From the NCBI GenBank assembly GCA_031255285.1, contig JAIRSU010000124.1, positions 1 through 44,360 on the forward strand: a stretch of DNA of 44,360 bases, in the 5' to 3' direction. The position numbers and the translations under genes are program-made. The notes below the pieces were generated by a model. That model was given only the letters and a program-made list of their open reading frames with translations. It had not been told where the DNA came from and made no database searches. This DNA is from Treponema sp. (GTDB taxonomy: Bacteria > Spirochaetota > Spirochaetia > Treponematales > Breznakiellaceae). Positions within the stretch are counted from its first letter, which is position 1, and each line of letters starts with the position of its first letter. Positions 1-44,360 of this stretch are shown here, piece by piece.

Positions 1-136
1 TACCACAGGTGAATCAGGCTTATTCCGTGCAGTTTGTCTACAATGGCAATGCGAGAGATTCAACTCACCTTTTAAAGCAGAGGGCTGGACGGCGGATACA
101 ATAAATTTATCCACCGCTCCCTCATTTTTGAAATTT

Positions 137-625
137 TTAGAACCAGTAACGGAAGCCTAAAGCGCCGTTAAAGAAAGAGGCATGTGGGAAATGCACGTCA
201 GGTAGTACTTGGATTCCCAACTGGGGCGCAATCTCTAAAAAGATTTCGCCATGTCCAAGGAATTGCCATGAGAGACCTATTGGTAAACGGGCACCCGCCG
301 CAAATCCAAGCTTGTCGGAGAATCCCCATAGGCCGGCGTAGCCGCCAAGCCCAAGATACCATCCCAAGTTAATACTCGAGACGAGAGTACTGTCGATGAT
401 GTAATAGTCGCCGGTTACCCCAAGCCCAAAAGAACTATCCCAGATGCCTAGTCTAACCGTCCAATACACAGGCAAAGACGGTACTTTGAGTGATAGTGCG
501 CCGTTGTATTCACCAACACCGCCACCGAACACAACGCCGAGTCCCAATCCGCTCGGATGATCCGCAAATACACTACCTGTCGCTAACGCCAATCCGATAG
601 CGCACACCGCTAAAAATTTCTTCAT
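137..625 (-). CDS. small secreted / outer-membrane beta-barrel-like protein
   Basis: Signal peptide MKKFLAVCAIGLALATGSVFA, glycine-rich alternating strands, C-terminal FRYWF aromatic end typical of OM barrels. Confidence 0.6.
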   Translation of the reverse strand: MKKFLAVCAIGLALATGSVFADHPSGLGLGVVFGGGVGEYNGALSLKVPSLPVYWTVRLGIWDSSFGLGVTGDYYIIDSTLVSSINLGWYLGLGGYAGLWGFSDKLGFAAGARLPIGLSWQFLGHGEIFLEIAPQLGIQVLPDVHFPHASFFNGALGFRYWF

Positions 626-790
626 AAAACCCTCCTTGGTTTAGAAATTTCTGAAAAGAGCCGTTAAAAGCCCGCTCTCTTTTAACTCATTTTATAGAAA
701 ATCACTTTTTTAGTCAAGAAGCATAAGCCGCTCGCATATAGATACGATTGCGGCTCAAACATATATCTGAATGATTCAAACAAAGTGCGC

Positions 791-1598
791 TTATGACAGC
801 AACATTTCATCGTTTGTAAGTTCTTGTTTTTTTATGTTTCGGAATCGCTGAACCACTTCTGACGGGGTCAGTTTCGCCTTTTCCTGCTCATTCACATCCA
901 GAATAATTTCACCTGCGTCCATCATAAGGAGGCGGTCGCCGTATTCAAGAGCTTGCGCCATGTTATGCGTAATCATCATCACAGTGAGATCATATTCCTC
1001 GGCGAAACGGAGGGTGAGGCGCATGATGATTTCCGCGTTGCGCGGGTCCAGCGCGGCAGTATGCTCGTCGAGCAGGAGAAGGCTGGGGCGAGATGTTACC
1101 GTCATAAGCAAGGTAAGCGCTTGTCGTTGCCCACCTGAAAAAAGCTCCACGTTATCCATGAGACGGTCTTCAAGTCCCATGTCAAGCGCACGTAATTCCT
1201 CTCTAAAGGTTTCTTTCACCTGTTTGTTGAGACTGATTTTCAGTCCTTTGTACCCCTTCTTGCGGCAAAGAAGCATATTATCAGCTAGACTCATTTTACC
1301 CGCGGTGCCGAGCAGGGGGTTTTGGAATATCCTACCGATATAACGGGCGCGGCGGTATTCAGCAGAACGAGTAATATCTCGTTCCATGCCGTCTCTCTCA
1401 TCAAAAAGCGATATCCGTCCAGAAGTCGGCAGGTAGGTTCCCGCAATCGCATTGAAAAGAGTCGTCTTACCCGCCCCATTAGAGCCAATTACTGTGATAA
1501 AATCCCCGCGATTCACCGTGAGGTTCATGTTTTTAAGCGCGTAATTCTCGTCAGGTGTACCCACTGCGAAAACTATGCTGAGATTTTCTACTTTTATC
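791..1598 (-). CDS. ABC transporter ATP-binding protein (COG1101-like)
   Basis: Walker A GSNGAGKTT, signature LFSGGQRQALTL, Walker B LLLLDEHTAALDP; start placed at MIKVENLSIVF behind AAGGAAAAT. No permease adjacent. Confidence 0.85.
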
Positions 1599-1635
1599 AT
1601 GCTTATTTTCCTTTTTATTAGATAACTGCACTTCA

Positions 1636-1798
1636 CTAAGACTTTGAGCTTTCATAGAGTCCGACTATCGCCTTTAAGATCAGCTCTTTTGCATCCAACA
1701 TGTAAGCGTATCCGTACGCCCCATAGTCCAATGATAGTGATGGTTTTCCACTTGAGTACGCTGATGTCGCAATCTTTTTCATAATATGTGATGCCCAT
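1636..1798 (-). pseudogene. ilvC: truncated, frameshifted ketol-acid reductoisomerase remnant
   Basis: MGITYYEKDCDISVLKWKTITIIG then, after one extra C, YGAYGYAYMLDAKELILKAIVGLYESSKS*; matches the IlvC N-terminus ([31 protein letters not shown]...VGL.EGSKS); lies directly after ilvN. Confidence 0.75.
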
Positions 1799-1870
1799 GT
1801 TTACCCTTTTCTGCTTATAACGCCCGCGATTCAAAGGTTTTCGCGTTTAACCCTCATGTCTTGCCTCAAT

Positions 1871-2410
1871 TTATATTCGTTCCTGTCCAACTCTACTGTC
1901 GTTATCTAGCATGGACGCACCGCGTTCAAGAGCCACTATTCCGGTACGAGCGACTTCCAGAATACCATGAGTACGGAGCAAAAGAAGCAAACTGTTCAAT
2001 TTCCCTCTACCACCAGTTGCTTCAAGGGTGACGGTTTCAGGAGCGACATCTATGATGTTTGCACGAAATACGCCTGCAATTTGTATGATTGCCAGCCGAC
2101 TCTGTTCGTCGGCGCTCACCTTGACAAGCATGATTTCACGACGTACACAATCGTCCATGTCGAGTTCCCTCACTGCAATTACGTCGACCAATTTGCTCAA
2201 CTGTTTGATGATTTGCTCTACTATCGCGTCATTCCCTTTAACCGTTATAGTCATACGAGAGATCGCCGCATCATTAGTTTCTCCAACTGTGAGACTATCT
2301 ATATTAAACCCACGTCTACTAAACAAGCCGGACACACGGCTCAACGTTCCTGCGTGGTTTTCCACCAGCGCGGATACGATGTGATCTTTTTTTGTTCCTT
2401 TATTTCCCAT
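1871..2410 (-). CDS. ilvN: acetolactate synthase small (regulatory) subunit
   Basis: ACT domain HIVSALVENHAGTLSRVSGLFSRRGFNIDSLTVGET plus the C-terminal domain of IlvN/IlvH. Confidence 0.92.
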   Translation of the reverse strand: MGNKGTKKDHIVSALVENHAGTLSRVSGLFSRRGFNIDSLTVGETNDAAISRMTITVKGNDAIVEQIIKQLSKLVDVIAVRELDMDDCVRREIMLVKVSADEQSRLAIIQIAGVFRANIIDVAPETVTLEATGGRGKLNSLLLLLRTHGILEVARTGIVALERGASMLDNDSRVGQERI

Positions 2411-2685
2411 TTACACTTCTAATCTAACAAATTTATCGAAAGGTTACAAGAGTTCCTAGTAAACACTCAGAATGAAGATGCCATAACGGGGTACGGTGAT
2501 TCCGCAAGTCCAACTTAGATAAAGCCCACTTTGGAAGCTGTCAAACAAGTCTTATCTGCCCATGAGTCTAATCTATAAGAAATTAGTCCGTCTCATTAAT
2601 AGACGTAGGATAAAAAGTCAGCCATGTGCAATACTACCCCTATAAGGAAATTGTACTCTATCTCCCCATCAGCTTATCGAAGGAC

Positions 2686-3531
2686 TTACAGCTGACGCGG
2701 TGAGGGGATAAGGTGTTGGTCTTGAGCAAACAGACGTGATAAGTTCGCTTCTTCACCTTGAGATAGCTCCGATGGGAGAACGGCCGGTATGCATGGGTTC
2801 GGGGGTAGGAGGAAGTTCGCGTCCAGAAACACACGGAACATATGTGCATAAGCCTCATTTTCTAAATTCGTATGTAAATAGATGCCGTTTCGTTTCCATA
2901 TACATCCTTTCATTGATAACGATTTCGCTATTTTTGGAGATATTCTCCGTGCATCCACAGTATTTCTCTCCGTAATGAGGTTATAAACTGCACGGGTCGC
3001 ACCTGCAAGTATGACTGGCGCGATTGTATCAGAAGGAGGTATCTTTTCCGCTACAGCTCGTCCTTGTTCTGTTATAACCAAAACCACAGGCCCGAGCAAC
3101 CATGGTAGAACAGGCGTAAGTAAAGGAGTCGATGGACAGACGCAGAAAGGTCGCCATAGAGTGACGGTCCCAATAGTCATTTCAGATGGCGAAAAAAACG
3201 CAGGATCCGGAATGTCTTCGCTTTGCTTTAGAATGTCCGCATATTCTAGTGCCATGTTCATTCGAGACTGGTCGGAAAAGACACGAAAGCCAATGCCATC
3301 CGGGAACAACGCGGACAGGGCTCTGATGAATCGCCTTTCCGCAAACGTGGGGTATGGCGCGAAAAGTCCACGTTCAGCAATATTTTTCAGTTCGCGGACG
3401 ACGTTCCGGGGAGTGTGTCCTAGTACCGCACATCCTCCTGCTTGCCATAAGTCAACGAGTCGTCTTCCATTTTCTGTGTAGAGTCTATATCCTCGCGCTC
3501 GCCTGATGTTTGGTATGTCCTGTTCTGTCAC
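2686..3531 (-). CDS. class-III aminotransferase-like protein, apparently non-catalytic
   Basis: N-terminal RARGYRLYTENGRRLVDLWQAGGCAVLGHTPRNVVREL resembles PLP class III aminotransferases; 281 aa, no recognisable PLP-lysine motif. Confidence 0.5.
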   Translation of the reverse strand: MTEQDIPNIRRARGYRLYTENGRRLVDLWQAGGCAVLGHTPRNVVRELKNIAERGLFAPYPTFAERRFIRALSALFPDGIGFRVFSDQSRMNMALEYADILKQSEDIPDPAFFSPSEMTIGTVTLWRPFCVCPSTPLLTPVLPWLLGPVVLVITEQGRAVAEKIPPSDTIAPVILAGATRAVYNLITERNTVDARRISPKIAKSLSMKGCIWKRNGIYLHTNLENEAYAHMFRVFLDANFLLPPNPCIPAVLPSELSQGEEANLSRLFAQDQHLIPSPRQL

Positions 3532-3681
3532 ATCACACCTATTACCTTATCTACCGCCTTTCGACGGACTTCTTCCATCGTGATTTCCATATTTCTCTGC
3601 TTAGACTTTCTATCACAGGCACCTCTCTTCCGAAAAGTAAATGGCACTATCTACTAGAGTAATATACCCAGCAGGACTATC

Positions 3682-5430
3682 TTATACCTCTTCTTCCTGC
3701 AACGATTTTCTGGGCAAATAACGACATAGGGTATAAAGAAGTTCGTTGAAGTTCAGCGGTTTTCCAAGATGGCAGTTCATACCAGCGGCTATACATTGTT
3801 CAATATCCTCCCGAAATACATTGGCTGTCATAGCAATAATAGGTATTATTTTGGCCTTCTGTACACCCACAGCTCTAATAAGGCGAGTTGCCTCATAACC
3901 TCCCATCTCAGGCATCTGTATATCCATCAGTATAAGGTCATAGCTTTCTGGCGCACTGGAAAATTTTTCAAAAGCCTCCTTGCCGTTCTTAACCTCGTCT
4001 ATAATGGCGCAGGTTGGTTCCAGAATAGAAATTACAATCTCACGGTTTATGTCTATGTCTTCGGCAAGAAGTATCCTATAACCTTCAAGACAAGCAGTTA
4101 TGTCTGTGGATGTCCATATGTTTTCGGGAAGAGTTTCAGTTTTAGCGATTTCATTTGTCTCTTTACCCACATGGATGGTGAAAATAAAAGATGAGCCTTT
4201 CCCCAGTTCTGATTCTACTCGTATCTTTCCATCCATAAGTTCCACAATGCGTTTTGATATCACCAGCCCCAACCCGGTGCCACCGTACTTCCGGGAGATG
4301 CTATTGTCTGCCTGTTCAAATGAATGGAACAGTTTCACCTTCTGTTCAGGAGAGATGCCTATGCCCGTATCGGTAACAATAATCTCTATGATATAACCAC
4401 TGTCGTCTTCAGAAGACAGTTTCGCACTGATAGTAATACTCCCGCCTTCAGGTGTAAATTTTATCGCATTGGAAAGGAGGTTCGTAATCACCTGGGCGAG
4501 ACGTTGTTCATCGGAAACGATAACCGAAGGAATAGCCGGATCAATGATAACATCAAGGACCGTTTCCTTTTCTTCCACTTTGAAACTCAGCACATTGATA
4601 ACATTATTAAGCATGGCGATAAAGTTGAACGCCGTTACCGATAGTTCAAACTTATCTGCCTCAATTTTGGACATATCAAGGATATCGTTGATAACATTAA
4701 GGAGATGGGTTGATGCACCTTTGATTCTATTCAGGCAGTAATCTTTTTTCTCAATGCCGGGATCGGCACTGCCTATATTCACCATACCGATGATCGCATT
4801 AAGAGGTGTACGTATCTCGTGGCTCATATTAGCGAGGAAATTTGACTTAGCCTTACTGGCTTCTTCGGCCCGTTTAATGGAATTTTGAATTTCCGTGGTA
4901 TCGTGGAGGATCATGAGAGCGCCTTCCATCTTACCAGCATCGTCAAACATGGGGGTAAAGAGTACTTCGTAGTTCCGCTCCTTTCCTTTACCATTCATGG
5001 CAAATTTCTCTTCGAGTATCTGCGACTTCCCAGTAAGGACAGAATCTTCAAATATTGAAGACAGTTCTTCAAGTTTTTCTTCAGGAACGAAGCGACTGAA
5101 AACTTCTTTGAAATGACGACCAACCACCAGTCCCACGTGCTTAATGCCGGTGACCCGGAGAAAAATATCGGCACAGTAGAGGATGCAGATATTTTCATCA
5201 AAAACAATAAGACTGTCAGGATTGTACTGGAGAATAAGACTCATGGTATGATCCTGCCTGAGCCGTTCATTCCTGAGAATAGCGGTTACACTTTCTCGAG
5301 CTGAAGAAGCAACCTTGATCCGTTCCACACTATTCTGTAAAAAAGCCACTTGGCGGGTAAGGCGCTTTACTTCTTTGTGCAGATACGCTAGTTCTTCCGC
5401 TTCAGAACTAAAAATTCTTTCCTCGGCCAT
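3682..5430 (-). CDS. hybrid sensor histidine kinase (PAS-HisKA-HATPase-REC)
   Basis: NFLANMSHEIRTPLNAIIGM H-box, TGIGISPEQ/GGTGLGLVISKRIVELMDG, receiver YDLILMDIQMPEMGGYEATRLIR; no TM segments evident. Confidence 0.92.
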   Translation of the reverse strand: MAEERIFSSEAEELAYLHKEVKRLTRQVAFLQNSVERIKVASSARESVTAILRNERLRQDHTMSLILQYNPDSLIVFDENICILYCADIFLRVTGIKHVGLVVGRHFKEVFSRFVPEEKLEELSSIFEDSVLTGKSQILEEKFAMNGKGKERNYEVLFTPMFDDAGKMEGALMILHDTTEIQNSIKRAEEASKAKSNFLANMSHEIRTPLNAIIGMVNIGSADPGIEKKDYCLNRIKGASTHLLNVINDILDMSKIEADKFELSVTAFNFIAMLNNVINVLSFKVEEKETVLDVIIDPAIPSVIVSDEQRLAQVITNLLSNAIKFTPEGGSITISAKLSSEDDSGYIIEIIVTDTGIGISPEQKVKLFHSFEQADNSISRKYGGTGLGLVISKRIVELMDGKIRVESELGKGSSFIFTIHVGKETNEIAKTETLPENIWTSTDITACLEGYRILLAEDIDINREIVISILEPTCAIIDEVKNGKEAFEKFSSAPESYDLILMDIQMPEMGGYEATRLIRAVGVQKAKIIPIIAMTANVFREDIEQCIAAGMNCHLGKPLNFNELLYTLCRYLPRKSLQEEEV

Positions 5431-5439
5431 ACTTATCTT

Positions 5440-6603
5440 TTATAGAAGACAGGCAATAAATGTACAGTTATGAAAACGATTCATGGCATTTCCTTCTTCG
5501 GTATACACAGGACAGATTTCACCGCCTGAATAGGCGAATATATAACCACCTGAAAAATCTATCAGAGTATCCCGTATCTTATCCATTTCATCGGTACTAA
5601 AGGCATCCAGAGCAAGATAGCGAGTCAGGCAGGAAAACATGAGGAGACAAGAACTGCCATCATTTTTCTTTTGAAGAATCTGTTTCAAGGTTTCACTCGT
5701 AGTTCGTATTACATCAGAGTAATCTATACCACCCACTGACAAGGTTGCATTCTCCGGTATATTGCCGCCACATGCCGCATAGCCTTCCTCGCTGAGGAGG
5801 TAAATAGAACGAGCGATTGGTTTTGTACCATCGTTATAGTCAATTACAAAAGGGAAAGTCGATACTGCCCATGCACCGTCTCTTTTCTGTATACCGATGC
5901 TTTGAAGATAATCACAGACAGACATATTGTTTACTTCCATAAGAATGTTATCTTTTGCCTTGGTAATAACCCCTCGCTGTTTTTGTATCTTGTCTTCTGC
6001 GAAGGAGGTTACAAAAAAAGAAGGGGACAGATCGCCGTAGAGGAGCGCGAATACAACACGAGTTTTGCTGGTATCTCCATTATAAATAGCCTGATTAAGG
6101 CTAAAATCTGCCGATGAATCTATGGCGAGAGAACCGAAAAGGGGAGTACCTTCAGAGGCTTTGTCGAGACTCATGGCAATGATTTCACCACCCAGGTTAT
6201 TTATGTATGGTACAAAAGGAATTATCATGGACGGCCGACCGGAATGCTTCGCACAAGCTTCCCGATAAGCGTTAAAGATAAGACCGTCTACTTCTCTGTC
6301 AATGATGTCTACCGCACCGGTGATAAAATCTATGTCATCGCTGGTGAGAACCAGAAAGCCAAGCATCATTTCACCCACTGTGCCAGGTACCACCGTTCCA
6401 GCAGTGGTCATACCGATTACATCAAAGGGCATGGCCGCACAAATTGCCCGCACGACTCCAGAGTCGATAAAGTCAGTGTAGCAGGTAAGTATACCCAAAG
6501 AATTTTTGTACAGCCCTTTGATATCAATCTGTCCCAGAATCTCCGACATCGCCTCATCGGGATCATCAATTTCAAATGTAAAAGCTGTCATTGTTTTAAT
6601 CAT
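5440..6603 (-). CDS. FIST N/C domain sensor protein
   Basis: FIST-type sequence (IGMTTAGTVVPGTV..., GTPLFGSLAIDSSADF, LMFSCLTRYLAL, ...GGYIFAYSGGEICPV); start at MIKTMTAF behind AAGGAAAG; 10 nt upstream of the histidine kinase. Confidence 0.8.
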   Translation of the reverse strand: MIKTMTAFTFEIDDPDEAMSEILGQIDIKGLYKNSLGILTCYTDFIDSGVVRAICAAMPFDVIGMTTAGTVVPGTVGEMMLGFLVLTSDDIDFITGAVDIIDREVDGLIFNAYREACAKHSGRPSMIIPFVPYINNLGGEIIAMSLDKASEGTPLFGSLAIDSSADFSLNQAIYNGDTSKTRVVFALLYGDLSPSFFVTSFAEDKIQKQRGVITKAKDNILMEVNNMSVCDYLQSIGIQKRDGAWAVSTFPFVIDYNDGTKPIARSIYLLSEEGYAACGGNIPENATLSVGGIDYSDVIRTTSETLKQILQKKNDGSSCLLMFSCLTRYLALDAFSTDEMDKIRDTLIDFSGGYIFAYSGGEICPVYTEEGNAMNRFHNCTFIACLL

Positions 6604-6983
6604 AGTACTTTCCTTACAATTCCTGGGGATAGATTCATATGTCCGCAATGTGGGCGTTAAAACTCTCTGGCCATCTTATTCTAAAGAAATGTCATGGTGT
6701 ATCTCTCTTTTAGCAAATCATTATTTTTATTTCAATTATCTCAATCAGGAGACAATTTAGTAATTCATGTTACACAAAAACTCCATTATTCCCCTATATA
6801 TTAAAAGCAGACATTATTTCTATCATTTTCTTCAATTTAGCTGAATATTATAATAAACTATTTATAAAATATTGTCAATAATAAAAATTATTTTCCCATC
6901 CGCTTGTTACAGATCAAATCTTCCACTATTCATATATATATCTATTCACTCATTTGTCTTTAGTATGACCTATTCTATCACAT

Positions 6984-8306
6984 CTATCGGACTTGTCTGT
7001 TTATCACATTCCAATCGTTGAGAAGCCGGGCATTATTCGGCAGTTCCTTCAGTCCCGCTTCCAACAGATCACGAGCTTCGGTGTACAGACCCTCATTCCA
7101 GAAGGAAACGAATTGATTATGAATTTCTACGCCACGGTTATTCCTAAACGTTTGGAGATTTTGCTCCAGAAGCTTATTTCCACCGTACGCCGCGATGGCT
7201 TCTTCAGAAAACTTAATCGCCGCAAGCCAGCCTTTCTCTCTGGAAATGAAACCCGCCTCATTTACTAAAACCACATTTCGCATTTGAAATACTCGCTCTT
7301 CTCCTAACATGGCGACTGCCTCATGGTCATTGAGAAAAGTCAAAGCCATCTCTGCTTCGGCGGATGTCTTCAAGCCGTTCACAAGCTGGGAGAGCTCATG
7401 ATCAAGAAGCATCCCCTTTATTACACGGTAGTTCTCTGTAGGTAAGAAAGGCGCTCCTTTGTCAAGGATGGCTTTCGCATCGTACAGACGCTTCTTTGAA
7501 AGGAGGTCCACCACGAAATTATGCAAGCTCGCCGCGAAATCTTCTTTGGAGTCAACAAAGAAAGGCGAATCGGTCTTTTCAATGCGTTCCGAAAGCAGAG
7601 CGACGCGGTTTGTAATGAGAGGCAGGGCATCGCCGAAACGCTTCTGCTTCTGAAGAAAAGAAATACGATTCGTAAGAATAAGGGAAACGAGCTCCAGTTG
7701 GCTCATCGCTGAACGGTCCCTATAGTTTTTCGAGTCTACATAAGCGAAGCCTGTAACTCGCCCGAAACCATCGCTGAATTGCTTCTGAGTTCCTGGGTCA
7801 AAACCATATTCATTGGTCGTCTCTACATCTATTTTCTGGATGTCGCTGTCGCCGCGGATATTCACCGTTACAAAGGCATGGTCGTGGGTCATGACGCCCT
7901 GAATGTCGAGTCCTACCGAAACGCCCAGAATCAGGTAGAATACAGCTGAGGAAACGCAGTTGAACGTTCCTTTGTCAAGGAGAACGTCAATCCGTGTCTG
8001 ATTCAGACTGTACTGCCGTAGATAATTTCTGTGCATAAAACGTAGAACATATTCTCCGCGCCCTCTTGCGTCTATAGGTAAATCAGTGGCTGCTTGCAAT
8101 TTCATAACGGCATCAATCGTCTTTCGTCCATACGCGGTGGAATCGGCTCCGGATGCCCATAACGCCATATCACACAGGGTTTGCCACGTGTGAGGAGGCT
8201 GCTCTCTCGCATATCGCAGGGCGAGTCCGCTCGGATCAAGCTCAGGAATCTGTGCGTTCACTCTGACGCATAAAGCCATCAATAAAAAGAAAAGTTTCTT
8301 ATTCAT
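6984..8306 (-). CDS. secreted transglutaminase-like / TPR-like protein
   Basis: Signal peptide MNKKLFFLLMALCVRVNA; NCVSSAVFYLILG Cys region and THDHAFVTV His region as in transglutaminase-like folds; helical repeat C-terminus. Confidence 0.55.
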   Translation of the reverse strand: MNKKLFFLLMALCVRVNAQIPELDPSGLALRYAREQPPHTWQTLCDMALWASGADSTAYGRKTIDAVMKLQAATDLPIDARGRGEYVLRFMHRNYLRQYSLNQTRIDVLLDKGTFNCVSSAVFYLILGVSVGLDIQGVMTHDHAFVTVNIRGDSDIQKIDVETTNEYGFDPGTQKQFSDGFGRVTGFAYVDSKNYRDRSAMSQLELVSLILTNRISFLQKQKRFGDALPLITNRVALLSERIEKTDSPFFVDSKEDFAASLHNFVVDLLSKKRLYDAKAILDKGAPFLPTENYRVIKGMLLDHELSQLVNGLKTSAEAEMALTFLNDHEAVAMLGEERVFQMRNVVLVNEAGFISREKGWLAAIKFSEEAIAAYGGNKLLEQNLQTFRNNRGVEIHNQFVSFWNEGLYTEARDLLEAGLKELPNNARLLNDWNVINRQVR

Positions 8307-8360
8307 CGCCGTAAATATAACGTATCTTGTAAATATTTTCAATAAATTTTTATATCTATC

Positions 8361-8389
8361 TTGTAAGAAAATTAAAAATGATGTATTAT
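8361..8389 (+). promoter_or_regulatory. sigma70-type promoter for the HPt/HD-GYP pair
   Basis: TTGTAA-17 bp-TATTAT, 28 bp upstream of ATG with AAGGAGG RBS. Confidence 0.6.
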
Positions 8390-8417
8390 TTAGAGAATTT
8401 ATAGACAAGGAGGAACT

Positions 8418-8753
8418 ATGGCTGTTTTAATCAACCAAGAAGAAGGTTTGAAACGCGTGATGAATAACAAGAAGTTGTATATGAAACTTCTGAATAAATT
8501 CAGAACAGAGACAAATCTTGACGAGCTTAAGGAGTCTATCGTGGCGCACGATTACGAGAAGGCGCAAGTTTCTGCACATACGCTCAAAGGTATAAGCGGC
8601 AACTTATCTCTTACGGCTCTCTATGAGCAATCGGTGGCTATTGAAAGTCAGATCAAGAACCACAGCATTGACGAAAGTACCGTCACCGCTTTTACCGATT
8701 GCTTCGACGACACAATGAGAGCGATTGACGAGGTAATTGCAGTCAATGGGTAA
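8418..8753 (+). CDS. HPt domain protein
   Basis: 111 aa; AHTLKGISGNLS phospho-His motif; overlaps next gene (ATGGGTAA). Confidence 0.85.
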   Translation: MAVLINQEEGLKRVMNNKKLYMKLLNKFRTETNLDELKESIVAHDYEKAQVSAHTLKGISGNLSLTALYEQSVAIESQIKNHSIDESTVTAFTDCFDDTMRAIDEVIAVNG

Positions 8754-9810
8754 CGAAAATATATCAACCGTTCTTGTTGTCGATGATGTTGATGTCAATG
8801 TGATGATACTCGAAGAGATCCTTCAGACTGATTATAATATTATCAGTGCAAGTAACGGAAAGGAAGCTCTCGAATTGCTATGGAGCAGAGAGACTCTTCC
8901 TAAAATCGTCCTGCTTGATGTCAATATGCCTGAAATGAATGGTTTCGAGACTATAAAAAGGATAAAGGATGACCCGAAACTTCGACGTATTCCCGTCATC
9001 TTCATTACGACGTTGGACGAAGAAAGCAGAGCGCTTGCGGCGGGTGCCGTCGATTTTATATCGAAACCCTTCAAAGAAGACGTGGTAAAACTGAGGGTAA
9101 AAAATCAGATAGAGCTGAAGAATTACAGTGACAGTCTCGAAGAAATGGTTGCCGAGAAGACCAAGGAGATTACTACGTCTCTCGATGCTATGCTCGAGGC
9201 AATGGCGAATATCATCGAATACCGTAACCTCGAATCCGGTAGTCACGTCAAGCGGGTACAACTTTACTCAAAAGTTTTGATTGATCACATCATGAATAGG
9301 TCTTCGCACTACCCCGAATATGCCTACCAGCTTATGCTTCTTGAACCGGAAATCATCGTGAAATCCGTTGCCCTTCACGACGTGGGGAAAATAGGCATAC
9401 CGGATAAAATCCTATTAAAACCGGGCAGGCTCGACCCCGGAGAATTCGACATCATGAAGACGCACACAACTATCGGCAAGAAAATAGTTGAATCCATCTT
9501 GATCGATAAGAAAACCATCCATCTTCAGCATTATCGGGACATTGCCTATTGCCACCACGAACGATTTGACGGTAAAGGTTATCCACGCGGTATAAATGGT
9601 TACGACATACCACTTGTCGCTCGTGTTACTTCAATCGCTGATGTTTACGACGCGCTGGTCTGCGCCCGTGTCTACAAAGCCGCCTTTTCCTTTGATGATG
9701 CCGTAAAAATCATAATGGACGGGAGCGGCACGCAATTTGATGCTCAACTCTGCAAAGCAATGTTTGAGATTCAAGACAAGTTCAGAGCTATTGCTGAAGA
9801 GCACAAATAG
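8746..9810 (+). CDS. response regulator with HD-GYP output domain
   Basis: REC (VLLDVNMPEMNGFETIKRI) plus HD (VALHDVGKIGIPDKIL) and HHERFDGKGYPRG. Confidence 0.95.
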   Translation: MGNENISTVLVVDDVDVNVMILEEILQTDYNIISASNGKEALELLWSRETLPKIVLLDVNMPEMNGFETIKRIKDDPKLRRIPVIFITTLDEESRALAAGAVDFISKPFKEDVVKLRVKNQIELKNYSDSLEEMVAEKTKEITTSLDAMLEAMANIIEYRNLESGSHVKRVQLYSKVLIDHIMNRSSHYPEYAYQLMLLEPEIIVKSVALHDVGKIGIPDKILLKPGRLDPGEFDIMKTHTTIGKKIVESILIDKKTIHLQHYRDIAYCHHERFDGKGYPRGINGYDIPLVARVTSIADVYDALVCARVYKAAFSFDDAVKIIMDGSGTQFDAQLCKAMFEIQDKFRAIAEEHK

Positions 9811-9847
9811 GGAAAAGGATATTCTTTTTTTGACGCAGGAGGGGGGG

Positions 9848-9863
9848 AAGGGATGATTCCCTT
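9848..9863. terminator. possible small hairpin between convergent genes
   Basis: AAGGGA-TGAT-TCCCTT; weak, no clear U-run. Confidence 0.25.
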
Positions 9864-9891
9864 ACTCCCTGTATATTTTCTTATCTAGCCC

Positions 9892-10830
9892 TTATGATTT
9901 TTTCAGTTTCGTCTTGATAGGAGAAATTTCCAGAATTTTCGATTCAAGCTCCGCTAGTTGTGAAGAGATGCGAGCATCTATTTCACCGAAATCCGTCTCA
10001 ATCATACATCCGCCCTGATCTACAGACGAGTCTTCCTGTACCTGTATAGAGGACGCACCTTCGGCAAGGCGGATGAAGTCTTTGATATGCTCGGAGGTGA
10101 GTTTGGCATCTGCCATGTTAACATGGATAATGACATCACCTTTGCCTTTGACTTTACGGAGAGCCTGCATCACGTTGGAGATGATGACTTGACGCTGGGT
10201 TTCGGAGATGACCTTGACGACCTTACGAGAAACGAGAAGCACGAGGTCAATGATTTGTTGTTCTGTTTCCGCGAGTATTTCGGCGCGTTTGTCTTGAGCG
10301 CGCTCAAGCATAATCTGAGTTCGCTGAACGAGGCGCTCCACCTCGGCTTTGCCTGTATTGAAGCCTTCCTCTCTACCTGCTCGAAAGCCTTGTTCCTGTG
10401 CTTCTTTCTTTTGACCTTCAAATGCCGCGTGTGCGGTTGCCCCAATCTCCGCCGCTTTCTGCCTAGCATTTGTGAGAATGGCTTCCGCATTGTCTTCAGC
10501 TTGGCGCTTGATAATTTGGGCTTCTTCGGTTTTACGCTTCACCTCTTGGAAGGCGGCATTTTCGGCAGCTTTGATGATTCCATCCGACTCCATCTTCGCG
10601 GATATCATAAGTGCTTCTTTTTCCGCGGCCCATTGGACCCTGAATGCCTCAGCCTCCTTGCGGAGATCGTCGGCCGTGGGACCATCGTAAGCATCCTCTT
10701 TTTTGTCCGATTCTTCGGCTTCTTCTGGTTCCGCGAGATGCGATAATTCGGGAAACGCATGAGGAGGTTCAATCTGAATTTTCTCTGCTACGGGATTAAC
10801 TTCCCCGTATCTAAAAACCGCTTTTGCCAA
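9892..10830 (-). CDS. fliH: flagellar assembly protein FliH
   Basis: Position after fliG, coiled-coil EEAQIIKRQAEDNAEAILTNARQKAAEIG and the FliH C-terminal domain. Confidence 0.85.
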   Translation of the reverse strand: MAKAVFRYGEVNPVAEKIQIEPPHAFPELSHLAEPEEAEESDKKEDAYDGPTADDLRKEAEAFRVQWAAEKEALMISAKMESDGIIKAAENAAFQEVKRKTEEAQIIKRQAEDNAEAILTNARQKAAEIGATAHAAFEGQKKEAQEQGFRAGREEGFNTGKAEVERLVQRTQIMLERAQDKRAEILAETEQQIIDLVLLVSRKVVKVISETQRQVIISNVMQALRKVKGKGDVIIHVNMADAKLTSEHIKDFIRLAEGASSIQVQEDSSVDQGGCMIETDFGEIDARISSQLAELESKILEISPIKTKLKKS

Positions 10831-11047
10831 AATGGATTCTCCTTATTACATACTCCAAGTACGATTCATATCGTTAATCCCTGCCTTATCATCATTCAAA
10901 ACAGCCAAATCCTCTGTATTAATAACAATCAGTTCTTACAGATTTCGCTCTATTTACACAATTGATACAGAAGGACAATTGGGACAACAGTTGTCAAAAT
11001 AATCTTTACAATAATTTTTCTTGAAGTGTATTTTTGCATCCTCACGA

Positions 11048-12097
11048 CTACACGACCAGCTCATCCTCGCCAACACGAGAAACAACGATTTCGCCTGCGT
11101 CTTCAAGCCGCCGGATAATCGATACTATCTTCTGTTGGGCTTCTTCCACGTCTTTCAATCGCACAGGACCCATAAACTCCATATCTTCCTTCAACATAGC
11201 ACCTGCGCGCTTACTCATGTTCTTGAAAATTTTGTCCTGTACCTCCTGGTCAACGGACTTGAGCGCCTTTGCCAGCTCTTGACCGTCAACCTCACGCATG
11301 ACTTTCTGAATCGCTTTATCGTCGAGCATAACAATATCCTCGAATACAAACATACGCTTTTTAATTTCCTCGGCAAGCTCCGGGTCTTCGTCTTCGAGCG
11401 ATTCGATGATTTGTTTTTCAGAAGCACGGTCAACAAGGTTAAGAATCTCGACGATACTTGGCACACCACCTGCGGCCGTGTAGTCTTCGCTGGACAGAGT
11501 AGAGAGTTTCTTTTCAAGCACCCGCTCCACCTCTCGCAGAACCTCCGGACTGGTACGGTCCATCGTGGCGATACGTCGCGCAACATCACTCTGCACCTCG
11601 TTAGGCAGGTTTTGTAAAATCACAGATGCCTTGTTTGGCTCAAGATAAGCCAGAATTAGGGCGATAGTCTGTGGATGCTCTTGTTGAATGAAGTTAAGCA
11701 GATGCGCTGGATCGGTACGCCTGATGAAGTCAAACGGGCGCACTTGGAGACTGGACGTGAGTCGGTTAATGATGTCAACGGCTTTCTGATTACCGAGTGC
11801 TTTTTCCAGAAGTTCGCGAGCGTAATCAATGCCACCAGTAGATATGAACTGATTCGCCAGCATCAGCTCTTGAAATTCCTGCAATATAGCATCTTTCTGC
11901 TCCGGCTCTATGGTTTCGAGTCGAGCGATTTCAAACGTGATTGTTTCGATTTCATCTTCCCTGAGATATTTGAATATTTCAGCAGAAATTTCAGAACCGA
12001 TAGTTACCAAGAAAATGGCGGCCTTCTGTCTGCCGTTTAAATCCTTCCCCGTCTTTTTCTTATTACCATGAGCTTCTTCATGTTCGATCTTTGCCAC
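11048..12097 (-). CDS. fliG: flagellar motor switch protein FliG
   Basis: FliG core EHPQTIALILAYLEPNKASVILQNLP; C-terminal motor domain. Confidence 0.97.
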   Translation of the reverse strand: MAKIEHEEAHGNKKKTGKDLNGRQKAAIFLVTIGSEISAEIFKYLREDEIETITFEIARLETIEPEQKDAILQEFQELMLANQFISTGGIDYARELLEKALGNQKAVDIINRLTSSLQVRPFDFIRRTDPAHLLNFIQQEHPQTIALILAYLEPNKASVILQNLPNEVQSDVARRIATMDRTSPEVLREVERVLEKKLSTLSSEDYTAAGGVPSIVEILNLVDRASEKQIIESLEDEDPELAEEIKKRMFVFEDIVMLDDKAIQKVMREVDGQELAKALKSVDQEVQDKIFKNMSKRAGAMLKEDMEFMGPVRLKDVEEAQQKIVSIIRRLEDAGEIVVSRVGEDELVV

Positions 12098-12100
12098 ACG

Positions 12101-13816
12101 CTACTCCTCTAAAAGCCACGTTCTAATGAGCGAGGCCACATCCTCCGGATGTTCCCTTGCGGTATTTGCGATGCTTTCCTGTAAGTCGAGACGATTCCGT
12201 TCCTCCACCGACATGGTAACCTGCACCTCATCTTCCTCTGCCTGCATGAGGGCGTTTTCACGCAGTTCCTGCTCGCGGCGTGCGCGAGCGTCTTCATCTG
12301 CTCTTCTACGGCGCTCAATTTCCCGCGAGATAATACGAAAAATGAAGAACGACAAGAGAAGAAGCAATAACCCGGCGAGAAGAAGTATGAAGACAAGCCG
12401 CATCTGTCTTTGTTTGAAATACGCCATATCCTCTTCGGCAAATTGCACCGACCTGTCTATTTGAATACTCTGGACGGAGACTGAATCTCCACGTGCCGCA
12501 TCGTAACCTACTGCATTTTGAATCAACGCGGTCGCTGAACGAAGTTGTTCGTCAGAAACTGGCGTATACTCTCGCTCAATGGACCCGTTCGTTATAACAG
12601 GGGTACCTTTTTCGTCTCTTTTGATTTTCCATACACCGTCTATGTTCGCAGAGATTGTTATACGATCAATATTCGGTGTCTTCTCCTCCTGTGTAGTACG
12701 CTCGCCGATTTCCTCATTTTGAACCAGTGTCTTCTGTGTTACTTCTCCATTGAGGTTGCTCATGTCTCTGTACGCAGGCGGGGTCTGACCTTCCATCCCT
12801 GACGGTCCTTCGGGATTGAAACCTGTACCAATCCATGTGGTTTCTGATGTAGTTTTTGAGCGAGTTACAGACTCCTGTATTTTAGAATCGTCGTAGGAAA
12901 GACCTGGCGTCCGCGGCTGTACCACGTAGGGGATGTATTCCCTGGTACTGACCGCCCTTTTTGACAAGTCCATGTCAATTTTGATATTAAGGTCACGCAC
13001 ACGCGCAGAAGAGAAGATACTTTGCAAAGACGAAAGAACGCGGGCGCGATATTCGGCTTCCAATGCACGAATCATCTTCTGTCCTCGTTCCACGAGAGAG
13101 ATTCTGTCCATCTCCGCCATACCTGCGAAGTCATTCAATATATTTCCACTCTGGTCGGATATGGTGATATTTTCATCTTGGAGACCAGCAACCGCGGTCT
13201 TCAACAATTTCTGTATACCCTCAATTTTCTTGCGATTTTGGGTGATATCGCTTCCTGGTTTAGGAAATATGGTAACACTTGCAGACACAGGGTTCTGGTC
13301 GGACTCAAAAAGCGTCCGTTCTGGCATGACTAGCGTAACGTTGGCATCGTCCACATCATCAAGGGCTTTAATGTGATCGGTTACCATCTGGGTAATTGCC
13401 CTCTGAAGATTCACATTACGCTCGAAGTCAGTGATGGTCCACCTGTCACGGTCAAAGATAGCCCATGGGTCGGTACCGGACGGGATAAGGTCTTCACGGA
13501 TAAGGAGAGAACGTATCCGACGCGCAGTCTGCTCATCCGGCACCATGATGATACCGGCCGAAGACACACTTGTTCTTACTCCCTCCGCGTTTATCCGAGT
13601 GATAATACGATCCTGCGTATCAACATCACGGATAGGCGCATCAATAACGGGTACCATAGTCGGGCTTGCCGAAATCGAAAAAAGCGCCACAATACCCGCA
13701 ATCACCATAACGATAATACCTGCTAGTATGAGCTTCTGTACTAGAGACCATTTTCTCCATTGGGTTTTTATATTATCAAAAAACTTTTTCAGCCATTCAG
13801 GCACATTCCCTCCCAT
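12101..13816 (-). CDS. fliF: flagellar M-ring protein FliF
   Basis: VPVIDAPIRDVDTQDRIITRINAEGV..., ERTLFESDQNPVSASVTI; two TM segments; start MGGNVPEW. Confidence 0.97.
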   Translation of the reverse strand: MGGNVPEWLKKFFDNIKTQWRKWSLVQKLILAGIIVMVIAGIVALFSISASPTMVPVIDAPIRDVDTQDRIITRINAEGVRTSVSSAGIIMVPDEQTARRIRSLLIREDLIPSGTDPWAIFDRDRWTITDFERNVNLQRAITQMVTDHIKALDDVDDANVTLVMPERTLFESDQNPVSASVTIFPKPGSDITQNRKKIEGIQKLLKTAVAGLQDENITISDQSGNILNDFAGMAEMDRISLVERGQKMIRALEAEYRARVLSSLQSIFSSARVRDLNIKIDMDLSKRAVSTREYIPYVVQPRTPGLSYDDSKIQESVTRSKTTSETTWIGTGFNPEGPSGMEGQTPPAYRDMSNLNGEVTQKTLVQNEEIGERTTQEEKTPNIDRITISANIDGVWKIKRDEKGTPVITNGSIEREYTPVSDEQLRSATALIQNAVGYDAARGDSVSVQSIQIDRSVQFAEEDMAYFKQRQMRLVFILLLAGLLLLLLSFFIFRIISREIERRRRADEDARARREQELRENALMQAEEDEVQVTMSVEERNRLDLQESIANTAREHPEDVASLIRTWLLEE

Positions 13817-13901
13817 CGTAGGGAGCAGGAGCAAGGTTTTTGTCAACTTGAAAATGATAGACAGTATGTAGTAACAATATAACCCAACTCCCAATTCCCA
13901 A

Positions 13902-14276
13902 CTATCTAGTATTAATTAAATCTCTCCACCCCTGGACCAAACGGTTTAGCACTGTACGCGTAATATTCAACGACATAGATGCCTTTGCCTGCGCTATAGT
14001 TATATCATGAATATCCACAGCATCCGGGTCAACGATGGCGGACTGTATCAATTCGCTGGAAAACTGCTCCTGCGCACTTACCTTGTCCAATGCCTTGAGC
14101 ATCATCTCGTCAAAAGAACCATCTCGCGTAACGGCTTCCACACCGATTTTTTTGCCGATATCTATAATATCCCTGCCGGATGGAAACAGTCCCGTATGAG
14201 GCTTTATGTGTTTCGGATTCGTCACCGCAAGCGTGGACGTATCTACTGAAATTAAACTGGGTGGCATTAGTGTCAT
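13902..14276 (-). CDS. fliE: flagellar hook-basal body protein FliE
   Basis: Small protein ending in VDIHDITIAQAKASMSLNITRTVLNRLVQGWRDLINTR. Confidence 0.92.
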   Translation of the reverse strand: MTLMPPSLISVDTSTLAVTNPKHIKPHTGLFPSGRDIIDIGKKIGVEAVTRDGSFDEMMLKALDKVSAQEQFSSELIQSAIVDPDAVDIHDITIAQAKASMSLNITRTVLNRLVQGWRDLINTR

Positions 14277-14372
14277 TATTTATTCCTTAATATTTTAGAA
14301 AAGAAGTATTTGTTACTCGCCATTGATTAAAACTGTCAGACTCAAATTGCTAACGATACCTATTCCCACTTC

Positions 14373-14831
14373 CTACCTACTGCCGATTTCCAGCGCACGC
14401 TGAAACATTGATTTTGAACCTTCAATAATTGAGGCATTAGCTTCGTAGGCACGAGACGTGGCTATCATATCAACCATCTCTGTCACAATGTCAACATTAG
14501 GCATCTCTACATAACCAGCTTGAGTCCCATCCTTTATGGCATCCGGGTGAGTCGGGTCGTAGACAAGACGAGGTTTGGTGTTGTCTTTCTGTATCTCGAC
14601 CACGTGCACACCCGTACCACCACCATTATCCATATTTTCCGGCAGAAAAGGCGACCGCCAATAGGGACCCTCGGCACGCGGACGCATGATCACACGACTC
14701 CGACGAAAAGGTCCACCCTCAGCTGTACGGGTTGTAGACGCATTGGCGATGTTATCGGCAATCACATCGGAACGCAAACGTTCCGCGCTCAAACCAGTAC
14801 CAGCTATATTGATTGAATTAAATATTCCCAT
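14373..14831 (-). CDS. flgC: flagellar basal-body rod protein FlgC
   Basis: GLSAERLRSDVIADNIANASTTRT..., VEMPNVDIVTEMVDMIATSRAYEANASII. Confidence 0.97.
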   Translation of the reverse strand: MGIFNSINIAGTGLSAERLRSDVIADNIANASTTRTAEGGPFRRSRVIMRPRAEGPYWRSPFLPENMDNGGGTGVHVVEIQKDNTKPRLVYDPTHPDAIKDGTQAGYVEMPNVDIVTEMVDMIATSRAYEANASIIEGSKSMFQRALEIGSR

Positions 14832-14935
14832 CTATGTCTCCTTTTTTAGAGAGTTTGAGGGTGAGTATAGGAAACGACTCTCTGCTATAAACATCATTCG
14901 AAATGCTTATAACCAATCTCTCTACTCACTCTCGG

Positions 14936-15349
14936 CTATCCCCTTAACGCCAAATTCACCTGCGCGAACTCGAAAGTTTCGGCTTGGGCCAGCAAAGTAT
15001 AGAGCATCTGATTCTGCACGGACAACATCAACTCCTGCTCCACGTCAACATTATTACCATTATTTTTGGACTGACTTACATAGTCCAGAACACGACGCGG
15101 TTGAACGGTACGATAGTCTTTGGGACGCCAATTCGGAATATGTCTCTCATTCGTCAAGGCAAGCTCCAAAACAGGCTTCTGCTTTTCGGATTCAAGGGCA
15201 CGCTTCAATTCACTCTCAAAATTCACTTCAGAACGCTTGAAGTTTGGCACTTCCGCATTTGCTACATTATTCGCAATGACAGTCCGCCTCACTACACTGG
15301 CATCCATTGCACGATGGATGATATCCACAGTCTTCTCAAAATTAATCAT
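14936..15349 (-). CDS. flgB: flagellar basal-body rod protein FlgB
   Basis: VRRTVIANNVANAEVPNFKRSEVNFESEL; operon order. Confidence 0.96.
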   Translation of the reverse strand: MINFEKTVDIIHRAMDASVVRRTVIANNVANAEVPNFKRSEVNFESELKRALESEKQKPVLELALTNERHIPNWRPKDYRTVQPRRVLDYVSQSKNNGNNVDVEQELMLSVQNQMLYTLLAQAETFEFAQVNLALRG

Positions 15350-15372
15350 TTTCTTACCATACCTCTATCCAA

Positions 15373-15423
15373 ATATCGGCACATTTTAAAAATAATTTTA
15401 TCATATTATGACGTTATACGCAA
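15373..15423 (-). promoter_or_regulatory. overlapping sigma70-like and sigma28-like promoter motifs upstream of flgB
   Basis: TTGCGT-17-TAAAAT and TAAA-16-GCCGATAT on the minus strand, about 24 bp from the flgB ATG. Confidence 0.4.
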
Positions 15424-15491
15424 GGGGTTTTTTGAATCTCCATGGTGAACAAATAAATTTTAGGTGGTAATCTACAAAGCATAATAAAGCG

Positions 15492-15996
15492 GTAACGACA
15501 ATAGCCATAGAAATCAAGTATCTCCATTGTCTAGCTTATATGACATAATCCAAAACGGGGGAAATACAAGGGTAAACAAAATTGCTGGTGTCCTCAATGC
15601 GGGTGTCAGTGTACAGTGGGCGTGAAATGACTTATCAATGATGCCTTTCCCGGGTCGTTGAGATGCCACAATCGTACTTGTCCGGAGAATTGGTATACGA
15701 AACATCAGTGTTGTATCGAAAAATCAGTATCACCGAAGTCTTAAAAGTCCTCAAATCAGGTAATATGAAATACATTCGAGAGAAAGCCGATATGATAGTC
15801 TTGAAATAACCGAGTTCTGAACATATGTGGTGGTGGAGAAGAAGTATAAGGTCTGGCTTATTTATGCATACCATCGGGAAAGCAGGGAAATCGTAGCGTA
15901 TATATGAGGAAATAGGAATAGACTATGAGCGGGTAGCGACAGATGGTTGAGACAGCTTCGTTTCAGTATTCGGGGACAACACAAAGGAAATAAAGT
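15492..15996 (+). pseudogene. decayed IS1-family transposase
   Basis: Readable across frames: TTIAIEIKYLHC..., GKQNCWCPQCGCQCTVGVK zinc-ribbon-like segment, then TYVVVEKKYKVWLIYAYHRESREIVAYI*, GIDYERVATDG*DSFVSVFGDN; several stops and frameshifts. Confidence 0.75.
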
Positions 15997-17019
15997 TTAC
16001 CCTGAAAGCGTTAACCGTGCGACCGATGCACGTTCTATGAGCTTTATGGGTGTAACAATACGGGACGTGGTTTCCTTACCTTCAAGATAGTCCATCATGG
16101 TATTAGCGGCGATTCTACCACGTTCTTCGGTATCCTGGTGGATTGTGGTCAGGGGCGGGGTGAGTATTCTGCTAAAAAACAAGTCGTCGAATCCAATAAC
16201 TGAGACGTCTCCTGGGACATGGCGGTCACTCTGGATCAAACCGGCAATAAGACCAGCCGCGAGTATATCCGCGGTGGCAAAGACCGCAGTGATATCGGAA
16301 CGCCTACTCAACATCCGCCCTACCTCCATACCATCTTCAACAGTAATATCCTGTTGGTACACGTTCTTGCTGTTGAAAGCGATGCCATTTCTTTCAAGAC
16401 AGTCCTTGTATCCCCTAAAACGCTCCTTAATGACACCTTCCTCACCGTGAAAGAGTGGTGAGGCAAACACTATATTTCGGTGACCTTTTCTAACCAGATA
16501 CTCTGTCGCCATAAAACCGCCATGGAAGTCGTCGATACCTACATTAAATACCTTCCCGTTCTTCACGTAGCTGTCCAGCAGTACCAGCGGCTTATCCATT
16601 TCAAGGAGTCTTTCGAAAAAAGCGTCGTTAAAAAGGCCTGTCAAAATAACGCCGTCGAGATTCCAGTTGTTAAAAAGAGAGAACAGCTCTTGTTCATCCG
16701 CGACTGTGCGAATCATCATATAATACCCACGTTCTTGGATAGCTTTTTCAATACTCCCAAGCAAAGCCCCATGAAACGGATCTTGCATGAAACTCACAGC
16801 TTGGGAACGAAACAAATGATTGATTACCCCAATAATCCGGGATGACTTATTCACCAGAGAACGCGCCGACAGATTCGGCGTATAATGGTTACGGGCTATG
16901 ATGGCGTTAATACGGTTAATGGTCTCAGATGCCACACGAGAGTATCTTTTGTGAATTACATTTGATACTGTTGTAACACTGACCTTTGCTTCACGGGCGA
17001 TGTCTTTAATGGTTGCCAT
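15997..17019 (-). CDS. LacI-family transcriptional regulator
   Basis: MATIKDIAREAKVSVTTVSNVIHKRYSRVASETINRI HTH and a LacI sugar-binding domain. Confidence 0.95.
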   Translation of the reverse strand: MATIKDIAREAKVSVTTVSNVIHKRYSRVASETINRINAIIARNHYTPNLSARSLVNKSSRIIGVINHLFRSQAVSFMQDPFHGALLGSIEKAIQERGYYMMIRTVADEQELFSLFNNWNLDGVILTGLFNDAFFERLLEMDKPLVLLDSYVKNGKVFNVGIDDFHGGFMATEYLVRKGHRNIVFASPLFHGEEGVIKERFRGYKDCLERNGIAFNSKNVYQQDITVEDGMEVGRMLSRRSDITAVFATADILAAGLIAGLIQSDRHVPGDVSVIGFDDLFFSRILTPPLTTIHQDTEERGRIAANTMMDYLEGKETTSRIVTPIKLIERASVARLTLSG

Positions 17020-17090
17020 ACACTTACTCTATAGTATAAGCAAAAAAATTGCAATTACAAGAAAGGTTTGGCAACGACTCAAAAGCATCA

Positions 17091-17186
17091 GTCAGGCTTC
17101 GCCTATTTTACGACTTCCCACAGGGCATTGTTCGCATACGCCACTGTTCCCCGTCAGGCAGAGCCTGTTCTACGACCCAGTTTCAT
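17091..17186 (+). repeat. dispersed REP-like element, copy E1
   Basis: GTCAGGCTTCGCCTATTTTACGACTTCCCACAGGGCATTGTTCGC...CCCCGTCAGGCAGAGCCTG. Confidence 0.65.
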
Positions 17187-17229
17187 ACCCGCTGGCATCC
17201 TATAGGGGCGAAAGGTTTATCTTAAAAGG

Positions 17230-17294
17230 AGAGTCTGCAAACAACGGACGGGACAGATGTTAATTTGTTCGTTATCGTGTAACTTGCAGACTCT
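17230..17294 (-). terminator. 11-bp perfect inverted repeat downstream of the alcohol dehydrogenase gene
   Basis: AGAGTCTGCAA (17230-17240) / TTGCAGACTCT (17284-17294), followed by CCTTTT on the minus strand. Confidence 0.4.
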
Positions 17295-17299
17295 TCTCT

Positions 17300-18475
17300 C
17301 TACTTTGCCTTGCGGTAAATTGCTTCCAAATCAGGAATATCTAGTGGATGGAACGAACCAAGCTTCCGTTTGCCAGAGAAGCTGCATCTAAAGGCGAGTT
17401 CCTTTATTTGTTCTTCGGTAAGGTCAACACCCAGCTCGTGGATCGATGTGGGCATATTGATTGACCTAAAGAATGCTTCCATGCTATCAATGGCGAAAAG
17501 GGCGGTCTTTTCTTCATTATTGCTTGAGACACCGAATACCTCCGCGCCAAGTTTCGCAAAACGAGAGGGCAGGGATTTATAAACGTAACGCGCCCATACC
17601 GCCCAGACTGCGGATAAGCCCGCTCCGTGCGCCACGTCAAACATTCCGCTTAACTCATGCTCTATCTGGTGTGTTGACCAATCTCCGCCACTTCCTCCGC
17701 ATCCGGTGAGTCCATTATGAGAGAGACTCCCCGCCCACATGATCTCGGCCGCTGCATTATAGTCGTGAGGAATATCTTTAAGAATAAGAGCGTTTCGCAT
17801 CACGGTTTTCATAAGAACGACTGCAATACTATCCGTAAGTTCGGAATCTACACGTTTAGGATCCAGCCACCGTTCTAATGTGTGCATAATGATATCCACA
17901 CATCCGCATGCGACCTGATACACCGGCAGGGTGAATGTGAGTTCTGGATTCATTACCGCAAACTTGAGTCGACAGACCTTATTGACGTAACCGCGTTTGA
18001 TACCCTCATCGTTGGTAATAACAGACGAGTCGCTCATTTCACTACCCGCGGCCGCTATAGTTAATACACAGCCGATAGGTAGACAGGCAGACGGGATACG
18101 CTTCTGCTCGTAGAAATCCCACACTTCGCCATCGTTTACCACACCGTAACCTATCGCCTTAGCCGAATCGATGACGCTCCCGCCGCCCACAGCGAGGATA
18201 AAGTCAATGCCTTCTCTTTTGCACAACGCTATGCCTTCGTGAATCTTCGAAAGACGCGGATTTGGCATAACCCCACCGAGCGAAACATAAGGCACGCCAT
18301 TTTCGTCAAGAGATCTGTATACTCGGTCGAGCAAGCCTGATTCTACAGCACTCTTGCCTCCGTAATGTACAAGCGCCTTTTTGCATCCAAAAGACGCGGT
18401 TAATGCACCGACTTCGTTTTCGGTATCTTTCCCGAAAACGACTTGCGTCGGCGCATAATACTGAAAATTGTTCAT
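17300..18475 (-). CDS. iron-containing alcohol dehydrogenase (YqhD/butanol dehydrogenase type)
   Basis: MNNFQYYAPTQVVFGKDTE..., GGGSVIDSAKAIGYG, HQIEHELSGMFDVAHGAGLSAVW. Confidence 0.95.
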   Translation of the reverse strand: MNNFQYYAPTQVVFGKDTENEVGALTASFGCKKALVHYGGKSAVESGLLDRVYRSLDENGVPYVSLGGVMPNPRLSKIHEGIALCKREGIDFILAVGGGSVIDSAKAIGYGVVNDGEVWDFYEQKRIPSACLPIGCVLTIAAAGSEMSDSSVITNDEGIKRGYVNKVCRLKFAVMNPELTFTLPVYQVACGCVDIIMHTLERWLDPKRVDSELTDSIAVVLMKTVMRNALILKDIPHDYNAAAEIMWAGSLSHNGLTGCGGSGGDWSTHQIEHELSGMFDVAHGAGLSAVWAVWARYVYKSLPSRFAKLGAEVFGVSSNNEEKTALFAIDSMEAFFRSINMPTSIHELGVDLTEEQIKELAFRCSFSGKRKLGSFHPLDIPDLEAIYRKAK

Positions 18476-18539
18476 AGTATCTTTATATTACAACAATACT
18501 GGTGTTATGGAAAGATATCGTTTTTTTCAAATTTAAAGT

Positions 18540-18590
18540 CGGTTCGGTTTGTATTTCATTGGCGAATGAAATACAAACGCCATTGAACCG
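18540..18590. promoter_or_regulatory. nested inverted repeat in a divergent intergenic region
   Basis: 14-bp perfect arms GTTTGTATTTCATT-GGCG-AATGAAATACAAAC, with outer arms CGGTTC/GAACCG. Confidence 0.6.
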
Positions 18591-18616
18591 CTACTATGTA
18601 TAACTCGTCAAGTATA

Positions 18617-18646
18617 TTGATATATTAAGGATAGTTGTTGTATAAT
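18617..18646 (+). promoter_or_regulatory. sigma70-type promoter for the LacI-sensor histidine kinase
   Basis: TTGATA-18-TATAAT. Confidence 0.55.
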
Positions 18647-18719
18647 AATCGAAAGAAAAGCATCATTCGATGGTTCTGGTGAACTACAGATACTTAACAA
18701 TTAGACAGGGAGTGAAAAA

Positions 18720-20858
18720 GTGAAAATAGCGCTTTTCTTGAATAATCTAGACGAAGAATACCAGATTTCGGTGTATCGAGGCATTCAAGCGGAGACCAAA
18801 GCTCTAGGTATTGGTATGATTTGTGTACAGGATGAGATGTTCACCGCAAGTAAGGCATCTATTTTTTCTTCAGGAGACTTCATCGGGGTTGACGGTATTC
18901 TGATATTGTCGTCTGTATTTGTCCATAAAGATGATTTCGTGAATGATTTTGCCGAATTCTTCAAGAATCCCCAGAATAAGTTCGACTGTCCGGTGGTATC
19001 TATTGGACAACAACTACCGCATTTCCCTTCAATTATTGTGAAAAGCCGCGATTCTATGGAGAAACTCATGGAACACCTAATAGCGTTCCATAAATACAAG
19101 AAGTTTTTATTTATCGGAGGACCGAAGAATCATTATGATAATATCATACGGGAGTCCGTATTCAGGCAGACGATAGGGCTCGCGGGCTGTGAAGGAACTG
19201 TTATCAATGGGGAGTTCAACGCGATGTCCGGCGTCTCCATCATGCGAGACTATCTTTTATCTCACGTGGAACCGCCGGATGCGGTCGTGGCTGCCAGCGA
19301 CACCATCGCTTTCGGGGTGCAGGAGGCGTTACATACATACGGAAAGACATGCGCGACCATTGGCTTTGACGATACAGTGAAAGCACAAATGGAGATTTCC
19401 AGTCTTACGACAGTGCGTCAGCCTTTCGGAGAAATGGGACAGCAGGCAGTCAGAACTCTGCGGGATATGATACTGGGAAAGGAAGTACCGAAAGTCGTCA
19501 GTATAGATTCTATGCTTGTCATCCGCTCCTCCTGCGGCTGTGAAAAGCGCCTCGAAGAAACAAAGCCTCTCATGCCGCGTCTTTTGGAGATGCAGTACAA
19601 TGCTATCATATCCGAAGGCTTCTTCCTCAATGTGAGTTTTCTGGGAAAGAGTCTCATCACCGTGAACTCTTTAGAAGAAATCATCCCGCATCTCCAGTAT
19701 TTTCTGACAGGCTTAAACATCGCAACATTTTACCTAGTTCTTTACCGAAAACCCGAAGCCGTGCCCGCGGAGCAAGGGATTCTAGTGTTTCAAAGAGTGA
19801 ATGGCAAAGATTTCTTTGATTTTTCCCATCTCTCTCAAGTTAAAGGACAAAGTCAAAGTTCCGCGTCTAGTGAAAATGCCGTTTCCTTGAAGGATTTCTT
19901 TGATGCACACATCGTGCTGCGTGACGGAGAGACAGCCTTCGACAGCTGGGCTATCTACCATCTGCGGTCAGGTTCCGAGTATTTAGGTCTTATCGTCTAT
20001 GGCGCTACGGATATGGTTCACTCACACGTATGTAGTGCAGCTGTTTTCATTGCAAACACAGTGAAGCGCCTGCAAATTGCAGAAACTGAGCAGGAAAGAT
20101 TGAAAAAGTTAGAAGAGGAAGTGGCGTTTCGGACGCAAGACTTGGTGTCGACCCATAAGAAACTTGAGGAAGAGGCAAAACGCCGTCTTGAGATTGAAGC
20201 CGAAGTGCTTCGCATAAGCGAACTAGAGCGGCAACGGTTCAGCATGGACCTGCACGACGACATCTGCCAGCGGCTTGCAGGCATCTCCATGTTTTGCAAA
20301 GGCTTGGCGTCAGGTATAGGTGCGGAAGTACTTCTGCCGGAGCTCTCAGAAATGATTGATGAGACTTTGAGCAGAACCCGCCAGTATGCTCACGATTCTT
20401 TTCCTGTTGAACTGGGCGCTTTTGGTCTCAACGAGGCGCTTTCCTCGCTTTGCCACAGCGTTAATAAGCAAAGCGTGTGCCTTTGTTCCTATAAATGGAT
20501 AGTTCCTATGTCGTCGCCCTTGACCCGCGATCAGGAACTGAACGTCTATCGCATCATTCAGGAAGCGCTCGCCAATGCTACCAAGCATTCAAAAGCAAGA
20601 AATGTGAGTGTAGAGGTGACTAAGGAAGAGAACTATGTTGTCGTGCGTGTACGGGACAACGGCATGGGAGACGCCCGTCTCAACTCTTTCGGCGAAGGAT
20701 CTATCGGTACACTCGCCAAGTCGAATAATAATAAACGCCGTATCGGACTCGGCATCCGTTCTATGCAGTACCGCGCCCACCAGCTCGGCGCGGATTACCA
20801 CATCGTATCGTCCGAAACAGGAACGCTCGTTGAAGTCAAAATACCGATGAAGGTATGA
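18720..20858 (+). CDS. LacI/PBP1-type sensor domain fused to a HisKA_3 (NarX-like) histidine kinase
   Basis: N-terminal LacI-like ligand domain (MKIALFLNNLDEEYQISVYRGI..., DAVVAASDTIAFGVQEAL), coiled coil, ERQRFSMDLHDDICQRLAGISM, HATPase VVRVRDNGMGD...GLGIRSMQYRAHQLGA; GTG start. Confidence 0.88.
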   Translation: MKIALFLNNLDEEYQISVYRGIQAETKALGIGMICVQDEMFTASKASIFSSGDFIGVDGILILSSVFVHKDDFVNDFAEFFKNPQNKFDCPVVSIGQQLPHFPSIIVKSRDSMEKLMEHLIAFHKYKKFLFIGGPKNHYDNIIRESVFRQTIGLAGCEGTVINGEFNAMSGVSIMRDYLLSHVEPPDAVVAASDTIAFGVQEALHTYGKTCATIGFDDTVKAQMEISSLTTVRQPFGEMGQQAVRTLRDMILGKEVPKVVSIDSMLVIRSSCGCEKRLEETKPLMPRLLEMQYNAIISEGFFLNVSFLGKSLITVNSLEEIIPHLQYFLTGLNIATFYLVLYRKPEAVPAEQGILVFQRVNGKDFFDFSHLSQVKGQSQSSASSENAVSLKDFFDAHIVLRDGETAFDSWAIYHLRSGSEYLGLIVYGATDMVHSHVCSAAVFIANTVKRLQIAETEQERLKKLEEEVAFRTQDLVSTHKKLEEEAKRRLEIEAEVLRISELERQRFSMDLHDDICQRLAGISMFCKGLASGIGAEVLLPELSEMIDETLSRTRQYAHDSFPVELGAFGLNEALSSLCHSVNKQSVCLCSYKWIVPMSSPLTRDQELNVYRIIQEALANATKHSKARNVSVEVTKEENYVVVRVRDNGMGDARLNSFGEGSIGTLAKSNNNKRRIGLGIRSMQYRAHQLGADYHIVSSETGTLVEVKIPMKV

Positions 20859-21024
20859 CACAAGGAAGACTCGTTTCATAAAAAAAAGGGGAAGCCTTTC
20901 GGCTGGAAGCCTGGCAACTATGGTATAATATAGACGAAGAAACAAAGACTTGACGAAAACACCCGCATCAAAGCCGCAGACATAGTAAGCCATGAAAAGC
21001 ATCCATTGCAGATGGTAAGATTGA

Positions 21025-21054
21025 TTGACATTCAACTCAATAGTATCGTATAGT
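21025..21054 (+). promoter_or_regulatory. accD promoter, possibly giving a leaderless mRNA
   Basis: TTGACA-18-TATAGT, with ATG at 21061 only 7 nt after the -10 box. Confidence 0.5.
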
Positions 21055-21060
21055 TACCCT

Positions 21061-21864
21061 ATGAATGAAGCTATTTGTCCAAAGTGTAATGCCGATTGCA
21101 TGAACGATTTATCCTATTATCAATTCAAGACCTGTTCCACATGCGGGTATCATTTCCGTATGGAGCCGCGTGAACGTATCGCCTACCTTACCGATGCGGG
21201 CGCTTTTACCGAATTTTCAGCGAACCTCCGTTCTTTGAATCCGATTGAGCTTGCCGGCTACGAGGAAAAACTCTCTGAAGCCGAAACCAAGGCGATGATG
21301 AAGGATGCGGCCATTACCGGTATGGGAGAAATTGACGGTAAGCCCGTGGTATTAGGACTTATGTCCTTCAACTTCATGGGCGGTTCCATGGGATCGGTCG
21401 TGGGAGAAAAAATAACCCGGGCGCTATTAAAAGGTGTAGACGAGAAACTGCCGGTCATCATCTATACGACTTCCGGTGGTGCGCGTATGCAGGAAGGCAT
21501 CTTCAGCCTGATGCAAATGGTAAAAACATCGGCTGCGGCCGCGGAACTTGACAAGGCAGGCGTTCCATTCTTTGTAGTCGCCTGCGACCCAACCACTGGC
21601 GGTGTTACTGCGTCTTTCGCCATGCTTGCAGACGTAATTCTCGCCGAGCCGGGCGCGCTTATCGGTTTTGCAGGTCCCCGCGTTATCGAAGGCACCATTC
21701 GCCAAAGCCTGCCCCAAGGGTTCCAGCGCGCTGAATTCCAACTCGAAAAAGGGTTTGTTGATATCATCGTTCCTCGAAACGAACAGAAACGAGTCTTGTC
21801 AACATTGATAGACTTTCACAAGACCTGCACTCAGCCTTCGAAAACAAGGAGACACAATGTCTGA
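21061..21864 (+). CDS. accD: acetyl-CoA carboxylase carboxyltransferase subunit beta
   Basis: CPKCNADC...CSTCGYHFRM zinc ribbon; YTTSGGARMQEGIFSLMQM. Confidence 0.95.
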   Translation: MNEAICPKCNADCMNDLSYYQFKTCSTCGYHFRMEPRERIAYLTDAGAFTEFSANLRSLNPIELAGYEEKLSEAETKAMMKDAAITGMGEIDGKPVVLGLMSFNFMGGSMGSVVGEKITRALLKGVDEKLPVIIYTTSGGARMQEGIFSLMQMVKTSAAAAELDKAGVPFFVVACDPTTGGVTASFAMLADVILAEPGALIGFAGPRVIEGTIRQSLPQGFQRAEFQLEKGFVDIIVPRNEQKRVLSTLIDFHKTCTQPSKTRRHNV

Positions 21865-22774
21865 TTTACAAGAAAAAATAACCGAATTAAAAAAGTTAAT
21901 GAAGTCTACCGGCATTGATGCGGAAGAGGAACTACGCCTTCTTGAGGCAAAAATTATTGTCCAATTGGAGACAGAAAACACATGGAAGAGAGTAGAGCTT
22001 GCTCGTCATCCAGAGCGCCCCTATGCGCTTGATTATATCAACCGCATATTCGACAACTTCATCGAACTGCATGGAGACCGCTGTTTCGGGGATGACTCGT
22101 CTATCGTATGCGGAATCGGTACTCTGAACGGTAGACCTGTTACCGTACTGGCAAACCAGAAAGGACGTACATTAAAAGAGAACGTATTCCGCAATCACGG
22201 AATGGCAAATCCCGAGGGCTACCGTAAAGCCCTGCGCTTGGCGAAACAAGCGGAAAAATTCGGACGTCCCGTCGTTACCTTTGTCGATACCTCAGGCGCA
22301 TATCCTGGTTTAGGCGCTGAAGAGCGCGGCATTGGGGAAGCAATCGCCCGTAACCTCCGCGAGTTCAGCCAGCTTAGAACACCCATCGTGTGCATCATCA
22401 TCGGCGAAGGCGGTTCTGGAGGCGCATTAGGGCTATGTGTGGGCGATAAAATCTATATGCTTGAGAACGCGGTCTATTCAGTCATAAGCCCTGAAGGATG
22501 CGCTTCCATTCTCCTGCGGGATGCAGGACGCGCCAAAGACGCGGCCGCCATGCTCCGCATCACAAGCAATGATCTTTTATCCTTCAAAATCATCAATGGT
22601 ATTATCAAGGAACCAGAAGGCGGCGCTCATACTAACCCGGACAAAGCCGCAGACCTCATAAAAGAGACGCTTGTCAAAGAATTAGACGAGCTCTGCTCCC
22701 GCAGTCCCGCGGTTCTGGTCCGCTATCGCAACCAGAAAATCCGTAAAGCCGGCAGGTGGGCTGAATCGCATTAA
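21857..22774 (+). CDS. accA: acetyl-CoA carboxylase carboxyltransferase subunit alpha
   Basis: WKRVELARHPERPYALDYI, ELHGDRCFGDD, VDTSGAYPGLGAEERGIGEAIA. Confidence 0.97.
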   Translation: MSDLQEKITELKKLMKSTGIDAEEELRLLEAKIIVQLETENTWKRVELARHPERPYALDYINRIFDNFIELHGDRCFGDDSSIVCGIGTLNGRPVTVLANQKGRTLKENVFRNHGMANPEGYRKALRLAKQAEKFGRPVVTFVDTSGAYPGLGAEERGIGEAIARNLREFSQLRTPIVCIIIGEGGSGGALGLCVGDKIYMLENAVYSVISPEGCASILLRDAGRAKDAAAMLRITSNDLLSFKIINGIIKEPEGGAHTNPDKAADLIKETLVKELDELCSRSPAVLVRYRNQKIRKAGRWAESH

Positions 22775-22781
22775 ATAGCGG

Positions 22782-23786
22782 CTATCCCTTTTCTTTGAGC
22801 AAGGCGTCGTTATTCAAGACTTTGAACGAAATAGACTTAGGGGACGTTGCATAGCGCACCACGATACCCTCTTTGTCAAGTCCGCTTGGATACTTACCCT
22901 TCGCCTTCTCGAGCAATTCTTCCAGAGAATAGGCGAATTCCCCGCCGCGTTCCTCAAGCGGTACTATAGGCAGACCCAGGTCCATGCAGAACTTTACGGC
23001 GTCTTCATAGGGGAAATACTCTCCGGAGTCCCAATCCTGAACATCGAATACGTACCATTCATGTTCGGACAGGCGGAGCCTATTCTTCTGGATAGCGGGA
23101 CCGCAGATCTCGCCGGTGAGCACGATATTTTTCTTGTAATGTGCGAGCTTTTCTTTAAGCCCGTATTTATAGACAGGACGCCAATAGAGAGCGTCTGCTT
23201 CTTCTTTTATTTCCTTATTTCTGCTACAGCATCCGATTTTGCCGTCGATATAATACACAATACCCGACGTCCCGTCCATTTTTGTAGTGATATAGTAAGG
23301 TTTGCCGCGAAGCGCTTCGATCAATTCAGGCGCGGACTGTATACGGATTTCGTCGGAAGCCGGAATCCCATACGGTCGGTCGCCGATGATAGTCCCGCCT
23401 GCGGAGGACGTTTCAGAAATGTACCACTTTTTCACGCCAAGCTTTTCCGTTACATCGTCTCCTTCGTTCAGACCTTCCAGCTCGGGGAAGGTCTGCAAAG
23501 GCAAGAGCAAACCCTGCGAAAGCTCTCCGCGCATTTTGGCGGTTTTTATGCGGAAACCCTGACCATTATCCACATTATCGCGGAATGAGGAAGAACGCAG
23601 AAACTCGTAACGCGGCTCCAAGGGCAGGAAACTGTCAACCTCGAAATATACACCCAAGTCTCCGACCTTGAATTCGCCTTTCTTGACGACGCATTTCCAG
23701 CCTAAAACATGAACAGACTCAAGAAAATCCGAATTGAGTATAGGCGTTACCGCCTTTACCTTTTGTATAGTAACTAACGAACGCAT
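22782..23786 (-). CDS. RNA ligase, DRB0094/Rnl5-like family
   Basis: N-terminal OB-like domain; nucleotidyltransferase motifs KMDGTSG (I), SRNKEI, LTGEICGPAIQKNRL, DKEGIVVRY (IV), SISFKVLNND (V). Confidence 0.88.
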   Translation of the reverse strand: MRSLVTIQKVKAVTPILNSDFLESVHVLGWKCVVKKGEFKVGDLGVYFEVDSFLPLEPRYEFLRSSSFRDNVDNGQGFRIKTAKMRGELSQGLLLPLQTFPELEGLNEGDDVTEKLGVKKWYISETSSAGGTIIGDRPYGIPASDEIRIQSAPELIEALRGKPYYITTKMDGTSGIVYYIDGKIGCCSRNKEIKEEADALYWRPVYKYGLKEKLAHYKKNIVLTGEICGPAIQKNRLRLSEHEWYVFDVQDWDSGEYFPYEDAVKFCMDLGLPIVPLEERGGEFAYSLEELLEKAKGKYPSGLDKEGIVVRYATSPKSISFKVLNNDALLKEKG

Positions 23787-23809
23787 ATTATTTATCCTCC
23801 ATAATAAGG

Positions 23810-23838
23810 AATATAAGACATAAACGCCGCACCGTCAA
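23810..23838 (-). promoter_or_regulatory. promoter of the RNA ligase gene
   Basis: TTGACG-17-TATATT on the minus strand, between the 22-bp array and the ATG; RBS GGAGGATAAATAAT-ATG. Confidence 0.6.
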
Positions 23839-23853
23839 CAGGCGAAGCCGCAA

Positions 23854-24337
23854 GTCGTAACCGAGAGATGCTGAAGTCATAACCGAGAGATGCGGGAGTC
23901 ATAGCCGAGAGATGCGCAAGTCATAGCCGAGAGATGCGGGAGTCGTAACCGAGAGATGCGGGAGTCGTAACCGAGAGATGCGGGAGTCGTAACCGAGAGA
24001 TGCGGTAGTCGTAACCGAGAGATGCTGAAGTCGTAACCGAGAGATGCGGGAGTCATAACCGAGAGATGCTGAAGTCGTAACCACGAGATGCGGGAGTCGT
24101 AACCACGAGATGCTGAAGTCGTAACCGAGAGATGCGCAAGTCGTAACCACGAGATGCGGGAGTCGTAACCGAGAGATGCGGGAGTCATAGCCGAGAGATG
24201 CGCAAGTCGTAACCGAGAGATGCGCAAGTCGTAACCGAGAGATGCGGGAGTCATAGCCGAGAGATGCGCAAGTCGTAGCCGAGAGATGCGGGAGTCATAA
24301 CCGAGAAATGCGGGAGTCGTAACCGAGAGATGCTGAA
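23854..24337 (+). repeat. 22-bp tandem repeat array 1 (22 units, no indels)
   Basis: Unit GTCRTARCCRMGAGATGC plus a 4-nt slot (GGGA x11, TGAA x5, GCAA x5, GGTA x1); counted unit by unit. Confidence 0.98.
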
Positions 24338-24367
24338 GCCTGACGGGGACAGACACGTTTACTTATT

Positions 24368-24480
24368 ACGCCTCGTGCGAAGTTGTTTAACAGGCGAAGC
24401 CTGTGTCTGGCGCCACAGACTTCGTATCAATGCCGTCTTGACGGGGATAGCGTTTCAAGCAACACCCTGTGTGAAGTCGT
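24368..24480 (-). repeat. dispersed REP-like element, copy E2 (inverted), overlapping the 3' end of galK
   Basis: Reverse complement GGCGCCAGACACAGGCTTCGCCTGTT.....ACTTCGCACGAGGCGT and GACGACTTCACACAGGGTGTTGCTT. Confidence 0.75.
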
Positions 24481-25756
24481 CTAAAAAAACAGCGCCGACA
24501 GGACGGATGAAAAGCTTTGTTACCGAACCTGCGCCGAAAACGCCCTCCATGAACGCCTGGTATTCTGGGAAAATCTCCGTGCGGATGTACGCCTGTATAG
24601 CTCCGGCAAAGCCCCCGCCGTGAACACGGTATACACTCCCGCTCCCCGCGGTGAATTCTCCGGTGAGCGCAAGCGCAAGCGCAACGTTCTGCTCGCGCGG
24701 GTCTGCCGCCGCATCGACGTTTTGCAACAGCTCCCACGACGAGCCGCCTGAACCCCGCACAACGTCAAACAGTGCAGATATAGGTGCGCCCTGCCGTAGC
24801 AAGTCTCGCATTTCCACAACCCGTTGATTTTCATTGAAAAAATGCATGGTGCGCAAAAGCGCCCTGTCTCCGCACTTTGCACGTATCGCGGCGGCCGCGG
24901 TAAGCACGTCCTTTCTTTTGACCTCCGCCAGACAAGATTTCCCAAAGAAAGCCGCGACAGACTTCATCTCAGACGGAATCGCCGCGTAATGCGGGGTCAA
25001 GTCCGCATGAGAACTGCCTGTGTCCGCCACACAAAGCGTGTAACCGCTTTCTTCAAGATTAAGCGTGAAAATTTCGGTCTCGACCGGAGACATACCAAAA
25101 TCCATGAATACCGCACCGCCGATAGCGGACGCGGCTTGGTCCATCAAGCCGCACGGTTTACCAAAATAGACATTCTCCGCCTTTTGCGCGATTCTCGCGA
25201 GCTCAAGCGGAGGAGTCTTGCCGCTACTGTTCAACACGTCGTATATCTTGGACAAAAGAACCTCGACGGCCGCAGAGGACGACAGCCCAGAACCTTTAAG
25301 TACCGTCGAGTCCGCGCACACATTGAAACCTTGAACCGCTGCGCCCATTCGGTTGAACTCTGCGGACACGCCCCGAATAAGCGACTCGGTTGTACCATAT
25401 TCAGACGCTCTTGGAGAAAGGTCGGAAAGGTCAACAATCGCGTCAGGGAAGCCTGTCGACCGAAAAACAACCGTCTTGTCCATCCGCGGGCAGGCGATTC
25501 CAACCACATCCAACTGTACAGACGCGGCGACTACCTTGCCCAAGTTATGATCAGTATGGTTGCCGCAAAGCTCGGTCCTGCCAGGCGCGGAAAAGACGCG
25601 CATATCACCCGCGCCGCCTTCCATAGCCGCAAGCCCGTCTGCAAGCGCCGCATAGCGGCGGGGCGCGTCCTGCGCTCCGCTCTTACCGTAAAGTCTTTGG
25701 AATAACTCCGCCGCGACTGCGGATTCAAAGGTCTCTTTTAGTTTTTCATAGGTCAT
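24455..25756 (-). CDS. galK: galactokinase
   Basis: GRTELCGNHTDHNLGKV signature, GSGLSSSAAVEVLL, GGGFAGAIQAYI; GHMP kinase fold; start MTYEKLKE. Confidence 0.88.
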   Translation of the reverse strand: MTYEKLKETFESAVAAELFQRLYGKSGAQDAPRRYAALADGLAAMEGGAGDMRVFSAPGRTELCGNHTDHNLGKVVAASVQLDVVGIACPRMDKTVVFRSTGFPDAIVDLSDLSPRASEYGTTESLIRGVSAEFNRMGAAVQGFNVCADSTVLKGSGLSSSAAVEVLLSKIYDVLNSSGKTPPLELARIAQKAENVYFGKPCGLMDQAASAIGGAVFMDFGMSPVETEIFTLNLEESGYTLCVADTGSSHADLTPHYAAIPSEMKSVAAFFGKSCLAEVKRKDVLTAAAAIRAKCGDRALLRTMHFFNENQRVVEMRDLLRQGAPISALFDVVRGSGGSSWELLQNVDAAADPREQNVALALALTGEFTAGSGSVYRVHGGGFAGAIQAYIRTEIFPEYQAFMEGVFGAGSVTKLFIRPVGAVFLDDFTQGVA

Positions 25757-25845
25757 CTTTATTTTCTCTTTCTTTTCGCTGTAATCCCCACCGTGCAGAA
25801 TGGAGGGAAATTCCGCCGCTATCGGTGGATGACGGCTGACTTGTC

Positions 25846-26442
25846 TCATGTATGCCTCTTTTTATCAGCAGATTGTTCCATGTTCAAACCTCGCGTTTTC
25901 ACCCGCGTCTTTGAATAGCCGAACATCAGCAGGCTTCCCAGTACCAGAACCACCAGAGAATTCAGACCGCCTGCAACAAGCCCCTGTAGGAATGGCGTAT
26001 CCAGCGATTCTCGGTAGATAATAACGTCCAGCACCGGCGCGATTCCCCCCCATGCGATAGCGTTTGCGGCTATTTGAACACCATTAAAAAGAAGGAAGGA
26101 TCTCACATCAAATATGCCCTCGTCTACTCTATAGCGCTTCCATGAAAGACCGGACAAAAGCCCGTAGAATGCGTCCGCAATAATCCAGCTCCACCAGAGA
26201 CTGCCCCACGAGAGATCAGTCAAGGTATGCCCGATAAAGGCGATGAAGAAACCGGCTATAGGACCAAAAAGAACGGCCAAGACCGAGACGACAGCAGGCG
26301 CGGGATTGAAGGTTGTATCTGGTATGCCCGAAGGAATCGCCGCGAACCGCATAAGCGTAAACATAACCGCCGAACCGAGCACGATTACCGCAGCCGTTTT
26401 AGCGGAAAACAGTTTCTTGTTTTCCATAAAAATGTCTTCCAT
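25846..26442 (-). CDS. UPF0397-family ECF transporter S component
   Basis: MRFAAIPSGIPDTTFNPAPAVVSVLAVLFGPIAGFFIAFIGHTLTD...GSLWWSWIIADAFYGLLSGL; RBS GAGGAG before MEDIFMENKK. Confidence 0.82.
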   Translation of the reverse strand: MEDIFMENKKLFSAKTAAVIVLGSAVMFTLMRFAAIPSGIPDTTFNPAPAVVSVLAVLFGPIAGFFIAFIGHTLTDLSWGSLWWSWIIADAFYGLLSGLSWKRYRVDEGIFDVRSFLLFNGVQIAANAIAWGGIAPVLDVIIYRESLDTPFLQGLVAGGLNSLVVLVLGSLLMFGYSKTRVKTRGLNMEQSADKKRHT

Positions 26443-26649
26443 AAAAAAACTCCTCATTGAGACTGTATCGCAATCAGGGAAAATATACAAGATTATCTGC
26501 CGTCGGCGGTCCCATTTCTTGTTCTTCTGATGGGAGGGGGGCGCACTTTCCAAAGCACAGTCGGCGGACCCAGGACTTTCCTGCCGCGCCCCCCCTGCGC
26601 GGGAGCCGCATTACGTCTCCCGCGACCCCCCCAACCACATACTTAAGAT

Positions 26650-26696
26650 GGCGCCAGACACAGGCTTCGCCTGTTTTAGGACTTCGCACGAGGCGT
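26650..26696 (+). repeat. dispersed REP-like element, copy E3
   Basis: GGCGCCAGACACAGGCTTCGCCTGTTTTAGGACTTCGCACGAGGCGT; about 43/47 identical to the reverse complement of 24368-24414. Confidence 0.8.
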
Positions 26697-26976
26697 TGTT
26701 TGAAAAAGGTGTGCCGCGGTCCTCCGTCAAGATGGAGGGCACGGCGGTCGGGTGCCAGACACTTTCAGGTAAGACACAAACGGGGTAGGCGAGAGGACAA
26801 AATCTGTAAAGATTTTCTTTGTTGAAGGGCTTGTTGCTTAATATGATTCATGTTATACTGTTTTATACGAAAATGTTTCTATAGTGGTCTAGAGAGAACT
26901 GAGCTGTCCATGAAGGAATGAGTTTAGTCCGAAAGGGAATAACCTTTATAAATAAATATTTATTTAAGGAGAATAT

Positions 26977-27660
26977 ATGATAACGTTAAAAGACGTTTCT
27001 AAAATTTATCCGATGGGTAAAATGTCAGTCGATGCTCTTAAAGGCGTTAATCTTGAATTTCAAAAAGGCGGTTTTGTCGCCGTAGCTGGACCGTCAGGTT
27101 CCGGTAAGACGACTCTTATGAATATAATCGGGCTTATCGACGCTCCTACTCAGGGCGATGTCTTTATCGGTGGTTGTGAAACAAGGACGTTTAACAGACG
27201 CGATCTTACACGGTTCAGACGGGAATATATCGGCTTTATCTTTCAATCGTTCAATCTTCTGCCTGTTCTCAATGTGTTTGAAAATGTGGAATTGCCTCTT
27301 GTTCTTAATAAGAGTACGATTTCAAAAGCGGAACGCAAGGAGCGCGTGGGGCATATTCTGAAGCTGGTGGAACTCACGGACAGAAGCGACCATCTACCGA
27401 TGGAACTTTCAGGGGGACAACAGCAGAGGGTCGCTATAGCACGGGCTTTGGTAACGACTCCAAAGATTGTGCTTGCAGATGAGCCGACTGCTAATCTGGA
27501 CTCTGTAACGGGGGAGAAAATTCTTAAATTGATGAAGGATATAAATCGCCATCAGGGGACGACGTTTATATTTTCTACCCATGACCCGGATATTTGGGCT
27601 ATGGCAAACCATGTCATTTTCCTGCGCGACGGTACGGTAGAATCGGAGGAACACCGGTGA
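26977..27660 (+). CDS. ABC transporter ATP-binding protein, LolD/MacB type
   Basis: GPSGSGKTTLMNIIG, LSGGQQQRVAIARAL, VLADEPTANLDS. Confidence 0.95.
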   Translation: MITLKDVSKIYPMGKMSVDALKGVNLEFQKGGFVAVAGPSGSGKTTLMNIIGLIDAPTQGDVFIGGCETRTFNRRDLTRFRREYIGFIFQSFNLLPVLNVFENVELPLVLNKSTISKAERKERVGHILKLVELTDRSDHLPMELSGGQQQRVAIARALVTTPKIVLADEPTANLDSVTGEKILKLMKDINRHQGTTFIFSTHDPDIWAMANHVIFLRDGTVESEEHR

Positions 27661-29111
27661 TAGAACAACTCATCTTGCGCAACGTTTGGCGAAACAGAAA
27701 AAGTAGTCTTATCATTCTATTGCTCATTCTTATCATAACTTTCGTGTTCTTCATCGGCAACAGTATCATCAATAGAACGGTGCAGGGACTGCGCGAGGTC
27801 TATATCAACGGCATTACCGGCGACGTGGTGATTGAAAAAGCCGAAGATGTCACAATGAACCTCTTCGGCGCGAATATAGCAGTCGTCGATGAATTCTTTA
27901 CTATTCCCAGCGTACCTGCATATGACAAAATAGTCGATATTCTCGCAAATGACTCTCGTATTGTCGGCTTTACTAGTCAGGTTTCGAGTAAGGCGTTTCT
28001 GGATCTGGAAAATTACCGGGAGCCGGTCCTGATTTGCGGCATCTCGGCGGATACTTATTTCCGTCTGTTCTCGTCTATAGAGCTGGTTCGCGGCGAATTT
28101 TTAAAAGACGGCGAATTGGGCGTCATGATTTCTATGGAAAAGGCTCGCTCTATTGAAAAAACGATTGGCAGATTCCCCGAAATAGGCACGGAGATTCTTC
28201 TTACGTCAGGCGGCGCTATCGGATTCAGAATACGGGAAGCACCGCTTGTTGGTATATTCCAATACAAAAACGCGGGACAATTTATGAACGAAATCATTAT
28301 CACCGACCCGCGAACTGCACGTGCGCTTTCTACTATTCAAACCGCAGTCTCCGATGTGAAAACTTCTCAGCAAGCTGCAACGATTCTAGAAACTATGGAT
28401 ATAGACACCCTCTTCGGAGAGGACGCCACATTGCTTCAAACTGAACCGGAAACAAGCATCGAAATATCGCCCGATACGGTCCAGTCTCTTTTAAGAGTCG
28501 ATGCAAACTCTACCCAAACAGAATATTCAGACGAAGGCTGGAATTTTCTTATAGTGCGTCTTAAAAAAAACGTCTCTGCGCCGCGATTCATCGCCAGGTT
28601 GAATCGTAAGATAGCAGAATACGGGGCTGTAGCGATTGATTGGCAGACCGCGGCGGGCGAGTCGGCTGCAACGCTCATCATCATTCAGACGCTTTTTAAT
28701 AGCGGACTGACCTTGGTCATCATCGTGGGAGTCATGGCGATTATCAATATACTCCTCATTTCTGTATTCAAACGTAAACGTGAAATAGGCACCCTCCGCT
28801 CTATAGGAGCTTCGGATGGAAATATCCGCAATCTTATTTTGGGCGAAAATCTCGCGTTATCCTGCATCGCGGGGTTCTTGGGTGTATTCATCGGCATTCT
28901 TATACTAACTAGTATAAATAATATGCATATAAGTATACCGAATCGACTTTTGGCGTCTCTTTTGGGCGGTCAAACGTTGGCTATTGGCATATCTCTGCAA
29001 AGCGCAACAGCTTCTTTCGTTCTTGCCGTAGTAGTGGGGTTTACCGCTTCCTTATATCCAGTCGAAGCGGCCGTTCATATCAAGCCAGCCGATGCGTTGC
29101 GTGATAAATAG
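27657..29111 (+). CDS. ABC transporter permease, FtsX/LolE-like
   Basis: N-terminal TM, large periplasmic loop, INILLISVFKRKREIGTLRSIGASDGNI; GTGA overlap with the ATPase gene. Confidence 0.9.
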   Translation: MIEQLILRNVWRNRKSSLIILLLILIITFVFFIGNSIINRTVQGLREVYINGITGDVVIEKAEDVTMNLFGANIAVVDEFFTIPSVPAYDKIVDILANDSRIVGFTSQVSSKAFLDLENYREPVLICGISADTYFRLFSSIELVRGEFLKDGELGVMISMEKARSIEKTIGRFPEIGTEILLTSGGAIGFRIREAPLVGIFQYKNAGQFMNEIIITDPRTARALSTIQTAVSDVKTSQQAATILETMDIDTLFGEDATLLQTEPETSIEISPDTVQSLLRVDANSTQTEYSDEGWNFLIVRLKKNVSAPRFIARLNRKIAEYGAVAIDWQTAAGESAATLIIIQTLFNSGLTLVIIVGVMAIINILLISVFKRKREIGTLRSIGASDGNIRNLILGENLALSCIAGFLGVFIGILILTSINNMHISIPNRLLASLLGGQTLAIGISLQSATASFVLAVVVGFTASLYPVEAAVHIKPADALRDK

Positions 29112-29213
29112 GAGGTAAGGGAGAGTGAGGAAGAATAAGGTGTTATTAGAGGGGCTTATCGGCTTCAAACTTCGCCTGCTAATAAATGCCTGGTTTTCAA
29201 CTCTTCAAAAAAT

Positions 29214-30515
29214 ATGAAAATATTAACGCTTTTTCAAATCGCTTTAAAATATCTTCTCCGCTATCGGCAGAGGTATTTCTTTCTTTTCTTGGCTCTGGTT
29301 TTTGGATTTGGTGTTATAACCGCCATAACATCGCTCAAAGAGGGTATGATAGAAATGCTTTATCAGACCGCACAGGCGCATTACGCGGGAGACGTTATGG
29401 TGTTGGGTTATGACAATGCTTCTGTCGGGCAAACGCTTCACTTGCGGAAGTCGGATGCCGACGCGGTATTTGAAGCTATTCAAGAAATGCAGCTTCAACC
29501 TGACCGCATCATCGTCCGCTCTAACTTTATGAATAATGCTTCTCTCTACTTCAGTGGACGGGTCGTCCACCTTAAATACGTTACCGGCGTTGATTGGGAC
29601 GACGAATCTGCTTATTTTAACAGGATTAATTGGAGTGCAAAACCAGAACGACTGGAGGAAGATAGTATACTTATTTCATCGCCTACGGCGAAACAACTCG
29701 GAATCGGACTAGGCGACAGCCTTGTTTTAGAGGTATACGATTACTGGGGACAGCGAAATACGGGTTCATTCACGATTGCGGGCGTTATCGACGACAAGAG
29801 TATATTCGGCTATTTCAAATCCTATATCGCAAAAGACGCGCTCAACCGTCTGGTCGGATTCGACGACGGAGACTGCTCCATGATTGGGCTTTTCTTTAAA
29901 GACCGCAAGAACATCGCGCAGAAACAGGCTCTTCTCCAGACGGTGCTTGAACGTCGTATAAACATGGGGCCTATTCTGCGTAACCGAGATGATTTTGCCA
30001 CGGAAACTGCGGCATCTTTCACGGAACTACGAGCTTTCGTGCTTACCCTTGGAGTCTATCTATCGGAATTGTCCGACTTGCTGAACGCGATGAATGTTCT
30101 CTCCTATTTGCTTTTCCTGATGATGCTCGTCATCATCTTTGTGAGCGCCTTCGTTACCTACCGATTGATACTTTATGAGCGTACCAAAGAATTGGGAACC
30201 ATGCGCATTATCGGTTTTCAAGAAGAAGACATCGCTGGGGTCCTGGTGATGGAAGCCGCGTGTCTCGCCATTGTCTCGGTCTTCGTGGGTTTTTTCCTTT
30301 CCCTGCTATTGGTCAGGTTGTTCTCTTTCCTGCCTTTCACGCAAATCCCCAGTTTTGAGATTTTTATGAAAGACGGGGAGCTATTCGCTCTATTCAATCC
30401 GCGAACTGTGCTATTCAACGCTTTCGCTGTGTTCTGTGTACTGCTGCCTGCTCTGGGGACGCCTGCTCATTTCTTATCAAAGGAAACGCCTGCACAGATG
30501 TTACGAAGTGAATAG
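29214..30515 (+). CDS. ABC transporter permease, FtsX/LolC-like
   Basis: TYRLILYERTKELGTMRIIGFQEEDIAGVLVMEA; MacB-PCD-type architecture. Confidence 0.9.
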   Translation: MKILTLFQIALKYLLRYRQRYFFLFLALVFGFGVITAITSLKEGMIEMLYQTAQAHYAGDVMVLGYDNASVGQTLHLRKSDADAVFEAIQEMQLQPDRIIVRSNFMNNASLYFSGRVVHLKYVTGVDWDDESAYFNRINWSAKPERLEEDSILISSPTAKQLGIGLGDSLVLEVYDYWGQRNTGSFTIAGVIDDKSIFGYFKSYIAKDALNRLVGFDDGDCSMIGLFFKDRKNIAQKQALLQTVLERRINMGPILRNRDDFATETAASFTELRAFVLTLGVYLSELSDLLNAMNVLSYLLFLMMLVIIFVSAFVTYRLILYERTKELGTMRIIGFQEEDIAGVLVMEAACLAIVSVFVGFFLSLLLVRLFSFLPFTQIPSFEIFMKDGELFALFNPRTVLFNAFAVFCVLLPALGTPAHFLSKETPAQMLRSE

Positions 30516-30722
30516 TTTTTTCGCTTTGACCATACATACCATTTGTAGAGATTGATAACTCCCATGCCTCTAGGTGTGGATTTTCACAATGATTCTCTAT
30601 AAAAAGAACTACTCTTGATCGAGCCGTCTATTCTTTACTGGATACGGTTTGTGTTTCATTAAATTCTTAAAATTTGTATAAAAAGTAGAATTCTTTTTAC
30701 AAAGGTATTATATTCTAATGTA

Positions 30723-31493
30723 ATGACTGATATGAAGTGTAAATTAGGGATAATATTTATATTACTTTATGGAGGAGGGCTTTTTGCGATCTCCGATACA
30801 GAGCTTCTGAAGAATGCAGACGCATTGGTAAGTTATTACGGCACTGATTTTTCCGCCGAGTATACTATTGTGCAGACCAAACCTGGAGAGAGCAGTTCTA
30901 CGACGATAGCCGCGGTCTTTCGTCGAGACTCTCAAGAAACTTATGTGATGATTATCCTACAGCCTAGCATCATTAGAGGCCAGGGCTATCTGAAGCAGAG
31001 TAAGACCTTATGGTTTTACGACCCTGAAAGTAAACGTTTCAACACGACGAGCAGTAGTGATAGGTTCCGCAATACTAATGCAAGAAATTCAGACTTCACC
31101 CGTTCAACCCTGTCAGAAGATTACAGGGTTGTCTCCGGGCAGGATGTCATGCTGGGAAAATTCAAGTGCAGACTATTGGACATGGAAGCTGTCGCTAAAG
31201 GACTTGAATACCCCATAATGAAAATCTGGATAAGCGAGGATGGACTTGTTCGTAAGACCGAAGATTACAGTCTTGAACGGAGGCTTCTGCGGACATCCGC
31301 AGTGGTGGACTATTACCAGATGGGGGGGCGTTTTGTTCCAAAACAAGTACTCTTTGTCGAAGAGCTTCTTGGTGCAACCGTTAACAATGTCTTCATAAAA
31401 GAAAAGACGTTGGTAACGGTTGGTACGCCCAAATTTGACAAGGTTGCGGACTCCGTGTACTCGAAAACTTTCTTGGAGAACGTAAATCAGTGA
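30723..31493 (+). CDS. outer-membrane lipoprotein-sorting protein (LolA-like fold)
   Basis: Signal peptide; GQGYLKQSKTLWFYDPESKRF, MKIWISEDGLVRKTEDYSL typical of the family. Confidence 0.8.
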   Translation: MTDMKCKLGIIFILLYGGGLFAISDTELLKNADALVSYYGTDFSAEYTIVQTKPGESSSTTIAAVFRRDSQETYVMIILQPSIIRGQGYLKQSKTLWFYDPESKRFNTTSSSDRFRNTNARNSDFTRSTLSEDYRVVSGQDVMLGKFKCRLLDMEAVAKGLEYPIMKIWISEDGLVRKTEDYSLERRLLRTSAVVDYYQMGGRFVPKQVLFVEELLGATVNNVFIKEKTLVTVGTPKFDKVADSVYSKTFLENVNQ

Positions 31494-33082
31494 GCATTCC
31501 GCGTCGCGAGTGTGACGATAGCAAATTTTTTTTTAGAAGGTTCTACTCGCTTTTATGCATTGCGTTATCGAGTACCATTTTTGTTTATTTGGTACACGGG
31601 CAAGAGTTGTACGAAGATAGTATATTGATGGAGGGTAATATTGATATAGATTCTCTGTTTGGGGAACCACATGAGTCGGTGGATGTTCAAAGGCCATCCA
31701 CACCTGTTCGTTCCGGTTTATTAGCTGTTGGAGAATTGACAGAGGGTAATATTGATATAGATTCTCTGTTTGGAGAATCGCCTGAGTCAGCGGCTTCGGC
31801 ACCAAAAGCGGTGGAGAATACGCCGCCTAAAGAGCCGCCCAAACAGCCGTCTATCATCGCAGTGATGAAGAGGAAAGGCTTTACTATGAAAACCGGTTAC
31901 AGTTTTTCGTTCGGTTCCTCAACGGGGTGGGAGGAATCACCATGGTTTTGGGGAGAAGAATATCAAGATAAGGATACGACAACTAAAAAGGTTAATGCGC
32001 CTCATACAACTACAGCCGATTTGTATTACACTTATCCTGGGGTTATTATGACCGCATCACTGGACTTCACCTATCAGATTTCAAACGAGCTGAAGGTAAC
32101 GAGCGCTTTTTCGTACTCGTTTCCAAGATTCACGTTTACCGTAGGCGACTTTTATTTTGATTATACGATCAAGAATAAAGTATTCTTTCGTGCGGGGCGT
32201 TTTACTTATAAATGGGGTGTTTCGACTAATTACCCTTACACCGACTTGTTGGCGCGTTTTCAGTCGCCTTCATGGTTTACAGAGCATACCTATAACAGAG
32301 CCACGAATCCATCCGGGGATTATTTTGGCTCCACGGCTGGTAAAAACGACATTTATAAGGCACGGGTAGACATTCCCATAGGTATAGGCGGGATACAAGC
32401 AATGATACGACTAAGAGATGACTTTTTTAACGAGCAGAATAAACGAAATGAACTGATCGCCTATGGCGGCAAGTACAACCTTGCCTTCAAATGGGCGGAT
32501 ATCAATATTGGCGCGCTATATCAGGCAATTCTTCCTCTGCGTAGCTTTCTTTCCTTAAAAAGCACTATAAAGGACACGGAAGTCTATGCGGAGGCAATGA
32601 TGTCTGCTCGGTACAAAAATTGGGATTATTGGACTTTGTCTTGGAATTTCGGCTTGTATCAGGACTTCTTTAAAAAAAAGCTTAGAGTAAATGGGGAAAT
32701 CTATTACAATGGTGAAAAAGACGCTTTTTGGGTGAGGGAGGCTGACCTAGAGAGAGGTAACTTGGAAGAGGAAAATTCACCTCTTATAGAAGGGTTTAAT
32801 TATATGGTGAATATCGTCTACAAACCGGGGTGGCACTCTTTGAATCTGGGGGTTAGAGCCGCTTATGCGATAGCTGAAAACACTGGAATGGTGGTGCCGG
32901 GAGTAAAATTTTCACCGTCTACAGGCGTTACCGTTTCGCTCGCGGTTCCATTTGCTTTCGGAAGCCGTCATGGGACGTATTATAGAGGTATGTCTAGTGA
33001 CTATAAGACATACAACAGACCTTTTAGCATTGTTCTGGGAGTGTCCATTGATGGTAGTTACAGTTGGGGAAAGTATGATTAA
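31490..33082 (+). CDS. predicted outer-membrane beta-barrel protein
   Basis: GTGA overlap with the LolA-like gene, hydrophobic N-terminus, C-terminal alternating strands; internal duplicated EGNIDIDSLFGE motif. Confidence 0.6.
   Translation: MSIPRRECDDSKFFFRRFYSLLCIALSSTIFVYLVHGQELYEDSILMEGNIDIDSLFGEPHESVDVQRPSTPVRSGLLAVGELTEGNIDIDSLFGESPESAASAPKAVENTPPKEPPKQPSIIAVMKRKGFTMKTGYSFSFGSSTGWEESPWFWGEEYQDKDTTTKKVNAPHTTTADLYYTYPGVIMTASLDFTYQISNELKVTSAFSYSFPRFTFTVGDFYFDYTIKNKVFFRAGRFTYKWGVSTNYPYTDLLARFQSPSWFTEHTYNRATNPSGDYFGSTAGKNDIYKARVDIPIGIGGIQAMIRLRDDFFNEQNKRNELIAYGGKYNLAFKWADINIGALYQAILPLRSFLSLKSTIKDTEVYAEAMMSARYKNWDYWTLSWNFGLYQDFFKKKLRVNGEIYYNGEKDAFWVREADLERGNLEEENSPLIEGFNYMVNIVYKPGWHSLNLGVRAAYAIAENTGMVVPGVKFSPSTGVTVSLAVPFAFGSRHGTYYRGMSSDYKTYNRPFSIVLGVSIDGSYSWGKYD
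31631..31779 (+). repeat. two near-identical about 34-nt direct repeats within the barrel CDS
   Basis: GAGGGTAATATTGATATAGATTCTCTGTTTGG(G/A)GAA at 31631 and 31742, offset 111 nt (37 codons). Confidence 0.95.
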
Positions 33083-33272
33083 TTTCTTTGATCCCCCCCC
33101 CCCCGTAGAATTCTTTGTGATAATAGGAAAGGGGGACGGGGAGGCGTTGTTTGAGGGAATCCCGGATTGTCCGGTTATTTTTTATTTTTTACAAGCGCCG
33201 CAAGAGCGTACTAGAGAGCGTTCTCTAAACGGTTTCCCTTATTTGGGTGGTGGCGTAACTATAGAGGAGTAG
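33075..33272 (+). other. 65-codon short ORF carrying a C12 tract, coupled to manC
   Basis: ATG overlaps the upstream stop (ATGATTAA); MINFFDPPPPVEFF...VTIEE*; stop 2 nt before the manC ATG. Confidence 0.45.
33093..33104 (+). repeat. poly-C homopolymer, 12 nt
   Basis: gatCCCCCCCCCCCCgtag. Confidence 0.97.
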
Positions 33273-33274
33273 GC

Positions 33275-34351
33275 ATGAAAACGACAGCCGTCATAATGGC
33301 AGGAGGCAGAGGAGAGCGTTTTTGGCCCACGAGCAGAGAGAAATGTCCGAAACAGTTTCATTCACTCACAGCAGATGGGAAAACGTTGCTCCAACTGACA
33401 AAAGAAAGAATAGTTGATATTGTACAGACTGAAGACATCTTTGTGGTAACGAATAAGAAATATGCGGATTTGGTACGCGAGCAATTGCCGGATGTACCGG
33501 TTGAAAACATACTTGCCGAGCCTGTAGATCGCAATACCGCACCGTGTGTTGGGTTTGCCGCAAGCGTGATAGAGAAAAAGTATGGCGACGCGGTGATGAT
33601 AGCGCTCCCAGCCGATCATCTTATAAAGTCAAGTACCTTGTTTTGTGATTCGTTAAAAGACGCTATTGATACTGCGGAAACAAGAGATGCGCTCGTTACC
33701 ATAGGCATCATGCCTGTGTATCCTGAAACAGGGTACGGGTATATCCATTTCAGTAAGAACGGTGGCAATATCTACAAAGTATTGAAATTCATCGAAAAAC
33801 CAGATTTTGATAAAGCAAAAGAATATTTCGATTCAGGCGAGTATTTGTGGAACAGCGGTATGTTCGTATGGAAGGCATCGGTCATCTTAAACGAAATGCA
33901 GAAATTGATGCCCAGCTTGATAGAAGGGCTTGAAAAAATAAAATACTGTTACCAAACAGAAGCTTTTGATAATATTCTTGAAGCTGTTTATCCGAGTTTT
34001 AAGCCACAATCCATAGATTATGGTGTCATGGAGAAAATAACGAGTTTGAACAGGGTTTACACCATACCGGGAAGTTTCGGATGGAACGACGTGGGAAGCT
34101 GGCTTGCCTTAGAACGGGTTCGTCCCATAGACAAGAACAATAACGCATTACAAGGAAACGTAGTCAACATAGACTGCCGCGACGTACTGGTCCGTGGAAG
34201 CGAAAAACGTCTGATTGCTCTTGTGGGTTTAGAGGGTATCGTAGTTGTAGATACAGATGACGCTCTGCTGGTTTGTAACAAAGAAAACACGCAAGATGTT
34301 AAAAAAGTCGTCGAGTTCTTGAAAACGTATGACAAGAAGGAATATTTATGA
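33275..34351 (+). CDS. manC: mannose-1-phosphate guanylyltransferase
   Basis: VIMAGGRGERFWPTSREKCPKQF, FVWKASVILNEM, IDYGVMEK, GWNDVGSW. Confidence 0.93.
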   Translation: MKTTAVIMAGGRGERFWPTSREKCPKQFHSLTADGKTLLQLTKERIVDIVQTEDIFVVTNKKYADLVREQLPDVPVENILAEPVDRNTAPCVGFAASVIEKKYGDAVMIALPADHLIKSSTLFCDSLKDAIDTAETRDALVTIGIMPVYPETGYGYIHFSKNGGNIYKVLKFIEKPDFDKAKEYFDSGEYLWNSGMFVWKASVILNEMQKLMPSLIEGLEKIKYCYQTEAFDNILEAVYPSFKPQSIDYGVMEKITSLNRVYTIPGSFGWNDVGSWLALERVRPIDKNNNALQGNVVNIDCRDVLVRGSEKRLIALVGLEGIVVVDTDDALLVCNKENTQDVKKVVEFLKTYDKKEYL

Positions 34352-35511
34352 ATATTGCCTTTAATATCCAGCCGTTACTGTCCGATACAAAAACAGGAGT
34401 TGGGTACGCGGAAGAACACCTTGTTAAAGCGTTGATAGCTCAAAATGCTTCCGATACGTTCTTTCTTGAATTTTTTAGTCAATTTGAAAAAAATGTGGAG
34501 AAAGTCAACTTTTACCTCAAGGAAAATGTAAGAACAAGTATTTGTAGTTTTTTTTATTGGGAGCTTTATCGATTGATATCCGCCTTGTTTCCCTTACCGT
34601 ACTGGTGGTTTTTTAGAACAAAAGCAGATGTCGCTCATTTTTTTAACTTCATCGTTCCCCCCGGCGTGAAAGGCAAAAAAATCGTTACTATACACGATCT
34701 CGCATTTAGACGTTTTCCGGAAACGGTGCGGGCGAAGACGAAGTATATGCTTAAGTGGGGTCTGGCGAAAGCCATAAAAAGAGCTGACAGAATCATAGCG
34801 GTTTCCGAATGGACGAAACGAGAAATTTTACGATTTTATCGCTATCCAGCAGAAAGAATCGATGTTGTTTACAATGGAGTCGATCCATGTGTCTACCGTA
34901 CCATGCTTGACCCTATGGATATAGAACGTGTGCGTAAACGGCGGTGTATTCCGGAGAGCTATATTCTCTATCTGGGAACTATTGAACCGCGGAAGAATCT
35001 GGAGCGCCTTATCAAAGCATACAGTCTATTGAAGAGCAAACACCCTGATTCACCTGCCCTAGTACTTGCAGGTAAGAAAGGCTGGTGTTACGAGCGTATT
35101 ATCCAAGCATATGAGGAAAGTGCGGCGCGTGAAAGTATCATTTGGATAGGCTATGTTGCAGAGGAAGAGAAACCGTTTCTGCTTGCCGGAGCCATATTTT
35201 TTTGTTTTCCTTCGCTTTATGAAGGCTTTGGAATGCCGATTCTAGAAGCTTTCGCCTGCGGAACACCTGTCTTGACCGCAAATAACTCTTCGCTCGCAGA
35301 GATCGCCGGAGACGCTGCTTTTTTTGTAGATGCCTTGTCAATACAAGATATATGCGATAAACTAGAACAAATGTATATCAATGTAGACGTTCGGGCAAAT
35401 TTGCGCCAGAAAGGTTTAGAGCGAGTAAAACAATTCTCTTGGGAGAAGTCCGCCGAAAAGCTTCATAGTATATATGAGACGGTACTTAAAGAAGAGGTAA
35501 GTTATGGATGA
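34348..35511 (+). CDS. glycosyltransferase family 4
   Basis: ADRIIAVSEWTKREILRFY, YLGTIEPRKNLERLI, PSLYEGFGMPILEAFACGTPVLTAN. Confidence 0.92.
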   Translation: MNIAFNIQPLLSDTKTGVGYAEEHLVKALIAQNASDTFFLEFFSQFEKNVEKVNFYLKENVRTSICSFFYWELYRLISALFPLPYWWFFRTKADVAHFFNFIVPPGVKGKKIVTIHDLAFRRFPETVRAKTKYMLKWGLAKAIKRADRIIAVSEWTKREILRFYRYPAERIDVVYNGVDPCVYRTMLDPMDIERVRKRRCIPESYILYLGTIEPRKNLERLIKAYSLLKSKHPDSPALVLAGKKGWCYERIIQAYEESAARESIIWIGYVAEEEKPFLLAGAIFFCFPSLYEGFGMPILEAFACGTPVLTANNSSLAEIAGDAAFFVDALSIQDICDKLEQMYINVDVRANLRQKGLERVKQFSWEKSAEKLHSIYETVLKEEVSYG

Positions 35512-36631
35512 TAAGATAAAAGTACTTCAAGTGAATAAATTTTACGCACCGTGGGTAGGAGGAGTAGAACGAGTAGTTCAAGATATAGCGGAAGCCTTAA
35601 GCGGCAAGGCTGACATGAGAACACTTGTTTGTCAGCCCAAAGGGAAAGGTATAACAGAAGTATACAACGGGGTATCTGTAACCCGTGTGTCGAGTTTTGG
35701 AATCTTGTACTCTATGCCCATATCTCTTGATTTTTTTTGGAAACTCAGAAAAATGTCTAAAGATGCCGACATTCTCCAGTTCCATAGTCCATTTCCCTTG
35801 AGTGACTTTGCATATCTTTTATCTGGTTACAAGGGAAGGGTGGTCATCTGGTGGCACAGTGACATAATCAACCAGCAGTTTTTGGCGAAATTAATTAAGC
35901 CGATTAGCCGCTTGTTCCTTAAACGAGCGGATTTAATCATCGTAGCGACGAAGAATCATATTGAAAGTTCCGATCTTCTGAAGCCGTTCGCCTCAAAATG
36001 TAAAATTATTCCGTTTGGCTTGAAGTTTCCTGATTTCGAACACATCGGTGTGGTGAATTTCTTAACAGGGAAGCTCGCGAACCCCGGTAGCAAGAAACTG
36101 CTCTTTGTTGGTCGGGTCGTATACTACAAGGGCGTAGATGTTCTCATCAACGCGATGAGCAAGGTAAACGGTGCGGAGCTTTTTATCGCTGGGAGCGGCG
36201 TACTGGAAAGCGATTATAAAATGCTCGCTGAAAAGAACGGTGTGATAGATAAGGTGCATTTCTTGGGGTACTTGTCGTTTGAGATGTTGAAATCCGCGTA
36301 CAAAGACTGTGATATTTTCGTATTCCCGTCTATTGCGAATATCGAGGCTTTCGGCATCGCGCAGATGGAGGCGATGTTTTACGGCAAACCAGTGGTGAAC
36401 ACCGACTTACCGACTGGCGTACCGATAGTAAGCCTGCACGGAGAAACTGGATTCACAGTAAAGCCCGGCGACCCTGGCGTGCTTGCGTCTGCGATTCAGC
36501 GTTTAGTAGACGACGAGGCGCTCCGTCTGCAATTCGGGGAGAATGCTGCGAAACGTGTGAGAGAAAATTTTGATATCGAGAAGATGATTGACAGTCTATA
36601 CGCTGAATATGAGAAACTAATACAAAGATAG
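35504..36631 (+). CDS. glycosyltransferase family 4
   Basis: FYAPWVGGVERVVQDIAEAL, LLFVGRVVYYKGVDVLINA, FPSIANIEAFGIAQMEAMFYGKPVV. Confidence 0.93.
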   Translation: MDDKIKVLQVNKFYAPWVGGVERVVQDIAEALSGKADMRTLVCQPKGKGITEVYNGVSVTRVSSFGILYSMPISLDFFWKLRKMSKDADILQFHSPFPLSDFAYLLSGYKGRVVIWWHSDIINQQFLAKLIKPISRLFLKRADLIIVATKNHIESSDLLKPFASKCKIIPFGLKFPDFEHIGVVNFLTGKLANPGSKKLLFVGRVVYYKGVDVLINAMSKVNGAELFIAGSGVLESDYKMLAEKNGVIDKVHFLGYLSFEMLKSAYKDCDIFVFPSIANIEAFGIAQMEAMFYGKPVVNTDLPTGVPIVSLHGETGFTVKPGDPGVLASAIQRLVDDEALRLQFGENAAKRVRENFDIEKMIDSLYAEYEKLIQR

Positions 36632-36645
36632 GAGAAATTGGTAAA

Positions 36646-37740
36646 ATGGATTATTTAATAGTGGGGGCGGGCTTATTCGGTGCTGTCTTCGCCCATTCCA
36701 TCCGTGCGCGGGGAAAGTCATGTTTAGTTATAGATAAACGTCCGCATATCGCAGGGAATATCTACACTCAAATAGTGGACCGTGTCAATGTCCACAAATA
36801 CGGTGCTCATATTTTTCATACCGGAGACAAGACTGTATGGAGTTACATCAACCAATTTGCGGAATTTAACAACTTTGTGAATTCGCCCATTGCGGTCTAC
36901 CATGAAGAATTATTTAATTTGCCATTCAACATGAACACGTTCAACAAGCTATGGGGAGTTAAGACACCCACAGAGGCGAAGGCAGTTATAAAGAAACAGA
37001 GAGAAGAAGTAAATGCCGCGGAGCCGCGCAATCTTGAAGAACAAGCGCTTTCCCTCGTGGGGCGAGATATTTACGAAAAACTAATCAAAGGCTATACGGA
37101 AAAACAATGGGGAAAGCCGTGTACGGAATTGCCCGCCTTCATCATAAGACGAGTGCCTCTGCGATGGACGTTTGATAATAATTATTTTAACGACCCATAT
37201 CAAGGAATACCGATAGGAGGATATACTCCCATTATTGAGAAGATGCTTGACGAGTGTGAAGTCAAACTGAACGTTGATTATTTTGACTTCATAAAGAAAA
37301 ACAAAGGTGTCGCAAATAAAACTATATTTAGCGGCGCAATAGACGAATTTTTTGGGTATGAGTTCGGTGAATTAGAGTATCGTTCTTTAAGATTCGAATC
37401 CGAGATGCTTGATATCGACAACTATCAAGGCGTTGCAGTGGTCAATTACACTGACAAAGAGACGCCATGGACGCGCATCATTGAGCATAAACACTTCGAA
37501 TTCGGTGGGCAATCCTCGACGGTTATTACCCGTGAATACCCTGCCGAGTGGAGGCGGGGACTTGAGCCGTATTACCCTGTCAACGACGAAAGAAATAGCG
37601 TTCTGTATCAGAAATATAGAGCGTTAGCCGACGAGAGGGACGACGTTGTTTTCGGCGGCAGACTAGGACGATACGCGTATCTTGATATGGATAAAATTAT
37701 AGCGTCCGCGCTTAAAGCGGCCGCGGAGGAGGAATTATGA
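36646..37740 (+). CDS. glf: UDP-galactopyranose mutase
   Basis: DYLIVGAGLFGAVFAHSIRARGKSCLVIDKRPHIAGNIYT, KYGAHIFHT, GYTEKQWGK, SLRFE. Confidence 0.96.
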   Translation: MDYLIVGAGLFGAVFAHSIRARGKSCLVIDKRPHIAGNIYTQIVDRVNVHKYGAHIFHTGDKTVWSYINQFAEFNNFVNSPIAVYHEELFNLPFNMNTFNKLWGVKTPTEAKAVIKKQREEVNAAEPRNLEEQALSLVGRDIYEKLIKGYTEKQWGKPCTELPAFIIRRVPLRWTFDNNYFNDPYQGIPIGGYTPIIEKMLDECEVKLNVDYFDFIKKNKGVANKTIFSGAIDEFFGYEFGELEYRSLRFESEMLDIDNYQGVAVVNYTDKETPWTRIIEHKHFEFGGQSSTVITREYPAEWRRGLEPYYPVNDERNSVLYQKYRALADERDDVVFGGRLGRYAYLDMDKIIASALKAAAEEEL

Positions 37741-38507
37741 TTTTGATGGATAAAATAAAACAATACCGTTTTTTATTTGCGGAGTTAGTTAAGCGGGATT
37801 TCAGTGCGAAGTACAAAAGTACTTTCCTGGGGATGATATGGAGTATGATAATGCCGTTGGTAGAATTAGCGATAATGTACTTTATCTTCGGGTATCTCTT
37901 CGGCAGAACAATACACTTCACCGTATTTATATTTTGCGGACGTATGGTATATTCATTTTTCAACGAATCCACAACGTCTGGTATGCACTCGCTTTTAAGC
38001 AACGTGGGCATCTTTTCCCAGTTAAACGTTCCAAAATATATCTTCTTATTGTCGAAAAACGTATCTTCGCTTATCAATTTCGGGTTAGAGTTAATAATCT
38101 TCTTTATATTCATCGCCTTGGACAAGCTACCGTTTACGGGGAAATTCTTTTTTTTGTTGTACCCCATCGGTTGCTTAATCCTTTTCAATTTAGGCGTAGG
38201 ACTGATACTATCAGCACTCTACATATTTTTCCGGGATATGACGTATCTCTACGGTATATTCACCCATGTCTTGATGTTTTTCTCGGCTATTTTCTACGAG
38301 GTAGACAGATTTCCTGAAAGCCTACAGAGTATATTTTTATTCAACCCCATCTACATCTATATAAAATATTTCAGGAGTATTGTGATAGACTCGCAAATTC
38401 CGAGTCTCGGACTGCACCTCGCTGGACTAGGATACGCGCTTGTTTTCCTACTCTTGGGAATGTTTATGTATAAAAAATACAATTACAAATTCTTATATTA
38501 CATTTAG
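37737..38507 (+). CDS. wzm: ABC-2 polysaccharide export permease (Wzm)
   Basis: VKRDFSAKYKSTFLGMIWSMIMPLVELAIMYFIFGYLFG; six TM segments. Confidence 0.88.
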   Translation: MILMDKIKQYRFLFAELVKRDFSAKYKSTFLGMIWSMIMPLVELAIMYFIFGYLFGRTIHFTVFIFCGRMVYSFFNESTTSGMHSLLSNVGIFSQLNVPKYIFLLSKNVSSLINFGLELIIFFIFIALDKLPFTGKFFFLLYPIGCLILFNLGVGLILSALYIFFRDMTYLYGIFTHVLMFFSAIFYEVDRFPESLQSIFLFNPIYIYIKYFRSIVIDSQIPSLGLHLAGLGYALVFLLLGMFMYKKYNYKFLYYI

Positions 38508-38516
38508 GAGAAAAAA

Positions 38517-39248
38517 ATGATAGAAGTAAACGACGTTTCTATTCGTTACATAGTCGGTGATTTTAAAGATATTGGGATAAAAGAGTTTATAATGAAGAAG
38601 CTTACTGGCGACTATCACGTACATGAATTTTGGGCTGTAGATGGCGTATCTTTTTCTTTACAGAAAGGAGAGCTCCTCGGTATAATCGGGAGAAACGGAG
38701 CGGGAAAGTCTACCCTGCTCAAGGCTATTTCGCAAATCATGATACCAACGAAAGGGACTATTAAAGTAGAAGGAAAGGTAGTCCCCCTGTTCGGCTTTGG
38801 GACTGGGCTTATCGGTGACTTGACGGTGCGGGACAACATATTCCTACGCGGAGCCCTGCTTGGATATTCTCGGGAGTTTATCAACGAAAAATACCCGGAA
38901 ATTCTTGATTTTTCGGAACTCGGTCCTTTTGAATACCGCCGTGTCAAACACCTATCGTCGGGCATGGTCGGGCGGCTTGCGTTCTCTATATCCTGCTTTA
39001 TTGAGCCTGAGATACTAATTCTGGACGAAGTATTTGCGTCTGGGGACGGTGCATTCGGTGTGAAAAGCGAAAAGAAGATGATGGAAATCATTAACAGCGG
39101 TATAACAGTCATACTCGTTACCCATTCAACCGGCAGAGCTCGGAATATATGCACAAAAGCTCTGTGGCTCGACCGTGGTAAGCAAGTTGCTTTTGGCGAT
39201 CCAGCCGAAGTATGCACCCAGTATGAAGAATTTCTGAAAAGCAAATAA
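38517..39248 (+). CDS. wzt: polysaccharide export ATPase (Wzt), no C-terminal carbohydrate-binding domain
   Basis: GIIGRNGAGKSTLLKAISQIMIPTKGTI, HLSSGMVGRLAFSISC, ILILDEVFASGD; only 243 aa. Confidence 0.9.
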   Translation: MIEVNDVSIRYIVGDFKDIGIKEFIMKKLTGDYHVHEFWAVDGVSFSLQKGELLGIIGRNGAGKSTLLKAISQIMIPTKGTIKVEGKVVPLFGFGTGLIGDLTVRDNIFLRGALLGYSREFINEKYPEILDFSELGPFEYRRVKHLSSGMVGRLAFSISCFIEPEILILDEVFASGDGAFGVKSEKKMMEIINSGITVILVTHSTGRARNICTKALWLDRGKQVAFGDPAEVCTQYEEFLKSK

Positions 39249-39292
39249 CCACGTTATCACAAACCGCGAGCCGTTTACTAGATTTACCGTAG

Positions 39293-39324
39293 AGCCCCAT
39301 ACCTTTTAGGCATGGGGCTTTGTT
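39293..39324 (+). terminator. intrinsic terminator after wzt
   Basis: AGCCCCATACC-TTTTA-GGCATGGGGCT-TTGTT. Confidence 0.75.
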
Positions 39325-39365
39325 GATTTATACGGCTTATGTTTGAAACCCACTAAAGGAAAAAG

Positions 39366-41159
39366 ATGCTGACGCTTCAAGAAATTCAGTTCCCTCCAGT
39401 CGGAGATGCTTATAATGATATGTATATACGCGGCGGTATTAAGAATCGCCGTCTAGACTCTGCGGAGAAGCTTCTCTTTGCGCCGCAAGGCGAAACCATT
39501 ACTTTTGACACATATTTCAACTCGTTTTCTTATGAAAAATGGCGGAGGTACACGGTTTTGGAGACTGTTTTGGTAGAACTGCGCCTACGCGGGACCTTTG
39601 AGGTTGCACTTATCCAGTGGGTATTAGGCGAGAAACCTGAGCGGTTTGTTTTGCATGGAGAGAAGGTTCAAGCCGGCGCGTTTACCAAGAAAGTTTTTAC
39701 CTTTGAGCCGCTCTACGAGCAGGGAATCCTTGCGTTTGAACTGAAAGCCCTGTCTGAAGATGCGGTTTTCTGCGGTGGCGCGTACATAACAGAAGAAGCC
39801 GCCGCGCGTGAGGTGAACATAGCGTTTTGTATCTGTACGTTTCGACGGGAAGCATTCATCAAGCGGACTCTTGCAGAGTTGGAGAGCCTACAGGCAGGCG
39901 TTTTGAAGGACCACTGGCGGTGTTATGTAGCGGATAACGGTCAGACACTGGATGTGGAGGTGCTTTCCGGTGAGAGGGTGCGAATTTTGCCGAACAGGAA
40001 CGGAGGCGGTTCCGCGGGATTCACTCGCGCTATGCTTGCGGCGCTTGATGAACGGGAGAGTCGCGGGTTGACTCATTGCCTGCTCATGGACGACGACGTA
40101 GTCTTCACCCATTATGCGGTTGAGCGCATGAGCGTGTTTCTGCGCCTGCTCAAGGAAGAATACCATGATGCGATATTCGGCGGTGCAATGCTCTTGCTCG
40201 ATAAGCCTGACGTCCAGTGGGAATCAGGTGCGCGAATTGGTATAGACGACTTAACACCGCTTAAAAGCGGATACTGTCTGTCTTCTTTAACCGACGTTTT
40301 GAAGAACGAAGTTGAAAAAAACATAAATTATTTTGCATGGTATTTTTGTTGTTTCCCTTTGAACGACGATTTGCGAAAGAGCCTGCCCCTGCCGCTTTTC
40401 TTTCAATACGACGATACGGAATTCAGCCTGCGCAGCCATGCACGGCGCAAGATCACCCTGAACGGAGTATGCGTCTGGCACGAATCCTTTGACAAGAAGT
40501 ACTCCGCAACCAAAGATTGCTATTATGGAATACGTAATCGCCTTGTTACGCTTGCGCTTCATCCAGAGACGTTCCACGACGCTTTTTCGAAAAGATGGGT
40601 TAAAAGTTTTCTGCTTAAAAAAACAGTGTTTCGTTTGCTCACCTATCGTTACAAAGATGCGGAATTGATCGTCCGAGCCGCCGAAGACTTTCTACGCGGT
40701 ATTGATTGGCTTGGTTCCATGGACCCGGAGGCGCTCAACCGTGAGATTGTGGATGCAGGAGAGCCGCTTTTAGCTTTCGAAACCATACCCGCAGGCTTTG
40801 ATTCCCGCCCAAGAGCGCCGCGAAACCCGCCGTCTAAAAGCAAATTGCTCCGTCTATGGCGTTTTTATCTGCTTAACGGACTATTTTTCCCTTCATGGAG
40901 GAGCCTTACTCTCTCCGAGCAGGATGCGCGCTGGCGAAACTTCTTCTTTATTCGGCGGGTGGTCTTCTTCAACCCGTGGACGCGCAAAGGTTATGTTGTG
41001 GAAAAAAGCTTCCTGCGTATATTTAAGATTCTGGGACAGTTGCTGCGACTCTTCGTCAAGATTGACAAGTCTTTCACATATACGGTGAAGCAGTACCAAG
41101 AGCGGTTTCCTGCGGTCGTCTCAGAAGACTTTTGGCGTGAATTTCTGCACCTAAATTAA
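39366..41159 (+). CDS. GlfT2-like galactofuranosyltransferase (GT2)
   Basis: N-terminal beta-rich domain plus GT2: FCICTFRREAFIKRTLAELE, LPNRNGGGSAGFTRAM, LLMDDDVVF, YFAWYFCCFP, FFQYDDTEFSLR, GVCVWHE. Confidence 0.85.
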   Translation: MLTLQEIQFPPVGDAYNDMYIRGGIKNRRLDSAEKLLFAPQGETITFDTYFNSFSYEKWRRYTVLETVLVELRLRGTFEVALIQWVLGEKPERFVLHGEKVQAGAFTKKVFTFEPLYEQGILAFELKALSEDAVFCGGAYITEEAAAREVNIAFCICTFRREAFIKRTLAELESLQAGVLKDHWRCYVADNGQTLDVEVLSGERVRILPNRNGGGSAGFTRAMLAALDERESRGLTHCLLMDDDVVFTHYAVERMSVFLRLLKEEYHDAIFGGAMLLLDKPDVQWESGARIGIDDLTPLKSGYCLSSLTDVLKNEVEKNINYFAWYFCCFPLNDDLRKSLPLPLFFQYDDTEFSLRSHARRKITLNGVCVWHESFDKKYSATKDCYYGIRNRLVTLALHPETFHDAFSKRWVKSFLLKKTVFRLLTYRYKDAELIVRAAEDFLRGIDWLGSMDPEALNREIVDAGEPLLAFETIPAGFDSRPRAPRNPPSKSKLLRLWRFYLLNGLFFPSWRSLTLSEQDARWRNFFFIRRVVFFNPWTRKGYVVEKSFLRIFKILGQLLRLFVKIDKSFTYTVKQYQERFPAVVSEDFWREFLHLN

Positions 41160-41214
41160 ATTCTTAAGCGGTGATTCACAAAGAGTGGTAGCGAGTAAAG
41201 ACAAGGGGATACAA

Positions 41215-41400
41215 AGAAATATTATGGAATGACGTCAGTCGTTATAGAATTCAAGCATCCCCGTAATCCTAGCATAACCTGAAACGAGAGAGAACAACGG
41301 CAAACAGAATTATCACTGCTTTCAAGCAGGGACGATAGTCTATCGGCGATTGTCAGATGACTTATCGCGGATGTCTTACGCCAACGAGCCACTCGCTGAT
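41215..41400 (+). pseudogene. N-terminal IS1-family transposase remnant
   Basis: MTSVVIEFKHPRNPSIT..., frames joining to N-GKQNYHCFQ / CGRQ-SIGDCQMTYRGC; matches the IS1 zinc-ribbon N-terminus. Confidence 0.6.
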
Positions 41401-41416
41401 TTTGGGAAACGATGTT

Positions 41417-42955
41417 TCACATGAGCGGGGCGAATACCCGTAAAACGTCCTGTACGACGCGCTGGAGCGCGTTTCGGGAACAGTCTTTGAGTGTAATCTG
41501 GCGGGAAACCGCCAGTGTCTCCAAGAAATCCCTCTTTATATCTTTTATTGCGCTGTTCAGATACAGACATACGCCACATTCAAAGTGCAGGTAGAGACTG
41601 CGGAAATCCAGATTTGCGGTACCGACTGTGGCTGTTCTGTCGTCTGACACAAAGGTCTTGGAGTGGTTGAAGCCGTTTATGTATTCGTAGATTTTGACAC
41701 CTGCGGATATAAGCTGTCGGTAGTAGGAACGGGAGGTGATAGCCGCTATCTCTTTGTCCCAATGATGGGGGGTTATGATGCGTACGTCCACGCCGCTCTT
41801 TGCGGAAAGCATCAGCGCGGAAAGCATATTGTCGTCCACTACTAGATAGGGCGTGTTGATGTAGACGTATTCTCTGGCGTTGTTGATGATTTGTATATAC
41901 ACGTGCTCGCATACATTATCATCGTCAAAAGGACTGTCGCCGTAAGGCTGCACATAGCCGTCTGTAGGGATTGGGTGCTCGGTCGACGTGCTGGGATAAA
42001 ACGCCGTGAAGTCGTCTTCGTTCCGCTCAAGATTCCACATCTGTAGAAAAAGTACGGTCAGGGACCATGCGGCTTCCCCTTGAATCATGATAGCCGCGTC
42101 TTTCCAATGTCCGAATCGTTCCAGCTTGTTGATATACTCATCTGCGAGGTTCACCCCGCCTGTAAAAGCGGTCTTTCCGTCAATAATAACGAGCTTGCGG
42201 TGGTCGCGGTTGTTCTGCAAAGACGAAAGCGCAGGCTTGAACGGGTTAAACACGAGGCACTGGACGCCTTTTTCCTCTAAATTGTGCTTGTAATCTGTGT
42301 GCAATGAGAAAAAACATCCCAAGTCATCGTAAATCACGCGCACGTCAAGCCCTCGCGCGGCTTTTTCTTCCAACAGATCGATGATGGAATCAAGCATAAA
42401 CCCCGGGCGCATGATGAAGAATTCCAGGAATATGTATCGCTCGGCTTTCTGTATCTCCTCAAGAACCTTTTGGAGGAAATCCATCCCGTTCGCAAAATAT
42501 TGCGTCTGCGTCCGCGTATACACGGGAAACCCCGCATAGTTTTGTAGATACCTAATTTGCGCAAGGCAGTCTGCTTCTACATCCGCTGACTCTTCGTTTA
42601 TCGGCAGAAAAGGCTTGCTCTCCTCCTTCCGCCTTACGAACATAGCTTGGAGTTTCTTGAAATCAGATGCAAAATGAAACACAATGTAGAGAATTCCTCC
42701 AAAAATCGGAAACATCAGTATGAGAAAAACCCATGTTACTTTATACGCGGATTTCTCCTTCTTATTGATGATATAAAGACTCACCACAATACTCATCAAC
42801 GACAGGGCGAAGCCTGCATAACGGAACGCAAGGCTCGAACCGGCGATAATCGCCATGATAAACGTTATTTGAACCAGCAATAAGAAACTGACGAAGACCC
42901 GTCGTCTGAAGATTAAGCGTATCCATTTCTTTTTCTTGTTTCGTATTTTATTCAT
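41417..42955 (-). CDS. cls: cardiolipin synthase (two PLD domains)
   Basis: DHRKLVIIDGKTAFTGGVNLADEY and NHSKTFVSDDRTATVGTANLDFRSL; two N-terminal TM segments. Confidence 0.95.
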   Translation of the reverse strand: MNKIRNKKKKWIRLIFRRRVFVSFLLLVQITFIMAIIAGSSLAFRYAGFALSLMSIVVSLYIINKKEKSAYKVTWVFLILMFPIFGGILYIVFHFASDFKKLQAMFVRRKEESKPFLPINEESADVEADCLAQIRYLQNYAGFPVYTRTQTQYFANGMDFLQKVLEEIQKAERYIFLEFFIMRPGFMLDSIIDLLEEKAARGLDVRVIYDDLGCFFSLHTDYKHNLEEKGVQCLVFNPFKPALSSLQNNRDHRKLVIIDGKTAFTGGVNLADEYINKLERFGHWKDAAIMIQGEAAWSLTVLFLQMWNLERNEDDFTAFYPSTSTEHPIPTDGYVQPYGDSPFDDDNVCEHVYIQIINNAREYVYINTPYLVVDDNMLSALMLSAKSGVDVRIITPHHWDKEIAAITSRSYYRQLISAGVKIYEYINGFNHSKTFVSDDRTATVGTANLDFRSLYLHFECGVCLYLNSAIKDIKRDFLETLAVSRQITLKDCSRNALQRVVQDVLRVFAPLM

Positions 42956-43019
42956 AATGATTAAAAGAACATCTAAAAGTCGGGAATAAAGGCTTGGCGG
43001 CGATATGGGCGCCGCGCCT

Positions 43020-43646
43020 TCATCCTTGTCTAACGATGGTTACTTCACCTCCGTTTATATCTAAAACGGTCGAGAAGATGCGTTCTTGCTCCTCACCGCC
43101 GTCGAGTATCATATCGATTCCATCTATGTCTTCTATTTCCCAGCCGAAGCTGAAGAGTTGTTCCTTAGAGTCCTCTTCATGATCGTCAAACGAGGGAGTC
43201 GCAGGAAGCATAGAGCGTTTTGCGGTTATGGAATAAAGGGGGAAGCCTAGTTTCTTTATTAGCGCGGTAGGTATGGGGCTGTTCGGGATACGTACACCGA
43301 TTTCCCGCCGCTTGAGGCTCAACGCCTTCTCCGTGTCAAGGAAGGTCCTGAGAATAAACACATAGGGACCGGGCGTAAGGCGGTTTATAAGTCGAAAAGC
43401 GCTGTTATCAAGGTTGCAGAGTTTGCTGAATTGGGATAATTCAGAGCATAATAGAGTGAAATGCTGTTCATCCCTTTCTCTTGATACGCTCCGTAGTTTC
43501 TTGATTCCTTCTTTTGACTTGAAGGAACAGGCTATCGCCCAGCTTGTGTCCGTTGGGATAGACACAAGCCCGCCGTTTTCGAGAATTTGCACGCTCTTGG
43601 ATAAAATTCTGTCGTCAATATTGTTTGGAATCACATATTTTATCAT
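43020..43646 (-). CDS. Sua5/YciO/YrdC-family protein (threonylcarbamoyl-AMP synthase-like)
   Basis: GGLVSIPTDTSWAIACSFKSKEGIKKL, LTPGPYVFILRT, REIGVRIPNSPI. Confidence 0.85.
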   Translation of the reverse strand: MIKYVIPNNIDDRILSKSVQILENGGLVSIPTDTSWAIACSFKSKEGIKKLRSVSRERDEQHFTLLCSELSQFSKLCNLDNSAFRLINRLTPGPYVFILRTFLDTEKALSLKRREIGVRIPNSPIPTALIKKLGFPLYSITAKRSMLPATPSFDDHEEDSKEQLFSFGWEIEDIDGIDMILDGGEEQERIFSTVLDINGGEVTIVRQG

Positions 43647-43678
43647 AATACTTCAAAGCTAGCAGAAAAATCGAGTTT

Positions 43679-43793
43679 TTGCAAGCAGGTAGACTTCGCC
43701 TATTTGGACGACTTCTCAAGGGCTGTAGACGACACTGTCCTGCCATCGGCGAAACCCTAGACACCCACGCACTGCCTGACGGCGGGTGACAGG
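43679..43793 (+). repeat. dispersed REP-like element, copy E4 (divergent)
   Basis: AGACTTCGCCTATTTGGACGACTTCTCAAGGGCTGTAG...ACTGCCTGACGGCGGGTGACAG. Confidence 0.55.
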
Positions 43794-43794
43794 A

Positions 43795-44360
43795 GTCACA
43801 GCCGAGAGATGCTGAAGTCATGGTCGAGAGATGCTGGAGTCGTAGCCGAGAGATGCTGGAGTCGTAGCCGAGAGATGCTGGAGTCGTAGCCGCGAGATGC
43901 GCAAGTCGTAACCGAGAGATGCGGGAGTCGTAGCCGCGAGATGCTGAAGTCATGGTCGAGAGATGCTGGAGTCGTAGCCTAGAGATGCGCAAGTCACAGC
44001 CGCGAGATGCTGAAGTCGTAGTCGAGAGATGCGCAAGTCGTAACTGAGAGATGCTGAAGTCGTAACCGAGAGATGCGGGAGTCGTAACCGAGAGATGCGG
44101 GAGTCGTAGCCGCGAGATGCTGAAGTCATGGTCGAGAGATGCTGAAGTCGTAGTCGAGAGATGCGCAAGTCATGGTCGAGAGATGCGTAAGTCGTAACCG
44201 AGAGATGCTGGAGTCGTAGCCGAGAGATGCGCAAGTCACAGCCGCGAGATGCGCAAGTCGTAAAACAGACGATGCTGAAGTCATGGTCGAGAGATGCTGA
44301 AGTCGTAGTCGAGAGATGCGCAAGTCATGGTCGAGAGATGCGTAAGTCGTAACCGAGAGA
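43795..44360 (+). repeat. 22-bp tandem repeat array 2 (25 complete units plus a partial; runs off the window)
   Basis: Same core and 4-nt slot (TGAA x8, GCAA x7, TGGA x5, GGGA x3, GTAA x2); one aberrant 23-nt unit at 44257-44279. Confidence 0.97.

Follow-up and report, generated by a model that had tools for sequence, protein, structure and literature searches.

The window, a stretch of 44,360 nucleotides that forms part of a 2.15-Mb draft genome of a Treponema sp. (G000), carries on its forward strand a gene for an outer-membrane beta-barrel protein followed by manC and a series of further genes for glycan synthesis and transport (Table 1). The data used here are metagenome assemblies, and this treponeme and the nearest Treponema sp. 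metagenome-assembled genomes are probably of termite-gut origin, the host being our deduction. The barrel protein gave no Pfam match; its AlphaFold model, which is of low confidence (pLDDT 55), contains the strands of a beta-barrel, and its top PDB fold matches are porins. That the genes downstream are glycan genes had been proposed in an earlier note on this DNA, and the Pfam matches bear this out, giving an operon for glycan synthesis and export. From the predicted functions of its members (manC, two glycosyltransferases, glf, the ABC transporter and GlfT), it is an operon for a mannose/galactofuranose glycan with ABC export.

Table 1. Features of the barrel gene, leader and glycan operon (positions in the window)
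Feature	Position	Strand	Basis or remark
Outer-membrane beta-barrel protein, 530 aa	31490..33082	+	ORF list, AlphaFold model, fold matches
Leader ORF, 65 codons	33075..33272	+	ATG overlaps barrel-gene stop; stop 2 nt before manC
C12 homopolymer tract	33093..33104	+	C12, C13 and C11 in three sister species
TAG closing leader ORF on loss of one C	33106..33108	+	Sequence reading, phase test
GATAAT, −10-like hexamer, possible promoter element	33119..33124	+	14 nt past tract
TGA closing leader ORF on gain of one C	33152..33154	+	Sequence reading, phase test
Terminator-like hairpin CCGGATTGTCCGG with T-rich tail	33162..33190	+	Pattern scan
Shine-Dalgarno sequence of manC, GAGGAG	33264..33269	+	Invariant in four-species alignment
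manC, mannose-1-phosphate guanylyltransferase	33275..34351	+	Pfam NTP_transferase, ManC_GMP_beta-helix
Two GT4-type glycosyltransferases	34348..36631 (34348-35511, 35504-36631)	+	Pfam Glycos_transf_1
UDP-galactopyranose mutase (glf)	36646..37740	+	Pfam GLF, 1.2e-81
ABC-2 permease and ATPase, polysaccharide export type	37737..39248 (37737-38507, 38517-39248)	+	Pfam ABC2_membrane, ABC_tran
GlfT2-like galactofuranosyltransferase	39366..41159	+	Pfam Glft2_N, Glycos_transf_2

Between the barrel gene and manC lies a tract of 12 C residues, the sole run of at least eight C or G residues in the window, in which chance alone would produce even a C8 only about 0.5 times; a tract of this length is beyond chance. 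It is contained in a leader ORF whose ATG, in the overlap with the barrel-gene stop (ATGATTAA), lies 18 nt ahead of the tract and has GGGGA a few nucleotides further upstream, so that a start codon and a ribosome-binding site are both present. The boundaries and frames previously described for this ORF, which begins inside the barrel stop and ends just before manC, hold, and C12 does occupy its codons 7–10, encoding PPPP. The leader frame differs from that of manC, and the TAG that closes it precedes the manC ATG. Loss of one C leads, as had been claimed, to an immediate CCG TAG, after 10 codons; gain of one C does lead to a TGA, but this comes after 26 codons and thus about 16 codons past the tract, not about 20. 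In this genome, then, C11 stops at 33108 and C13 at 33154, both ahead of the hairpin at 33162–33174, and C12 reads to 33272. The hairpin is weak: its 5-bp stem comes from a scan that gives equally frequent matches in shuffled sequence, its pairs are 89.5% kept across the four species compared below with no two-sided compensatory change among them, and attenuators are not enriched as a general part of tract leaders (2 of 12, 1.4 expected). A search of the window against Rfam gave no match, and a search for the leader as part of a dispersed repeat found short matches only, the rest of the genome having no full copy.

In three sister species the genes are in the same order, with a tract at the same site. 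The assembled lengths are C12 in the genome under study, C12 in G011, C13 in G010 and C11 in G009; they are consensus values of assemblies and represent differences between species. A close manC is found in only four of the 12 same-genus genomes, namely these four; in seven of the eight others the barrel gene was found, with a glycosyltransferase within about 30 nt after it and no tract. Every such locus found in relatives without manC thus lacks the tract, which suggests that leader, tract and manC were acquired jointly. The leader has diverged by 13–22% while the tract is kept in all four species. Between the genome under study and G011, substitutions in the leader ORF are spread evenly over the codon positions (6/25, 5/27 and 6/27), and those in the first 300 nt of manC are concentrated at third positions (5, 2 and 29). 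By this measure the leader peptide is not under purifying selection and, as a peptide, is not a gene.

At their assembled tract lengths the sister species have an interrupted leader ORF, on which ground the leader-ORF model was at one stage rejected; that rejection was reversed by re-phasing of the tract and by the genus-wide test described below. On re-phasing, exactly one of the three phases opens the leader ORF in each of the four species, and the open phase ends 2, 2, 15 and 16 nt before manC. The lengths that give it are C12 in the genome under study (as assembled), C13 in G011, C14 in G010 and C13 in G009, or three fewer C residues. Alignment columns were permuted in a way that preserves relatedness and gaps, with margins picked after the fact; all four species are open at margins of 20, 30 and 45 nt (P 0.0001–0.0085), three at 18 nt (P about 0.01) and two at 12 nt (P 0.06). 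Because the ON length varies by species, C12 itself is not special. The proposal that only the C12 frame carries ribosomes to manC is partly supported, in that a single phase per species opens to near manC, but the length concerned depends on the species, and manC has a strong, invariant Shine-Dalgarno sequence of its own, which makes a strict dependence on the leader ORF doubtful.

Tracts of this kind are not confined to the manC leader. In the genome under study, C or G runs of at least 9 occur at 60 places, with a mode of 11 and no such class for A/T runs, and between 36 and 180 such C/G runs were counted in other genomes of the genus. Most tracts of at least 10 outside genes are followed by a gene that is read on the C strand, and intergenic C-tract leaders were therefore tested for open frames. 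The test covered leaders of 80–260 nt in four genomes of the genus, with genes called by a home-made gene caller, and dinucleotide shuffles as the null; a frame counted as open if no stop lay between the tract and a point 18 nt ahead of the gene. On the sense strand 35 of the 43 leaders were open, as against 11.7 in shuffles (largest of 200 shuffles, 17). Little or no excess of open frames was seen on the antisense strand of the tract leaders (12 open, 7.4 expected) or in upstream regions without a tract (32/114 open, 27.3 expected). After homologous leaders and genes were collapsed, the count was 22.5/29 vs 6.6 (p about 6e-6 vs controls). The test arose by exploration, and the pattern then recurred in two more genomes from the genus, added after it had been seen (G002, 9/9 open with 4.0 expected; G011, 6/7 with 1.6 expected). 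Raw counts of stop trinucleotides fall short on either strand and in almost every region, for which reason it is frame-wise openness alone that is informative.

Relative to the downstream gene, 12 of the open leader frames are in frame, and 13 and 20 are in the two other frames; in the absence of a strong frame preference, the open leaders are mostly not misplaced N-termini. The out-of-frame leaders stop no more than 25 nt past the gene ATG in 29 of 33 cases. Stops near the ATG occur in 85% of out-of-frame leaders vs 50% in controls for one phase and in 90% vs 82% for the other, and an ATG within 60 nt upstream that is open to the tract occurs in 28/42 tract leaders vs 51/114 controls, so that both the stops near the gene and the starts before the tract are modestly enriched. 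As a class, tract leaders do not have gene-like codon usage, which is as expected if only openness matters.

Genes associated with tracts include those for lipoproteins, Ig-domain proteins, glycosyltransferases, a histidine kinase, an adenylate cyclase and TetR and AraC regulators, and a paralogous family with an HU-like DNA-binding domain and DUF4469 (L069, L079 and L221, and L095 and L172) recurs behind C-tract leaders. Some tracts of the genome under study lie within genes and look like ordinary coding contingency loci: at L083:2064-2075 (G000 C52) a C12 falls a few codons past the lipobox cysteine of a solute-binding lipoprotein, and at L077:2053-2063 (G000 C36) a G11 directly follows the signal peptide of a GH18 (chitinase-type) protein, the assembled length being in frame in both. 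A G follows 93% of the tracts in this genome, coding and non-coding alike, vs about 37% for runs of C4; the most frequent tract length is 11 here and 12 in G010. The sequence around the tract also recurs within genomes: G019, of another genus of the same family, has about 300 runs of at least nine C residues (loci L123-L152), many of them in the arrangement TTTCTG-C11-GTCCCnCACTTTTTCG upstream of genes, and G010 has a different context (L165, L182, L162 and L178), in which C11–13 is followed by ARTTTT or similar, partly GCCC..GGGCTGGT. Many tracts are found close to the end of a contig, at no more than about 300 bp (e.g. G000 C1, C5, C26, C31, C38, C40 and C86), some of them in near-identical paralogous contexts, which suggests that repeats broke the assembly. 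Near-identical paralogous copies of a tract were also considered as a record of slippage, but with one family of three (lengths 11, 12 and 11) they were too few.

We hypothesize that the C12 tract, lying in a leader ORF, is a contingency locus prone to slippage that gates the manC–glycan operon, and we hold this to be somewhat probable. What is directly seen is that the tract is conserved but differs in length from species to species, that each species has one open phase and that open leaders are in excess across the genus; from sequence of this kind we infer slippage within populations, translation of the leader and an effect on expression. Slippage would set the frame in which ribosomes exit the tract. 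In the ON phase, ribosomes that start at the ATG overlapping the barrel gene would pass the terminator-like hairpin and come close to the start of manC; either other phase would stop them earlier, which in the genome under study means ahead of the hairpin. Where translation of the leader is lost, expression of the manC operon would be lowered through loss of translational coupling, termination at the hairpin or polarity, and the outcome would be ON and OFF sub-populations in surface glycan. The idea that the tract is a phase-variation switch had been put forward in the earlier note, and it is strengthened by the interspecies tract lengths and the genus-wide open leaders, and also by the coding tracts placed next to a lipobox or signal peptide elsewhere in the genome and by the glycan operon downstream; the peptide is nonetheless free of purifying selection, and a promoter role of the opc or tpr type is possible. 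The leader-frame switch and a promoter layer may coexist. Extended to the genus, the hypothesis is that C11–13 tracts in stop-free, unconserved leaders form a class that gates many envelope, glycan and other genes by frame alone, the peptides being free to drift because the tract can re-phase any leader frameshift; this extension we put forward tentatively, its chances of being right or wrong appearing to us nearly balanced.

The main rival, in our judgement rather unlikely, is that the locus is a case of promoter phase variation like that of opc, in which poly-C is described as covering the −35 region (PMC7864442). The tract would here lie over the −35, GATAAT would be the −10, tract length would tune manC transcription and the open leader would be incidental. 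GATA(A/C)T is present 12–14 nt past the tract in all four species, a promoter would suit the predominance of intergenic tracts ahead of genes on the C strand, and a strict pattern from tract to TATAMT occurs 20 times in 12 genomes of the genus vs 0 when reversed. The enrichment of −10-like hexamers 10–17 nt past the tract seemed strong as well (21/44 vs 3.9 by shuffle) but was at first over-rated, since with the local AT-rich stretch shuffled alone it falls to about two-fold (13/43 vs 6.3, P 0.003; the two sets of loci overlap and are not identical). A promoter at this position also leaves the sense-strand open frames from tract to gene unexplained, and would have the hairpin between its proposed start site and manC.

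The frame-specific and strand-specific nature of the open leaders likewise argues against the tract being a by-product of a genus-wide mutational equilibrium that holds C runs near 11–12, with no effect on manC, as does the retention of this site's tract in four species in spite of the divergence of the leader around it. We consider such a by-product improbable, even though tracts are abundant in the genus, the species-wide modal lengths suggest a global mutational optimum, the G after the tract is found whatever the tract's location, and few tract positions are common to the genome under study and the sampled G010 tracts. Lastly, the poly-C or a structured leader might act at the RNA level, independently of frame, as a Rho-loading or stability element on read-through transcripts of the barrel gene. 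The hairpin with its T-rich tail would fit, as would a weak consensus structure of the leader (alifold −21.05 vs a null of −15.7, with 11 of 200 as low), but the z-scores for folding range from weak to moderate (−0.65 to −2.6), the upstream neighbour of many tracts is a divergent gene whose transcript does not cross them, and the frame-specific signal is again left unexplained. An effect of this kind seems to us very improbable.

The proposed leader-frame switch has features in common with several known systems. Like the tracts of N. meningitidis opc and porA/fetA, the tract is an intergenic poly-C of about 12 upstream of a surface gene with a −10-like hexamer nearby, whereas the accessible text of the sources on those genes describes no open leader frame, and the promoter here is putative (PMC7864442; PMC2791445); the same texts disagree on the site of the opc tract, one placing it over the −35 and the other between −35 and −10. 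Among spirochetes, T. pallidum also has G/C homopolymers before envelope genes (tprE/G/J, tp0126 and tprL), and the length of its promoter poly-G tracts varies in vivo; these tracts are poly-G of 7–11 within promoters, in contrast to the poly-C of 11–13 followed by a stop-free leader found here (PMC7864442). In the pilus switches of Bifidobacterium breve, too, a G/C tract lies where a short upstream ORF meets a surface operon, the G-tract gating the pilus operon and one of the upstream ORFs also being of 65 codons, although slippage there joins the upstream ORF and the pilin gene in one frame, and the present leader is out of frame and stops before manC (PMC9187656). The closest worked-out case is pil1 of Streptococcus gallolyticus, in which repeat number changes the length of a leader peptide and the ribosome opens a terminator, and in which, as in pil3, the state is low when the leader stops well before the hairpin and high when it stops at the hairpin or beyond (PMC3894217). 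As in pil1 and pil3, a change in repeat number within a short leader ORF would shift the stop relative to a hairpin before a surface operon; the repeats there are GCAGA at two pilus loci, and those here are poly-C at many loci in the genus. The terminator of pil1 has been shown experimentally, whereas the hairpin here is weak and is absent from most other tract leaders. The open phase here, unlike that of pil1, reaches the downstream start, so that coupling may matter more.

Phase variation through tracts in promoters or in coding genes is well known. In the literature searched, switching through leader ORFs is represented by isolated cases, S. gallolyticus pil1 and pil3 among them. The pattern described here gives, for each locus, a prediction of which tract length is ON, and it offers a search rule for such switches in unannotated genomes, namely stop-free leaders downstream of a tract. 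If it holds, a lineage of gut-symbiont treponemes would use leader-frame switching at many loci, including a galactofuranose/mannose surface-glycan operon.
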